64,000 nucleotides of DNA from Nitrospirota bacterium. Lineage in GTDB: Bacteria > Nitrospirota > Thermodesulfovibrionia > Thermodesulfovibrionales > Magnetobacteriaceae. Shown piece after piece: positions 1 through 64,000 of the stretch. Position numbers and translations under genes: made by a program. Within the stretch, counting starts at the first letter, position 1. The number at the start of each line of letters is the position of its first letter. The notes below the pieces were generated by a model. It saw only the letters and a program-made list of their open reading frames with translations. It had not been told where the DNA came from and did not search any database. Location: the NCBI GenBank assembly GCA_015233725.1, contig JADFXD010000005.1:1-64000 (forward strand). Direction: 5' to 3'.

Positions 1-48
1 GGAGGCTACGTGGACCCAGGCGTCCCCAGCAACTGGAGCATCTACTAG
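1..48 (+). CDS. C-terminal tail of an ORF entering the window (…GGYVDPGVPSNWSIY*)
   Basis: Open frame from base 1 to TAG at 46-48; too short to identify. Confidence 0.35.
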   Translation, partial: GGYVDPGVPSNWSIY

Positions 49-49
49 A

Positions 50-172
50 AAAAAAGAGACTTGGGGACTCCGTCCCCTTACCCCTTGTAAGGAGGGCGGC
101 TCCGTCCCCTCCTTAACCTCCCCTGCAAGGGGTCATGGACCCCTTGACCCCATAATTCTCAATCCTACCATA
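50..172 (-). repeat. Modular palindromic repeat copy R1
   Basis: Reverse orientation: polypurine, GGGGACTCCGTCCCC, CTGCAAGGGGTCATGGACCCCTTGACCCC, tail ATAATTCTCAATCCT. Confidence 0.85.
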
Positions 173-256
173 ATTTTCAATCATAATTAAGAATGTCCAT
201 GTCCTACAAGAAAGTTATGATTGACAGTTCCTCTTGTTTTCTGTTATTTTTAGACA

Positions 257-1039
257 ATGAGAAATTTTATAGTTCTCTGTTTTTTGCTGTTGGGGTTCCT
301 TATTATAAGTTACGCCTATGGCTTTGATCTAAGCGGGCTTAAACCAACGCAGCCCAATGGCGTGTTTTCAACGTTTTCTACGGCAACAAACCCACCCGGC
401 ATCTTTTCCAACGAAACAGGGCTGGAGTATGCCGTCGATCCGACGTTTTACCGCATCAGCTCCTCTTTGAGCTATGGGCTCGATCTCAGCAGTGAGTTGC
501 TCGCAACCGTGCCTTTTCGTATACAGCAGAAAGATTCCGGGTTTGAGGACGTTAGTGTCGGACTAAAGCATCGGTTTAAGGAAGAGGGGGACATCCTGCC
601 TTCCCTGGCCGTGTTGATGACTGTTTCGCCACCATCGGGGATCGACGACGTAACAACCCAGGGACGTTATGGGGGTGGACTAATCGCCTCCAAGAAGATT
701 GGTCCGTTTATGGTCCACGCAAATGCCTTTTACTTCTCCCCCTTTGATAAATCCCTCAAGAACGAGTGGAACATGCTCCTTGGTACGGACATGTCCGCGG
801 CCAACAATGTCAACATCCTTGCCGAGCTGGATATCAAAAAAAGCCACTTCGCAAGCAAATTCGACTTCATGGAAGGAAGGCTGGGGTACAGGTACAGGCC
901 CCTTAAGTACCTCTATACAACACTAGGCACCGGTTACGAGTTTAAAAACCGACAGCCAAATGTAAGAATCTTTCTGTCCTTTACGTTTGTATATCCCTAC
1001 AAAGAACCTGAGATTAAAAGGCTATACGAGGAGGAATAA
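257..1039 (+). CDS. Putative outer-membrane beta-barrel/transporter-like protein
   Basis: 260 aa ORF with signal peptide and alternating beta-type sequence ending in aromatic-rich strands; upstream of tat genes. Confidence 0.6.
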   Translation: MRNFIVLCFLLLGFLIISYAYGFDLSGLKPTQPNGVFSTFSTATNPPGIFSNETGLEYAVDPTFYRISSSLSYGLDLSSELLATVPFRIQQKDSGFEDVSVGLKHRFKEEGDILPSLAVLMTVSPPSGIDDVTTQGRYGGGLIASKKIGPFMVHANAFYFSPFDKSLKNEWNMLLGTDMSAANNVNILAELDIKKSHFASKFDFMEGRLGYRYRPLKYLYTTLGTGYEFKNRQPNVRIFLSFTFVYPYKEPEIKRLYEEE

Positions 1040-1041
1040 TC

Positions 1042-1398
1042 GTGTTTGACCTAGGTATGCAGGAAATTATCATGATCTTTGTTGTGGCTCTGCTCGTCTT
1101 TGGACCAAAGAGCCTGCCAGAGCTCGCCAGAAAGATCGGTAAGGTCATGGGGCAGATCAAGAGGGTCATGTTTGATGTCAGAAGCCAGATAAACTCAGCC
1201 ATGTACGCGGATGACCATAACCCCCTAAGCGAGGAGCTCAATAACATAAAGAGAGAGCTCAACGACATCAGGCTCAAGGCCAACGAGCAGTCAACTGCGC
1301 CACAAGGACCTTCCAAATCACAGCAACAAAATGGCCCCGAGCAAAATGAACTTAAACAAAAAGAGCCGGGGCAAAATGGAGAACATAAAAAGAGTTGA
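1042..1398 (+). CDS. tatB: Sec-independent translocase TatA/TatB family protein
   Basis: MFDLGMQEIIMIFVVALLVFGPKSLPELARKIG motif; GTG start; adjacent to tatC. Confidence 0.85.
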   Translation: MFDLGMQEIIMIFVVALLVFGPKSLPELARKIGKVMGQIKRVMFDVRSQINSAMYADDHNPLSEELNNIKRELNDIRLKANEQSTAPQGPSKSQQQNGPEQNELKQKEPGQNGEHKKS

Positions 1399-2186
1399 CC
1401 CAAGACAATAAAATGTCCTTCATAGACCACCTGGGCGAGCTGAGACAACGCCTGCTGATAACCTTTGGGGTAGTCATTGTTGTCTTTGTCGTCGTGTTTA
1501 ACTACTCCGAGGAGCTTCTAAAGTTCCTCATGTTTCCTATGGAGAAGGAGCTTGTCTTTAAGCTGAAGTCGCCTTTTGTCTTCTTTGCCTCAAAGAACCT
1601 GAAAAATGTATCTCTGGTATTCATCCAACCCGCCGAGGCGTTCTGGATGCACCTCAAGATATCGATGATGGCGGCAGTGGTGATAACGATGCCCGTGGTG
1701 CTAACACAGATATGGCTGTTTGTCGCACCGGGGCTGCTGCCAAATGAAAAGAAGTTCGCGCTGCCATTTATTGTCAGTGGGTGCGTGCTCTTTCTGATGG
1801 GTACGGCCTTCTGTTTCTTTATCATCCTGCCATTTGCCCTGGGCTTTCTGCTTACCTATAAGACGCAGTCCCTTACGGCCATGATATCCATCGGCAGCTA
1901 TGTGGACTTCAACATAAAGTTTCTGCTTGCCTTTGGGTTGGTCTTTGAGCTGCCCATCGTGATCCTGTTTCTGACCAGGTTTGGGATCGTCACACCCGAA
2001 AAACTGGCCAAGAGCAGAAGATACGCAATCGTACTTGCCTTTATCATCGCGGGAGTACTCACACCAACCCCAGATGCCTTTAACCAAACGCTGATGGCAG
2101 TGCCTATGATCGTGCTGTATGAAATTGGCATAATCGCCTCCAAGATTATCTTTCCAAAAAGTAAAGCGATAATGAAGGAAGATTAA
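1395..2186 (+). CDS. tatC: Sec-independent protein translocase TatC
   Basis: MSFIDHLGELRQRLL start, six-TM pattern, overlaps upstream tat gene by 4 nt. Confidence 0.93.
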   Translation: MTQDNKMSFIDHLGELRQRLLITFGVVIVVFVVVFNYSEELLKFLMFPMEKELVFKLKSPFVFFASKNLKNVSLVFIQPAEAFWMHLKISMMAAVVITMPVVLTQIWLFVAPGLLPNEKKFALPFIVSGCVLFLMGTAFCFFIILPFALGFLLTYKTQSLTAMISIGSYVDFNIKFLLAFGLVFELPIVILFLTRFGIVTPEKLAKSRRYAIVLAFIIAGVLTPTPDAFNQTLMAVPMIVLYEIGIIASKIIFPKSKAIMKED

Positions 2187-2242
2187 TTGAAACATCATCG
2201 TAAAACAAGATATAATGACACATCAAGTGGCAACGCAAGGAA

Positions 2243-2322
2243 GGGGTCAAGGGGTCCGCGACCCCTTGCAGGGGGTTCTAAAGGGGGGCGGAGCCGCCCC
2301 TTTCTTTCTTCTTCCTTCTTCT
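2243..2322 (+). repeat. Modular palindromic repeat copy R2
   Basis: GGGGTCAAGGGGTCCGCGACCCCTTGCAGGGGGTTCTAAAGGGGGGCGGAGCCGCCCCTTTCTTTCTTC. Confidence 0.9.
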
Positions 2323-2335
2323 TAGGAGAGGACGA

Positions 2336-2908
2336 ATGATTTTATCGGATGTAGACATAAAGAAGTGGTTGCAGGAGGGCAGGCTTAAGATAGAGCCTTT
2401 CCCTGATCTGTCAAAGCAGTTGGGGCCGTGTTCGGTAGACCTGAGACTGGGCAATGAGTTCTGCGTCTTTGAACACAGCAAGCACCCATACATAGACCTG
2501 CGTGGTGGTTACAGGATAGAGGATATCATGAAGCGCGTGCATATACAGGATAACGAGGCCTTTATCGTGCAGCCCGGGGACTTTGTCCTTGCCACGACCA
2601 TAGAGGCCATCCACATCCCCAACGACCTGGTAGGCCACATAGATGGCCGCAGTACGCTGGGCAGGCTGGGGCTGATCATCCACGGGACGGCCTCCAAGTT
2701 TGACCCCGGATGGCGTGGAAAGGCCACGCTGGAGCTCAGTAACATCGGAAGGATGCCGTTGGCCCTCTACCCAGGGATGCGCATCTGTGCCTTTACCTTT
2801 GAGCTGCTCTCATCCCCCGCCGAGATGCCTTACGACAAAAACCCACGCTCCAAGTACGTCAATCAAGACACCGTTGAACCTGGCAAGCTCTCTCCTGAAG
2901 ACCTATAA
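2336..2908 (+). CDS. dcd: dCTP deaminase
   Basis: MILSDVDIKKWL…GSCSVDLRLG-like, HIDGRSTLGRLGLIIHGTA. Confidence 0.93.
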   Translation: MILSDVDIKKWLQEGRLKIEPFPDLSKQLGPCSVDLRLGNEFCVFEHSKHPYIDLRGGYRIEDIMKRVHIQDNEAFIVQPGDFVLATTIEAIHIPNDLVGHIDGRSTLGRLGLIIHGTASKFDPGWRGKATLELSNIGRMPLALYPGMRICAFTFELLSSPAEMPYDKNPRSKYVNQDTVEPGKLSPEDL

Positions 2909-2918
2909 TCTGCGCACT

Positions 2919-3566
2919 GTGTTGTTTGACATTGGCTCAACGCTGGTCAACAGCCCGGGGCGTTCGCCAAATACCTTGATCGCGGGCTTTTTGAACAGTC
3001 CTGGTATTGGCCCTGCGGATGTAGGCAACATCATCATGCGGGAGGACTTTAAGACCCCCGATGAGGTCTACGTGCGTCTAAATGGCGCCTTTAACGGTGT
3101 AGACCCCGGCGCCCGTCAGAAGATTGTCGCCTTGTGGGCGACTCAATCTGACTCTTTGGCGAATATCCACGTCGCACAGGACGTCATAAGGTGTTTTAAG
3201 GAGGCAGGTTGTAAGGTCGGGGTTGTCTCAAACATGTGGAGACCCTACTATGAGGCCTTTAAGGAGGCCGCTCCAGAGCTGCTGGCTCTCATAGACTACG
3301 AGGCGTTGAGCTTTAAGGAGGGCTACAAGAAGCCCGCACCTGAGATATTTCTAAGGACGTTGGATGCCCTCAATGCCGCCCCACAGTCAACGCTCATGGT
3401 CGGCGACACCTACGACAACGACATAGCTCCGCCCATGTCCCTGGGGATGAAGGCCGTCTGGGTCTTGTCTCGCATCGAGCATGAGCGTCGCCCGCTCATT
3501 GGGGTGCTCAACGGGCAACTGCCACGGCCCCTGTGTTGCATTGAAAGCATCAGCGACTTCCTGTAG
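2919..3566 (+). CDS. HAD family hydrolase
   Basis: VLFDIGSTLV motif I, VVSNMW motif II, MVGDTYDNDI motif; GTG start at 2919 preferred over track start 2700, which overlaps dcd. Confidence 0.8.
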   Translation: MLFDIGSTLVNSPGRSPNTLIAGFLNSPGIGPADVGNIIMREDFKTPDEVYVRLNGAFNGVDPGARQKIVALWATQSDSLANIHVAQDVIRCFKEAGCKVGVVSNMWRPYYEAFKEAAPELLALIDYEALSFKEGYKKPAPEIFLRTLDALNAAPQSTLMVGDTYDNDIAPPMSLGMKAVWVLSRIEHERRPLIGVLNGQLPRPLCCIESISDFL

Positions 3567-3674
3567 AGAAGAAAAAGAAAAAAACAAAGGGGGGCGGCGC
3601 TGCTTCTTTGTCGCTCCAGGACGCTCCTGGCCCCCCTCGACCCCCCCTGCAAGGGCACCAGTGCCCTTGACCCC
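3567..3674 (-). repeat. Modular palindromic repeat copy R3, contains CCAGGACGCTCCTGG module
   Basis: Reverse orientation: polypurine, GGGGGGCGGCGCTGC, CCAGGACGCTCCTGG, CTGCAAGGGCACCAGTGCCCTTGACCCC. Confidence 0.9.
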
Positions 3675-3681
3675 TTCCTTC

Positions 3682-4101
3682 GTGGCCTTCATCTATGTCT
3701 TGGTGGTTCTTGGATTTTTGTCGTGTGAATCTCGGCCTACTCACTTAGTACCTGTGCAGAGGGGGGGGGAGTTGGTGTTTGACGTGGGGGTGTTAAGGGC
3801 GGAGGTGCCGGAGTTTTACACGTACAGGTATCAGGGCAGGGGGATTAATTTTTTTATTATCAGGGTAGATGGCAGGGTGTTGTCGTTTCTTGATGCCTGC
3901 AGGTCGTGTTATCCCAGGAGGTTGGGTTTTGAGTTCCACGATGGTTATTTTATGTGCAGGTCGTGTAAGACGAGTTATGCCGTGCGTGATATTGAAAAGG
4001 GGATCAGCAATTGTTTGCCAGTAAAGATAGATGGCAGGCTTGAAGGTAATACGTATCTGATAAGTGTCTCAACACTCGAGGGTATGGCTTATATGTTTTG
4101 A
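3682..4101 (+). CDS. Putative lipoprotein with DUF2318-like (Fe-S/membrane) domain
   Basis: CRSCYPRRLGFEFHDGYFMCRSCKTSYAVRDIEKGISNCLPV; lipobox VLGFLSC; GTG start at 3682 assumed, track start lies before the repeat. Confidence 0.65.
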   Translation: MAFIYVLVVLGFLSCESRPTHLVPVQRGGELVFDVGVLRAEVPEFYTYRYQGRGINFFIIRVDGRVLSFLDACRSCYPRRLGFEFHDGYFMCRSCKTSYAVRDIEKGISNCLPVKIDGRLEGNTYLISVSTLEGMAYMF

Positions 4102-4206
4102 TATAGATGGGGTAACCCCACCAACTTCTCACTCTCTAATGGTAGTCATGCAGAGATGGTGATATTAAATACTGTGATCTTTGCAGCAGGTATTTATTTT
4201 ATGGTT

Positions 4207-4407
4207 CTATGCAACGGTGTGTTGTTTTAGCATCACACTGTTGCAAGATAGCTCACTCATGTAATAGCCACACCAAAAGCAGCTACCATTGTCAGACAAC
4301 TGGATGCTTACACACTCAGCACAAGTTATGTGCCTTGATTCGCCTATACACCAGATATTATAGTCGCCGATAAAAGATTCAATATGCTTGTTCATCTTGG
4401 TTTGCAC
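4207..4407 (-). CDS. Small cysteine-rich hypothetical protein
   Basis: 66 aa ORF with C-x2-C and C-x2-C pairs; no other support. Confidence 0.3.
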   Translation of the reverse strand: MQTKMNKHIESFIGDYNIWCIGESRHITCAECVSIQLSDNGSCFWCGYYMSELSCNSVMLKQHTVA

Positions 4408-4525
4408 GTTATTCCCTCCAATGATTCTTTTTGTATAGCAACTAACAACTCTTTAATAAGTGCAATATGTATGCCATATTGCCGGAGGTTTGTGGGAAGT
4501 CGCCTCCCTTATGTATTTTTCTTAA

Positions 4526-4599
4526 TCGGGGCGACTGGATTCGAACCAGCGGCCGCACGGTCCCGAACCGTGTACGCTACCAGACTGCGCTACGCCCCG
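4526..4599 (-). tRNA. tRNA-Pro (anticodon CGG)
   Basis: Reverse complement CGGGGCGTAGCGCAGTCTGGTAGCG…CGGTTCGGGACCG…GGTTCGAATCCAGTCGCCCCG folds as a cloverleaf, loop TTCGGGA. Confidence 0.92.
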
Positions 4600-4769
4600 A
4601 TGCCCTGTCTGTACTTTAGATCATACATCTTAATGCCATGCAATGTCAACTGTTTAGTCTCATAGGTCATGGGACTTTAGTCACTTGACATAAACTTTTC
4701 AATAAGTTATCATACTAAAGCCTTATTTTATGGTTATTAACTTTTTTTTGTAAGGAGACACTTTTAAGT

Positions 4770-5177
4770 ATGCAATTTATCGATTGGAGCGCTAAGCTAG
4801 CGGTGAACGTCTCGGAGATAGACAAACAGCACAAGAAACTTGTCGATATCGTCAATGAACTCTATGCCGCCATGCAGGCTGGTAAGGGAGCAGCGGTAAT
4901 GGGCAAGGTATTATCAGAGCTGATAACCTATACAAAGGACCACTTCGCATACGAAGAGAAGTTAATGCTGCAACACAAATACAACGACATGACCAAACAC
5001 AAGACAGAGCATGACAAGCTGACCAAGCAGGTATTGGACTTGCAAAAGCAATTTGCAGATGGTAAGATGGTTGTTACCATTGAGGTCATGAACTTCCTCA
5101 AGAAGTGGCTTGGCGAACACATCCTTGACAAGGACAAGCTGTTTGCCGCCTTCCTCAACCAAAAGGGCATAACTTAA
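4770..5177 (+). CDS. Bacteriohemerythrin
   Basis: IDKQHKKLVDIVNELY, HFAYEEKLM, H…EHD, HILDKDK iron-ligand motifs. Confidence 0.93.
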   Translation: MQFIDWSAKLAVNVSEIDKQHKKLVDIVNELYAAMQAGKGAAVMGKVLSELITYTKDHFAYEEKLMLQHKYNDMTKHKTEHDKLTKQVLDLQKQFADGKMVVTIEVMNFLKKWLGEHILDKDKLFAAFLNQKGIT

Positions 5178-5183
5178 ACCCCG

Positions 5184-5238
5184 AAGAGAGAAAAAGAAGA
5201 AAGAAGAGGGCGGCGCTGCCCCCTTCTTTCTTTCTCCC
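5184..5238. repeat. Half-element of the modular repeat (hairpin 2 with polypurine/polypyrimidine arms), R4
   Basis: GAGAGAAAAAGAAGAAAGAAGAGGGCGGCGCTGCCCCCTTCTTTCTTTCTC between convergent genes. Confidence 0.75.
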
Positions 5239-5242
5239 CTCC

Positions 5243-6775
5243 CTAGCCTCTCCGCATAACGAGCCGATACAAGCGATGCAGCCCCTTGTAGACCTCTCTA
5301 AATGGCCGCTTTAATGGCCCACTGAAGAGACGCACCACGGGTGGGGCAATCAGAAGCCTCAGCAGTGCCGCTGGAAACCGCCCACGACGACACAACGTCA
5401 TTAGGAGGTTTAGGTAGCTGGGCTCGCGCGTTGTGTAGGACTTGTCGTAGATATCCCTGTGCTCATCCGCGATGAGGCCGTCGGCCCTGGCCATCTGATA
5501 CAACCTGGTCTGGGGGTAGAGCACCAGCGAAAAGGGCTGAAGCTGATAGGGCCTCGGTATCTCCGATATAAACCGCAGGGTCTGTCTCCTGTCCTCGTCC
5601 GTTTCATAGGGTACGTCCAGGATGAAGTCATAGCTTGGGGGATACATCCTGTCCTTGTACTTGTTGATTATCCTGATGGCCTTCATTATAACGTCGTTTG
5701 ACATGTTCTGCCTGTTAAAGAGGCGCTGCGTCTTGTCGCTGGCACTTTCAATGCCCATCTGGAGGTAACACAGACCGGCATCCACCAGGAGAGCCATCTT
5801 TTCCTCCGTCACGGTCAGGGGGCTTGCCAGGGCGCTAAAGGGCAGGGCGATCTCCCTCTTGTAACCCTGACAAAACTCCGCGATGGCCTTTGTCCCCCGG
5901 GCAAAGAAGGCGTCATCGGATATCCAGATGTAGCCCACAAAGGGCATATTGGCCTTCACCCACGACAGCTCCTCAATGACGCTGGCCACACTACGCCAGC
6001 GCATATAAGTGCCCTTGCCGCTGTAAAGGGTCCTGAGCGTGTCGTTTATGCAGTAGGTGCATGAGTGAGGACAGCCTCGACCGGTCATCGTCTGATAACC
6101 GACCCTGTTGAGGTAGACCGACACCGTCCCGAGCATCAGAAACGCCCTTGTCGCCTCATAGTCCAGGGGGATTATACGACCCTCCTGCAGGACGTAGTGG
6201 TCATTGAAGCTATAATCGGGCAGTGGATAGATGTCGAGATTGCGGGTGAGGGCTCTGAGGTGGTTTTTGACGATTCCCTTTGATCCATCTGCTCCTTCTG
6301 CATCCTCTGGCGTCTTGATCCACAGGTTTGGCGTTGTGAGGTAATCCGTGTTGGAGGCCATCTTGTTGGCAAGCTCAAGGAGGGCATCCTCACCCTCGCC
6401 CACGCAGACGATATCGGCATGTTTGAGGCACTCCTCCGGCCTGATCGTCGGATGCACACCGCCCCAGATTATAGGCGTATGAAGTGATTTCCTAATAGCC
6501 GTTGTCAATTCGACGGCATGATAAAAGTAGTTTGTCATCAGCGTGATGCCAATCAGATCGGAATCACTGCAGAGGGCTATGAGTTGGTTGAGTGCCTGTT
6601 GACTGTATATCTTTCCACCGCGCCTCTGACGGTTGGACAACGGGGCGTCGGCATAGGGGTCGGGCAGAAATATCATCCTGGTTCTATGCCCGTGTGCCTT
6701 GAGCCAGGCCGACATGGTCCTCAGCCCAAATACCGTGATATCAGGGTAGGGCGATATGAGCGTTATGTCTAGCAT
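5243..6775 (-). CDS. B12-binding domain radical SAM protein
   Basis: CPHSCTYCIND (CxxxCxxC), GGVHPTIRPEE, N-terminal cobalamin-binding type domain. Confidence 0.9.
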   Translation of the reverse strand: MLDITLISPYPDITVFGLRTMSAWLKAHGHRTRMIFLPDPYADAPLSNRQRRGGKIYSQQALNQLIALCSDSDLIGITLMTNYFYHAVELTTAIRKSLHTPIIWGGVHPTIRPEECLKHADIVCVGEGEDALLELANKMASNTDYLTTPNLWIKTPEDAEGADGSKGIVKNHLRALTRNLDIYPLPDYSFNDHYVLQEGRIIPLDYEATRAFLMLGTVSVYLNRVGYQTMTGRGCPHSCTYCINDTLRTLYSGKGTYMRWRSVASVIEELSWVKANMPFVGYIWISDDAFFARGTKAIAEFCQGYKREIALPFSALASPLTVTEEKMALLVDAGLCYLQMGIESASDKTQRLFNRQNMSNDVIMKAIRIINKYKDRMYPPSYDFILDVPYETDEDRRQTLRFISEIPRPYQLQPFSLVLYPQTRLYQMARADGLIADEHRDIYDKSYTTREPSYLNLLMTLCRRGRFPAALLRLLIAPPVVRLFSGPLKRPFREVYKGLHRLYRLVMRRG

Positions 6776-7434
6776 ATTAGGAGCTTTTTGTTCTGCGCCG
6801 AGAGGTTGTGGGCACAGCGGATTGGCTCTGGTAGCCTGTAGCGGGTGGTGGTGTGCATGATGACGCCCACGGAGTCACTGATGTCGATAAGGTGTCCCGG
6901 GGAGATGTAGAGCGGCCTTACGTTGTCACGGCTCCTGAGAACTACGCCGATCTGCTGCTCTTTGTCGTAGAGATTCTGACAATGGCCCCTGTGTGGGCCG
7001 GGTTGTTCGTGTGTGCCAATGAGCCTGGACTTGGCACAGCCGATAGTCGGTATGCCCAGGAGCACCCCTATGTGGGAGGCGAGCCCTATGCGGCGCGGAT
7101 GTGCGATGCCCTGTCCATCGACGATTATAAGTCCGGGTGGTGTCTTTAGCAGCTTGATGGCGCTGATAATCACCGGCGCCTCACGGAAGGAGAGATACCC
7201 CGGCACGTAGGGAAACTCCACCTCCTGTACCACCGAGGCCTCATCTACCTTGTTCAGGTCTGCGCAGTTAAAGAGGCAGGTGCTGCCTATGACCTTGTTG
7301 CCAGAAAATGCCGCATCCACGCCAGCAACAAGACTAGGCCACACGCCAAGCGGGGCTATCACTACCTGCTGGGCAAGAGCCACTTGCGTCTGTCTTGCCG
7401 CCCTCAAAATTTCTGATCGTTTTATATCTTGCAT
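6769..7434 (-). CDS. nfi: Endonuclease V (deoxyinosine 3'-endonuclease)
   Basis: AGVDAAF, FPYVPGYLSFREAP, IIVDGQGIAHPRRIGLASHIGV. Confidence 0.92.
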   Translation of the reverse strand: MQDIKRSEILRAARQTQVALAQQVVIAPLGVWPSLVAGVDAAFSGNKVIGSTCLFNCADLNKVDEASVVQEVEFPYVPGYLSFREAPVIISAIKLLKTPPGLIIVDGQGIAHPRRIGLASHIGVLLGIPTIGCAKSRLIGTHEQPGPHRGHCQNLYDKEQQIGVVLRSRDNVRPLYISPGHLIDISDSVGVIMHTTTRYRLPEPIRCAHNLSAQNKKLLIC

Positions 7435-7476
7435 AATTTAAGTTATAATATATATTATTACAAAGGAGGACGTAAA

Positions 7477-7719
7477 GTGAAGGAGCAGTTGAACGTTAGT
7501 GACGAAATAGTCAAAGCGGCGGCAGATTGCAAAAAGGAGAAGCAATGTCTCAACAACAGGATTGAGTGGCTCTGTAAGGTGGATATCTTTTTAAACGATA
7601 ATATCTTGTTTGTACGTTGTCTTGATGCCCATTATTGTAGTTACAGGCTGCCATTTGCTGATATCTTTGTGTGTAATTGCCCAGTTAGGAAGGAAATCTA
7701 TAACCTCTACAGGATATGA
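7477..7719 (+). CDS. Small hypothetical protein
   Basis: GTG start preceded by AAGGAGGA; cysteine-rich 80 aa ORF. Confidence 0.55.
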   Translation: MKEQLNVSDEIVKAAADCKKEKQCLNNRIEWLCKVDIFLNDNILFVRCLDAHYCSYRLPFADIFVCNCPVRKEIYNLYRI

Positions 7720-7765
7720 TATAGAGAGAACTGACATTAAAATAAAGAAGGGAGATTTTTTTAAA

Positions 7766-7993
7766 ATGGTAGACAGAGCACAAGTAGAGAGTTCGTTAAA
7801 TCAAATCAGGCCGGCCCTGAAGAGGGATGGCGGAGATGTGGAGCTTGTCGATGTTACAGACGACGGCATTGTCAAGGTCAAGCTCGTTGGAGCCTGCGGT
7901 AGCTGTCCGATGTCAATCATGACGCTAAAGGGCGGCATAGAGGTCAAACTCAAGAGCGACATCCCCGGTATCAAGGCAGTCGAGGCCGTCTGA
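7766..7993 (+). CDS. NifU C-terminal-like Fe-S scaffold protein
   Basis: RPALKRDGGDVELVDV, LVGACGSCPMSIMTLKGGIE. Confidence 0.93.
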   Translation: MVDRAQVESSLNQIRPALKRDGGDVELVDVTDDGIVKVKLVGACGSCPMSIMTLKGGIEVKLKSDIPGIKAVEAV

Positions 7994-8048
7994 GAAAGAG
8001 AAGAAAGAAGGGAGGGCGGCCAGGCGCTCCCCTTCTTCTTTTCTTTTA
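7993..8048. repeat. Half-element of the modular repeat, R5
   Basis: GAGAAAGAGAAGAAAGAAGGGAGGGCGGCCAGGCGCTCCCCTTCTTCTTTTC between convergent genes. Confidence 0.75.
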
Positions 8049-9197
8049 TGCCTTTAGGCGCTCGAAGTTATCGAGGGGGAACTGGAGGTGGGTGGTGTCA
8101 CTCCTGACTATTTCGATGGCCTGGGCTGAACCGGGGGCCTCCGAGGTCGCGTCGTACAGATCGCCCAGGAGAGCGGGAAACTGCCGCGAAAACACCTCAA
8201 GCCTGGGAAATAGCTCCTTCAGCGCTGAGATAAAAAACGCCTTCTCAAATGCTATGGACTCCTTGCTTGCGCTTGAGATAACCTCTCGCTCTATCCTGTC
8301 AAGCAGCTTGATCCACTTCCTGTGCGGTAACGGGTCTAACGACGACAGGACTGCCCTTATGTGCGCTAACTGCTTGCTTGTAACGTGAGGCTTTATGCCG
8401 GCCAGATGCAGGTCACTCAGGGCTGTGTGTGAAAGCTCAACGCTCAACTGAAAGGCCTTTTCGAGATACCTGACATCCGCCCCCAGGTCGGCATCGTTGA
8501 CAGCGGCTATCACCAATACCCCGTCGGCGTCAAAGTATGCGCCTATCGCCTCGATGATCTCAACGTACCGGGCACTGCCGATGTTGTCCAGGATGAGGAC
8601 GAGTAGTTTCTTTGGCTTCTCTGCCTCGGGCAAGTCCAGGAGATATTGCAGCCATTTCTTGTAGACGTTGAGGGTCTTGCCTGCCTCGTAGTCTGACCTG
8701 ATCTCCGATATAATGGCCCTTATCAACCTCCCGACCTTTCTGCCTTCCATTGTGAATCGCTCAACCTGGTCTTCAACCAACTTCAGGGCATCCTCGATCG
8801 TGTGGTTGTTGGGTGAGACAAGTGTGCTCAGAAATGTCTCCGACAACAATACACCTTCGGCGAGCATCGGCCTTAAGACCTGCCTGAGCTTGGTCTTTGT
8901 CAGCGGGTTTAATCCCTGTAGTTCGGCGAGCCTTAGGAGTATCTCTGTCAAGGGGGCCTTCCCCTGCCACCTGTCTATAAACACAACGGGATATGCACAA
9001 TAATCCCGATAAAAACTCTCCAACACCCTCAGATAGGTGGTCTTGCCGCTTCCCCAATCCCCCTTTACCAAGAGGCGTAGGCCACCTGTGTGGTAGGAGG
9101 CGATGTCGCCAATCAGAGATAGGGTTGGCGTGATATACCTCCTCTCCAGCTCGTTATCCAATAAGGTCTCGATGCTCAATGGTCTGTCCAGTATCAT
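8046..9197 (-). CDS. P-loop ATPase (KAP/STAND-like), function unknown
   Basis: LLVKGDWGSGKTTYLRVLESFYRDY Walker A; LLVLILDNIGS Walker B; start taken at 9197 because track start lies in repeat. Confidence 0.7.
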   Translation of the reverse strand: MILDRPLSIETLLDNELERRYITPTLSLIGDIASYHTGGLRLLVKGDWGSGKTTYLRVLESFYRDYCAYPVVFIDRWQGKAPLTEILLRLAELQGLNPLTKTKLRQVLRPMLAEGVLLSETFLSTLVSPNNHTIEDALKLVEDQVERFTMEGRKVGRLIRAIISEIRSDYEAGKTLNVYKKWLQYLLDLPEAEKPKKLLVLILDNIGSARYVEIIEAIGAYFDADGVLVIAAVNDADLGADVRYLEKAFQLSVELSHTALSDLHLAGIKPHVTSKQLAHIRAVLSSLDPLPHRKWIKLLDRIEREVISSASKESIAFEKAFFISALKELFPRLEVFSRQFPALLGDLYDATSEAPGSAQAIEIVRSDTTHLQFPLDNFERLKA

Positions 9198-9223
9198 TTG
9201 GATGCAATCTCCTATCTTAAAAG

Positions 9224-9323
9224 TAAAAAAATGGGGACTCCGTCCCCTTACCCCCTGCAAAGAGGGCGCCTGGCCGCCCCCTCCTTGACCTCCCCTGCAA
9301 GGGCACCAGTGCCCTTGACCCCC
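9224..9323 (-). repeat. Modular palindromic repeat copy R6
   Basis: GGGGACTCCGTCCCC…CTGCAAGGGCACCAGTGCCCTTGACCCC. Confidence 0.88.
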
Positions 9324-9361
9324 CGCGACGTAAGGAGCGATTCTGATTAATTCTCAATCCT

Positions 9362-12300
9362 TTATACCTGTACACGACTCTGGACGACGTGATAGACGCC
9401 CTTACTATAGACGCCCTCTATGTCCTGAGGCGAACCTGTGATGTCCTCAATCTTGATACCTATCTCCGAAATGGCACGCATCAGGCCCATCTGAAATTGC
9501 TTATCCCACAGCAATGGCTCATCGGCGTAGTCTATGACGACCTCCCTGGATGCCGGCAACAAGATGCTGTCATAAAGCCCCGCCCCTGCATACCCCATGA
9601 GGTCTTCTGCGTTGGTGTCGGAGCGAAATATCATGCCGCCTCCATAGAGCCCTACCCCCTTGCTTGGGTAAAAGACGGGCGACAGTGTCTTGTCCGCCTT
9701 GTTGCAGACAAAGCTCAATGCCCTGCCAGGGAAGTTGCCCACAAGCGTCTCGCCAAGACCCAACACGATCTCGGCGTAGAGCTCGTCTCTGTTGTTGTTT
9801 ATGGGGTTTAGCGTGTGTATGACAAACGCGTACTCTGCCTCTATGACCCCCTGGATGAGGATGGCCATGGAGAGTCCCTCATGCGGGATGCCCATGTTTC
9901 TCCGGCTCAGGTAGGCACGCTCATTCCATATAGAGGCATAGACCTGCTTTATACAGCGCCATCCTTCGGTCCAATTGTCGGGGACCGACAGACCCTCTCT
10001 CTGCATCACACCGGTAAGCGCCTCAAGGAGGGCATCGACTGGGTTTAACGACATGATGGTGTCTTTGATGGCGTCGAGCGCTGCCGGCAACCCCTGGTCT
10101 GTTGCTGCCAGGGCGCGCACCTGATCGTCGTAGACCCTCTTGACGTCTGCGTTAGCCGGCTGTGTCATCAGGTGATCGAAGATACCAAAGGGGATCACCA
10201 CGGAGGCGGGGGTGTGTATCCAGTTGGGGAGGCTGTCGCGGATTAATACGAGGTTGTTGGACTTGAGGCCCGCTGTCCTGGCGCTGAACTCCCTTGATGT
10301 CAGGGCGTAGGCCTCAAAGGCGTTATCCCTTGGCTGTAGCGATATCTGCTGCTTGGTAGTTGATCGCTGTGCAAACGTGGTATCCGTGGGCTCTGACACA
10401 TCAAATGTCACCTCTCCTGCAGCCGTGACAATGAGGCTCAACCAATGTCCCTTAAGCGCCTTGAGGCGTTCGACGATATCTTTATTGTAGCAGGTGGCAA
10501 AGAGCACCGCGCCGTTTCGAGCGCGGACGCCGAGGTGGGAGACAACATCTATGTTGTTGCCCGATATAATGGCCGTGACCCCCTTGGGTATCTCCTCGTC
10601 TCCTACCACCTTGTCGGTTATTATAATCGTGGGTGTATCAAAGACCGTTTGTGTGACCTTGTGCAGGGCGTCAACGACCTCTGCCTTACCAACTGCGTTA
10701 TGTCGGCTGATCACCTGCCATTGTGGGAGTATGCCCTGTTTCAGCAGGGCCATCTCAAGGTACTGCAACAACAGCGACAGGGCAAAGATCAGACGCGTCC
10801 TGATGACCTCCTCCGTAAAGAGGTTGACCGTCCACGAGTCGGCATGAAAGGCCTTGCCGAGGAACTGGGCGTTGTCGTGAAACATCCTGTAGTATCTGTC
10901 AATGAAGCTGCCCAAGAGGCGCTTTAGGCGTTCTAAGATGGCAAGGCAGTGATATCTCCACTCGTTGTCCTGAAACGATAGTCTGCTCAGGTGCCTGGAG
11001 CAGGCCCTGAGGTCGTCGTTTGTGTTGGTAAGGAGGATGTTTTCCACCACTATGGCAATCAGGGAGGTAAGCTCCTCGACGTTCATGTTCTGGTTTACGT
11101 GTTTCTCTATCAGTACCCTCAGGTGTTCCTCTAGCCCCAGCGACAGAAAGAGCAGGTCTCTGAGGCGTTGCCGGTCTCTTTCGTTATCCAGGCGGGAGTT
11201 GAGTTCTCTGCATACCTCCGTTATAGTCGTGGTGACATTAGAGAGGGAAGTGTCCTTGTATTGGAGGATTGAGTGTAATTTTTGTTGCATACCGTGGTCA
11301 AAGAGGTAGAGGGCGGCATTGACTGCCCTGTAGAGGTCGGTGCCTGAGTGGACGGACTTGAGGGTCTTGAGGTAGTTGCTGAAGTCATGCAGCAGGGCGT
11401 CCTTTAGGTGAGGGACAAAGTCGGGAGGGGTCGTAATGGGGCGTTCAAAGCCCGCGAGCCTTTCCCTGCTGATACCAGCTGCCCTGAGTGTGGAGAAAAA
11501 CACGTCGAGGTTGCCGTTACTGCGCAGGAACTCTATGTATGCCTCACATATTGCGATGTCATCGGCGGTTGTGTTGTTGTGTAGTTTCTGGTGCCATTGC
11601 TCGAGGAATTGTCCTGAGACCTCCTTTAGGTGGTGGCGGTGCATGATCTGTAGGATTTCGTCGCGTATGCGTTGGCCATCCCCGCCGGCGCCGAGGGTGG
11701 TCATCATCAGGGCGATGATTTCGTGCAGGTCTGGTTCGTTTATGAACTTCTCTGCCAGCTTGAGGGTGAGGCGTTCAACGGAGTGACCGAGCTCTCTGGG
11801 TTGGGTGTTGTAGTTGCGTTGCCAGTCCAGTTGCCTCAGAAACGAGTAACGCAGCCAGACAAAGAGCAGACTAAAGCCCAGTCCTCGCAGGCCATCACAG
11901 AGGTCATGACAGAGATTAAACCTGTGCATGAGGGTCCATGAGTGGTTGCCCATTTCGCCGTCTATGATCCTCTCGGCGATGTGCAAGAGTCCCTCGTCCT
12001 TAAGGGCGACCTCAGCCTGAGGGTTCAATACTACGGGGACCTGATAGTTCTTACCGTGGTTGTTGTCCCATCGGTTCTCCTCGGGGAAGAACAGGACAAA
12101 GGACAGGAAGTTAAACCCCATGTCCCTGGCAATCCTGATGGTTATATTGCCCCCCAGGTGATTGGGTTGAAACGGGCTCTGTATAGCAGTGTGCTGGACG
12201 GCTACGCTCTCTTGCGGCCAACAGGACTCCGGTGGTACCTGCCACGTGGCCCCTCTGTTGCCACATACCCCCCAGTGCAGGAGGCACTTGCGCTTGTCCT

Positions 12301-12397
12301 TTAAGGCCAGCCGCATCTCAATCAGGCCATCCATCTCCTGCGTCTCAACGACCAGCTTGATAGACCTGTCCATGTTTATTTCGTGTGATATCGTCAT
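9362..12397 (-). CDS. Alpha-glucan water dikinase-like protein
   Basis: NNIDVVSHLGVRARNGAVLFATCYN phosphohistidine region; FRSDTNAEDLMGYAGAGLYDSILLP nucleotide-binding region; WHQKLHNNTTADDIAICEAYI. Confidence 0.88.
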   Translation of the reverse strand: MTISHEINMDRSIKLVVETQEMDGLIEMRLALKDKRKCLLHWGVCGNRGATWQVPPESCWPQESVAVQHTAIQSPFQPNHLGGNITIRIARDMGFNFLSFVLFFPEENRWDNNHGKNYQVPVVLNPQAEVALKDEGLLHIAERIIDGEMGNHSWTLMHRFNLCHDLCDGLRGLGFSLLFVWLRYSFLRQLDWQRNYNTQPRELGHSVERLTLKLAEKFINEPDLHEIIALMMTTLGAGGDGQRIRDEILQIMHRHHLKEVSGQFLEQWHQKLHNNTTADDIAICEAYIEFLRSNGNLDVFFSTLRAAGISRERLAGFERPITTPPDFVPHLKDALLHDFSNYLKTLKSVHSGTDLYRAVNAALYLFDHGMQQKLHSILQYKDTSLSNVTTTITEVCRELNSRLDNERDRQRLRDLLFLSLGLEEHLRVLIEKHVNQNMNVEELTSLIAIVVENILLTNTNDDLRACSRHLSRLSFQDNEWRYHCLAILERLKRLLGSFIDRYYRMFHDNAQFLGKAFHADSWTVNLFTEEVIRTRLIFALSLLLQYLEMALLKQGILPQWQVISRHNAVGKAEVVDALHKVTQTVFDTPTIIITDKVVGDEEIPKGVTAIISGNNIDVVSHLGVRARNGAVLFATCYNKDIVERLKALKGHWLSLIVTAAGEVTFDVSEPTDTTFAQRSTTKQQISLQPRDNAFEAYALTSREFSARTAGLKSNNLVLIRDSLPNWIHTPASVVIPFGIFDHLMTQPANADVKRVYDDQVRALAATDQGLPAALDAIKDTIMSLNPVDALLEALTGVMQREGLSVPDNWTEGWRCIKQVYASIWNERAYLSRRNMGIPHEGLSMAILIQGVIEAEYAFVIHTLNPINNNRDELYAEIVLGLGETLVGNFPGRALSFVCNKADKTLSPVFYPSKGVGLYGGGMIFRSDTNAEDLMGYAGAGLYDSILLPASREVVIDYADEPLLWDKQFQMGLMRAISEIGIKIEDITGSPQDIEGVYSKGVYHVVQSRVQV

Positions 12398-13110
12398 ATA
12401 ACCTTTCTTTTGCTGTATATGTAAACTAACCAAATAGTTAATAATTCTGTGATTTCATTTGCAAATAACCTCATAATCGATACGTAATCATCTACAATTT
12501 TCAGATTTAAGTCATCAAAGGCTTCATCTCTATGTATTATAGCGTTTCTACGATAAATAAGTGTATTAATTTGTTCCTTTATATTTATACTTGAAATATT
12601 AACACTCATCATATTTAACATGTCAAAAACATTATCGATGCCAATTAAAACAAATAATTTCTTGATAGCGCTCGCTCCATGTTCACCATAATCAAATGAT
12701 ATCGGTATCTTTAAACTATCTATGTTTATTATATTATCCCTTAATAGCTCAGACAAGCTATTAAATAAATGTACCATTGAATCGTGTTTATCTTTATTTG
12801 TGCCTGTTTTTTTAATACTGCCATCTAACTGCTCTGTTATTTGTTTTGTTTGTCTTATTTTGTAAACTAAATGTGGTACAGTTAACTCTGATGGAATTTC
12901 TTTTCCTAATTTGAGATCATTAATTTTTTTTATATACTCTTCTAATATGTCTTCCAGGAAAGTTTCTACTTTTGCTAAAAGCAAGAGGATTGCTGACTTG
13001 AGTATTGCGTTATAAGATAAATGTGTATGTGCATGTGCTAATTTCAAGAGTGCATTTACCTCTTCTATAGCGTTATTAAATTCATTTAGTGCCTCAAATA
13101 CTACAGGCAT
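12394..13110 (-). CDS. MAE_28990/MAE_18760-like HEPN family protein (putative nuclease)
   Basis: Helical HEPN-like ORF, AT-rich, directly follows a DUF262 gene. Confidence 0.65.
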   Translation of the reverse strand: MPVVFEALNEFNNAIEEVNALLKLAHAHTHLSYNAILKSAILLLLAKVETFLEDILEEYIKKINDLKLGKEIPSELTVPHLVYKIRQTKQITEQLDGSIKKTGTNKDKHDSMVHLFNSLSELLRDNIINIDSLKIPISFDYGEHGASAIKKLFVLIGIDNVFDMLNMMSVNISSINIKEQINTLIYRRNAIIHRDEAFDDLNLKIVDDYVSIMRLFANEITELLTIWLVYIYSKRKVI

Positions 13111-13111
13111 A

Positions 13112-14353
13112 TTAACGGATCAACATCTTATTGAGTTTTGTGCAAAATGTTTTAAGTCTATACTCAATCTTTGCCTTGTTTGATGTGCCACTGGTGATGC
13201 TATCAGAAAAATCCTTGTCGGTATGGATTAGCGTTTTAAGTAATTCTACTATTTCATCATTATGCTTTAATAAGACTGCCTCGTCATGGATTTCAAAACA
13301 AATCATGACAGCATCCATTATCGATCTGTTTATCGCTCTGTCGTAATTTCCATCAATGTCAATCTTCCTAAACGCGTTGGAACCAAATACTGAAAACACC
13401 TTGTCTATGGTTGAGGTGAATTTATCTTCAATTCGTATAAGTTCTTCATCTTCTGGATTTCTTTTACCACTCATATAGATATTTAAAAATGACTTCATTG
13501 AACCTGGATAATCTCTGAGTTCAAAAGTATTGCTGTCAATAGCCTCAGATATGGCCAGGTATCGTAAGACAAGCTCAGTATCAGCCATTCGTTTATGCTC
13601 ATTTGTAAGTCCAAGAATATCCATCCACTGCTTATTGCTTCTCAACTCTTTTATTCGCTCATTTAGTTTACCGCTATATAGACGATTTCTTAATTCTTGT
13701 GGATGGAGTTTTAGAGAGCCAGTATTTAGTCTCATGAAAACATCATACTTTACATCAGGGTGGGATTCCTTTAATATAACTATTATACGAATAAGGGCAT
13801 AGTTTATTGATTTTTTATATCTATGTTCCAGGTCTTCGTATAAACGTCCATTTAAGTCCGTAAAGACCTCCATACCAGATAGCTTGAATTCATTGGAGAA
13901 AAATCTTTTCAGTGAATAAAGCCTCTGAAGGCCATCTATGACATTCCATCTTTCATCTTCCTCATCATCGAAGATGTTTTTCGACTCGTGCCATAGCCCG
14001 TTGTAAAAGGCCCGAAGGGGTGCCTTCTCGTCCTCAGACACATAGATTGGAGGTATAGGGAAATTCAACAGGATTGACTCTATTAAAAGAGAAGCTTTCT
14101 TATTGTCCCAAGTATAATTGTGCTTATAATCAGGTGGTAATATAATCTCTCCTGTATTCATTCGACTTACTATCTCAGAAATGCCCTCATCGTAGGCCTG
14201 AGCAATTATCCTTCTTTTCTCTAGAAAGACACGATCTATATATATGTAATCTTCAATACCTATGGTATCAGTAAATGTAAGGGTATCAGTAAATTCAAAA
14301 CACACGTCCTGTTCTGTAACATCACTCTTGACTTCTTCTAATACTTCAGGCAT
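13112..14353 (-). CDS. DUF262 domain-containing protein
   Basis: YKHNYTWDNKKASLLIESILLNFPIPPIYVSED, WNVIDGLQRLYSL, RLNTGSLKLHPQELRN. Confidence 0.9.
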   Translation of the reverse strand: MPEVLEEVKSDVTEQDVCFEFTDTLTFTDTIGIEDYIYIDRVFLEKRRIIAQAYDEGISEIVSRMNTGEIILPPDYKHNYTWDNKKASLLIESILLNFPIPPIYVSEDEKAPLRAFYNGLWHESKNIFDDEEDERWNVIDGLQRLYSLKRFFSNEFKLSGMEVFTDLNGRLYEDLEHRYKKSINYALIRIIVILKESHPDVKYDVFMRLNTGSLKLHPQELRNRLYSGKLNERIKELRSNKQWMDILGLTNEHKRMADTELVLRYLAISEAIDSNTFELRDYPGSMKSFLNIYMSGKRNPEDEELIRIEDKFTSTIDKVFSVFGSNAFRKIDIDGNYDRAINRSIMDAVMICFEIHDEAVLLKHNDEIVELLKTLIHTDKDFSDSITSGTSNKAKIEYRLKTFCTKLNKMLIR

Positions 14354-14363
14354 CTTCCCTCCC

Positions 14364-14386
14364 TTATTGCCAGTGCGGCTCGCACC
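14364..14386. repeat. Second short palindromic family, copy 1
   Basis: CTTATTGCCAGTGCGGCTCGCACC. Confidence 0.5.
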
Positions 14387-14501
14387 TTACCATATCGCTT
14401 AATCCAGATTAAACCCAACTACTAATACTAACAAAATCCCACGCTTTCTGTCAAACTTTTTTTTATTTGTCTGTGATGCAAAAAATGGGCATGATAAGAA
14501 A

Positions 14502-14664
14502 GGCTCCTTCGTAAAGTGAGTGGGTAACCCAATCCCTCTATTGATATTAAGAAGGGCAGTAGGAAAAAGAATAACAGGTGGATTAGGATGGCCTATGGAT
14601 GGGATTCTGTGAGGGTGCTTTCACAAAGGTAGGAAAGGTTACCCACTTGAAGTAAGAAGGAACC
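14502..14664. repeat. Imperfect inverted-repeat element with about 28-nt arms
   Basis: GGCTCCTTCGTAAAGTGAGTGGGTAACC (14502-14529) versus reverse complement of 14637-14664, GGTTCCTTCTTACTTCAAGTGGGTAACC; 21 of 28 match. Confidence 0.6.
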
Positions 14665-14682
14665 ATAAGAAAAGTAACACGC

Positions 14683-15825
14683 TTGAGCATTACGGCGCGT
14701 CAAGGGGGCCGTGCTCCCTTGTGGAGGGGTCTGAGGGGAGGCAAAGCCTCCCCTTCTTTTCTTCTTCTCTTTCTCCTTCCCTTTTTTCCAATCCAGTGTG
14801 GTAATATATACACAAGGTATTTGGATTTGGAACTCGTTAGGGGTTTAGATAATATAACAGGGCAGTACAGGCGTCCGGTTGTGACGCTTGGGAACTTCGA
14901 TGGCGTGCACATGGGACACCAGAAGATATTTTCAGAGGTTGTGCGCCGCGCACGCGATATTGACGGCACCGCCATTGTGATGACCTTCGACCCACACCCC
15001 GCAGTGTTTATCAATCCCCAACTACAGATGAAGTTCCTTACCCCCTTTGAGATCAAGGCCCAATTGATCGAGCACTCCGGGGTTGACTTGCTAATCTGTA
15101 TCACCTTTGACAAAGATTTCGCCTCCCTTGGCCCTGAGCAATTCATACACACAGTCCTCGTGCAACAGCTCGGGGTGGCTGCCGTGATAGTCGGCCACGG
15201 GTTTCGCTTTGGCAGGGGCAAGAAGGGGACTACAGACAACTTTCGCCGCCTGAGCAAGCGCTTTGGCTTTGGATTTAACGTCGTGAGAAACGTCCGACGG
15301 GGCGGCCTCGTGGTTAGTAGCAGCCGCATCAGGGAACTCCTGCTTACGGGCGACATAGACCAGACCAACCACCTCCTGGACAGACCCTACTTTATCGATG
15401 GCATCGTCGTCAAGGGAAAGGACCGGGGCGGCAAGTGCCTTGGCATCCCCACGGCCAACCTCTGCTGTGCCGATGAGTTTCTGCCCTGCGGGGGCGTCTA
15501 CGCCGTCCGCGCCAGGGTCGAGGACAGCCTTCTTGTTGCCAGTGCAGGTGCGACTGCACCAGCGATAAGAGCTGGCACCCTTGAGGGCGTGGCAAACGTT
15601 GGCCTAAACCCCACCTTTGGCGATAACGAGCTCTCCTGCGAGGTGCATCTCTTTGACTACAGCAGCGACCTCGTTGGCGCCACTCTCAGGACGTACTTCA
15701 TAAAGCGACTGAGGGACGAAATGACGTTTGAGTCAGTGGATGCCCTCAAGACCCAGATAAACAAGGACATTCATCAGGCCAGGAGACTACTAAAAAGGCA
15801 CAACAGGGTCTATGTCAATGTCTAA
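14683..15825 (+). CDS. ribF: Bifunctional riboflavin kinase/FAD synthetase; true start probably downstream of the repeat
   Basis: VTLGNFDGVHMGHQKIF, MTFDPHPA, FRFGRGKKGT, GVANVGLNPTFG, LRDEMTFESVDALKTQI. Confidence 0.9.
   Translation: MSITARQGGRAPLWRGLRGGKASPSFLLLFLLPFFPIQCGNIYTRYLDLELVRGLDNITGQYRRPVVTLGNFDGVHMGHQKIFSEVVRRARDIDGTAIVMTFDPHPAVFINPQLQMKFLTPFEIKAQLIEHSGVDLLICITFDKDFASLGPEQFIHTVLVQQLGVAAVIVGHGFRFGRGKKGTTDNFRRLSKRFGFGFNVVRNVRRGGLVVSSSRIRELLLTGDIDQTNHLLDRPYFIDGIVVKGKDRGGKCLGIPTANLCCADEFLPCGGVYAVRARVEDSLLVASAGATAPAIRAGTLEGVANVGLNPTFGDNELSCEVHLFDYSSDLVGATLRTYFIKRLRDEMTFESVDALKTQINKDIHQARRLLKRHNRVYVNV
14698..14788 (+). repeat. Modular palindromic repeat copy R7
   Basis: CGTCAAGGGGGCCGTGCTCCCTTGTGGAGGGGTCTGAGGGGAGGCAAAGCCTCCCCTTCTTTTC. 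Confidence 0.88.
15531..15588. repeat. Second short palindromic family, copy inside ribF (in frame)
   Basis: TTGTTGCCAGTGCAGGTGCGACTGCACCAGCGATAAGAGCTGGCACCC, encodes VASAGATAPAIRAGT. Confidence 0.45.
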
Positions 15826-17805
15826 CCGGACATCCTTTAACCCAAGGGCATGGAGCTTCTTCTGGAGCCTCTGTATCTCGTGATTTAGCTCCACACGCCC
15901 CTTTGCCCTCAGGCTGACCTGTATGCCGATGTCAAACCCCTTGATGGTTGGCGTAAAGGCAACGCACCCAAAGGATTCGGCAACCGCCCGCAGGATATCT
16001 ACCGCTTTAGCCGTTGAGCCTTCCCTGCACATGATACTGACCAGGGCCATCCTCGAAAATGGCGGATAAGACAGCTCCCTCCTGACCCTCAGTTCGTCAA
16101 GGACGAGGCCCTCGTAGTTGTAGCCCTGCAGGAGGGTATAGACCGGGTTATCCGGCAGGGCGGTCTGGATGAGGATAACCTCCCTGGCCATCTCGGAGAG
16201 CCTGAAGACGTCCTGAAAAAACCTCTCCATTGCCTGATACTGCGGCATGGCAAGGTACATGTCGGCCCCAACGATGACTATACCCTTGAAGTGCTTGTAC
16301 AGGTGCAGGGGCTTTAGGAGCATCTTGGTTGCGACAACGATGTTGGCGTCAATTGTCCTGGACAACGCCTTGGATGTCCTCTGCCGGCCCTTTTTTATGA
16401 TGTCGCTGTCGATGCGCACCGCCGAGGTGTTTAGTCTCTGACGGAGTATCTCCTCGATGCGTTGTGTGCCGCTGCCCGTGGAGGTGAAATTGTACCCGTT
16501 GCATACCGGGCAGGCCTCGGGGGGGTTGGTCTTGTAGCCGCATCGGTTGCAGAGCAGGGTTCTGACATCGGCGTTGGTCTCCTCGTTGTAGAGGACGAGT
16601 GGGTGTGTGGTTGCCGGTGGATGGCTGCATTTAGGACAGGTCTGAAAGAAGCCGCAGTCTGAGCATATGGGTATGCCGTAGCCCTTTTTGTTTACGTAGA
16701 CGAGGTGGGTGCCCCTTCTGAGCTGCCTGAGCGCCCTGTAGGACAGGGGTCGTCGTGTCTTAGTTAGCTTGATTGAGGGTCTTGGCACCTCGATGGGGCA
16801 GCGTATGAGCTGGTACCTGCCTGTCAGGGCGTTGTAGTAGGAGGAGACCGAGGGGGTGGCAGAGATGAGCAGGACGGTTGTGTCCTCTAAGAGTCCGCGC
16901 ATGACGGCCACGTCGCGCGCATGGTAGCGGGGCGATTTATCGGACTTGTAGTGTGGGCTGTGCTCCTCTGACACCACGATCAGAGAGGGCCTCTCCAACG
17001 GGGCCAGGACCGCCGACATCGTGCCCGCTACAAATCTGACTGCCCCTTCAACGATTGCCCTGTAGCTGTTGTTACGCTTGACCTTGGGTAGTCCGCTGTG
17101 TAGGAGGCATATCTCCCCGGTTGTTGATGTATCGCTTAGGTGTCCACTTATGGCCGTTAGTTCGTCGATCTCGGGGGATAGTATTATAGCGCTGTCGGTC
17201 AATCTCAGCGCCTCCAGCATGTATCTTATGCCATAGACATACGATGGGGCGTGCAGCAGGAGCACGGAGAAGGCCTTTTTCTCTAAGGCGCTCCTGAGGG
17301 GAGTCAAGGTCTCAGGCGCTATCTCTATCGCTGGCAAGGCGGTGAGGTTGGCGTCTGCCTTTGTACCGGATTCGCCTCTTATTGCCCGTGCGGTTAGATT
17401 GCCCGTGCGGCTCGCACCTCGCACCATTACAGTGGCTGGGGCGGTCTGTCTTGCGGCCTTTGTCGGGGCGTCGGTCTTGATTAGCGACTGGATATCCGGC
17501 AGCATCGACCTGAGCACGAGGCCTGGTTCTGCATGATAGTACTGTCCGGTCCATTGGAGCAGCTTCAGGTGTGCCTCCGACATGGGCGGTTTGTCGTTGT
17601 GCACCTGTGTTATTTCTCTCAGGCTGTAAGGTCTTTCATCATTCCCTTGGTTATAGTCAACGATGATGCCCTCTCTTTCCCTGGTCCTGATTGGCGCCGA
17701 TACGATCATCCCCCTGACTGCCCTGTGACGCAGCCGCTCAGGGCATATGTACGTCAGGGGCATCAGGTAGACAGGAAAAAGGATGTCTATTAAAACCATT
17801 GCCAA
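15790..17805 (-). CDS. priA: Primosomal protein N' (replication restart helicase)
   Basis: HLVYVNKKGYGIPICSDCGFFQTCPKCSHP, CNRCGYKTNPPEACPVCNGYNFTSTGSGTQRIEEIL. Confidence 0.9.
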   Translation of the reverse strand: MAMVLIDILFPVYLMPLTYICPERLRHRAVRGMIVSAPIRTREREGIIVDYNQGNDERPYSLREITQVHNDKPPMSEAHLKLLQWTGQYYHAEPGLVLRSMLPDIQSLIKTDAPTKAARQTAPATVMVRGASRTGNLTARAIRGESGTKADANLTALPAIEIAPETLTPLRSALEKKAFSVLLLHAPSYVYGIRYMLEALRLTDSAIILSPEIDELTAISGHLSDTSTTGEICLLHSGLPKVKRNNSYRAIVEGAVRFVAGTMSAVLAPLERPSLIVVSEEHSPHYKSDKSPRYHARDVAVMRGLLEDTTVLLISATPSVSSYYNALTGRYQLIRCPIEVPRPSIKLTKTRRPLSYRALRQLRRGTHLVYVNKKGYGIPICSDCGFFQTCPKCSHPPATTHPLVLYNEETNADVRTLLCNRCGYKTNPPEACPVCNGYNFTSTGSGTQRIEEILRQRLNTSAVRIDSDIIKKGRQRTSKALSRTIDANIVVATKMLLKPLHLYKHFKGIVIVGADMYLAMPQYQAMERFFQDVFRLSEMAREVILIQTALPDNPVYTLLQGYNYEGLVLDELRVRRELSYPPFSRMALVSIMCREGSTAKAVDILRAVAESFGCVAFTPTIKGFDIGIQVSLRAKGRVELNHEIQRLQKKLHALGLKDVRLDIDIDPVVPF
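17379..17424. repeat. Second short palindromic family, copy inside priA (in frame)
   Basis: TTATTGCCCGTGCGGTTAGATTGCCCGTGCGGCTCGCACCTCGCACC, encodes RGASRTGNLTARAI on minus strand. Confidence 0.5.
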
Positions 17806-17884
17806 ATTATAGCATAAAAGAAAAAAAGAAGGAGAAGAAGGAGAAATTTTTCATTATCAGCCTTGCCGACATTTATTATGTGGC

Positions 17885-18838
17885 TTAACTGTCGTCGTAA
17901 TCTCCCATCCTGTAGCAGAACTTGCTATAGAAGCTGTCAATGTCCATCACGCCGGACTTTACCAGCTTCAAGGCGCATGGCAGTCCCTGGGAGACCTCAT
18001 AGCCGTGAGCAAGGAAGTGTCTCACGACAGGCTCTTCCCCGTTTAACCAGACATCTATGGTAGAGACGTTCTGACCAACGGCCAGTGTATCGAGGAGGTC
18101 CAGGAAGGCGTCTATGGTGCTGTTATTGGGGACCATGAAATCCAGGAGGTTCATCCTGTCCTTGACAATACTTACAACGGCAAGGGCCTTGATGCCGGTA
18201 GCAAAGAAACCACGCCAGGCAACTATCTGGTATTTACGCGTGGGGTGTTGCTGGTATCTCCACCTCAGGTACCTGGCATCCTTTACGATGGATAGGGGGT
18301 ATAGGCCGCGACACTTTTGCCATAAGACGTCCAGCTCCTTGTCTCTGATGCCATCCCACCTTGTGTAGACCCTCAGTGGCATCTTGTGGATATTGACATC
18401 CTGTATGGTCAGCCTCTTTTGGTACAGGGTGAGCATCCTTCGGCTGGCCCCCATGACCAGGCAATGGAGTCTGGCATGTCGCTCTGATGGAAAGCCAAAG
18501 GCGAAGTCCATCTCCTGTTGCCTGTAAAAGGTCTCAGCCGCCCTCATAACCGGAGGCCTAAGGGAGAACGTCCTGGCCCTGTAGGCTGGATGTGTCATTA
18601 CGTCGCAGAACTGATACGCCCAAAGGCTATATCCCTCAAGCTCCATGGCACACCTGATGCCTCCAAAGTGAGAGACGAGCAGGCGGCCATCCACCCCAAC
18701 GTAGGAATGTGCCCCATGAGGCGCGTCCTTGTACTTCCATAGCCATTCCTCAACCGATATCAGCTTGGAGAAACAAACCCTGAACAGCTCACAAAGGCCG
18801 TCAATATCCTCATCCGTAGCACTCCGTATGACTATCAT
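17885..18838 (-). CDS. GNAT-like N-acetyltransferase family protein
   Basis: MIVIRSATDEDIDGLCELFRVCF start and overall acetyltransferase-like pattern. Confidence 0.65.
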   Translation of the reverse strand: MIVIRSATDEDIDGLCELFRVCFSKLISVEEWLWKYKDAPHGAHSYVGVDGRLLVSHFGGIRCAMELEGYSLWAYQFCDVMTHPAYRARTFSLRPPVMRAAETFYRQQEMDFAFGFPSERHARLHCLVMGASRRMLTLYQKRLTIQDVNIHKMPLRVYTRWDGIRDKELDVLWQKCRGLYPLSIVKDARYLRWRYQQHPTRKYQIVAWRGFFATGIKALAVVSIVKDRMNLLDFMVPNNSTIDAFLDLLDTLAVGQNVSTIDVWLNGEEPVVRHFLAHGYEVSQGLPCALKLVKSGVMDIDSFYSKFCYRMGDYDDS

Positions 18839-18893
18839 CTTACTTTAATATAATACAGGAAATCGTAGGAATTTTGGAATATGGAACTATTAA

Positions 18894-19316
18894 TTATTGG
18901 GAAAATCTAATCGAAAATAATTGTCTCGGATAATCAATTGTGAGGACAAAATTACTCAGAAAATTCTTGACCCCAAATAATACAATAGGTAAATTCGGCA
19001 TGAAATCAACTAAAATTGGAGGCGATTCATATAAAAGATTTTTGTTGAGTGGATGTAGAATCTGAAAAATTGTTGTATGTCTGTAAGCTGTGTTTTTTCC
19101 ATTAGCGGTTGAAACCTGTTTAGGCTGGCCTTGTTGTAAGTTGTGTTTTAATCCAATTGCATAATTAGCAGGTATTGCACATTCATCTGCGCCAGTGTCA
19201 ATAATTCCATAGGTTGGTATAGATAAGTTATTATGAGAGTTTATTATCCGTACTGCAAGATATGGCCTAAATTGACCATATGCTAAATTTGTAAAGGGAC
19301 AATCTATAATTGGCAT
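18894..19316 (-). CDS. Retropepsin-like aspartic protease
   Basis: GIIDTGADECAIP active-site motif. Confidence 0.75.
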   Translation of the reverse strand: MPIIDCPFTNLAYGQFRPYLAVRIINSHNNLSIPTYGIIDTGADECAIPANYAIGLKHNLQQGQPKQVSTANGKNTAYRHTTIFQILHPLNKNLLYESPPILVDFMPNLPIVLFGVKNFLSNFVLTIDYPRQLFSIRFSQ

Positions 19317-19318
19317 TG

Positions 19319-19519
19319 TTAGTATATCTGTACGGTATCTTCTTCTGGTACATAAAAGATAACAGGGTTACTTATACCATCTCTATTTGTGATTTTATAG
19401 ACATCCTCAAGGGTATTACCGCTTGCTATAACGTCTTTGTTGTCAAAGTCACGCATTGCCACATATTTGCCAGCGTATTTCTCAGCATCATTAACTAAGC
19501 AAAATGATTTGGCATCCAT
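19319..19519 (-). CDS. DUF5678-like small protein
   Basis: EKYAGKYVAMRDFDNKDVIASGNTLEDVYK; directly upstream of retropepsin gene. Confidence 0.6.
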   Translation of the reverse strand: MDAKSFCLVNDAEKYAGKYVAMRDFDNKDVIASGNTLEDVYKITNRDGISNPVIFYVPEEDTVQIY

Positions 19520-19615
19520 ACATTATCCTCCATACTTTTTTCTTTATCTTTAAGAAATACCTCATGTTTTTTTATACCACAAATCTATCTTATCTGTCAA
19601 TATTCTTCTATTTCC

Positions 19616-19762
19616 GGGTGCATCAAAAAGTCATGGGTAGCTTGGTCAAAGAAAGAAGGGGAGGCTTTGCCTCTTTACCGCTCCAGGTCGCACCTGGACC
19701 CCTCCACAAGGGAGCACGGCCCCCTTGACGCGCCGTATTACCCATGAAAAATTGATGCACCC
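19616..19762. mobile_element. MITE-like element with 11-bp TIRs and 8-bp target duplication, carrying repeat R8
   Basis: GGGTGCATCAA…TTGATGCACCC flanked by CTATTTCC at 19608-19615 and 19763-19770. Confidence 0.75.
19649..19735 (-). repeat. Modular palindromic repeat copy R8, contains CCAGGTCGCACCTGG module
   Basis: Reverse complement matches R7 over TTACGGCGCGTCAAGGGGGCCGTGCTCCCTTGTGGAGGGGTC. Confidence 0.9.
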
Positions 19763-19813
19763 CTATTTCCGGGTGTCAGGATATCATAGCGGTAGAAAGA
19801 TGAGGTTAATAGC

Positions 19814-20416
19814 TCATTGGCCATCCCAGCGCTTAAAGAGGTTGTGTGGTATTGACATACTGTCCAGGAGCTTGCCTGTTACGAAGTCTACGATGCCGTT
19901 GAGGTCCCTGGGGTGACTGTAAAAGGCCGGCACGGGGGGCGCTATGACAACGCCAAGCCTTGCAAGCCTGAGCATGTTCTCAAGGTGTATGGCGCTAAAT
20001 GGCATCTCACGCGGCGACAACACCAGAGGCCGCCCCTGCTTTATAACAACATCGGCTGCCCTGATTATCAGATTATCGGCATATCCGTTGGCTATGCCCG
20101 AGAGGGTCTTCATAGAACACGGCACCACGTACATACCATCCGTTATAAACGAACCGCTGGAGAGTGGGCAGTGCAGACAGTCATCCGCGTAATAAAAAAG
20201 CCGCTCCGTATTAAAGTGCCGACCTAACCTCTCTACACGGCTCCCCTCTCCATGCGTATCGCCGGTGAGGTCTAATCCTGTTTCGTAGGCAATGATCGGT
20301 ATCGCCGCTGAGGAGATTACTAAGTGCACCTCCGCAACAACCACAAGCGACTCTATTAAACGCAACGCAAACACTGCCCCACTTGCCCCAGTGATTGCTA
20401 CAACGTATCTTTTCAA
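19814..20416 (-). CDS. ubiX: Flavin prenyltransferase UbiX
   Basis: MKRYVVAITGASGAVFALRLIE, VVPCSMKTLSGIANGYADNLIIRAADVVIKQGRPLVLSPREMP. Confidence 0.93.
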   Translation of the reverse strand: MKRYVVAITGASGAVFALRLIESLVVVAEVHLVISSAAIPIIAYETGLDLTGDTHGEGSRVERLGRHFNTERLFYYADDCLHCPLSSGSFITDGMYVVPCSMKTLSGIANGYADNLIIRAADVVIKQGRPLVLSPREMPFSAIHLENMLRLARLGVVIAPPVPAFYSHPRDLNGIVDFVTGKLLDSMSIPHNLFKRWDGQ

Positions 20417-20422
20417 ATAAGA

Positions 20423-20752
20423 CTACTTGTCCTTATCTAACTTATAGATATACTCATCGGGCATTGCCAGCCCCAGGTCCTCCCTGGCCTTCTTTTCAAT
20501 ATAGAAGGGGTCCGTCCCTATTGCCTTGATCTCGTCCTTGATAGAGGATATCTCCATCTCGATCTTGGCAATGTCCTCCTCCATACGCGTCTCCTCAGAC
20601 TTTAACTTGAAATAATTAAACAGACCCATCTCATCATAAAACAGATTAAACAATATAAAAACCAACGCCAGGAGAAAAAACGCAACAAACACCCTGCCCT
20701 TCTTCCTTCTCTCCGTGACTATCTGCCTTCTAAGAAGATTCCTCTTATCCAT
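20423..20752 (-). CDS. Septum formation initiator (FtsB/DivIC) family protein
   Basis: Single TM, coiled coil, EKKAREDLGLAMPDEYIYKL. Confidence 0.8.
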   Translation of the reverse strand: MDKRNLLRRQIVTERRKKGRVFVAFFLLALVFILFNLFYDEMGLFNYFKLKSEETRMEEDIAKIEMEISSIKDEIKAIGTDPFYIEKKAREDLGLAMPDEYIYKLDKDK

Positions 20753-20816
20753 TATCTTAAATGTAAAAATATCTTAAATGTAAAAAAAAAAGAAATAGCG
20801 CTCATCCACCCCTTAA

Positions 20817-20902
20817 GGGGTCAAGGGGTCCGTGGCCCCTTGCAGGGGGGATCTGAAGGGGGGGCGGCCAGGCGTCCCCCTTCTTCTCTTTTCCCTTGTT
20901 CT
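20817..20902 (+). repeat. Modular palindromic repeat copy R10
   Basis: GGGGTCAAGGGGTCCGTGGCCCCTTGCAGGGGGGATCTGAAGGGGGGGCGGCCAGGCGTCCCCCTTC. Confidence 0.9.
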
Positions 20903-20906
20903 TTGT

Positions 20907-22202
<1,296 letters not shown>

Positions 22203-22336
22203 TTAAATTCTTCATAATTTAAAATATAACAATGATACTGAAGTTTAAACTAATTTCAACAGATAAGTCCATACCCTATAGTTATCCATATCACGGTAAA
22301 TCTGTTCTCCATTGAGTAGATGGCACCCACCCCTTA

Positions 22337-22412
22337 AGGGGTCAAGGGGACTGGTCCCCTTGCAGGGGAGGTCTGAGGAGGGGGCGGAGCCGCCCTCCTT
22401 CTTTCTTTTCTT
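22337..22412 (+). repeat. Modular palindromic repeat copy R11
   Basis: GGGGTCAAGGGGACTGGTCCCCTTGCAGGGGAGGTCTGAGGAGGGGGCGGAGCCGCCCTCCTTCTTTC; flanks CCACCCCTTAAG / CTTAAGGGTGG. Confidence 0.9.
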
Positions 22413-22453
22413 AAGGGTGGTTACCATGAAATATTAAGGAATATACCGCTGCA

Positions 22454-23851
22454 TTATTTCTTAGGGGCGTGTATGGCCTCCCCAAAGACGTCATCGGCGG
22501 CCTCCATCAGGCCCTCGGCCAGGGTTGGATGTGCATGGATTGTCTCAGCGAGCGCCTTGACGCTCAACCCTGCCCTCATAGCAACGGCCGCCTCGTGGAT
22601 CATGTCCGAGGCGTTGTGTCCCACTATGTGCACTCCGAGGATTGTCTTACCGGCCTCATCCGACAGTACCTTGAACATGCCGGTGATCTCCCCCATAGCG
22701 TGGGCCTTGCCAAGGGACCTGTAGAGGAATTGCCCCTTTTTGTACGCGATCTCGCGCCTTTGCAGTTGGTGCTCGCGCATCCCCACCGAGCCGATCTCCG
22801 GCGAGGTAAATATCCCGGCCGGGACACAGGTGTAGTCCATCTCTTGCCTGTGTCCCATGATATTTTTGATGGCCGTCATACCCTCCGCCGAGGCCACATG
22901 GGCTAAGAGCATCCCGTCAACGACATCGCCAATGGCATAGATATCGGGGTTGTTTGTTTGCATCATGGAATTAACCGGTATAACTCCGCCCCTGCCGGTT
23001 GTTACCCCGACCTTGTCCAGACCGAGGCCATCGGAATTAAACACCCTTCCGATAGTTACAAGGAGCTTCTCTGCCTTAAGTTCCTTACCGTTAGAGAGAA
23101 ACGCCCTGACGCCGTCGTCCTCAACGCTCACCTGGTCAACCTTGACATCGGTGATGAGCTTTATCTTTTTCTTTTTCATTTCCCGCTCCAGCAACTGAGA
23201 CACGTCGCAGTCTTCCGTGGCCAGGGCACTGGGCATCAGCTCTACCAGGGTCACGTCGGTGCCAAAGCTCTGGTACATGCAACCGAACTCACACCCCATG
23301 ACCCCAGCCCCAATGATTATCATAGATGCGGGGATGCCATCTATGTTCAGGGCATCGGAGCTTGAGATAATCCGCTTGCCATCAAAGGGAAACGTGGGTA
23401 TCTCCGCCGGGCGGGAGCCGGTGGCAATGATAAACTTATCCCCTGTTATTACCTCCTCCTGCCCGTTGCTATTGACGACCCTGACCTGTTTTTCGGAGAT
23501 GAAGCTGCCCCGACCTTCCTTGAGCTTCACCCCCCAGCTCTTAAACAGCGCCCGTATCCCCTTGACCTGCGTGGATATGACGCTGTTTTTGCGTGCCATC
23601 AGCTTTTGCACATTTAGAGTGAGACTACCGGTGAAGTCGATACCGTAGTAGTCACAACGCTGGGCATTGACATAGGCCTCTGCCGAGGCAATGAGGGTCT
23701 TGGTTGGTATACATCCCTCGTTCAGACAGGTGCCGCCGACCTCCTTGCCCTCAATGACCGTAATATCGGTCCCTGTTTGGGCGCCCATCTGGGCCCCCTT
23801 GAGGGCAGCCACATAACCCCCCGGTCCGGCCCCTATGATTACTATCTTCAT
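22454..23851 (-). CDS. lpdA: Dihydrolipoyl dehydrogenase
   Basis: GGTCLNEGCIPTKTLI redox motif, FAD/NAD motifs, HAHPTLAEGLMEA. Confidence 0.95.
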   Translation of the reverse strand: MKIVIIGAGPGGYVAALKGAQMGAQTGTDITVIEGKEVGGTCLNEGCIPTKTLIASAEAYVNAQRCDYYGIDFTGSLTLNVQKLMARKNSVISTQVKGIRALFKSWGVKLKEGRGSFISEKQVRVVNSNGQEEVITGDKFIIATGSRPAEIPTFPFDGKRIISSSDALNIDGIPASMIIIGAGVMGCEFGCMYQSFGTDVTLVELMPSALATEDCDVSQLLEREMKKKKIKLITDVKVDQVSVEDDGVRAFLSNGKELKAEKLLVTIGRVFNSDGLGLDKVGVTTGRGGVIPVNSMMQTNNPDIYAIGDVVDGMLLAHVASAEGMTAIKNIMGHRQEMDYTCVPAGIFTSPEIGSVGMREHQLQRREIAYKKGQFLYRSLGKAHAMGEITGMFKVLSDEAGKTILGVHIVGHNASDMIHEAAVAMRAGLSVKALAETIHAHPTLAEGLMEAADDVFGEAIHAPKK

Positions 23852-24234
23852 CCAGCTTCCTCTTCGATGTACTTCTCGTAATCGGAGACATCCATCAGCT
23901 CCTCCAATTCGGAGTCATCCGATATCTCTATCACGGCGATCCACCCCTTACCGTAGGGGTCTTCGTTGATTATCTCGGGGGCATCTTCCAGCTCCTCGTT
24001 GACACTCAACACCGTGCCGCTGATCGGGGAGATTACCGATGATGTCGCCTTGGTGGATTCAATCTCTGACATCTCAGTATTTGCCTCCACCTCCGCATCT
24101 ATCTCCGGTATGTCTATGTACACTATATCACCCAACTGCTCTTGCGCATAGTCTGTTATGCCTATAGTGGCCTTCTTGCCTGACAGACTTACCCATGTAT
24201 GTTCCTTATGATATCGTAATTCTTCAGGGTTCAT
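23848..24234 (-). CDS. gcvH: Glycine cleavage system H protein
   Basis: LRYHKEHTWVSLSGKKATIGITDYAQEQLGDIVYIDIPEI, EIESTKATSSVISPISG. Confidence 0.95.
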   Translation of the reverse strand: MNPEELRYHKEHTWVSLSGKKATIGITDYAQEQLGDIVYIDIPEIDAEVEANTEMSEIESTKATSSVISPISGTVLSVNEELEDAPEIINEDPYGKGWIAVIEISDDSELEELMDVSDYEKYIEEEAG

Positions 24235-24353
24235 GGTTACCTCCGGTGGTATCTTTTCATCTGCTAAACAGATGTCTATTTATAAAGATTTTTTCCTATA
24301 GCATGATATCTCAGGCTATATTATTTATATCTATTTTGCTTTTGTCAAGCCCC

Positions 24354-26600
24354 CTACCTCTCCTGCAACTTTGAGATGTCAGCTACAGTTGAGACGGCCT
24401 TTAGTATGTCTCTCAAGAGGGCAAGCCTGTTGGCTCGTTGTCTCTCGTCCTTGTCCATGACCAGAACCTTGTCAAAGAACTCGTTTATTGGCCCTACCAG
24501 CTCTGCCAATAGACCCAGGGCGCCACTAAAATCCCCGTCCGAGACGGCAGTCTCAATGCCCTGTTGCCTCTGCCGTAGCGCCTCGTAGAGATTGCGCTCG
24601 TAGACGCTGTCCATGATCCCAATGTCTACGGCGTAGATGGTATCGACATCTCTTGGAACTATGTTGTATATCCGCTTAAACGCAAACAAAAACTCGAAAT
24701 AGCTCGGACCGCTCCTTACAGTGGCTGGGTTTTCAGCCGTCTTCAAACGGCTAAGGGCCTCCATCCGCCCGACCAGGCGGTCTAGTCCCACGACCTGAAA
24801 CCGCTCCATAGCCGCCGCAATGACGTCGTGGGAATACTCGTTGGCAAACAACGACTGCAACCTCTGCCTGAAAAACGCATACAGACCATCCAGGACAGCC
24901 CTCTGCCTCTTGAGGACATCAACCGCCTCAGTTAGTATCCCCTCAAGGGTGACCTTGAAGCCACCCTGCATTAGGATGGCAATTACGCCCATCGCCTGTC
25001 GTCTGAGGGCGTATGGGTCCTCCGATCCTGTAGGGACCTGTCCTATAGAGAAAAATGATACCAGATTGTCTATCTTATCTGCAAGGCTTACGATCATACC
25101 CAACCTCGTGGATGGCACCTTGTCCCCGGCATAGGCCGGCATGTAGTGTTGGAGGATGGCCTGAGCTACTTCTGGTGCCTGGCCGCTTTTAAGGGCATAG
25201 TACTTGCCCATGACGCCCTGAAGCTCCGGGAATTGACGCACCACGCCGGTGGTCAGGTCGACCTTGCAGAGTCGTATGGCCATCAGCAGGTCTTGTCGAT
25301 CGATCATGGCATCGGTTGTGGTCGGGTCAAAGAGGCGCAGCCGGAGAAAGTCGCCAATGGCGATGAGTCTGTCCACCTTGTCAAAGACCGTCCCGAGGGC
25401 CTCCTGAAAGACTATCCCCTTTAGGTGCTCCAGGCGCTGTATGAGGGGCAGCTTGAGGTCCTCGTCGTAGTAGAACCTGGCATCCTCCAGGCGTGCCCTG
25501 ATCACCCTCTGGGCGCCGATACGCACCACATCGGCGTTGTCTGCTACCGTGTTGCTGACCACGATGAAGCGATTTAGCAACTGCCCGTCCTCCGTCTCGA
25601 TGGCAAAGCACCTCTGGTGGTCCCTCATGACGGTTATCAGTAGTTCCCGGGGCAGGTTGAGATAGACGTCGTCGAAGTCGCCAACCACGGCCAGGGGATA
25701 TTCAACCAGGTGTGTCACCTGTTGCAGCAGTCCGTCATCTGTCACCGGCAGCGCCCCAAGCCCCCTGGCAGCCTCTACGCACTGCGTCCATATCAGTTGG
25801 CGCCGCTTGTCCTGATCCAGTATGACGTAGTTGGCCTCCAAGGCCTTCTGATATTGTACTGCATCGGAGACCTCAATCGTCCTGTTGGCCAGAAACCGGT
25901 GTCCGTGTGTGACATTGGAACTCTTGACCCCGGCAAATTCAAACTCCACCGGTTCACCGTTACAGAGGGCCATAAGCCATCGCACCGGGCGGACAAACCT
26001 GGTGTCAAGGTCGGCCCAGCGCATGGCCTTTGGGAAGTGCAGGGACGTCGCAATCTGTGTAAACAACGAGGCCACTATATCTCTGGTGGCGCGCCCCTCC
26101 TCCCTGATAACAGCCACAACGTACCGGTGTCCCTTCTGCTTGTTAAGAGAAGAAGAAGAAGAAGACTGGGGACTCCGTCCCCTTGCCCCCTGCAAGGAGG
26201 GCGACTCCGTCCCCTCCTTGACCTCCCCTGCAAGGGCACCAGTGCCCTTGACCCCATCCTGCGAGGGCTTGAGCTTTATTATCAGGTCTTCTACGGCAAT
26301 ACCGTGCAACTTTGCAAAGCCGATAGCGGCCTTAGTTGGCTGGCCATCAGTTGAGAAGGATACCTTTTCCGGTGGACCGAAGTACTCCTTGACCCGGCTT
26401 GTTTGATACTCGCTGACCCCTGTTGCAATCATGGCTAGTCGTCGTGGGGTTGCGTAGGCCCTCACCTCGGAGAACTCGACTCCGTTGTCGGCGAGCACGC
26501 CTTCGGCGACGTCCTTGAGCTGCACGATGGTTCCCGGTAAGAAGGTGGCCGGTATCTCCTCAACGCCAATCTCCAGGATAAGGGAGATATAGTTTGGCAT
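24354..26600 (-). CDS. glyS: Glycine--tRNA ligase beta subunit, carrying an in-frame repeat insertion
   Basis: ILEIGVEEIPATFLP, RPVRWLMAL, ANRTIEVSDA, ALRRQAMGVI; insertion peptide about 40 aa from R12. Confidence 0.95.
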   Translation of the reverse strand: MPNYISLILEIGVEEIPATFLPGTIVQLKDVAEGVLADNGVEFSEVRAYATPRRLAMIATGVSEYQTSRVKEYFGPPEKVSFSTDGQPTKAAIGFAKLHGIAVEDLIIKLKPSQDGVKGTGALAGEVKEGTESPSLQGARGRSPQSSSSSSLNKQKGHRYVVAVIREEGRATRDIVASLFTQIATSLHFPKAMRWADLDTRFVRPVRWLMALCNGEPVEFEFAGVKSSNVTHGHRFLANRTIEVSDAVQYQKALEANYVILDQDKRRQLIWTQCVEAARGLGALPVTDDGLLQQVTHLVEYPLAVVGDFDDVYLNLPRELLITVMRDHQRCFAIETEDGQLLNRFIVVSNTVADNADVVRIGAQRVIRARLEDARFYYDEDLKLPLIQRLEHLKGIVFQEALGTVFDKVDRLIAIGDFLRLRLFDPTTTDAMIDRQDLLMAIRLCKVDLTTGVVRQFPELQGVMGKYYALKSGQAPEVAQAILQHYMPAYAGDKVPSTRLGMIVSLADKIDNLVSFFSIGQVPTGSEDPYALRRQAMGVIAILMQGGFKVTLEGILTEAVDVLKRQRAVLDGLYAFFRQRLQSLFANEYSHDVIAAAMERFQVVGLDRLVGRMEALSRLKTAENPATVRSGPSYFEFLFAFKRIYNIVPRDVDTIYAVDIGIMDSVYERNLYEALRQRQQGIETAVSDGDFSGALGLLAELVGPINEFFDKVLVMDKDERQRANRLALLRDILKAVSTVADISKLQER
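26146..26267 (-). repeat. Modular palindromic repeat copy R12 inside glyS
   Basis: GAAGAAGAAGAAGACTGGGGACTCCGTCCCC…CTGCAAGGGCACCAGTGCCCTTGACCCCATCCTGCGAGGG; ORF remains open through it. Confidence 0.93.
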
Positions 26601-27445
26601 TATTGCACCTCCTTTTGCATATAGGCCTCGGCGCAGGGCTTGGCCAGCGCCCGGACACGCGCGATGTAGGCGGTGCGCTCGGCAACGGAGATAGCGCCCC
26701 TGGCATCAAGGATGTTAAAGACGTGTGAGCACTTGAGGCAGAATTCGTAGGCCGGCATCACCAGTCCCTCGCTCAACAGCGATTTGCACTGTCGCTCGAA
26801 GCCGTCAAATAACTGTCTGTTGAGATCAACATCGGCCATGTCGAAGTTGAACCGTGAGAAATCCACCTCATCCCTGTGATGGATGTCGCCGTAGGAGAAG
26901 TCCTTGTTCCAGCGCAGTTTGTAGACGTTATCGACCTCCTGGAGGTACATGGCGATCCTCTCAAGGCCGTAGGTTATCTCCACGGAGACGGGTTTGAGGT
27001 CAATGCCTCCCACCTGCTGGAAGTAGGTAAACTGCGTGACCTCCATGCCATCGAGCCAGACCTCCCACCCCAGGCCCCAGGCCCCCAGCGTCGGGGATTC
27101 CCAGTCATCCTCGACAAAGCGGATGTCGTGTCTGTGTGCCTCTATGCCCAGGTGAGCAAGGCTCTCCAGGTACAGCTCCTGGGACTCTACCGGTGAGGGC
27201 TTTAGGATGACCTGGTACTGGTAGTAGTGTTGGAGCCTGTTAGGGTTGTCGCCGTACCTGCCGTCGGTGGGTCTGCGCGAGGGCTGTACGTAGGCAGTCT
27301 TCCAGGGCCTTGGGCCGAGGACCCTGAAGAAAGTTGCCGGGTGAAACGTCCCTGCTCCCACCTCAATATCGTATGGTTGAAGGATGACACAGTCCTTCGC
27401 CGCCCAAAAATCCTGTAACCTCAGTATAAGCTGTTGAAAATCCAA
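26600..27445 (-). CDS. glyQ: Glycine--tRNA ligase alpha subunit
   Basis: [53 protein letters not shown]. Confidence 0.97.
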
Positions 27446-27583
27446 TGAACCTTCCTTTATATATCGTTTTTTTATTATAGCTTCAGAAGAAGGATAAAAA
27501 AGTTAAAGCTGTTTTGTCAAATATAAAAATATAAAAAACTTCCCAATGTTTAAAACACTCCCAAAATTATGTATTAATTAATT

Positions 27584-27793
27584 ATGGGCAGGCACTTAGC
27601 GGTAGCACCACAGTCAACCGTGGTTGCAGGATTTAAGGCACTTTTATACCTTCATAATATGGCGTTGTTACTATGCGGCAGCAATGTGACCACGTTTGAA
27701 TGGAGTGGTACCCACTTAGCAGTAGGCTACATAAATTATAGTCCTAAGAATCTGGAGGACATATGGAAGGAGATGGTAAAAAGACAGAAGTAG
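27584..27793 (+). CDS. Hypothetical small ORF
   Basis: 69 aa open frame only; no recognised family. Confidence 0.25.
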   Translation: MGRHLAVAPQSTVVAGFKALLYLHNMALLLCGSNVTTFEWSGTHLAVGYINYSPKNLEDIWKEMVKRQK

Positions 27794-27843
27794 CGAGGGA
27801 AGAAAAAAAAGGGAGAGAGGGCACAATCCCCCCTCCCTCGGCT

Positions 27844-29130
27844 TTATTCACCGTAGAGGGCGCGCTGCACGGTTTTGATGGCGCAGAAGTCGGCGCACAT
27901 GCTGCACACCTCTGACTGTGCCGGCGGGATGTGAGAGCGCATTGCTCTGACCTTGTCGGGGTTAAAGGACAGGGATATCTGCCCCTCCCAATCGAGTTTT
28001 TTCCTGTAACGGGCCATCTGTATATCCCTGTCTATGGCCGACTGGATACCCTTGGAGATGTCGGCGGCGTGGGCCGCTATCTTGGATGCAATGACCCCTT
28101 CGATGACGTCGTCGATGTCGGGGAGCCGGACGTGCTCCGAGGGGGTGACGTAACAGAGAAAATCAGCCCCGGCAGCCCCGGCTATGGCCCCTCCGATGGC
28201 GGCAGTTATATGGTCGTAGCCCACACCCACGTCCGTTACTAATGGCCCCAGGACGTAAAACGGCGCCCCGCTACACAGCGACTTCTGTAGCTTGATGTTC
28301 ATCTCCACCTGATGCAGGGGGACGTGACCGGGCCCCTCGATGATGCACTGGACGCCGTGCTCCAGCGCCGTCTTTTGCAGCCTGCCAAGGGTGATAAGCT
28401 CCTGCACCTGCGCCCTGTCCGTGGCGTCAGCCAGACAGCCTGGCCGTAGGCCATCACCAAGGCTCAGGGTAAGGTCGTATCTCCTTGCCAGCTCCAGGAG
28501 CCTGTCGTACTGTTCATAGAGGGGGTTTTCCCTGTCGTTGTAGACCATCCACTCCAGCAGGATCGACCCACCACGGCTTACGATATCCAACTGGCGTCTC
28601 TGGGCCTTCAGGTGCTCTATCGCGCTGCGTGTCAGGCCGCAGTGTACGGTGACAAAGTCCACACCCTCCTGCGCCTGCAACTCGATGACGTCAAAGAGGT
28701 CATCGGCCGTCATCTTAAAGATCGTGCCGTGTCTCTCTATCGCCGCAACCGCCGCCTCATATATTGGCACCGTGCCGATGGAGACAGGGGACTTTTCGGT
28801 GAGGCTACGGCGAAGCTCCCTGATAGGTCCACCGGTTGAGAGGTCCATGACCGCGTCTGAGCCGTACTTTACGAGCATTGCGAGCTTGGTCAGCTCCTCC
28901 TCTACCGATACGTGATCCTTGGATGTGCCTATGTTGGCGTTTATCTTTGTCGTCAACCCCTTGCCAATGCCCAGAGGCTTGATGTTGCGGATCGCGTTTC
29001 TTGAAACCACGGTGTAACCATTTGCGATATCGGCTGAGATCGTCTCGGGTGATAGTCCCTCGGCAATAGCTACCTGCTTGACCTCGTCTGTTATTATGCC
29101 CTTGCGGGCCTCATCTATTCTAGTAATCAT
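27844..29130 (-). CDS. thiC: Phosphomethylpyrimidine synthase
   Basis: KINANIGTS, SLGDGLRPGCLADATD, EGPGHVPLHQ, MCADFCAIK. Confidence 0.97.
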   Translation of the reverse strand: MITRIDEARKGIITDEVKQVAIAEGLSPETISADIANGYTVVSRNAIRNIKPLGIGKGLTTKINANIGTSKDHVSVEEELTKLAMLVKYGSDAVMDLSTGGPIRELRRSLTEKSPVSIGTVPIYEAAVAAIERHGTIFKMTADDLFDVIELQAQEGVDFVTVHCGLTRSAIEHLKAQRRQLDIVSRGGSILLEWMVYNDRENPLYEQYDRLLELARRYDLTLSLGDGLRPGCLADATDRAQVQELITLGRLQKTALEHGVQCIIEGPGHVPLHQVEMNIKLQKSLCSGAPFYVLGPLVTDVGVGYDHITAAIGGAIAGAAGADFLCYVTPSEHVRLPDIDDVIEGVIASKIAAHAADISKGIQSAIDRDIQMARYRKKLDWEGQISLSFNPDKVRAMRSHIPPAQSEVCSMCADFCAIKTVQRALYGE

Positions 29131-29744
29131 AGTGACTCCAAATATTTTTTTGTCTCATTAAAGACACTATCACTTGACAGTATCCCAGAGATGACGGCTA
29201 TGCCGTCAGCCCTACTCCCCATGACATCGCTGATGTTGTACACCTTAATCCCCCCAATGGCAAAGATGGGGATGTTGACCTTCTTCCTGACCTTTTGCAG
29301 TGTCTCCAAGCCAATAGGGTCGCCATACATCAGCTTGGAGGGCGTCTCGTAGATCGGGCCAAGCGTGATAAAGTCAGCCCCCTTCCTGGCCGCCTCTATA
29401 GCCTCATCCACGCCGTGAGTTGATTTAGCAATCAGCATCTTATCCCCCACCAGGACCCGCACCACTGGAATCGGCATGCTGTCGTGCCCTAAGTGAACGC
29501 CATCGGCCCCGACCAGGAGCGCCACGTCAACCCTGTCGTTGATAAACAACTTAGCGCCATATCTGCTTGACAGCTCCCTGAGCCTCGTTGCGAGCACCAG
29601 CAACTCCTGGTCGGTCATGTCCTTCTCGCGCAACTGCACGGCCTTAAGCCCCGCCTTGAGGGCCTCCTCAACGGCCTCCTCCAACGGCAATCTGGTGGCC
29701 TTCCTGTCTGTTATCAGGTATAACCTGAAATCAATCGCCTGCAT
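29127..29744 (-). CDS. thiE: Thiamine phosphate synthase
   Basis: VQLREKDMTDQELL, LFINDRVDVALLVGADGVHLG, ADFITLGPIYETPSK. Confidence 0.95.
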   Translation of the reverse strand: MQAIDFRLYLITDRKATRLPLEEAVEEALKAGLKAVQLREKDMTDQELLVLATRLRELSSRYGAKLFINDRVDVALLVGADGVHLGHDSMPIPVVRVLVGDKMLIAKSTHGVDEAIEAARKGADFITLGPIYETPSKLMYGDPIGLETLQKVRKKVNIPIFAIGGIKVYNISDVMGSRADGIAVISGILSSDSVFNETKKYLESL

Positions 29745-29752
29745 GGCCCTGA

Positions 29753-30526
29753 TTACAGCAACATGCCGTCAAGCGGACTGCTTGCCGTTGCGTATAGCTT
29801 CTTTGCGACACGGCCGGCCCTGTAGGCGTATCTTCCAGCGATGACGGCGTGTTTCATGGCCATTGCCATAGCTATGGGGTCTTTTGCCCCCGCGATACCG
29901 GTGTTTATGAGCACGGCGTCACAGCCCAGCTCCATTGCGATGGCCGCATCCGAGGCCGTGCCCACGCCGGCATCAACGACAACCGGCAGGTCAACCGTCT
30001 CGAGGATTATCTTGATGTTGTACGGGTTTCGTATCCCAAGCCCCGAACCAATGGGGGCGCCCAGAGGCATCACGGCGGCCGCCCCGGCGTCAGCCAGGCG
30101 TCTTGCCGTTATGGGGTCATCGCTGCTATAGGGCAGGACGATAAAGCCCTCCCTGGCAAGCACCTCGGTTGCCTTTAAGAGGGCACACACGTCGGGGAAC
30201 AGGGTCTTGTCATCGCCGATGACCTCCAGCTTCACGAGGTCTGTCTCGCAGGCCTCCCGACCCAGCCTGGCGTATCTGAGGGCATCCTCTATCGTGTAAC
30301 ACCCTGCCGTGTTGGGTAGTATCTTGTACTTTTTGGGGTCTATGAAGTCAAACAGGGCCGGCTTGCTCCTGTCTGTGAGGTTGACCCTGCGTATGGCAAC
30401 TGTGACAACATCAGCGCCAGATGCCTCTATTGCCCTGGCGGTCTCTTCAAAGTCCTTGTACTTTCCTGTCCCTACCCACAGCCTTGAACTAAATTCTATG
30501 CCTCTGATGACGAGTCTGTCTTGCAT
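29753..30526 (-). CDS. thiG: Thiazole synthase
   Basis: [57 protein letters not shown]; start at 30526 with GGAG upstream. Confidence 0.96.
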
Positions 30527-30540
30527 CGTGTCTCCTTTTT

Positions 30541-30650
30541 TAATGGCGGGGTGCCCCACCCCTTTTTATGGCAGGGGTGCCCCACCCCCTTTTATGGCAG
30601 GGGTACCTCACCCCTTTTTATGGCAGGGGTGCCTCACCCCTTTATTTCAT
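30541..30650. repeat. Four tandem hairpin units (about 27-bp period) in thiG upstream region
   Basis: Repeated (T)ATGGCAGGGGTGCCCCACCCCTTTTT, four times with small variation. Confidence 0.92.
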
Positions 30651-30744
30651 ATGATTGATATTCTGATACGAAAATCTCTCCACTTACGGTTTATTATTTG
30701 AAAATATGCACCGAAAAGTCAAGCATGTATGGCCTAAGATTAAA

Positions 30745-30813
30745 GAGGGGAAAAAAAGAAGAGGGCGGCACTACCCTTCTTTTCTTCTTTCTGGTCAAAT
30801 GCGATTGCCCTGT
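30745..30813. repeat. Half-element of modular repeat joined to a TIR-like end, R13
   Basis: AGAGGGGAAAAAAAGAAGAGGGCGGCACTACCCTTCTTTTCTTCTTTCTGGTCAAATGCGATTGCCCTG. Confidence 0.75.
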
Positions 30814-30946
30814 AGCACCCCAGCCACTGTAAGGAGCGATTTTGATTTATGTGGTCAAGGGGACTGGGACTTCTTTAATATTAGGATTGAAATGCGATTA
30901 AACAATTTATTATACTATTATGAAACGACAATATTAGGAAGGTGAG

Positions 30947-32479
30947 ATGTTATCAAAGGTGATAAGTGCGACCATCTATGGGGTAAATGCCTATCTCATA
31001 GACGTTGAGGTGGATATATCGGCAAGGGGGATGCCGTATTTTTCCATTGTAGGTTTGCCGGATACCTCGGTCAAGGAGAGCAAGGACAGGGTACGGGCGG
31101 CCCTTAAAAACGTTGGATTTAGTTTTCCCCTCAAGCATATAACCGTCAATCTCTCACCAGCCGATCTCAGAAAGGAGGGGTCGGCGTTTGACCTTCCGCT
31201 TGCCGTTGGCATACTGGCCTCAGAGGGTGTGCTTGCGGCGGGGGCGCACAGTAATTACCTAATCGCCGGTGAGTTATCGCTGGATGGCACGATTAAACCG
31301 ATCCGGGGCACGCTTTCGATGGCCATAGCCGCGCGGGATAATAAACTCTCCGGTATAATCCTCCCTTACGAAAACGCCAGGGAGGCATCCGTGGTCAAGG
31401 GGCTGGCCGTGTACGGGATGAGGACGATTGTTGATCTGGTGGGGTTTTTGGCCAACAGGGATGGCGTTGAACCGTTTATCACTGATGTGTCAAAGGTCCT
31501 GGATGAGTACTCCACCTACGAGGAGGACTACTGCGACGTCAAGGGTCAGGAGCACGCAAAGCGCGCCATCGAGGTAGCGGCCTCCGGAGGACACAACGTC
31601 CTGATGATAGGCCCCCCGGGGTCAGGCAAGACGATGCTCGCCCGACGCCTGCCAACCATAATGCCGCTGATGACCTTTGAGGAATCCATCGAGACCACCA
31701 AGATACACAGCGTCTCAGGGTATCTCAGAAACGATGTCCCGATCATAGCCAGGCGTCCCTTTCGCTGTCCGCACCACACGATCTCCGACGTTGCCCTCAT
31801 AGGCGGCGGTCAATCGCCGAGGCCCGGGGAGGTCTCTCTGTCGCACAACGGGGTGCTCTTTCTGGATGAGCTGCCGGAGTTTAAGCGCAATGTCTTAGAG
31901 GTCTTGCGTCAGCCCATCGAGAACTCAGAGGTCACGATAGCGCGCTCTGCCGCGACCATCAGCTATCCGGCGTCGTTTATGCTGGTGGCGGCGATGAATC
32001 CCTGCCCCTGCGGCTACCTCAACGACACCAGGCGTCAGTGCGTGTGTTCAACATCATTAGTCCACAGGTACAGGGCGAAGATATCCGGCCCGCTGCTAGA
32101 CCGTATCGACATACACATCGATGTCCCGGCCCTGCCACCTTACGAGCTGTCGTCTATCAAGACAGCCGAGACGTCGGCCGAAATCCGCAGGCGCGTGATC
32201 GCAGCCAGGGCAATACAGCTGGAGAGGTTCAAGAAGGACAACATCTACACCAACAGTCAGATGAAGCCCCGGCATATCAAGAAATACTGCACCCTAAACC
32301 CCGAGGCTCAAGGTCTTATCAACTCGGCAATGGAACACCTCGGACTCTCCGCCCGCGCCTACACGAGGATACTCAAGGTGTCAAAGACCATAGCAGACCT
32401 CCACGGCAGCGAACAGATACAGCCCCATCACCTCTCGGAGGCCATCCAGTACAGGAGCCTCGACAGAGAGACGATATAG
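30947..32479 (+). CDS. comM: YifB/ComM family Mg chelatase-like AAA ATPase
   Basis: [70 protein letters not shown]. Confidence 0.95.
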
Positions 32480-32609
32480 ACAATGATTTTCTCTAAACGA
32501 CATAAAGATTCCATAAAGACGGAAAAAAAAGAGGGAAGCAAAGTCCCTGACAAGATTGAAACGGATAATTTCGACGATGTAAAGCTGTTAATTAGGGATT
32601 GAGTATTAA

Positions 32610-32679
32610 TGGGTCAAGGACACTGGTGCCCTTGCGGGAAGGGGTCTGAGGGGGAGGGCAGAGCCCTCCCCCTTCTTTG
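32610..32679 (+). repeat. Modular palindromic repeat copy R14
   Basis: GGGTCAAGGACACTGGTGCCCTTGCGGGAAGGGGTCTGAGGGGGAGGGCAGAGCCCTCCCCCTTCTTTG. Confidence 0.88.
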
Positions 32680-32726
32680 AGATTGCTATTGACAGGGGCG
32701 ATCTTGTTGTGTTTCACTAGACTATC

Positions 32727-33827
32727 ATGACAGAGAGGGTGGAGAAATTCAAGAAGGTGATGGCGGGGATAACATCGCTGCCAATAGTCATAACGCAGAT
32801 AGACCCTGACGCCATTGGATCGGCAATGCTCCTGCGATATATAGCCATGACCTTTGGCATACAGGTGGATATCTATTACTGTGGGAACTTTGGCCACCCC
32901 CAAAACCGCCTGATCTATACGCTATATGACCTTGGTTCGCTCCTGCATCCAATCCAGGAGATGTCAAAAGACATACAAATATGTGCCCTGGTAGACTCCT
33001 CCCAGATAAATGACGCACGTCTCAATGGACGCATCATAGATCCCATTGTAATAATTGACCATCACGAGCTTGACGCAAGGATCAAGGAAGAGGCGGATGA
33101 ACAACGCTTCCTGTGGATAGACAGGGTCGGGGCGGCTACCACTTTACTTATAGAGCTCGCGGACTTACTGAATATCAACCTTCCTAAAAACAGCCAGGAG
33201 GCCACACTTGCCGTACTTGCCGTCTTCAGCGACACGAAGATGCTCTTAAATGCCACAGAGAGGGATATTACCGCTTACTCCAGGATGCTGGAATCAGCGG
33301 ATAAGGATAGCTTTCGTCACTTCTTCAACTATCCCCTGCCTCAGCGCTACTATGAATACTTTAAGGAGGCCATCAATGGCTGGAAGATAAAAGAGGCGGT
33401 ACTGGTGACAAGCATCGGGTTTATATCTTCAAGAGACGCGGATCAGTTAGCAATAATCGCCGACAACCTCATCCGGATGACGGAGATACAACTGGTCGTT
33501 ACGTGGGCTATAGTGGACAACTCCCACATGAGAATCTCTGCCAGATGCACTGACCTGTCGCTATCCCTGCACGATTTCCTGAAGGATCGCTTCGGCCAAA
33601 ATTGCGGCGCAAAGACCTCTGCCCTGGGTATCGCCGAAGGTGGTGGACTCATAAAGCTCCCCAATGCCTTTTGGACCGGATATGAGGTCAAGGAAGAGCT
33701 ATTTGCGCTAGTCAAACGTAAGATGGAGTATCTGGTGCTTGAGTATTCAGCAACACCTATGAAACAAACAGACACAGAAAGTGAGGCTTGCGAATGGAAC
33801 AACAACAATAACAACGATTATAGATGA
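32727..33827 (+). CDS. DHH family phosphoesterase
   Basis: ITQIDPDAIGSAMLLRYIA, IVIIDHHELDA, CGAKTSALGIAEGGGLIKLP. Confidence 0.85.
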   Translation: MTERVEKFKKVMAGITSLPIVITQIDPDAIGSAMLLRYIAMTFGIQVDIYYCGNFGHPQNRLIYTLYDLGSLLHPIQEMSKDIQICALVDSSQINDARLNGRIIDPIVIIDHHELDARIKEEADEQRFLWIDRVGAATTLLIELADLLNINLPKNSQEATLAVLAVFSDTKMLLNATERDITAYSRMLESADKDSFRHFFNYPLPQRYYEYFKEAINGWKIKEAVLVTSIGFISSRDADQLAIIADNLIRMTEIQLVVTWAIVDNSHMRISARCTDLSLSLHDFLKDRFGQNCGAKTSALGIAEGGGLIKLPNAFWTGYEVKEELFALVKRKMEYLVLEYSATPMKQTDTESEACEWNNNNNNDYR

Positions 33828-33881
33828 GCAGTTGGGATTTATATTGACACCGATGCAATAAATATGATAGCCTTGTAGATT

Positions 33882-35105
33882 ATGATAGATGTAAGCGAAA
33901 GTAACACAGCTATAGAGCAACCGGTTGCTCAAAGTACAATGATGGCCTATGTCAGATTAGAGGGCTTTAAGTGTTTTTTAGATGAGACGATCCCCCTTGC
34001 CCCCTTAACAATACTCGCCGGTGTCAATAACAGTGGTAAGTCGTCGGTGATTCAAGCGCTGTTGCTGTTGAAACAAACAGTTGAAACAAGCGGGTATGAA
34101 TTCCCACACGGTATGGTACAGAGTGCAATACCAGCATTACATATGAGACCAGAACGTTGGAAAATATCTCTCAATGGCCCTTATGTACACATAGGTAATC
34201 CACATGATATTTTCTGTCAGTGGTCAGAGAAAGACAATATCACTATTTCATTTGCCGTAAAAAATCATCCTGATAAAATCTTAAAATTGACGTTACTGTA
34301 CGATAAGAATAATTACAACTACCCTCATATGCAAGTAGAGAATGACGAGGACTTTGCTGAATTACACAAGATATTACGAAATATACGTATTCAATACATA
34401 GGGGCTATGAGGACAGGGCCACAGTTATCTTATTCGGTAAATAATGTGCCAATATTGAAAATGTCTGTAGGCAATATGGGGGAATTTACAGTTCATTGTC
34501 TTCATGAATTTGGACAAGGTCAAACAAGCATACGTGCATTAGATTATGAACCAGATGGCAATGGCAATGATACAGAATCTGAGTCACGCACCCTCTCATA
34601 TCAAACTGAACGGTGGATGAATTACTTGATCCCTGGAATCCGATTTGAATATAAAAAAATAACCGAATCAGATGCTTTAACTATGGGTATTAGCAATAAC
34701 AATAAGGATACGGAATATTTCAGGTCAACGAATGTTGGCTTTGGTATAACGTATTGTTTGCCTATTGTCGTAGCGGCCCTGATGAGTATCAGAGGCGACA
34801 TTCTCATATGTGAGAACCCTGAATCTCATCTACACCCTAAGGCGCAGTCTCATCTTGCGGTATTTTTGGCTCGTGTGGCCTCTGCCGGCATACAGGTTAT
34901 AACTGAGACACACAGCGACCACATACTCGACGGGATAAGGGTGGCAGTGAAACGAGGTATAATAAAAAGCTCTCACGTGGCTATTAACTATTTCGACAGG
35001 AACTACAGACTCTCATGTCCTGAGATGGATAAAGACGGGAGGCTTAGTATGTGGCCTGAAGGCTTCTTCGATCAGATAAATATAGACTTGGGAGAGTTGA
35101 TGTAA
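33882..35105 (+). CDS. AAA family ATPase, DUF3696-like (OLD/SMC-type)
   Basis: VRLEGFKCFLDETIPLAPLTILAGVNNSGKSSVIQALLLLKQ; ICENPESHLHPKAQSHLAVFLARV; ITETHSDHILDGIRVAVKRG. Confidence 0.85.
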   Translation: MIDVSESNTAIEQPVAQSTMMAYVRLEGFKCFLDETIPLAPLTILAGVNNSGKSSVIQALLLLKQTVETSGYEFPHGMVQSAIPALHMRPERWKISLNGPYVHIGNPHDIFCQWSEKDNITISFAVKNHPDKILKLTLLYDKNNYNYPHMQVENDEDFAELHKILRNIRIQYIGAMRTGPQLSYSVNNVPILKMSVGNMGEFTVHCLHEFGQGQTSIRALDYEPDGNGNDTESESRTLSYQTERWMNYLIPGIRFEYKKITESDALTMGISNNNKDTEYFRSTNVGFGITYCLPIVVAALMSIRGDILICENPESHLHPKAQSHLAVFLARVASAGIQVITETHSDHILDGIRVAVKRGIIKSSHVAINYFDRNYRLSCPEMDKDGRLSMWPEGFFDQINIDLGELM

Positions 35106-36043
35106 TGTATGGATTTGTAAATGAGCTTTCATTTGCAGGACAAGCCCAAAACCTCAATCAATGTACGGAATTAATACGTGAATTAACCAAGACTATCAAT
35201 GCACTCCGCCCCGCTTTAGCTGGCAAGCAGGTTCATGTTTCTCAAAGCTTATGGCAACAAGAGATTTCTCCTGGATACACAGTACAAAAATTTATCTATG
35301 ATAGGAATATTGATCAAGCAATCAAAACTAATTTTCAAGTTTATATCACCAATGGACCATATTTTGAGGCATTTATAGAAAATATCTCTCACCAATGTAC
35401 TATAATCTCCAACAACCAGGACGTCACAGGTAGCAGTATTGCTGCCGCTTCTTACCTTTCAGGTGTTTTAACGAGCCTACAAAATGCACCGCCCTTTGAT
35501 CTCGATCACGTGGAAGTTCGATATTGCGATGAAACCATTAATGAACAATCTTTGAAGATAATCAATCTTTTTGACCATTCTGTCGCTAAGGATTTCTGTG
35601 CTAATGTTATTAAGGATGACACTAACTCATGGAAGGACTTTTGGAGCCAACGTGCTCTCTTGTTTCCTGAATTGGTGTTCTGTGAAGATGTTGAATCTCA
35701 ACTCAGAGACGTTAATTTCAACGCACATTATAGCCTCATCTCTCGCCATCTCCAATGTATGAATGATTACATCAAGAATGTTCGCACAGGCAACATTCAT
35801 ACGCCTGATTTTGAAAAAATGGGTATTGAGGCCACCCCTGAAAGTGGTCAAACTTTAGATCGAAAGAAATACTGCGATGTAAGAAGGTTTAAGTGTCCTG
35901 ATGGAGTAGAAAGAACCTTCAGTTGGCACAGCAAGCAACGTGGCCAGAATATACGCATACACTTCTATCCAACCGATGTTGAGACAAAGGACTTTATTAT
36001 TGGATACGTTGGGGAACACCTTCCTACAGCTACAATAAAATGA
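35105..36043 (+). CDS. Unknown protein, coupled to the DUF3696-like ATPase
   Basis: 312 aa; start codon overlaps ATPase stop (taATG); C-terminus KKYCDVRRFKCPDGVERTFSWHSKQRGQNIRIHFYP…IIGYVGEHLPT. Confidence 0.75.
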   Translation: MYGFVNELSFAGQAQNLNQCTELIRELTKTINALRPALAGKQVHVSQSLWQQEISPGYTVQKFIYDRNIDQAIKTNFQVYITNGPYFEAFIENISHQCTIISNNQDVTGSSIAAASYLSGVLTSLQNAPPFDLDHVEVRYCDETINEQSLKIINLFDHSVAKDFCANVIKDDTNSWKDFWSQRALLFPELVFCEDVESQLRDVNFNAHYSLISRHLQCMNDYIKNVRTGNIHTPDFEKMGIEATPESGQTLDRKKYCDVRRFKCPDGVERTFSWHSKQRGQNIRIHFYPTDVETKDFIIGYVGEHLPTATIK

Positions 36044-36065
36044 ACGTGGCTGTATATCCAGCGAA

Positions 36066-37604
36066 TTAATGTAACCCCTGCTGTGCTGGTGCCTTCCCTC
36101 GCTTCATGAGAAACACCAGGGGCAGGACACACAGCATCACGACAAATATCACGTAGGCGGCGTCGTTAAACGCAAGCACGGCGGCCTGTTTGATGGCCTG
36201 TCCATAGATAATCCCATCTGCCGTGAGCTTAGAGACATAATCGCTGTATCCCTGGTGTTTCAATGCACTGGCGATGTGGTAAGCGGCCATCTGGTAGGCT
36301 CTGTCAAATGGGCTCAGGTGCTCGGTGAGCTGGAGCTGGTGCGTCTGGGAATGACGCGAGACCATCGTCATCACAAACGCCACCCCTACACTGCCACCTA
36401 CGTTTCTTAGGAGGTTGTACATCCCGGTGGCGTTTCCCATATCCTCCCTCCTTATGCCCGACATCGTCATCGTCGTCAGGGGGATAAACACCAGCCCCGT
36501 CCCAATCCCCAACAATATCCGCGGGATAAACACCGTCTCGAAATCAACATACAGGTTCAGTCGAGACAGGAAATACGTCGAGGCGGCAGCTACCAGTATG
36601 CCAACCGCCATAGGCCACTTGGGATTGACCCTGTTGACCAACACGCCCACAACGGGCATGGTCAATAGCGTCCCAATGCCTCCAAGGCCAAGCACCTTGC
36701 CGGCCATCGTTGCCGTATAGCCCATTATGCTCTGCAGATATATGGGTAACAGGACGATGCTGGCAAAGAGATTTAAAAAGGTAAAAAACATCACAACGTT
36801 ACCAATGGTAAAAGATACGTTCTTAAACACCTTTAAATTGATAATAGGCGACTCCACAAAAGACTCCACTACGACAAACAGGACGATCGAGGCAACCGCT
36901 ACCACCGTAAACCAGAATATGTAACCGGAGGCAAACCAGTCCTCCATCTGCCCCTTCTCAAGCACGATCTGCATCGAGGCAAGCCCCACGACAAGTAGAG
37001 CCAAGCCCCAGTAATCGATACTCATCCGCGCCCTCTTCATGTAGGGAGGGTCCGTGATACAGATCATACACATGATTATCGAGATTATCCCAATTGGGAT
37101 GTTGATGAAGAATATCCACTGCCACGCCCAATTATCCGTGATCCACCCGCCCAACAACGGTCCAACGATAGGACCAAACATGACGCCCACACCAAAGAGC
37201 GCCATCGCCGTCCCATGCTGCTTGTGCGGGAAGGCCTCAAGTAAGATGGCCTGCGACAGAGGTTGAAGCGCCCCTCCCCCTATGCCCTGGATGATCCGAA
37301 AGACGATCAGACTCTGTAGGTTCCACGCCGAACCACACAGAAACGAACTGACCGTAAAGACCGTTATGGACAGTATCAGATAGAGCTTCCTGCCAAACAT
37401 CCTGCTCAACCACCCCGTCAACGGGATGATGATCGCGTTTGAGACAAGATACGCCGTAATTGCCCACGTGGCCTCATCGATCCCCGCCGACAGGCTGCCC
37501 CGTATGTGATCAAGTGAGACATTTACAACAGAGGTGTCTATTATCTCAATCAACGTCGGAAGCATAACGCTCATGGCAACAACCCACTTATTCATAAGAA
37601 CCAC
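36066..37604 (-). CDS. DHA2 family MFS drug efflux transporter (EmrB-like)
   Basis: PTLIEIIDTSVVNVSLDHIRGSL, FRIIQGIGGGALQPLSQAIL, 14-TM pattern; operon with HlyD and TolC. Confidence 0.92.
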   Translation of the reverse strand: MVLMNKWVVAMSVMLPTLIEIIDTSVVNVSLDHIRGSLSAGIDEATWAITAYLVSNAIIIPLTGWLSRMFGRKLYLILSITVFTVSSFLCGSAWNLQSLIVFRIIQGIGGGALQPLSQAILLEAFPHKQHGTAMALFGVGVMFGPIVGPLLGGWITDNWAWQWIFFINIPIGIISIIMCMICITDPPYMKRARMSIDYWGLALLVVGLASMQIVLEKGQMEDWFASGYIFWFTVVAVASIVLFVVVESFVESPIINLKVFKNVSFTIGNVVMFFTFLNLFASIVLLPIYLQSIMGYTATMAGKVLGLGGIGTLLTMPVVGVLVNRVNPKWPMAVGILVAAASTYFLSRLNLYVDFETVFIPRILLGIGTGLVFIPLTTMTMSGIRREDMGNATGMYNLLRNVGGSVGVAFVMTMVSRHSQTHQLQLTEHLSPFDRAYQMAAYHIASALKHQGYSDYVSKLTADGIIYGQAIKQAAVLAFNDAAYVIFVVMLCVLPLVFLMKRGKAPAQQGLH

Positions 37605-37625
37605 CCTCCCCTACCCATAACAAGA

Positions 37626-37697
37626 CAAGGGAAAAAGGGGGGCGGCGCCGCCCCCCCCTCGACCCCCCCTGCAAGGGCACCAGTGCCCTTGACCCCA
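37626..37697 (-). repeat. Modular palindromic repeat copy R15
   Basis: GGGGGGCGGCGCCGCCCCCCCC…CTGCAAGGGCACCAGTGCCCTTGACCCC. Confidence 0.9.
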
Positions 37698-37756
37698 TAA
37701 TTATAGCATTGTCCCCATGAAAATTTTATGCATCCATTTATTATGTCAATAATCGG

Positions 37757-39421
37757 TTAAGTCAATCTCAAGGCTTTCTTGTGTCCTGCATTGCTATTAA
37801 TTTGGAACCGGGATACTACCTCTTGTAACTCAGAGGATAATTTTGACAGATCACCTGATGAACTAGCTATCTGCTGTGAGCTTACCATAGTCTCTCTTGA
37901 TACGTTGGCGACCGTTTCTATATCGGATGTTATCGTCTCTGACACGGTTGACATCTCCTCTGTGGCTGATGCTATCTGCTGAACCATCAATTGCAATGAG
38001 TTGATGCTGTTGACTATCTCATGCAATGAGTCACCGGCTTGTGTGGAGAGCTCCACGCCCACTTCAACCATGTTGGTGGCGCCGCTCATTGATGTTACGG
38101 CCTTTTCGGTCTCTTGCTGAATGGCCGTTATCATCCTGCCGATTTCAGTTGTTGCGCTTGTGGTTCTCTCGGCGAGTTTTCTGACCTCATCGGCTACCAC
38201 GGCAAAGCCCCTGCCCTGCTCTCCCGCTCGTGCCGCTTCGATGGCCGCGTTTAAGGCAAGGAGGTTTGTCTGATCCGCTATGTCCTTGATGACATTTATG
38301 ATATCTCCTATTTGTCTTGAGCGATCCCCAAGTGAAGATATCAATTGAGCGGAGGTATTGACGGTATCTGCTATTGATTTTACCTCAGCTATTGACCTTT
38401 TAACTATCGTCTCTCCATTTTGGGCTAATTTTAACGTATCATTTGATGAGATTGATATCTCGGAGGCGTTTTTTGCCACATCCATTACCGTCTGTGACAT
38501 CTGTGTTGCCGATGTCGCTATCTGTGTTGCCTTGGATGACTGTTCAGATACACCACTTGACATCTGATCAGCGCTCGCGCTTAACTCATGGCTCGCCGAT
38601 GCTACACTGTCTGACGATGACATTATTGTCTTCAGTATGGAATTTAAACTTGCTACCGTCTTACTCATAGCAGACAGGAGGTCCCCAACCTCGTCTTTAC
38701 TATCAGATTGTATCTCTACAGTCAGATTGCATGCCGCTATGCTATCCATAACATCAACCCCCTCCCTTAGAGGCCCTGTTATACTACCTATAATCAAAAA
38801 TGACAATAAGAGTGATAACGCTATACCTATAAAAATGACTGTTATCGATACGTTTCTAGCTGTATCGTATGCGCCTTGCGATTTATCATACTCTTTCTTT
38901 GCCACATCTACCAGCAAGACGATTAGATCATCGATATCCTTTTCTACTTCATTAAGCATAGGCCTGCATTTCTTATCATATATCTCCATCGCTTCATCAT
39001 ACTTACCTTCCTTGATCAGGTTTCTTACAGGTGTTAAGGCCTCATTTACATAGTTAGACCTATCCTGCTCTATCTTTGTAGCAAGCCTCCTTTCTTCATC
39101 GGTTAAAGAGGTAGAGAGATACGCCTTCCACTCTGTGTTTATTACTTCTGTTTCCCTTTCAATATTTGCATTTCTGACTTGTTTCTCCTCAGGGGTGTGT
39201 ATCATAAACATGTGATCAAGATGTATTCTTATTCTCATATTAGCCTTAGCTACCTTATCTAATTGAGATAGCGGGACTGTTCTGTCATAATATACACTTT
39301 TTAAGCTCTCATTACTTTGCCTTGCAACATGTTGCCCTAAATATCCTATCAGCAAAAGTAATAGCGCCATAAACGCCACCAATATTCTTAACCTTACCCC
39401 TATGCTCATGTTTTTTAACAT
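37757..39421 (-). CDS. Methyl-accepting chemotaxis protein
   Basis: 4HB-type sensor, HAMP, DIADQTNLLALNAAIEAARAGEQGRGFAVVADEVRKLAERT signature; start at 39421 (MLKNMSIGVRL). Confidence 0.95.
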   Translation of the reverse strand: MLKNMSIGVRLRILVAFMALLLLLIGYLGQHVARQSNESLKSVYYDRTVPLSQLDKVAKANMRIRIHLDHMFMIHTPEEKQVRNANIERETEVINTEWKAYLSTSLTDEERRLATKIEQDRSNYVNEALTPVRNLIKEGKYDEAMEIYDKKCRPMLNEVEKDIDDLIVLLVDVAKKEYDKSQGAYDTARNVSITVIFIGIALSLLLSFLIIGSITGPLREGVDVMDSIAACNLTVEIQSDSKDEVGDLLSAMSKTVASLNSILKTIMSSSDSVASASHELSASADQMSSGVSEQSSKATQIATSATQMSQTVMDVAKNASEISISSNDTLKLAQNGETIVKRSIAEVKSIADTVNTSAQLISSLGDRSRQIGDIINVIKDIADQTNLLALNAAIEAARAGEQGRGFAVVADEVRKLAERTTSATTEIGRMITAIQQETEKAVTSMSGATNMVEVGVELSTQAGDSLHEIVNSINSLQLMVQQIASATEEMSTVSETITSDIETVANVSRETMVSSQQIASSSGDLSKLSSELQEVVSRFQINSNAGHKKALRLT

Positions 39422-39575
39422 ATACCACCCCTTTATATAAAATTTTGCGCTTATCCTAAGGCTGGCAGTATTAAAACATACAATGAAGAGGCATGTCAAG
39501 AAGAAGTAAGGTGTTCCTGTGAACAAGGTAAGTACATGGACAGAAGTTTTTATATAAACTTAGGATTGAGATTAT

Positions 39576-39645
39576 GGGGTCAAGGGGACTGGTCCCCTTG
39601 CAGGGGGTTCTGAAGGGGGGCGGAGCCGCCCCTTTCTTCTCTTCA
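39576..39645 (+). repeat. Modular palindromic repeat copy R16
   Basis: GGGGTCAAGGGGACTGGTCCCCTTGCAGGGGGTTCTGAAGGGGGGCGGAGCCGCCCCTTTCTTC. Confidence 0.92.
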
Positions 39646-39712
39646 TTTTTATATAATTAATTATGGGCAGGTACTTATAATCGATCTGGCCGCTCCCTAC
39701 GGTCGTTATTAT

Positions 39713-39804
39713 GGGGTCAAGGGGTCAGTGACCCCTTGCAGGAGGGGTCTGAGGGGAGGGGCGGCCAGGCGCTCCCCTTCTTGTCTTTGTCTTTTCTTCC
39801 TTTC
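39713..39804 (+). repeat. Modular palindromic repeat copy R17, abutting the HlyD stop codon
   Basis: GGGGTCAAGGGGTCAGTGACCCCTTGCAGGAGGGGTCTGAGGGGAGGGGCGGCCAGGCGCTCCCCTTC. Confidence 0.9.
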
Positions 39805-40962
39805 TCACTGCACCAGTATGGTAGGGACGACGGACATGCCGACCCTTAATCGGTGTTTTTTGTCTGAGGCTTTGTCTATGAGTATCTTTACGGGGACACG
39901 CTGGACGATCTTTACGTAATGCCCGGTGGCGTTCTCCGGCGGGAAGAGCGAAAACACCGACCCCGTCCCCGCCATGATGCTGTCAATCCTGCCGCTAAAG
40001 ACCTCCTGCGGGTAGGCATCGACCTTGATGGCGACACGTTGACCGGGGATGATCTTGCGCAGTTGTGTCTCCTTGAAGTTGGCCGTTACCCAGACGTCCT
40101 CCAGCGTGACGATGGCCATAAGCGGTTGTCCGGCCTGTATCTGATTGCCTACCTCCACGGACTTCTTGTTCACATAGCCATCCGTAGGGGCATAGACCGT
40201 CGTATAGGACAGATTCAACGTGGCCTGATTCAGGATGGCCTCCTTTTGCTTAATGAGCAGGCGTTGTGTCTCTATGGAGGTTTCGGTCTGTTGTATGAGT
40301 GCCTGTTGGGTATCAATGGCCTTTTCGCTGAGGCTGACCTGCTTTAGGGTGGCGTCCGTTTCGGCGGACTTGACGTCTTGTGCGGTGAGGGTCTTTTCGT
40401 AGCGCTCTCTTGAGATGGCCTCCTTGCGGTAGAGGTTCTCCGCACGCCTTGCGTCCTTTTCCGATTGCACAAGACCTGCGCGATTGGCATTGAGGTTGGC
40501 CCGGGCGCCCTTGAGGCGCTCATTTAGCTCCAACAGTTGTCTCTTTGCCGTCTCGACCCTCGATTGTACCTCCTTGAGCCTTGCCTGTTCAGCCTCGTAG
40601 GCCGCCTGCGCCTCTGCGACCTTCACGTCGTAATCGTTGGGGTCAAGGGCAACGAGGGGCTTGCCCTTGTTGACAAACTCGTTATCTGCCACATAGACCT
40701 CCCTCACAGTACCGGCGACCTTTGAGGCAACCGTGTGCATGGTGCCGTCTATAAAGGCGTCGTCGGTCGTGATGTGTGTGGCATTGTAGGAGTGGTACAT
40801 GTACGTGACGGCTGCCCCAATCAGGGCAAGCAGGAAGATTACAATGAGCGCATTTCTCTTCTTGTGGGATTGATTGTTATCAAATGTATCAGAATCGTTC
40901 TTTTCCGCTCCAGGACGCTCCTGGCTCTTTACAGTCACGGGGGTGGTATCGTTTTTTTCCAT
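39805..40962 (-). CDS. HlyD/EmrA family secretion periplasmic adaptor
   Basis: HITTDDAFIDGTMHTVASKVAGTVREVYVADNEFVNKGKPLVALDPNDY; NLSYTTVYAPTDGYV. Confidence 0.93.
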   Translation of the reverse strand: MEKNDTTPVTVKSQERPGAEKNDSDTFDNNQSHKKRNALIVIFLLALIGAAVTYMYHSYNATHITTDDAFIDGTMHTVASKVAGTVREVYVADNEFVNKGKPLVALDPNDYDVKVAEAQAAYEAEQARLKEVQSRVETAKRQLLELNERLKGARANLNANRAGLVQSEKDARRAENLYRKEAISRERYEKTLTAQDVKSAETDATLKQVSLSEKAIDTQQALIQQTETSIETQRLLIKQKEAILNQATLNLSYTTVYAPTDGYVNKKSVEVGNQIQAGQPLMAIVTLEDVWVTANFKETQLRKIIPGQRVAIKVDAYPQEVFSGRIDSIMAGTGSVFSLFPPENATGHYVKIVQRVPVKILIDKASDKKHRLRVGMSVVPTILVQ

Positions 40963-40976
40963 CTTTATCTCCAGCT

Positions 40977-42419
40977 TTAGTGTCCATATGCTGAGACAAT
41001 GTCTATTGCCGCAGCGTAGAGAAGCGTTGCATAGGCGCGTTTGAGGTCAAACATCGCCCTGTAGTAGTTTGACTCGGCCAGGGCCAACAGGGCAATGGCA
41101 TCAAGGACATCGGTGGCATTGCCTTGTCCCTCCTCATAGCGAACCCTGTTGATCCTGAGGTTTTCCTCTCCGTGGGCGATTGCCTCCTGGGTGACCTTGA
41201 TCCTCTCAGAGGCGGTCTTTGTATCGAGGTAGCCCTTTTGCACCTCAAGGCTGATATCATCTATGATCTTCCTGCGCTCTTCTGACAATTGCGCTGCCTT
41301 GTGTTTTATCTTGGAGACCTCGGCCCTGGTGGCGCCACCATCGAAGATATTTAACTCGGCGCCCAGGACAGCCGACCAGTTGCCCTCATGCACCTGATAT
41401 TGGTTCTGTGAGTAGTCAAACCCGCCCTGGATGTAAAACCTCGGATAGTAAAGGGCCATCTTTGCCCTTGATTGTAGTTGGAGCATCTGTAACTGCTTGT
41501 CCGTTATCTTGATTTCTGTTCTCTGGTCCTGGGCGTGTTTTAAGTAGACCTCGAGGGTGTCAAGAGATGGTGGCTGCGGGGAGTCATCCAGGAGCGTCAC
41601 GGCGTCGCTTAGGGGTTTGGTGAGGAAGTAGTTGATCCTTGAGGCGTTGAGGGTTCTGAGGTTTTTGAGACTCAACAGGCGTTGATTGGCATCGGCCAGC
41701 CTTACATCTGCGGCGAGGAAGTCGTTTCTTGTCGCCACACCCTCGTCGTACAGGCCCTGGGTCACGTCTGTGTGCGCCTTGAGTTGCTCAACCTCCCTCA
41801 GGGCAACGTATATGAGCCGGTCGGTCTCAAGCAGTTCAAAGCACGCCATAAGGTAGTTCAGGGCCACCACGTTTCTTACCCTGTCAACGTCGATCCTGGT
41901 CTTGTCTATGGCCGCCAGTGACTCGTCATACCGTGATCGGTTGGCGCCAAAGTCGTAGATGGTATGTTTGATTGTAATGTCGTAAAAGAAGGAGTTTTTA
42001 TCGGCGGTATTTATCTTGGCGCCATTAAACAGGGCACCCGGCTGGTAGTATACGGAGGAGTGGCCAATATCGGTATTGACGGAAGGCCCCAGGGCAGCCC
42101 TCGCGATATCGGACTCCGAGGCAGCAATATCAACGCCGTGGGAGGCGATATTGATCAGCCGTCCACGCCCGGTAGCCATACCAAGCCCCTCCGTAACAGT
42201 AAGCGTATCCTTTGAGATGTCCAGCACCTCAATATCCGCACCTCGTACCAGAGGAATCGCCACAAGAAGGACGAAGAACAAGAAGAAGAAAAAAGAACAA
42301 GGAGGGACGCCTGGCCGCCCCCTCCTTGACCTCCCCTGCAAGGGGTCACGGACCCCTTGACCCCTTCTGGGCTTATTCATAGTGGATTGATTATACATGG
42401 TACTTTTTGATTTTGACAT
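40977..42419 (-). CDS. TolC family outer membrane protein, N-terminus partly encoded by repeat R18
   Basis: Outer membrane efflux-type coiled-coil repeats; QGRSRRGRPGVPPCSFFFFLFFVLLVAIPLVRGADIEVL leader. Confidence 0.88.
   Translation of the reverse strand: MSKSKSTMYNQSTMNKPRRGQGVRDPLQGRSRRGRPGVPPCSFFFFLFFVLLVAIPLVRGADIEVLDISKDTLTVTEGLGMATGRGRLINIASHGVDIAASESDIARAALGPSVNTDIGHSSVYYQPGALFNGAKINTADKNSFFYDITIKHTIYDFGANRSRYDESLAAIDKTRIDVDRVRNVVALNYLMACFELLETDRLIYVALREVEQLKAHTDVTQGLYDEGVATRNDFLAADVRLADANQRLLSLKNLRTLNASRINYFLTKPLSDAVTLLDDSPQPPSLDTLEVYLKHAQDQRTEIKITDKQLQMLQLQSRAKMALYYPRFYIQGGFDYSQNQYQVHEGNWSAVLGAELNIFDGGATRAEVSKIKHKAAQLSEERRKIIDDISLEVQKGYLDTKTASERIKVTQEAIAHGEENLRINRVRYEEGQGNATDVLDAIALLALAESNYYRAMFDLKRAYATLLYAAAIDIVSAYGH
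42265..42364 (-). repeat. Modular palindromic repeat copy R18 inside tolC-like ORF
   Basis: GAAGAAGAAAAAAGAACAAGGAGGGACGCCTGGCCGCCCCC…CTGCAAGGGGTCACGGACCCCTTGACCCC. Confidence 0.9.
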
Positions 42420-42478
42420 TTTCTATATTCACTTGTCTATACCTCTTTTCAATTTAAATATGTTATAATATTTTCATA

Positions 42479-42646
42479 GTGAAGTGCAAGAAGTGTAACA
42501 GTAAGGTAGTGTTGGTTATAGGGTGTACGGCGGCATTTTTGAGTTGTACGAAGTGTCGCGCGAGGTTTAAGATCTCTGAGTACATCAACGAGATAGATGA
42601 CAAGACATGGGAGCTGATATCTGCGAGGAACAGTGACCGTGCATAG
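42479..42646 (+). CDS. Small dual-CxxC zinc-ribbon-like protein (55 aa; below ORF-track size)
   Basis: VKCKKCNSKVVLVIGCTAAFLSCTKCRARFKISEYINEIDDKTWELISARNSDRA*; GTG start. Confidence 0.65.
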   Translation: MKCKKCNSKVVLVIGCTAAFLSCTKCRARFKISEYINEIDDKTWELISARNSDRA

Positions 42647-42682
42647 ACTGCCCAGGCAGTATGAAAGGAGTTTAAGAGAAAG

Positions 42683-42976
42683 ATGGCGGCTAAATCGCGA
42701 CCGAAACGTAGTCTCTCGGTATTGAAGAGGACAAGACAGGCCAAAAAGAGTCAATTGCGCAACAGGATGGCAAAGAGCAGGCTCCGCACACTCACACGGA
42801 GGCTCGAGGAGGCCATTGAGACCAAGAATAGAGAAAAGGCAAAGGAATATATGGTTGAAGTAACCAGGGCCTATGACAAGGCCGCAACCAAGGGCGTCCT
42901 ACACGACAACACAGCCTCCCGAAAGATATCCCGCCTATCCGCAAGATTACATGACCTCATAGTAAAAACTGCCTAA
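42683..42976 (+). CDS. rpsT: 30S ribosomal protein S20
   Basis: SVLKRTRQAKKSQLRNRMAKSRLRTLTRRLEEAI. Confidence 0.95.
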   Translation: MAAKSRPKRSLSVLKRTRQAKKSQLRNRMAKSRLRTLTRRLEEAIETKNREKAKEYMVEVTRAYDKAATKGVLHDNTASRKISRLSARLHDLIVKTA

Positions 42977-43003
42977 AGGTAGGGTTTAAGCCTGCGCAGT
43001 AAT

Positions 43004-43109
43004 GGCTCAAGGGCACTGGTGCCCTTGCAGGGGGGTCTGAGGGGGGCCAGGAGCGTCCTGGAGCGGTAAAGAAGTAGCGCCGCCCCCCTTCTTTCTTTGT
43101 TTCTTTTAC
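43004..43109 (+). repeat. Modular palindromic repeat copy R19, contains CCAGGAGCGTCCTGG module
   Basis: GGCTCAAGGGCACTGGTGCCCTTGCAGGGGGGTCTGAGGGGGGCCAGGAGCGTCCTGGAGCGGTAAAGAAGTAGCGCCGCCCCCCTTCTTTC. Confidence 0.9.
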
Positions 43110-44269
43110 TGTTTTTCGAGAGAGAGGATATTCAGGCCATCAGGGTTGGTGCAGGCGGTGAGGACGCTATTAGCGGAGGCCATGTATGTAGACATCTTAC
43201 CTTGACAGGGCAACACAAAGGTGTACGTCGTAGTAATTGTAAAGTCGCTGGTGTTGATAGAGACAAGAGAGATGGCGCCGGGGCTATTGATGTCCTTAAA
43301 TGAGTGAGTCACGATAAAATTTCTGCTTGAGGGCGATAGCGATGGCAGCTTTGCAATGGCAACCGGGAAGGGGTAGTTTAATGGCGCTGTCTTAACGAGG
43401 GTTGTCTGTTGGTCTTTGTTGTTAAAGGCGAGGATGGATATCTCTGATTGATTTAAGCCTCTGACGTAGATGATATAAGAGATGTCCTTGTCTTTGTCAT
43501 AAAACAACAGAGAGGCGTATTGTATCTTGTTGTTAAATTCAGCAGGGTCAGCATATGCAAAGGATTTAAGCAAGATAGGTTGAAACGTCTTGCCGTCTAT
43601 GTTTTTTATCAGCCACAGGGCATTGTTTTTAAACTCAGGCACAAGGATGTCAATAAAACCGTCCTCGTTTACGTCGTCAACGCTCAGGACCTTTGCGGCA
43701 AAGACCTCCGTTAGTAGAGGGCTTTTAATGTCCATCTTTGTTAGTTCGTACTCCAATGGCCCCTTGGACAGATACAGATAGAGTTGCTGGTCAAATACGC
43801 CTACTGCGGCTATATCCGATATGCCGTCGTTATTGAGGTCAGGGGTCTTTAGGTCAAACCCGTACTTGGGGGCGGTAAGCTCGTGCGACATGTCGTAGTT
43901 TGTGCCGGAGCCGTCGTTTATTAGCAGGTGTATCTTGTCCTCGTATATGTAGGCAAGGTCAGGGACCTTATCACCGTTGAAGTCCCCGCTGCTTATGGCG
44001 GTACCTAATGAGGTGTTGATGTGGGTTGGTTCGGTGAGAGAGAGTGCGTTGCCCTGAGCAAAGTATATATCTAATCCACTGTACTTTGTAAAAAACACCG
44101 CATCCTTTAAGCCATCCCCGTTGAGGTCCTCCGCTATGACGCTATAAGGAGTACCACTGGCAGGGATAAACCTGGAGTTTACCTTCTTCTCTACCGCCTT
44201 CTCTATCGCCTCTTCCCTACAACCAACCAACACAACCAATAATACTACGATGACCATTATGCGTTTCAT
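43106..44269 (-). CDS. FG-GAP/VCBS repeat lipoprotein
   Basis: MKRIMVIVVLLVVLVGC lipobox; DLNGDGLKDAVFF, DFNGDKVPDLAYI, DLNNDGISDIAAV, DVNEDGFIDILVP. Confidence 0.85.
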   Translation of the reverse strand: MKRIMVIVVLLVVLVGCREEAIEKAVEKKVNSRFIPASGTPYSVIAEDLNGDGLKDAVFFTKYSGLDIYFAQGNALSLTEPTHINTSLGTAISSGDFNGDKVPDLAYIYEDKIHLLINDGSGTNYDMSHELTAPKYGFDLKTPDLNNDGISDIAAVGVFDQQLYLYLSKGPLEYELTKMDIKSPLLTEVFAAKVLSVDDVNEDGFIDILVPEFKNNALWLIKNIDGKTFQPILLKSFAYADPAEFNNKIQYASLLFYDKDKDISYIIYVRGLNQSEISILAFNNKDQQTTLVKTAPLNYPFPVAIAKLPSLSPSSRNFIVTHSFKDINSPGAISLVSINTSDFTITTTYTFVLPCQGKMSTYMASANSVLTACTNPDGLNILSLEKQ

Positions 44270-44297
44270 TGCATTTGTGCAAGATGTGTATACACGG

Positions 44298-45284
44298 TTA
44301 TTCATGTGGCTTGCCCTCCGACTTGCGACCATCGGGAGCGGTCAGATTATTCCTTTGCTCATTGGCTAGCTGTTCGATATATTGAGGATAAACCTGCAAC
44401 TTGTATTTTTCTGCTAACTTCTTAATAGCCTCGTTGTACTTTTTCTGACTATCCTTTCTTTCCAAATCGGCTATTACCCGATTCTTTAGCTCTTCAAACT
44501 TATATACCGGAGGCTCGTAGATGCCTGTGAGGTTGATAACGATATGAAAGTCCTTCTCCTGGATAATCTTAACCTGCCCAGGTTTCAATTGCATAAACTC
44601 CTTAAGGGCATTGTCATAGATACTACCCTTAACCTTGCCCTCCCAGTGAGATAACAGTATAAATAAGATGTTAATATCGGGATACTTCTCCGAGAGCTCA
44701 TCCTTGAGCTTTACGACTGTTTCATAATCCTTGGCGCTAAGACGGTTATAGAGCTCTTGTAGCACATCTTTACAGGTCTGCGTACAATCATTATCAGTAT
44801 CAGTAGCGTCTTTTTTCATAACATTGAACATGATACCACTATAGATATTTGGCGTGTTATACAGGTTCAGATTGTTTGAGTAATACTCCGCGGCCTCTTT
44901 TTCGGTTACCTTTGAAGGGGCCAAGGACTTATTCTTATAGGCATTAGCGAGTATCTCGACCCTTTTGTCCTCAGAGACGCCTTTGATGGCAGCCATAGTT
45001 TCTTGTGTCTTATCCAGCCCATCCTCTACCGCCTCCTTGCTAAACAAGATACCCGTTATCATATCATCCAGGACATCATAGAAACGCTGCGCAGAGAGTC
45101 TATCCTTGGCGCTTAATGTCTGATTAACCTGATTCTTGAACTGTGACAGGGTGATAACAGTATCCCCAATCCTTGCTACCACAGGGTTATCCTCGCCCCT
45201 GGCAACCTGCGCGGTTAATACCACCATAAGGAGCATACACAAAATAACCGATGCCCCCCTTACCCATTCCAATTTCCTTGACAT
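44298..45284 (-). CDS. SurA/peptidyl-prolyl isomerase-like periplasmic foldase
   Basis: Signal peptide; VVARIGDTVITLSQFKNQVNQ; C-terminal FEELKNRVIADLERKDSQKKYNEAIKKLAEKYKLQVYPQ. Confidence 0.7.
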   Translation of the reverse strand: MSRKLEWVRGASVILCMLLMVVLTAQVARGEDNPVVARIGDTVITLSQFKNQVNQTLSAKDRLSAQRFYDVLDDMITGILFSKEAVEDGLDKTQETMAAIKGVSEDKRVEILANAYKNKSLAPSKVTEKEAAEYYSNNLNLYNTPNIYSGIMFNVMKKDATDTDNDCTQTCKDVLQELYNRLSAKDYETVVKLKDELSEKYPDINILFILLSHWEGKVKGSIYDNALKEFMQLKPGQVKIIQEKDFHIVINLTGIYEPPVYKFEELKNRVIADLERKDSQKKYNEAIKKLAEKYKLQVYPQYIEQLANEQRNNLTAPDGRKSEGKPHE

Positions 45285-45308
45285 TGTAAAACCTCCGTTT
45301 TTTTATAT

Positions 45309-45384
45309 AGAAGAAGAGGGAAAGAAGGGGGCGGCTCTTCTTAACCCTGGACCCCCCTGCAAGGGCACCAGTGCCCTTGACCCC
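45309..45384 (-). repeat. Modular palindromic repeat copy R20
   Basis: GAAGAAGAGGGAAAGAAGGGGGCGGC…CTGCAAGGGCACCAGTGCCCTTGACCCC. Confidence 0.88.
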
Positions 45385-45460
45385 ATAATGCTCAATCTGA
45401 CGTGACTGTAAGGAGCGATCCGATCAATCTTATAAATATATTTGTGTCCATGTTACTTAA

Positions 45461-46141
45461 TTATTGGCTATACATCTGTAGACCGATGCGGTCTGTGATG
45501 ACTATCCTGCCGTTGTGCTCTGATATCAGGCCCTCTTTCCTGAACTTGCTGAAGGTCCTGATCGAGGTCTCTACGGTGGTGCCAACCATATCGGCTATGT
45601 CCTGTCTGGTCAGCCTTAGGTCTATGACAGTCCCTCTGTCGCTTACAGATGTTGACTTGTCGGCTAACTTCAACAACAGAGACGCTATGCGCGACTCAAC
45701 ACACTCAAGCGCTATGCTCTTTAGCATCTCGTAGGATTCCTTCATCCTATCTCCGATGATCGAGGTCAACGACAACATCAGGGTGGGGTAGCGGTCAAGC
45801 AGCTTCAGGAGGTCCTTGCGGGAGACCTTCAGGGCGCGCGTTGGCTCCATTGCCACGGCGTTGGCCGGATAGGGGAAGTCCTTAAACACGGCCACCGCGC
45901 CAAAGAGCTCCCCTACCTGGATGATCTCCAGGATTATCTCCTTACCATCGTTGGAGAGCTTTGTTATCTTTACCTTTCCCTCTATAACGATATAAAGCCA
46001 CTCTGACCTCTCACCCTCTGAAAACACCATCTCACGCTTCTTATAAGAGACGTGCTGTAGATACGGTACTATCTCCTCTATCTCAATGTCGTTGAGCCCC
46101 TTAAAGAAGCTCACATCCTTTAGGTCAATACCATCTATCAT
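45461..46141 (-). CDS. Crp/Fnr family transcriptional regulator
   Basis: cNMP-binding domain and LTRQDIADMVGTTVETSIRTFSKFRKEGLI HTH. Confidence 0.93.
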   Translation of the reverse strand: MIDGIDLKDVSFFKGLNDIEIEEIVPYLQHVSYKKREMVFSEGERSEWLYIVIEGKVKITKLSNDGKEIILEIIQVGELFGAVAVFKDFPYPANAVAMEPTRALKVSRKDLLKLLDRYPTLMLSLTSIIGDRMKESYEMLKSIALECVESRIASLLLKLADKSTSVSDRGTVIDLRLTRQDIADMVGTTVETSIRTFSKFRKEGLISEHNGRIVITDRIGLQMYSQ

Positions 46142-46280
46142 AATAAATAAATGCCCGCTCTATCTATCTTATACTGTCTGCACAAGTTATAGCAACTATG
46201 ATTAAGAATAATGGGGTCAATCTGTAGTTTTAATTGCCCCGTGTCTTGACAAAGCTACACCCCAAGTTTTAAAATCCCCT

Positions 46281-47456
46281 GTGAAGACGATTCTGATAAT
46301 TCTGTCTCTTGTCGTCTTAGGCTTGCATATAGCCGGCTGTGACAAGAGAGGCAATCAGGCGCAGACGGACGTCATAAAGATAGGCGTGGTGGCTGAACTC
46401 ACTGGAGACATCCCTGCGGTGGGGGTGTCGTGCAAGAACGCGGCAGAGATGGCGGTTAAGGCGGTCAACGACGCCGGCGGGATCGATGTTGCAGGTAAAA
46501 AGTACAAGGTTCAACTGTTTATGGAGGACAACGCCGCAAGGGCAGATCAATCGGCCTCAGCCGTACAGAAGCTCATAGAGCAACGTGGCGTTGTGGCTAT
46601 CATAGGGCCAAATGCGAGCACCGGGGCAATACCGGCCTCCGAAATTGCAGAGGCCTCCAAGGTCACGCTCATTACCCCGTGGTCAACCAATCCCAAGACG
46701 ACCCTCGATTCCAGGACCGGTAAGCACAAGCGATACGTCTTTCGGGCCTGTTACCTTGATACGTTTCAGGGACAGGTGCTTGCCTCCTTTGCTCGTGATG
46801 GCCTCAAGGCAAAGACGGCTGCTGTGTTGTTTGACGTAGCGGCGGAGGCCCTCAAGGGACAGGCCGAGGTCTTTAAAGGGACGTTTGAGCAAAAGGGTGG
46901 CCGTGTCACCGCCTATGAGACATATTCAACCGGGGACAGGGATTTCTCGGCACAGTTGACGAAGATCAGGAGAGAGACCCCGGACGTGCTGTTTCTACCC
47001 GCCTACTACAGCGATGTCCCCCTGGTGGTGCAGCAGGCACACCGACTGGGGTTGTCGATGCCGTTTTTGGGAAGCGACGCCTGGGCAAGCTCCGAGCTTA
47101 CAAAGCTGTGCGCCTCGGACTGCGATGGTTACTTCTTCAGCAGTCACTACCTGTCGGAGTCAACGTCTGAGGTCTCTCAGAGGTTTGTCAAGGCATACAG
47201 CGAACTCTACAAGCAGCCCCCGGACGACGTGGCTGCACTGACATACGATGCCTTTGGCGTCCTCTTTCAGGCGCTGGGCAAGGTTCAAAAGGTGGATACC
47301 GAGTCGGTGAGAAACGCCCTGGCCGCTACAACTCAGTACGCCGGAGTCACCGGTAACATCAAGTACGTCGAAGGCTCCGGCGACCCCATTAAAGGCGCTG
47401 TCATCCTCCAGATAAAAGACGGCAAGTTTCAATGGCATTCACAGGCAAACCCGTAG
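46281..47456 (+). CDS. livK: Branched-chain amino acid ABC transporter substrate-binding protein
   Basis: Lipobox LHIAGC; VAELTGDIPAVGVSCKNAAEMAVKAVNDAGG; GPNASTGAIPASEIAEASKV. Confidence 0.93.
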   Translation: MKTILIILSLVVLGLHIAGCDKRGNQAQTDVIKIGVVAELTGDIPAVGVSCKNAAEMAVKAVNDAGGIDVAGKKYKVQLFMEDNAARADQSASAVQKLIEQRGVVAIIGPNASTGAIPASEIAEASKVTLITPWSTNPKTTLDSRTGKHKRYVFRACYLDTFQGQVLASFARDGLKAKTAAVLFDVAAEALKGQAEVFKGTFEQKGGRVTAYETYSTGDRDFSAQLTKIRRETPDVLFLPAYYSDVPLVVQQAHRLGLSMPFLGSDAWASSELTKLCASDCDGYFFSSHYLSESTSEVSQRFVKAYSELYKQPPDDVAALTYDAFGVLFQALGKVQKVDTESVRNALAATTQYAGVTGNIKYVEGSGDPIKGAVILQIKDGKFQWHSQANP

Positions 47457-47527
47457 GCAGGTCAAGGCCAATAGCGATTGGACAAAGGAATCCTTTTTTG
47501 TGTGCTACAAACTACACCTAAAGGAGA

Positions 47528-47866
47528 ATGCCAGTGGCAAATAACGAGAAAAGTAACAATTGCTTGATGGGATACGGATATCAAATTCATAAAAGAGATA
47601 ATTTCATCTGTCAATACTGCGGTTACGATGGAAGATCATTCGACAACTGGCGCCAATTAACAATTGACCATATTTTACCCCAAAGCCAAGGAGGTGTAGG
47701 TAACGAGGATAATCTTATAACGTCATGCCATAACTGTAATTCTATTACAAGTAGAATGGATATCAACCGACACACCCGCAAGGACTATATAATTAAGCAA
47801 AAGAAAGCTAAAGTTGAGGAGAAATTAAAGGAATATAGTGATTTTTGGAAAGAAAACGTAGAATAA
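47528..47866 (+). CDS. HNH endonuclease
   Basis: IHKRDNFICQYCGYDG…LTIDHILPQSQGGVGNEDNLITSCHNCN. Confidence 0.93.
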   Translation: MPVANNEKSNNCLMGYGYQIHKRDNFICQYCGYDGRSFDNWRQLTIDHILPQSQGGVGNEDNLITSCHNCNSITSRMDINRHTRKDYIIKQKKAKVEEKLKEYSDFWKENVE

Positions 47867-48041
47867 AACATTAGTGGAAAACCGACATTATACGACAAGT
47901 AGCCGTACATGTTCGGAGACCTGCAACCTTGAACTTGCACGCGTGAATACAGAAAGTCACCAGCGGTGCGGCCCGTTGTAATGCTCAAAATGGTAATGCT
48001 ATACTTGTAACATCAAAAATCGCAAGGAGTTAAGCTAATCC

Positions 48042-48917
48042 ATGACCTACATAATCCAACAGATTCTCAACATGCTGCAACTGGGCAGTATCTATGCCCT
48101 CATAGCCCTGGGTTACACGATGGTGTACGGGGTGCTGCAGATGATCAACTTTGCGCACGGGGACATCTTTATGATCGGGGCGTTCTTGTGCTACCTCTCC
48201 CTGACAACCATCAAGGCGTCATTTGCCTTATCCCTTGTGATATCCAGCTCCGGGGCGGCAGTCCTTGGCGTTGTGACGGAGAGGTTTGCCTACCGACCAC
48301 TGCGACACGCACCGAAGGTCTCGGCCATCATAACTGCTCTTGGCGTGGGCGTGTTTCTTGAAAACCTCACACTCGCCCTCAGCCCATATCCAAAGCACAT
48401 CCCCTCGGTACTCAGCAGCAAGCAGTGGGTCATAGGCGGGGTAACCGTATCCTCGTTGCAGGTGATGACCATAGCGTTGGGGGTGGGGTTGATGCTCGTC
48501 CTGGATTTTATCGTCTTCAAGACCAAGTTTGGCATGGCGCTGCGGGCTGTCTCATGGGATGTCACCAATGTGTCGTTGATGGGGATATCCGTCAATAAGG
48601 TCGTCTCCGTGACCTTTGCCATTGGCGCTGCCCTGGCTGGGGCGGCTGGCAACATCTACGCCGTCACATATCCCGTGATAGACCCCTATATGGGGGTCAT
48701 GGTGGGATGGAAGGCCTTTATATCAGCCGTAGTAGGTGGGATCGGAAACATCAGGGGCGCTGTGCTGGGTGGATTCATACTCGCCGGCGTAGAGGTCATG
48801 GCCGCCGTTGCATTGCCAAGTACATACCGGGACGTAGTGGCGTTTTCGCTTCTCCTGATTCTGTTAATCTACCGCCCATATGGACTATTGGGCAGGCCCA
48901 AGACCATCAAGGTATAA
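48042..48917 (+). CDS. livH: Branched-chain amino acid ABC transporter permease LivH
   Basis: LGSIYALIALGYTMVYGVLQMINFAHGDIFMIGAF. Confidence 0.95.
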   Translation: MTYIIQQILNMLQLGSIYALIALGYTMVYGVLQMINFAHGDIFMIGAFLCYLSLTTIKASFALSLVISSSGAAVLGVVTERFAYRPLRHAPKVSAIITALGVGVFLENLTLALSPYPKHIPSVLSSKQWVIGGVTVSSLQVMTIALGVGLMLVLDFIVFKTKFGMALRAVSWDVTNVSLMGISVNKVVSVTFAIGAALAGAAGNIYAVTYPVIDPYMGVMVGWKAFISAVVGGIGNIRGAVLGGFILAGVEVMAAVALPSTYRDVVAFSLLLILLIYRPYGLLGRPKTIKV

Positions 48918-48918
48918 G

Positions 48919-49947
48919 ATGTCAGGATTGAAAATTATGGGGTCAAGGGGGCTGGCCCCCTTGCAGGGGGGGTCTGAGGGGGGGGCAGCGCCGCCCCCCT
49001 TCTTTGTGTTGGTGGCTGCCCTTGTGGCGTCGTATGTAGTTACCGAGTATGGGTTGCTTGATGGCTACGTCTTGCTGATCCTGATGTACGTGGGGATAAA
49101 CATCATACTGGCCGTGAGCCTCAACCTCATAAACGGCTACATGGGGGAGTTTTCGGTAGGACATGCCGGCTTTATGGCAATCGGGGCCTATGTATCGGCA
49201 ATCCTGACGGTCAGGGTCTTTCCTGATGAGCTTGCACCGTGGTTGTTTCCATTGGCCGTGATCGCAGCCGGTGTGGTATCTGCGCTGGTTGGCGGACTTC
49301 TGGCCATCCCGTCGTTTAAGACCAGGGGGGATTACCTGGCAATTGTGACACTGGCCTTTAATATGATCGTCAAGTCCGTCCTGGAAAATATGGACTCTCT
49401 TGGTGCAGCCAGGGGATTTTTGGGCATTGCCAGATACACCAATCTCACGTGGGTGGTGCTCTGGGGCGTGGTGACGGTGTGGGTGGTGCGCAACTTTGTC
49501 TACAGCAGCTTTGGAAGGGGTGTGTTAAGCGTCAGGGAGGATGAGATCGCAGCCAGCGTATCTGGGGTCAATACGAGGCAGATGAAGCTCTTTGCCTTTA
49601 TGCTTTCGTCGTTTTTTGCCGGTGTGGCCGGAGGACTGTACGCCCACCTGTTGTTGTTTATAAACCCGAAGATGTTTGACCTGATAAAGTCCACCGAGAT
49701 GCTGATAATGGTCTACCTTGGAGGCATTGGCTCTATTGGTGGCTCTATCGTGGGGGCGATTATCTATACCGTCCTTCTGGAGCTCTTACGTCCGCTGGGT
49801 ATATGGCGAATGGCGCTGATGCCGATCATGCTCGTGGTGATGATGATCCTGCGTCCACGCGGCATAATGGGATTGAGCGAATTCCAGTTCCTGATACCTG
49901 CTAACGCCGCAAAGCTCAGACAAGACGATGTCGCTGTTAGAGATTGA
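48919..49947 (+). CDS. livM: Branched-chain amino acid ABC transporter permease LivM, N-terminus partly encoded by repeat R21
   Basis: NLINGYMGEFSVGHAGFMAIGAYVSAIL; start MSGLKIMGSRGLAPLQGG at 48919. Confidence 0.92.
   Translation: MSGLKIMGSRGLAPLQGGSEGGAAPPPFFVLVAALVASYVVTEYGLLDGYVLLILMYVGINIILAVSLNLINGYMGEFSVGHAGFMAIGAYVSAILTVRVFPDELAPWLFPLAVIAAGVVSALVGGLLAIPSFKTRGDYLAIVTLAFNMIVKSVLENMDSLGAARGFLGIARYTNLTWVVLWGVVTVWVVRNFVYSSFGRGVLSVREDEIAASVSGVNTRQMKLFAFMLSSFFAGVAGGLYAHLLLFINPKMFDLIKSTEMLIMVYLGGIGSIGGSIVGAIIYTVLLELLRPLGIWRMALMPIMLVVMMILRPRGIMGLSEFQFLIPANAAKLRQDDVAVRD
48939..49006 (+). repeat. Modular palindromic repeat copy R21 inside livM
   Basis: GGGGTCAAGGGGGCTGGCCCCCTTGCAGGGGGGGTCTGAGGGGGGGGCAGCGCCGCCCCCCTTCTTTG. 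Confidence 0.93.
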
Positions 49948-50692
49948 AGGCCTCAGTCACTACTTTGGCGGCCTGTGTGCCATATCCGAGCTCGGTATCG
50001 CCCTGCCACGCAATCAACTGCTTGGCGTGATTGGCCCAAACGGCTCCGGCAAGACCACACTCTTTAACCTCATAACGGGCATCTACCGAGCCAGTGCCGG
50101 AAGCATAAGGCTCAATGGGCAAGAAATCGTCGGCAGACCGCCGGAGGCCATAAGCAGGATGGCCGTTGCAAGGACGTTTCAAAACATACGGTTGTTTAAG
50201 GCCCTCAGTGTCTTAGACAACGTGCGCATAGCCGCTTGCGGCAAGGTCACGAGCGGCCCCCTGCATGCGCTGCTACGAACCAGGCGATTCCTCAAGGAGG
50301 AGCAGCTCATCACCGATCAGGCAATGGGGCTGCTGACCCTGTTTGGACTGCAGAGACATGCCACAACGCCTGCTGGCAGCCTTCCCTATGGTCTGCAACG
50401 GCAGTTGGAGTTTGCCCGCGCCCTGGCCACAGACCCCGTCCTCTTGCTCCTGGATGAGCCTGGCGCGGGGATGAACTCATCCGAAATTGGCAGGCTCAGT
50501 GAGCAGATACAGTGGGTGGGGCAGAGGTTTGCCCTGACAATCATACTGATAGAACATCACATGGGACTGGTCATGGAGGTGTGTCAGCGGGTGGTTGTGT
50601 TGGACTTTGGCGCCGTTATCGCCCAGGGCACACCACAAGAGGTGAGAAACAACCCAGGCGTCATCGAGGTGTATCTGGGCAAAGGCAGTTGA
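49928..50692 (+). CDS. livG: Branched-chain amino acid ABC transporter ATP-binding protein LivG
   Basis: GVIGPNGSGKTTLFNLITGIY, RTFQNIRLFKALSVLDNV, LLLDEPGAGMN. Confidence 0.94.
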   Translation: MSLLEIEGLSHYFGGLCAISELGIALPRNQLLGVIGPNGSGKTTLFNLITGIYRASAGSIRLNGQEIVGRPPEAISRMAVARTFQNIRLFKALSVLDNVRIAACGKVTSGPLHALLRTRRFLKEEQLITDQAMGLLTLFGLQRHATTPAGSLPYGLQRQLEFARALATDPVLLLLDEPGAGMNSSEIGRLSEQIQWVGQRFALTIILIEHHMGLVMEVCQRVVVLDFGAVIAQGTPQEVRNNPGVIEVYLGKGS

Positions 50693-50781
50693 CATGGAGG
50701 CTGCCTTGACGTCCTCTTTCCTGAGAAACCGCAATCGATGTACAACCCACCCCCCAACTCAACGACCAGCCCTCGCAAGAT

Positions 50782-50856
50782 GGGGTCAAGGGGGCCGTGC
50801 CCCCTTGCAGAGGGTTCTAAAGGGGGGCGGAGCCGCCCCTTTCTTTCTTCTCTTCC
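50782..50856 (+). repeat. Modular palindromic repeat copy R22
   Basis: GGGGTCAAGGGGGCCGTGCCCCCTTGCAGAGGGTTCTAAAGGGGGGCGGAGCCGCCCCTTTCTTTC. Confidence 0.92.
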
Positions 50857-51941
50857 AGCGTGATGACAGTTACCTCTGGGGGGGAGAGCAGCCGCATGGG
50901 TGGGCCCCAGGTGCCGGAGCCTCTTGACACGTAGAGGTATGCGTCGTCCCTGAGCTTTAGCAGTCCCGCGTGGATTGGATAGTAGAGCCACGTCAATATG
51001 CTGAAGGGAAATATCTGCCCCTTGTGGGTATGACCGGAGAGCTGAAGGTCAAAGCCTCCGACGCTACCTCTGTCTATGATCGGACGATGCTTGAGCAGGA
51101 TCGTAAAATTCTGCCTCGGTAGCCTGGATAAGACCTCCCTCTCTGAGGCCTCATCAACTGCGGTGTAGTCACTGACTCCCGCTATGTTCAGAACACCTCC
51201 AACGGTTACGCCCTGCCCCATCAGGACAGTGAAACCAGCCTCATGCGTAATCCTCAGAGACTGGGTCGTGCCCGCGTAAAACTCATGATTACCCAGGCAG
51301 GCAAATTTTCCATATCTGGTGGGGATTGAGCTTATATCGGTGGCAAACACATCGAGGTTGTCCAGCTGACTGTCAACCAAGTCCCCCGTGGAGATAAGCA
51401 CGTCGGGTCTCTCTCTGTTGACGACGTCAAGTATCCTCTTCAACCTGTCATGCCTCACAATAAGCCCAAGGTGGACGTCTGAAATCTGCACGACCTTGAT
51501 GCTGCCCACACCCCTTGGTAGCTTTGGATGGCTTATAACCAGGTGCGTCGTGGTGATGTTAAGGGCCTCGAAATACGCATACACCGATAGTATCAACGAT
51601 ACCAACAGTGGCAGTAACACCTTCTTGCCAAGTTTAGACCCCGCAGGCATAAAAAGGTTTATACCGAACCGGCACATATCGGTAAATATCAACACGGAGA
51701 CAGATATAAGCAAAAACCCCATCCACACATACCCCACATAAGCAATGACAATAGCGGTCTGCTCGTATCCGTGCCGCTCGGCGTAGCGCGCAAGCAGTGG
51801 GACATTCATCATAAGCAACGCCAGCAGAGCAATGGCAATCCGCTCCACGAGGCCCAGGTGAACGCTCAGACCAATGCACCTCAGCAGGTAATAGTGCATC
51901 AGCCCATAGATGAGGAAATATACGGCCAGGAATAATTTCAT
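50817..51941 (-). CDS. Membrane-anchored metallophosphoesterase; stop codon lies in repeat R22
   Basis: VQISDVHLGLIVR, ISTGDLVD, CLGNHEFYAG, LQLSGHTHKGQIFP; C-terminus EEKKERGGSAPL. Confidence 0.92.
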   Translation of the reverse strand: MKLFLAVYFLIYGLMHYYLLRCIGLSVHLGLVERIAIALLALLMMNVPLLARYAERHGYEQTAIVIAYVGYVWMGFLLISVSVLIFTDMCRFGINLFMPAGSKLGKKVLLPLLVSLILSVYAYFEALNITTTHLVISHPKLPRGVGSIKVVQISDVHLGLIVRHDRLKRILDVVNRERPDVLISTGDLVDSQLDNLDVFATDISSIPTRYGKFACLGNHEFYAGTTQSLRITHEAGFTVLMGQGVTVGGVLNIAGVSDYTAVDEASEREVLSRLPRQNFTILLKHRPIIDRGSVGGFDLQLSGHTHKGQIFPFSILTWLYYPIHAGLLKLRDDAYLYVSRGSGTWGPPMRLLSPPEVTVITLEEKKERGGSAPL

Positions 51942-51947
51942 GCTATA

Positions 51948-52048
51948 AGAAAGAGAAAGAAGGGAGGCGGCGCTGCTTCTTTACCGCTCCAGGACGCTCC
52001 TGGCCCCCCTCAGACCCCACCTGCAAGGGCACCAGTGCCCTTGACCCC
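51948..52048 (-). repeat. Modular palindromic repeat copy R23, contains CCAGGACGCTCCTGG module
   Basis: AAGAAAGAGAAAGAAGGGAGGCGGCGC…CCAGGACGCTCCTGG…CTGCAAGGGCACCAGTGCCCTTGACCCC. Confidence 0.9.
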
Positions 52049-52213
52049 ATTATTCTTAGTCTGCATGTTATAAGTTTTATGTCCAAGTACACAAAGAAAA
52101 TCCACATAAATAAATAATTTTCAAGAGTATGATATATTTCATACTATGATACAATAGTTTTAGTGGATAATAGAAGTAGTAGTTTAGTGAAAATAAAATA
52201 TCAGGAGGTTTTA

Positions 52214-52678
52214 ATGTTAACGTCTCTGTTGATGGCAGTACATGTTATTGGTGTTGTTATGTGGATAGGGGGAGTGGTGTTTGTTACATTGATTATCTTT
52301 CCAATGATAATGAGGATGGAGCAATCGTTTGAGAAGGTGATGTTTTTTCAGGGTACGGAGCACAGGTTTGCCAAGATAGCAAAGGTCTGTGTCTTTTTGG
52401 TTGGTCTGACGGGGGGGTTGCTTCTGTGGAGGACAGGGGAACACAGGATACTCTTTACTTTGCAGGGGATAGGCCCTACAATAATGTTGTTGGTGTGGAC
52501 GTTTTACGTCCTTGTCCTTCTGTTTGAGGCGAAGGTATTTAAGGCGGTCTTTAGCGGTAAGGCACAGCAAGACACCGAGCTGATATTTAGGCGTCTTACG
52601 CAGTTTCACTACGTGGTTATGGGATTAAGCCTGTTGGCTATAGCCGTAGGTGTTGGAGCGGCTCATTATAGCCCTTAG
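52214..52678 (+). CDS. CopD-like/DUF4149-like four-TM membrane protein
   Basis: LLMAVHVIGVVMWIGGVVFVTLIIFPMIMRM; SD AGGAGG. Confidence 0.7.
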   Translation: MLTSLLMAVHVIGVVMWIGGVVFVTLIIFPMIMRMEQSFEKVMFFQGTEHRFAKIAKVCVFLVGLTGGLLLWRTGEHRILFTLQGIGPTIMLLVWTFYVLVLLFEAKVFKAVFSGKAQQDTELIFRRLTQFHYVVMGLSLLAIAVGVGAAHYSP

Positions 52679-52701
52679 GCGTCAGCAGCTTTGAGACAAG
52701 A

Positions 52702-52746
52702 AAACTGGTCTTCCGGCTTTAACAGGGGCCAGAAGACCAGCTTTTT
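52702..52746. terminator. Bidirectional Rho-independent terminator
   Basis: AAAACTGGTCTTCCGGC…GCCAGAAGACCAGCTTTTT stem-loop between convergent genes. Confidence 0.88.
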
Positions 52747-52785
52747 ACCAATTGCTTATTCGCTGTCTGATATATTAACTAAATA

Positions 52786-53529
52786 CTATATCCTCATACC
52801 GCCGTCGACTTCAAATATCCTACCGGTAACGAAGTCGTTTTCGGCAATGAACCTGGCCGTCTTGGATATCTCCTCCATCTCTCCCAGTCTTCCCATGGGG
52901 ATTTGGGCGATGATCTTGTCAAGCATGTCCTGCCTGATCTTGGCCACCATCTCCGTGTTAATGTATCCAGGAGCTATTGCCGCTACCCGTATACCGTATT
53001 TGGAAAGCTCCTTGGCCCACGTCACTGTCATGCCGTCCACGCCGGACTTGGTGGCCGTGTAGTTGGTCTGTCCGAGGTTGCCCGAACGACTGATCGAGGA
53101 GATGTTGATAATCACACCCTTTACGCCATTTTTTACCATGTGAAAGGCGGCCTCTCTCGCGCACAAAAACACGCCCGTGAGGTTAACCGCTATGACCTTT
53201 TCCCAGTTTGACATCGGGAACTTGATTATCTCATCGCCCTTTTTCTTTATAAACAGGGAATCCGACGTTATACCGGCGTTGTTGATCAGGATATCAGGCG
53301 CACCGTGAGCCTCGACGTAGCCATTGAAAAACGCCTCTACCTCACTCTCCTTCGATACGTCCAGAATCTTGCCCTCTATGCCAGTCTCTGCCTTAAGCGC
53401 ATCAAGATTCTCCTGGATCACATCAACAACGTAAGGCTTTGCGCCCGCGCTCTTCATGTCAACGGCAAACTTCTTGCCCATGCCCCTGCCACCACCAGTT
53501 ATTATCACATTCTTACCCGTTAAATCCAT
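52786..53529 (-). CDS. SDR family oxidoreductase (3-oxoacyl-ACP/acetoacetyl-CoA reductase type)
   Basis: NVIITGGGRGMGKKFAVD, ILINNAGIT, YTATKSGVDGMTVTWAKEL. Confidence 0.92.
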   Translation of the reverse strand: MDLTGKNVIITGGGRGMGKKFAVDMKSAGAKPYVVDVIQENLDALKAETGIEGKILDVSKESEVEAFFNGYVEAHGAPDILINNAGITSDSLFIKKKGDEIIKFPMSNWEKVIAVNLTGVFLCAREAAFHMVKNGVKGVIINISSISRSGNLGQTNYTATKSGVDGMTVTWAKELSKYGIRVAAIAPGYINTEMVAKIRQDMLDKIIAQIPMGRLGEMEEISKTARFIAENDFVTGRIFEVDGGMRI

Positions 53530-53683
53530 ATCCCTAATACCTCCAAATATATTAATATGTACTACTCTTATAAAATAGCAGTATGTTTGTGTCAAGGTAA
53601 TATTATACTGCATTTAAAAATAATAATCAAACCGTTCAATAAATAATTGGACACGAATGTTGAGTATAGGCATTCACTATAAT

Positions 53684-53750
53684 GGGGTCAAGGGGTCAGT
53701 GACCCCTTGCAGGGGGTTCTAAAGGGGGGCGGAGCCGCCCCTTTCTATCC
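53684..53750 (+). repeat. Modular palindromic repeat copy R24, abutting a stop codon
   Basis: GGGGTCAAGGGGTCAGTGACCCCTTGCAGGGGGTTCTAAAGGGGGGCGGAGCCGCCCCTTTCTATCC. Confidence 0.92.
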
Positions 53751-54065
53751 CTTGGTGAGGTGGTTTATTTTGTATTGCCTCTTTATGTCTTTCAGGGCGT
53801 TTTCGATCGAGTGTGTTGGGGGTGGTATCTTAAAGTCAAAGAGATCGGGGTCGATTGAGGCATCATCTATCTCATCGGAGAGGAGTCTTTCGATCATGAC
53901 CGACAAGGAGGTCAAAAAGCGATATGCCTCGTCTATTTCCCTGAACTTATCCGGTTGAAACTCGGGTGGGTAGCGCCTGACCAGTTTGTTGTAGGTGGCA
54001 TCTATCTCCTGTCTGCTGGCCGATGGCGGGAGCATCAACGTCTTAAAGGCATTGTCCTTGGTCAA
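53745..54065 (-). CDS. J-domain-like protein with altered HPD motif
   Basis: AFKTLMLPPSASRQEIDATYNKLVRRYPPEFQPDKFREIDEAYRFLTS. Confidence 0.75.
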   Translation of the reverse strand: MTKDNAFKTLMLPPSASRQEIDATYNKLVRRYPPEFQPDKFREIDEAYRFLTSLSVMIERLLSDEIDDASIDPDLFDFKIPPPTHSIENALKDIKRQYKINHLTKG

Positions 54066-56053
54066 CGCTTCCTCCTTTGCCTTGTCTTAGGTGCCTTAGC
54101 AGGGACAGCTTTTCTTATTTTTGATGATATCTTTGCCAGCAAGTCTTCTAAGGCTGTTTCACCGGCCTGATGACGCTCCTCCAGGAGATTGTAAAACCTT
54201 ATAAGTATGTTGTGGGAAGGAAATCTATCAAGGATTATCGTTGACAGCCGTTGAAGACTATCAACCTCAATGGTTCTTAGATCGTCCCAGTGCTCTTGAA
54301 TAAACTTCAGGAATGCACCTTTATGGATTTTTAAGAGATACGGTTTGAGGTCGGTATCGAAAAGAGTACGCTGGTTAGCAGTGGCGTTTTGCCTTGAGAC
54401 AAGGTCTTCAAACTCAATAAGTAGCTTCCTGATGCCATCACGATTGTACATCTTGTCAAACAGACAGTAAACACCTTTCTCAGAGTAGTAATTGTCAGAA
54501 AAACAATCGAGGTAGTCCCATATTCTAAGAAAAGGCTTATAGTTTTTCATGTTGGCAATTTCCGATTTAAGTGTCTTGATATCCTCCAGGATATCTTCAA
54601 ACGGCAGCATACGATCAAAAAATGAATCGCCAGGCATAAACTCGTGTGATATTGTGTTTATAAACAATGGCTTCCTTATTATGTTCATGACAATTTCATG
54701 CAATTTATTATTGAAGCCTTCTTGTTCGCCAAACAGATTAACAAGAGGCCTTAAATTACTGACATGGGGAAACACCATGTCCTCAAAGTTATCAAACAAC
54801 CAAACAAGCTCATCTTCCACAGAGGTATGGTGTCCTTTCAGGACGCCCTCAGAGAGCTCCATCAACCGTCGATTTTTTAAGTGTTCCGACAGCGCCATGC
54901 CCAAAACGGAGAGCTTGGCGTTAAGATACCCACTCTGGCCTAACAAGAGCAAGAACTCTGATAGCTCACGATGCGTATCCCACAGAAAGGGGAGGTCATT
55001 GACTATCTCTCTGCCCAGTAAATTAGACACCGCCCTCTTTTCCCTGTCCGAGACGGTTTGCTGCAGGTGTGATACCTCTGCAAGGATGTTGCGGTAGAGG
55101 GTCCTTAGATATCCTGCATAGCGCTTCACGCTATAGGGGTGGGCATCCATTATTAGTTGTCTGAGCTTACGTATAAGGGCTACCTTGCCCTGGAGGTCTG
55201 CCCCCGATATCTTTTTCTCGATATGTTTGTCATCCAATACATCGGCAGTAACATTAGAAATGCTGTCTCGTATCTGTTCACCCTTCTGACCAACCGACAG
55301 GGCAAAGAGAAAGGGCATCTTAGACACACAATTGGCAACAGTCTCTGTATTCCCCCCCCTGGCAAGTCTGTTGAGATACATCATCAGATTAACAACAAAC
55401 GGATAAAAGAGTATCTGGGCCAGGTCAGGGGGGAGCTCCTCGTGTATATCGCTTAGATATTCGTCTATCTCTGACAACTTATCATTTTTGACCTTGGTAG
55501 TTGTATTAGTGCCTAGCCGGTTGATATATGCGATATGTTCGGCAAGGTTTTCGGCCTCTTTGGCCAAATTAGTCCCCTCAAGCAACTGAGCGAGGCTTAC
55601 GAAGTGCCTCTTTAGTATTTTATCTGGAGCGCTGCAAAAGGACTTTAGAAGCCTTGTCAGCTTCTTTTGGGGAAAGGTGTCATCCTTCCAGGTCATTACG
55701 CGTTTACGAAGCTCATCTGCAGGCATACTAAGCCCTTTAATGTTCATTAATGCCAGTATTAGTCCTTCAGGGGGGGCGTCGTCATAGATAAACCCTCTGA
55801 GGCCAAAGAGCAGCTTGATATCCGCAATCTCAGGGTGCGACTTTATGGCCGCGCAGTTGCTCCAGAACTCCTGAAGCCTCTCAGGGTGTCTCAGGGCCTG
55901 CTTTGCCAGGAGCTGCCAGACATCGTCCCACTCCTTCCTGTAGTGGTCTTTAAGGTCTGACTCCTGTACTTTCTCAAGCCACTCCCAGTATCGGCCACCA
56001 GAGAGCAGTTTGTCGATATCCTTTCGTATCCTTTTTTCCTTGGACTTATTCAA
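54062..56053 (-). CDS. Large uncharacterised helical protein in Hsp70 gene cluster
   Basis: 663 aa ORF overlapping both neighbours by a few nt, no recognised domain. Confidence 0.75.
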
Positions 56054-57833
56054 TATCCTCCAGGGTCTCCTCTATCTCCTCTATCTTGTCAATAAGGCTT
56101 GCCTCAAGGTCATCTATGGTATCATCATCCTCTTTATCTATTAAGGCGCGTTGATATCTCTCACCGATCTCTATCAACTCGTTTCTTGATTTGTCATCGA
56201 TCCCCTGTTTGTTACACAGGGCCTTATACTTTGAGATTATGTAATTTAGGACCGCCTGGTCATTTCCCGTTCCAGGACGCTCCTGGTCGTCGTTGCCCGT
56301 GACAGTGTCCTTTTCTTTGACCTGCCTGGTGCGTACATCCAGGGTGACCTCCTTGCGATTGTCATAGCCCTTCTGGTCTACGGTGATGTGAACGATGCCC
56401 TCCTTGTCGTAGGCAAACTCCGTTGTAACGGTTGAGTTTACAGAAGCCGGCCTTAGTCCAAAGTAGAATGCCCCTATCAGGGTATTGTCCTTACAGCGAG
56501 GACTCTCCCCCTGATATATCTCTACGTCAACGCCCTCCTGGTTTTCGTACATCGTATAGTAGCTCTCTGCCCTGCGCACGGGTATCTTTGTGTTTCTCCT
56601 GATGATTACGGAGAAGTGATCGGCCCTGCCGGTGTCCATACTAAACTCGTCCGCTGTCTTTACCCCCAGTGAGTGAGAGGTGACGTCAAGCAGGATGTGA
56701 CCTAATGGTTCGCCGGTGATAAGACCGCCCTGAACCGCGGCGCCAAGGGCTACACACAGGTCGGGGTCAACGCTGTGCTGGATCGGGATGTCAAATATAC
56801 CATCGATAGAGTGTTGTACGAGGGGAGTCCTCGTGGCCCCTCCAACCAGCAAGACCTCGCTTATATCCGAGCTTGCGAGGCTGGCCTCTCTTAAGGCCTC
56901 GTGTACCTTGTCAATGGTCTTATCCACGAGGTCCCTTATCATATCTTCATACTCGTCCCTGGAGACCTCGAGGTTGAGGTTTACAGGCTCGCCATTGACG
57001 CTGGTGACGGAGGCCTCCTTTACAGCTACAAAGGGGGTGTCAGAGAGGGATATCTTTGTCCGCTCGGCTATATCCTTGAGCCTTACCTGTAGCGCGATGT
57101 CATCGGTGGATATCTTAGTTGCGGTTTTATCTTCTATGTGACGTATAAACATATCGACCAGGCGTTGGTCAAAGTCGTCTCCACCGAGGGCGGTATCCCC
57201 GCATGAGGCCAGGACTTCCTTTATTTCGCCCCTGATCTCCAGTATAGAGACATCAAAGGTTCCCCCGCCAAGGTCATAGACGAGTATATATGGGGTATCC
57301 AGCTTGTCGGTCATTGCCACATAGTCATAGACGAGGGATGCCGCCGTGGGTTCGTTGACGATCCGCAGCACCTCAAGGCCTGCCAGCTCACCGGCTGTGA
57401 TCGTTGCCCTGCGCTGGGCGTCGTTGAAGTAGGCTGGAACCGTTATAACCGCCTGCTTTATCGCAAGGCCGGTTGACTGTTGAGCCTTTTCAATCAGCCG
57501 CTTCAGGATGATGGCTGAGACCTCCGGGGGCGACAACTCCCTGGAGCCCAGATGCACCGTTGTCTCCTTGCCCATAAGGCGCTTTATCGACCTCACCGTG
57601 TGCCTGGGATAGACCGACAGACGATTAATGGCCTCCCTGCCAACCAACATATGCCCCTTTTGCTCATCGAAACTCACGACGGAGGGCAAGATCGGACTAT
57701 TACCCTCTACGGGGATGATCACAGGCTTACCGTCTTTGAGGTATGCTATGCACGAATTGGTAGTCCCCAGATCAATGCCACATATGATCGATCTCTCCCC
57801 CTCCCCTGGCGATTGCTCTTTGGCCTCTTTCAT
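56046..57833 (-). CDS. Hsp70 family (DnaK-like) chaperone
   Basis: [47 protein letters not shown]. Confidence 0.93.
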
Positions 57834-57878
57834 ACCTTATTCTCCACTAAAAGTCTTCGTGATAGTTCAACCCTAAGA

Positions 57879-57946
57879 TAAAGAAAGGGGGACGCCTGCC
57901 GCCCCCCTTCAGAACCCCCTGCAAGGGGGCCAACCCCCTTGACCCC
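57879..57946 (-). repeat. Modular palindromic repeat copy R25
   Basis: AAAGAAAGGGGGACGCCTGCCGCCCCCCTTCAGAACCCCCTGCAAGGGGGCCAACCCCCTTGACCCC. Confidence 0.9.
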
Positions 57947-57992
57947 ATAATTTTCAATCCTACTCTTATAAATATATTTTTGTCCAATTCCA

Positions 57993-58616
57993 CTAAAAAT
58001 CTCCTATAATAACCCTTGCCGGTTTTATTACGTTTCCCATATAGCGATATCCTGGTTGGAGGAGTCTTTCAACCGTTGGGTCGTCTGTCCATTGGCAGGT
58101 GCTCTCTATTGCCTCGTGGATTGTTGGGTCAAAGGGCACTTCAATATCCCGTATGACCTCAAGGTTGAACATAGAAAGGACGTCCTCTAGCTTTTGCCAT
58201 ACGATCTCGATGGCCTCCTCTTGCCCAACGGATATATCCTGATTCTCCATAAGAGACTCAATCAGAAAGAAGAAGTTATCTGTCAGCTCTATCAAGGGCT
58301 GCACGTCTTTAATGTTTTTTTGATCAATCCTGTCGATGATGTCATTTCTTATGACCTCCAATGAGATACCTTGTCGTCTTATGGCCTTTTTTATATCCTT
58401 TATTTCATCGACCAGCGACTGTAAGGCAGCGTCCGAGCTTAATCCATCAGCTTGCTCTTTCGGCTGTTCTGGTGGTGTATAATCAATCAACGGAATGGCC
58501 TTTTTCTGGCGCTTTTCTTGTGCCTTGTTGATTATGTCCCCTACTCTTCTTATATAGCGTTCAAATCTCTTAAGACGCTCTTTAGCCTTTTCAAACATAA
58601 TTGCTATTGTATACAA
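57993..58616 (-). CDS. GrpE family nucleotide exchange factor
   Basis: Coiled N-terminus; C-terminal VPFDPTIHEAIESTCQWTDDPTVERLLQPGYRYMGNVIKPARVIIG. Confidence 0.85.
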   Translation of the reverse strand: MYTIAIMFEKAKERLKRFERYIRRVGDIINKAQEKRQKKAIPLIDYTPPEQPKEQADGLSSDAALQSLVDEIKDIKKAIRRQGISLEVIRNDIIDRIDQKNIKDVQPLIELTDNFFFLIESLMENQDISVGQEEAIEIVWQKLEDVLSMFNLEVIRDIEVPFDPTIHEAIESTCQWTDDPTVERLLQPGYRYMGNVIKPARVIIGDF

Positions 58617-58675
58617 AAATAATATGGTGTGTCAATTGGGAAATTGTGTGTTTTAAAAATCATACACACCAAGAA

Positions 58676-58755
58676 GGGGTCAAGGGGTCCGTGACCCCTT
58701 GCAGGAGGGGTTTGAGGGGAGGGCAGCGTCGCTCCCCTTCTTTTTTTTTTCTTTA
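58676..58755 (+). repeat. Modular palindromic repeat copy R26
   Basis: GGGGTCAAGGGGTCCGTGACCCCTTGCAGGAGGGGTTTGAGGGGAGGGCAGCGTCGCTCCCCTTCTTTTTTTTTTC. Confidence 0.9.
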
Positions 58756-61032
58756 CATGCAGACGCGCCTGACTTGTTGTAGATTTGTCAGGCCTTGTAT
58801 GACCTTATCCACGCCGTCCTGGAAGAGGGTCTTCATGCCATCGACGATAGCCTGGTCTCTGATCAGCTCCATGAGGGCCTTTTTCTGTATCAGCTTTTTG
58901 ATTGGATGGGTGCCAACGAGCAGCTCGTGGATGCCTGCCCTGCCCCTGTAGCCGGTGTTATTACACTTGTCACAGCCCTTTGGTTTGTACAGTGTGAATT
59001 TATCGTCATAGATGATTCCAAGCTCGGGGAAATATTGCCTGCCGTAGGCATCTACCAGCTCATCAAACTCCTCCTGGTCGGGGTGATAGGGTTGCTTGCA
59101 GTCCTTACACAGGGTGCGCACCAGACGCTGTGCCAGGACACCCAGGAGTGCATCGGCAAAGTTAAAGGGGTCAAGCCCCATGTCAATGAGCCTGGTAATG
59201 GTCTCCGGGGCGCTGTTGGTGTGCAGCGTGCTAAAGACAAGGTGCCCCGTTAACGAGGCCTCAATGCCCGTGGCTGCGGTCTCGTGGTCTCTCATCTCAC
59301 CGACCATAATCACGTCGGGGTCGGCCCGGAGAAATGCACGCATGGCACGGGCAAAATCGAATTTTATCTTTGGCTTGACCTCGACCTGACACAGGCCATA
59401 CTGGGTGATCTCAACGGGGTCCTCGGCCGTCCATATCTTTGTCTCCGGGACGTTGATATGCCCCAGGGCGCTGTGCAGCGTGGTTGTCTTACCTGACCCC
59501 GTCGGCCCCACTACCAGCACCAGGCCATAGGGCTTGGATACTATGTCTTTGAGCTCCTTCAGGTTTCTATCCGAGAGCCTTAGCGCAGTGAGGGGCATGG
59601 GTTCGCTTGCGGCCAGTATCCTCATTACAACGGCCTCGCCTCCTACCGTGGGCAGGGTCGCAACGCGAAGCTCGATCTGCTTATCCTTGTACGTGAACTT
59701 TATCTTACCATCCTGGGGCATCCGTCTTTCAGAGATATCGAGGCTTGACATGATCTTTAGCCTCGAGACGAGGGCGCTGTTGTGAGAGTAGGGTATCTCG
59801 ATGTGCCTCATGCAGGCGCCATCCACCCTGTAGCGTACGTCTACCTTCTTTTTTAACTTACTTGGCTCTATATGTATGTCAGAGGCGCCCTTTTCGTAGG
59901 CGTCTACGATTATCTTGTTTGCCAGCCTGACGATTGCCCCTGCGTTTTCATCAAGATTGCTGTCGGTTCTGTCAACGTCATCCTCTTCTCTGATCTCAAG
60001 CTCGTTTATTATGTCCGATACCGAGGATGTAGGCTTTGCTGAAAACTCGGTGTCTTTTTCAAGGGAGTTGATGAACTTACTGATATCCTCTTTCAGGGCG
60101 ATGTTAAACTCATAGTCATCGGCCTTGATGAGGCTCTTTATCTCGCTTATCTTCATATCGTTGGGGCTGTCAATGGCAATAACCACCTTGCCCCCTATTG
60201 CGGATATGGGTATCCAGTGAGCGTTTTTAAGGTAATTGAGGTTAAGCCCCTTGGCTATGTCTCGGGGGATAAAGTACTTCTCCGAGAACTCTATAAACTT
60301 GTAACCATACGATTGGCTGAGGGCCGCGCCTATATCCTTTTTCAGTACCTTGAACTCCTCCATGAGGATCGTCTCTATCTCTTTCTTGCGCTCTCTGGCT
60401 GCTATAATTGCCCTCTTAAGCTCCTCCTCCGTGATGATGTTCTGCATGACGAGGTAGTTAAAGCGCGTGCTGAGCATCTTTGATTGATTGCGAAAGGCGA
60501 TGCCCAGGATACGTGCTATCTCAACGATATTTTTTTCGTCGTCCTTGCTGAAGGCCTCTTCCTCTTTTTTGTTTATCAGCTGGATGATCCCAAAGAGCCT
60601 GTTTTCAAATCTTATTGGGGTGGCAAGCACCTGCCTGGTTGTAAAGCCGGTCTTTTTATCCCAACTGCTGTCAAAGGTCAGGCGTGGGTTTATGGCCTTG
60701 AGGGTAGCAGTATCGTATACGTCCGGGATGTTGATGGTCTCCAGGGTATAGGCAACGTATCCGGCCAGGCTCGAGGCGGATATTGGGAGCCTTATGCGCT
60801 TGATTTCGGCGCCTACGAGGTGTTTGGAGTACAGCTCGTTCTTTAGGGGGTCTATTGCATAGATAGTTATGCGTTCAGCATCAAAGAGGCTAAGGATGTC
60901 GTTTGTCAGCCTGATAAATATCTCGTCGATATTGCTTACCGAGTTGATCTTGTTGGTGACAGTCTTTAGCCGTTCGTTGTACTGAAGTTTTTTTTCTAAT
61001 TCCTGTACCTTTATGATATCTTCTTTTTTCAT
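58753..61032 (-). CDS. GspE/PilB family ATPase with N-terminal GAF domain
   Basis: VVGPTGSGKTTTLHSALGHI, MVGEMRDHETAATGIEASLTGHLVFSTLHTNSAPETITRL, CKDCKQPY…CDKCNNTGYRGRAGIHELL. Confidence 0.93.
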   Translation of the reverse strand: MKKEDIIKVQELEKKLQYNERLKTVTNKINSVSNIDEIFIRLTNDILSLFDAERITIYAIDPLKNELYSKHLVGAEIKRIRLPISASSLAGYVAYTLETINIPDVYDTATLKAINPRLTFDSSWDKKTGFTTRQVLATPIRFENRLFGIIQLINKKEEEAFSKDDEKNIVEIARILGIAFRNQSKMLSTRFNYLVMQNIITEEELKRAIIAARERKKEIETILMEEFKVLKKDIGAALSQSYGYKFIEFSEKYFIPRDIAKGLNLNYLKNAHWIPISAIGGKVVIAIDSPNDMKISEIKSLIKADDYEFNIALKEDISKFINSLEKDTEFSAKPTSSVSDIINELEIREEDDVDRTDSNLDENAGAIVRLANKIIVDAYEKGASDIHIEPSKLKKKVDVRYRVDGACMRHIEIPYSHNSALVSRLKIMSSLDISERRMPQDGKIKFTYKDKQIELRVATLPTVGGEAVVMRILAASEPMPLTALRLSDRNLKELKDIVSKPYGLVLVVGPTGSGKTTTLHSALGHINVPETKIWTAEDPVEITQYGLCQVEVKPKIKFDFARAMRAFLRADPDVIMVGEMRDHETAATGIEASLTGHLVFSTLHTNSAPETITRLIDMGLDPFNFADALLGVLAQRLVRTLCKDCKQPYHPDQEEFDELVDAYGRQYFPELGIIYDDKFTLYKPKGCDKCNNTGYRGRAGIHELLVGTHPIKKLIQKKALMELIRDQAIVDGMKTLFQDGVDKVIQGLTNLQQVRRVCM

Positions 61033-61067
61033 GATACCTTTACGCAGAACCTAAGAGTTAGTGTCTA

Positions 61068-62690
61068 TCAGGCTATGGCGTTTCGTGTGATCTCCTCGGC
61101 CTTTTTAAACATGATATCCTTTTCTTGTTCGGAACGTGTCTCGATGTAGAACCTGACCTTTGGCTCCGTACCGGAGGGTCTGATGAGTAACCAGGAGTCA
61201 TCGTTAAAGACGATCTTGGTGCCATCGAGGGTGATGACCTCCTTGATGGTCTTTTTGATGGCCCCAAAGCTGACGGTAGCACCAACCTTCATGGCATCCT
61301 TGATGCTTGAGAGCTTATCCAGGAGGGGTTTGCCTACCAGCGAGCGGTCAACGGCCACGCCGGAGCGGTCGGGATAGAAGTATCCAAACTCATCCTGGAC
61401 CCTCTGGAAGTACTGGCCGATGTTCATACCCGTGACGGCCATCATTTCGATCGCTGCCAGGAGGCCAAAGATGGCGTCCTTTTCAAGCGTGTGATTGTAA
61501 CCCGAGATGCCGTCGCTCTCCTCAAAGGCTATGATGGCCTTGTCATCAGGGGCTGTTGTTGATAGCATATATGGTCTGAAGTTCTTGAAGCCTACCATGG
61601 TTTCTCTTATCCCAAGCCCCAGCTTTTTGGCGATGGCGTTTGCAAAATTGCTGGTCGCCACGGATTTTGTCACCACACCGGAGAGGCCCTTGTACTTGCA
61701 GAAAAAATGCAGGGCCAGGGCGCCAAAGTAGTTCATTGGCAGCTCGGTATAACCATCGGTGAAGCGTATCCTGTCGCCGTCGGGGTCTATGATGACGCCG
61801 AGCTTCAGGGCGGCCTTGCTCTGCCTCAGGGCCTCGGTGACGGGCCTCATGTTTTCCTGAGATGGCTCAGGGGCTATGCCGCCAAAGAGGTTGTCGTCCT
61901 CGGTTCTCATGTAACGGATCTTTTTGCTGTCTCCGAGGAGTCTGTTTGGTCTGCCACGGGAGGCGCCGTGTATGTGGTCGATACAGATAAAGACGTCTTT
62001 TTTGGCTATGAACTCCCTGAGCCTGGCCATGTCAAAGGTCTTTTTTCTGTCTATGAATCTCTGATACAGTGATATAGGGTCTATCCTCTCGTACTCGGAG
62101 GGCTGTTGCTCCGGGATGATGACCTTTTTTGCCATCATGTCGTTACTGAGTCTCTCAATGACCTTTGTGATCTCCGACCCGGCTGGGCCGCCATCGGAGG
62201 GGTTGAACTTGTAACCTGCCCAGGTAGCAGGGTTGTGCGAGGGCGTGAGGTTTATCGAGGCCGCCGCAGAGAGCTCCTCAAGGGCAGAGGAGAACTCCGG
62301 CGTGGTAGTCTCGCCGCTGTAGTAGACCTTTATGCCGTGCTTGTTGAGAAGACCGATGACGACCCTGGCAAACTCCAGCCCCAGGAACCTGTTGTCATGT
62401 CCCACGATAACGCCGCGTCTCTTTATCTCCTCGAAGTCCTTGACTCCCAGCGCCCGCATGACCTCCGGCTCCTGCGCCTTGAACATATCGATAATGGCGG
62501 TGGTGACGATCCTGAGATTGTTAAACGTGTAATCGATGCCGATCTCGCCTCTCCAGCCGGATGTCCCAAACACGACGTTGGTAGTGTCTGGATTGTTCCT
62601 GGCAAACTGCTCTATCTCTGACAGTAGCCCTCTATTTTCCTTAGGGGAAGACAGTATAGCCTTCCAACATTCTCTGGCGCTGTTATACAT
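61068..62690 (-). CDS. Phosphoglucomutase/phosphomannomutase family protein
   Basis: NVVFGTSGWRGEIG, NLTPSHNPATWAGYKFNPSDGGPAG, IDPDGDRIRF, RPSGTEPKVRFYIE. Confidence 0.93.
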   Translation of the reverse strand: MYNSARECWKAILSSPKENRGLLSEIEQFARNNPDTTNVVFGTSGWRGEIGIDYTFNNLRIVTTAIIDMFKAQEPEVMRALGVKDFEEIKRRGVIVGHDNRFLGLEFARVVIGLLNKHGIKVYYSGETTTPEFSSALEELSAAASINLTPSHNPATWAGYKFNPSDGGPAGSEITKVIERLSNDMMAKKVIIPEQQPSEYERIDPISLYQRFIDRKKTFDMARLREFIAKKDVFICIDHIHGASRGRPNRLLGDSKKIRYMRTEDDNLFGGIAPEPSQENMRPVTEALRQSKAALKLGVIIDPDGDRIRFTDGYTELPMNYFGALALHFFCKYKGLSGVVTKSVATSNFANAIAKKLGLGIRETMVGFKNFRPYMLSTTAPDDKAIIAFEESDGISGYNHTLEKDAIFGLLAAIEMMAVTGMNIGQYFQRVQDEFGYFYPDRSGVAVDRSLVGKPLLDKLSSIKDAMKVGATVSFGAIKKTIKEVITLDGTKIVFNDDSWLLIRPSGTEPKVRFYIETRSEQEKDIMFKKAEEITRNAIA

Positions 62691-62840
62691 AAATGATACC
62701 TCCTGAGTTCCTTTAACTCCTTAAAAAAAAGATAACAAATGACCTCTCCAAGCGTCAATCGTTATTAGGATATATAAACGCCACTACCTTTGTCAACAGT
62801 TAAAAAAGAGCGAATAGCTTGAGATGTTAAGGTTGAAATT

Positions 62841-63008
62841 CAGGGCAATCGCATTAGAGAATTTTATGTGCTGCAAATAGTCTGCCTTCGCTGTAAACCC
62901 AAGTATGCGCAAGAAGGGGTCAAGGGGACTGGTCCCCTTGCAGGGGGTTCTGAAGGGGGGCAGCGCCGCCCCTTTTTTTTCTCTTTCTGGTCAAATGCGA
63001 TTGCCCTG
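62841..63008. mobile_element. MITE-like element with 15-bp perfect TIRs and 10-bp target duplication, carrying repeat R27
   Basis: CAGGGCAATCGCATT…AATGCGATTGCCCTG flanked by GGTTGAAATT at 62831-62840 and 63009-63018. Confidence 0.8.
62916..62990 (+). repeat. Modular palindromic repeat copy R27
   Basis: GGGGTCAAGGGGACTGGTCCCCTTGCAGGGGGTTCTGAAGGGGGGCAGCGCCGCCCCTTTTTTTTCTC. Confidence 0.92.
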
Positions 63009-63059
63009 GGTTGAAATTCAGTTGCCAAATAGCCATAAGACATGTTATGGTAGAGGGGG

Positions 63060-64000
63060 ATGAATAAGATCGCGATATTAAATGCGGGTGGGCAGTACTG
63101 TCACCTGATTGCGAGGAAGGTCAGGGATCTGGGCGTATTCACGGAGATAGTCGACTTTGACGTTGCCCCCGACAGTCTCAAGGATGTCAGGGGGATAGTG
63201 CTCTCCGGAGGGCCTGATAGTGTGTATATGCCTGATAGTCCGCGGGTCTCGGAGGGGTTGTTTGACCTTGGTATTCCCATCCTGGGGCTCTGTTATGGTC
63301 ATCAGCTCATAGCTCACATGCTCGGTGGCAAGGTGCATGGCGGTGAGGTCAGGGAGTATGGGGTCGCAATCGTTAAGATAGTAAAGAGCGTGGGGCTGTT
63401 TGAGGGCTTAGGCGACACCCAGACGGTGTGGATGAGTCACGGCGACTCGGTTGAGCGGTTACCCGATGGCTTTGAGCTTCTGGCCTCCAGCGATACATGC
63501 AGGGTTGCGGCCATGATGCACCGGCAAAGGGGCATCTATGGCCTGCAGTTTCATCCTGAGGTCGCCCATACAGTCTGTGGGCAGGAGATCATAAGGAACT
63601 TTGTCTTTAACATCTGCAAGGTCACCACAACGGACTGGCAGCCCAAGGACCAGATCGATATCCTTATGAGGAACATAAGGGATAAGGCCAAGGGCAGGAA
63701 GGTCATCTTTCTTGTCAGTGGGGGAGTTGACTCTACCGTGGCATTTTATCTATGCGTCAGGGCGCTCGGTAAGGAAAACGTAAGGGGTATCTACATAGAC
63801 ACCGGGCTTATGCGCAAAAACGAAACGATTAACATTATCAATGATTTCAAGGCCATTGGCGTCGATAACATAGACGTCGTTGACGCAAGCCATAGGTTCA
63901 TAGACGGCATCGGGCAGGAGTGTAATCCTGAGCGTAAGAGGGAGATAATCGGCAGGATGTTTATCGAGGCCGAGGATGACCTGCTTGACAAGATCGAGTC
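63060..64000 (+). CDS. guaA: GMP synthase (glutamine-hydrolysing), truncated at window end
   Basis: ILNAGGQYCHLIARKVRDLGV, ILGLCYGHQLIAHMLGG, GLQFHPEVAHT, VIFLVSGGVDSTVAFYLCVRALG; open to last base. Confidence 0.95.
   Translation, partial: MNKIAILNAGGQYCHLIARKVRDLGVFTEIVDFDVAPDSLKDVRGIVLSGGPDSVYMPDSPRVSEGLFDLGIPILGLCYGHQLIAHMLGGKVHGGEVREYGVAIVKIVKSVGLFEGLGDTQTVWMSHGDSVERLPDGFELLASSDTCRVAAMMHRQRGIYGLQFHPEVAHTVCGQEIIRNFVFNICKVTTTDWQPKDQIDILMRNIRDKAKGRKVIFLVSGGVDSTVAFYLCVRALGKENVRGIYIDTGLMRKNETINIINDFKAIGVDNIDVVDASHRFIDGIGQECNPERKREIIGRMFIEAEDDLLDKIE

Follow-up and report, generated by a model that had tools for sequence, protein, structure and literature searches.

A non-autonomous ISAs1-family MITE upstream of guaA in a magnetotactic Nitrospirota genome and statistical phasing of ISAs1 ends to predicted sigma70-type promoters

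The 168-bp element that lies upstream of guaA in a Candidatus Magnetobacterium-type (Nitrospirota) genome can be read as a non-autonomous MITE of the ISAs1 family, and ISAs1 transposition appears to favour a fixed distance upstream of sigma70-type promoters, a reading to which we assign a probability of roughly 80%. The element is located in the window, by which we mean the whole stretch of 64,000 nucleotides that was analysed (contig JADFXD010000005.1 of assembly GCA_015233725.1); the genome measures 3.32 Mb and its assembly is 88.6% complete. A MITE-like element had already been recognised here in an earlier note made from the sequence of the window. What is new beyond that note is the ISAs1 identity, the promoter-phased insertion and the occurrence of the inner repeat on its own, and the promoter-phased insertion of ISAs1 is a more interesting result than the MITE call itself.

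As listed in Table 1, the perfect 15-bp TIRs, the 10-bp target duplication (TSD) and the 168 bp enclosed between them are all present where the earlier note had placed them, and its distance of about 50 bp to the start of guaA corresponds to an ATG located 51 bp past the element. Both the first bases of the element and, by chance, the next bases of the right flank are CAG, which lengthens the direct repeat to 13 bp, GGTTGAAATTCAG. The extended match between the ends is 17/18, and as single-stranded DNA the 168-bp element gave a folding z-score of -4.45 compared to shuffled sequences. The element contains no ORF of at least 100 aa, and its left neighbour is a divergent gene for a phosphohexomutase-type protein. 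The element is a MITE: it is short and non-coding, it is bounded by TIRs and a TSD, and it has dispersed copies. A second exact TIR site in the window is probably the end of a decayed element, the partner end of which was not recognised.

Table 1. Positions of the MITE, its parts and the neighbouring guaA features in the window
Feature	Position	Strand	Details
Second exact TIR site	30798..30812	-	R-type end
Left TSD copy	62831..62840		10 bp, GGTTGAAATT
ISAs1-type MITE	62841..63008	+	168 bp
Left TIR	62841..62855	+	CAGGGCAATCGCATT, L-type end, followed by AGA
GC-rich two-hairpin repeat module	62914..62978	+	Taken as the repeat R27 of the earlier note
Intrinsic-terminator-like hairpin and T tract	62952..62985	+	At the end of the module, reading toward guaA
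Right TIR	62994..63008	-	CAGGGCAATCGCATTTGACC on the - strand, R-type end
Right TSD copy	63009..63018		GGTTGAAATT
Putative guaA -35 box	63022..63027	+	TTGCCA, 13 bp from element end
Putative guaA extended -10	63046..63051	+	TGTTATGGT, hexamer TATGGT (4/6)
guaA (GMP synthase), 5' part	63060..63998	+	ATG at 63060; gene runs past the window

The TIR 15-mer, exact or with one mismatch, occurs at 40 sites in the genome, and since the reversed control pattern gave 0 sites, chance is excluded for the TIR. A genome-wide search for paired ends, as suggested in the earlier note, yielded 11 paired elements of 76-199 bp in this genome, 17 short TSD-bearing pairs with the TIR CAGGGCAAACGCATT in the closed same-family genome G011, and more in sister genomes. 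Of the 11 pairs, 4 have kept a TSD of at least 8/10, namely the window copy (10/10) and those on contigs C143 (9/10), C58 (8/10) and C114 (8/10, with an apparent indel), and in the other 7, including one with perfect TIRs, the TSD was not recognisable. The TSDs of the 17 pairs in G011 are identical over 10/10 in 14 cases and 9/9 in 1, and match in 9/10 in 2. Four congeners carry 36-103 sites each of the 18-bp pattern, and at least one site was found in 10 of 14 listed same-family genomes of other genera. Identical TIRs also bound MITEs of 142-208 bp with 9-10 bp TSDs in Thermoflexia and Thermomicrobiales (Chloroflexota) and in Rubellimicrobium. An exchange of flanks by recombination between copies was considered and rejected, as among the 40 ends a 10-bp flank match of at least 8/10 was found only between one element's two ends.

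The earlier note had also proposed to look for an IS with the same TIR, and this IS was found in the ISAs1 family, with the TIR CAGGGCAA[AT]CGCA[CT]T and a 10-bp TSD; together with the further copies, this match supports the MITE reading. An intact 1233-bp ISAs1 (L094) in the same-family genome G015 has the TIR CAGGGCAAACGCACT and the 10-bp TSD CAGCCAATAA, and its transposase of 372 aa scored 403.5 bits against the NCBIfam model transpos_ISAs1 (NF033564); beyond this model only IS1380 was matched, weakly. The TIRs of ISPa60 and of the ISAs1 element of Xanthobacter flavus pDCA are CAGGGCAATCGCATG and CAGGGCAATCGCACT, respectively, both with a 10-bp TSD, and a CAGGG start combined with a 10-bp TSD is common to ISPa60, ISVa13 and the ISAs1 elements of X. 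flavus pDCA and Azospirillum thermophilum. The window TIR begins with CAGGG as well and is identical to the ISPa60 TIR in 14 of 15 positions. Among 33 autonomous ISAs1 elements the TSD was mostly 10 bp, and 9 bp in three, the window copy having 10 bp. The likeness to the ISAs1 family (e.g. ISPa60 and ISVa13) thus covers the TIR, the TSD of 10 and sometimes 9 bp, and the promoter phase described below, which is the same as in the MITEs, whereas the window element differs in being only 168 bp long, in lacking a transposase and in carrying a terminator-like inner module. Judged from a TIR shared with autonomous ISAs1 and a TSD of 8-10 bp, the element is an ISAs1-family derivative. A profile search with NF033564 found no ISAs1 transposase in the window's own assembly, 88.6% complete as it is, and with the same model four congeners showed no intact ISAs1 transposase gene, only a contig-end fragment in G003. 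IS copies often collapse in draft assemblies. Derivatives of this kind usually, though not necessarily, share a genome with their cognate transposase. With none found in the host assembly, the element is either orphaned there, or it was moved in trans or by a mover that is missing from the draft.

The GC-rich module inside the element is a dispersed repeat in its own right, with 418 copies in the genome, of which 19 are in the window, where they lie within 91-62978 (e.g. 2241-2307, 22336-22401, 39575-39638 and 62914-62978) and are mostly intergenic. Congeners have 52-370 copies, and 0-4 were found in the remaining genomes of the family and order that were searched, so the module is nearly confined to the genus. 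It is also found inside at least three other MITE-like families with unrelated inverted ends, TATAGC (L036-L039), TAAGTACMTG (L040/L043/L054/L055) and TTACTGTAAA (L044-L051), and units with the last type of end show apparent 8-bp target duplications when inspected by eye. By description the module resembles SPRITE, BOX and RUP of Streptococcus pneumoniae, which are small and terminator-like and occur nested with further small repeats (PMC10969869), but those belong to another host and are not tied to these ends, whereas here one module occurs in several families with distinct TIRs. An ordinary gene terminator was rejected as an explanation of the module, its orientation to neighbouring genes being mixed in the window (table read by eye). 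The only Rfam match, to suhB, was not credible, with a sub-threshold 20.4 bits against a gathering score of 41.

When the flanks are read outward from the ends of the elements, sigma70-like promoters turn up repeatedly at the same distance. A -10 was called when a hexamer matched TATAAT in at least 5 of 6 positions with A2 and T6 kept, and the offset is the distance of the hexamer start from the element end; the promoters are throughout predictions from sequence. In 265 non-redundant flanks the -10 was located at offset 42 in 36, at 41 in 18 and at 43 in 11, followed by 2, 3 and 1 at offsets 44-46 and a background of 1.71 per offset further out, and the peak was seen in most genome sets. These flanks collapse to 261 separate clusters at 60% identity, and shared ancestry is therefore no explanation of the peak; 62 of the 261 independent flanks have a -10 at 41-43 versus 5 expected. 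The consensus of the flanks reads as an AT-rich extended -10, TATGnTATAATA, preceded by a weak -35 for which the spacer is mostly 18. Outward TGnTATAAT motifs peak at offsets 41-43 (9, 18 and 6), and the inward control is flat.

For the MITEs, the empty site was rebuilt and the insertion point was shifted within the same neighbourhood, approximately 50 bp each way. In this permutation 16 of 40 TSD-verified MITEs had a -10 at 41-43 versus 2.94 expected (p = 2e-5, the permutation floor), G011 alone gave 7 of 17 versus 1.44 expected (p = 2.6e-4), and the control offsets 22-24 and 50-52 were null. In the flanks of the inner module, which as a repeat is defined independently of these ends, no -10 peak was seen. 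Because the range 41-43 was first picked from the MITE data, the autonomous ISAs1 elements provide a cleaner, separate test. The first 28 of these included 7 at offsets 41-42, and five that were added after the hypothesis was set gave 2 matches (a Rheinheimera phage and Ruminococcus albus), bringing the total to 9 of 33 at 41-43 versus 1.28 expected (p = 5e-6). The autonomous elements with the phase come from other phyla, plasmids and phages. A consensus -10 at 41-43 is absent from both sides in 24 of the 40 MITEs and 24 of the 33 autonomous elements. The MITEs show a second, broader -10 cluster at offsets 31-35 (11 versus 4.7, p = 0.005), about 10 bp or one helical turn nearer to the element than the main peak, which was not found in the autonomous ISAs1 (1 versus 1.85, p = 0.86), and we base no claim on it. 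Statistically, ISAs1-family ends are thus phased to predicted outward sigma70-type promoters, at a distance that is fixed for the family.

The position of the ends could also have arisen if an ordinary ISAs1-type MITE inserts at random and copies survive only where genes and core promoters are unbroken, hence just upstream of promoters. MITEs are in general intergenic (PMC10969869), as are most module copies in the window, and a selection filter of this kind would purge insertions within the -35 and -10. Such a filter predicts a one-sided step, however, and not a peak of 3 bp with 2, 3 and 1 at the following offsets; moreover, random placement in the same neighbourhood accounts for 2.9 of the 16 MITEs observed, and autonomous ISAs1 of other phyla, plasmids and phages have the same offset, which makes random insertion followed by selection improbable. 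A more serious alternative, though less likely than not, is that the phase is real and stems from DNA structure, i.e. bent or destabilised AT-rich promoter DNA, instead of contact with RNA polymerase. The best flank consensus is indeed an AT-rich extended -10 with a weak -35, and in E. coli the insertion of IS elements at bgl has been attributed to stress-induced duplex destabilisation upstream of a promoter (PMC8836124). Yet some 42 bp separate the target from the AT-rich box, and the motif is strongly oriented, TGnTATAAT peaking outward and not inward. It is very hard to maintain that what really moves is the GC-rich inner module and that the TIRs are there by coincidence. The 418 genomic copies of the module mostly lack these TIRs, but the limits of the 168-bp unit coincide exactly with TIR and TSD, and family genomes rich in TIR sites, such as G011 and G012, have 0-1 copies of the module. 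The module is essentially absent from these genomes, and the TIR element therefore moves without it.

For promoter-phased insertion of ISAs1 we propose that a DDE transposase of the ISAs1 type, provided in trans, would recognise the 15-bp CAGGGCAATCGCATT ends and insert the element through a 9-10 bp staggered cut, as suggested by the identity of TIR and TSD with those of intact ISAs1. This would leave about 41-43 bp between the element end, near -53 to -55, and the -10 hexamer downstream of it, and the transposase may be guided by promoter-bound RNA polymerase, or by the DNA that its alpha-CTD contacts. Counting the -10 hexamer as -12 to -7, a junction at offset 41-42 falls at about -53 to -54 and the 10-bp TSD covers about -54 to -44, which would correspond to the upstream boundary of the RNA polymerase footprint and the region that the alpha-CTD touches.

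Promoter-upstream targeting by a bacterial DDE transposase has been described as an unusual property of two Mutator-type lineages (PMC3942029). As with ISAs1, the insertions of TnGBS, ISLre2 and ISKra4 (p-MULT 3 and 4) are at a fixed distance upstream of sigmaA/sigma70 promoters, which for TnGBS and ISLre2 is 15-17 bp upstream of the -35 (PMC3942029). A -10 at 41-43 would place the -35 about 17-20 bp from an ISAs1 element (spacers 17-18), almost the same spot. The difference is that their transposases belong to the Mutator superfamily, whereas the L094 transposase fits the ISAs1 model and matched no Mutator-type model at the threshold used, and it was not assigned to that superfamily. ISAs1 is not mentioned in PMC3942029, and no report of ISAs1 promoter targeting was found among open-licence PMC papers. 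We favour guidance by the polymerase because TnGBS and ISLre2 use almost the same spot with a transposase of another superfamily. Wider still, and in our estimate with an even chance of being right, ISAs1 transposases across many phyla would target promoter-bound RNA polymerase (upstream edge/alpha-CTD), with an origin independent of the Mutator-type TnGBS, ISLre2 and ISKra4, and throughout the genomes of magnetotactic Nitrospirota the MITEs would thereby set cassettes with terminators immediately upstream of core promoters.

At guaA, the putative -10 has an offset of 37 from the element end, so the window copy is promoter-proximal and outside the sharp 41-43 peak. Inserted just upstream of the core promoter, the element would leave the promoter intact and set the terminator-like hairpin between guaA and the upstream DNA, and it may thus insulate guaA or remove upstream promoter elements. 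The comparison for the empty site that the earlier note proposed met guaA upstream regions in sister species that are diverged or non-syntenic, and in two of these species the -35 reads TTGTCA. The congener G001 has no element upstream of guaA. In the congener G003 (L115) a TIR end of the opposite type is located 13 bp from the guaA -35 (TTGTCA) and about 50 bp upstream of the ATG, flanked by bases unrelated to those in the window. As the window TSD is intact and the promoters have diverged, these look like two separate, parallel insertions at the same position; one old insertion that flipped is a possible alternative.

Two further observations concern guaA itself. Between the predicted -10 hexamer and the ATG there are 8 bp (63046-63060), and the gap is similarly short in two congeners (L115 and L116), so the guaA mRNA may be leaderless. 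In four genomes of the genus the guaA ORF is 603-617 aa long, compared to about 513-533 aa in the further members of the order that were searched, with 39-46% identity between the two.

If promoter-phased insertion of ISAs1 is correct, promoter homing that spares genes would have evolved more than once, since ISAs1 is widespread and its transposase fits a different model. In uncultured bacteria, the ends of MITEs and IS elements would then mark active promoters from sequence alone, and the idea that RNA polymerase guides the landing offers a simple model that can be tested. The shared terminator-like module, in turn, shows small cassettes spreading between MITE families with different ends.
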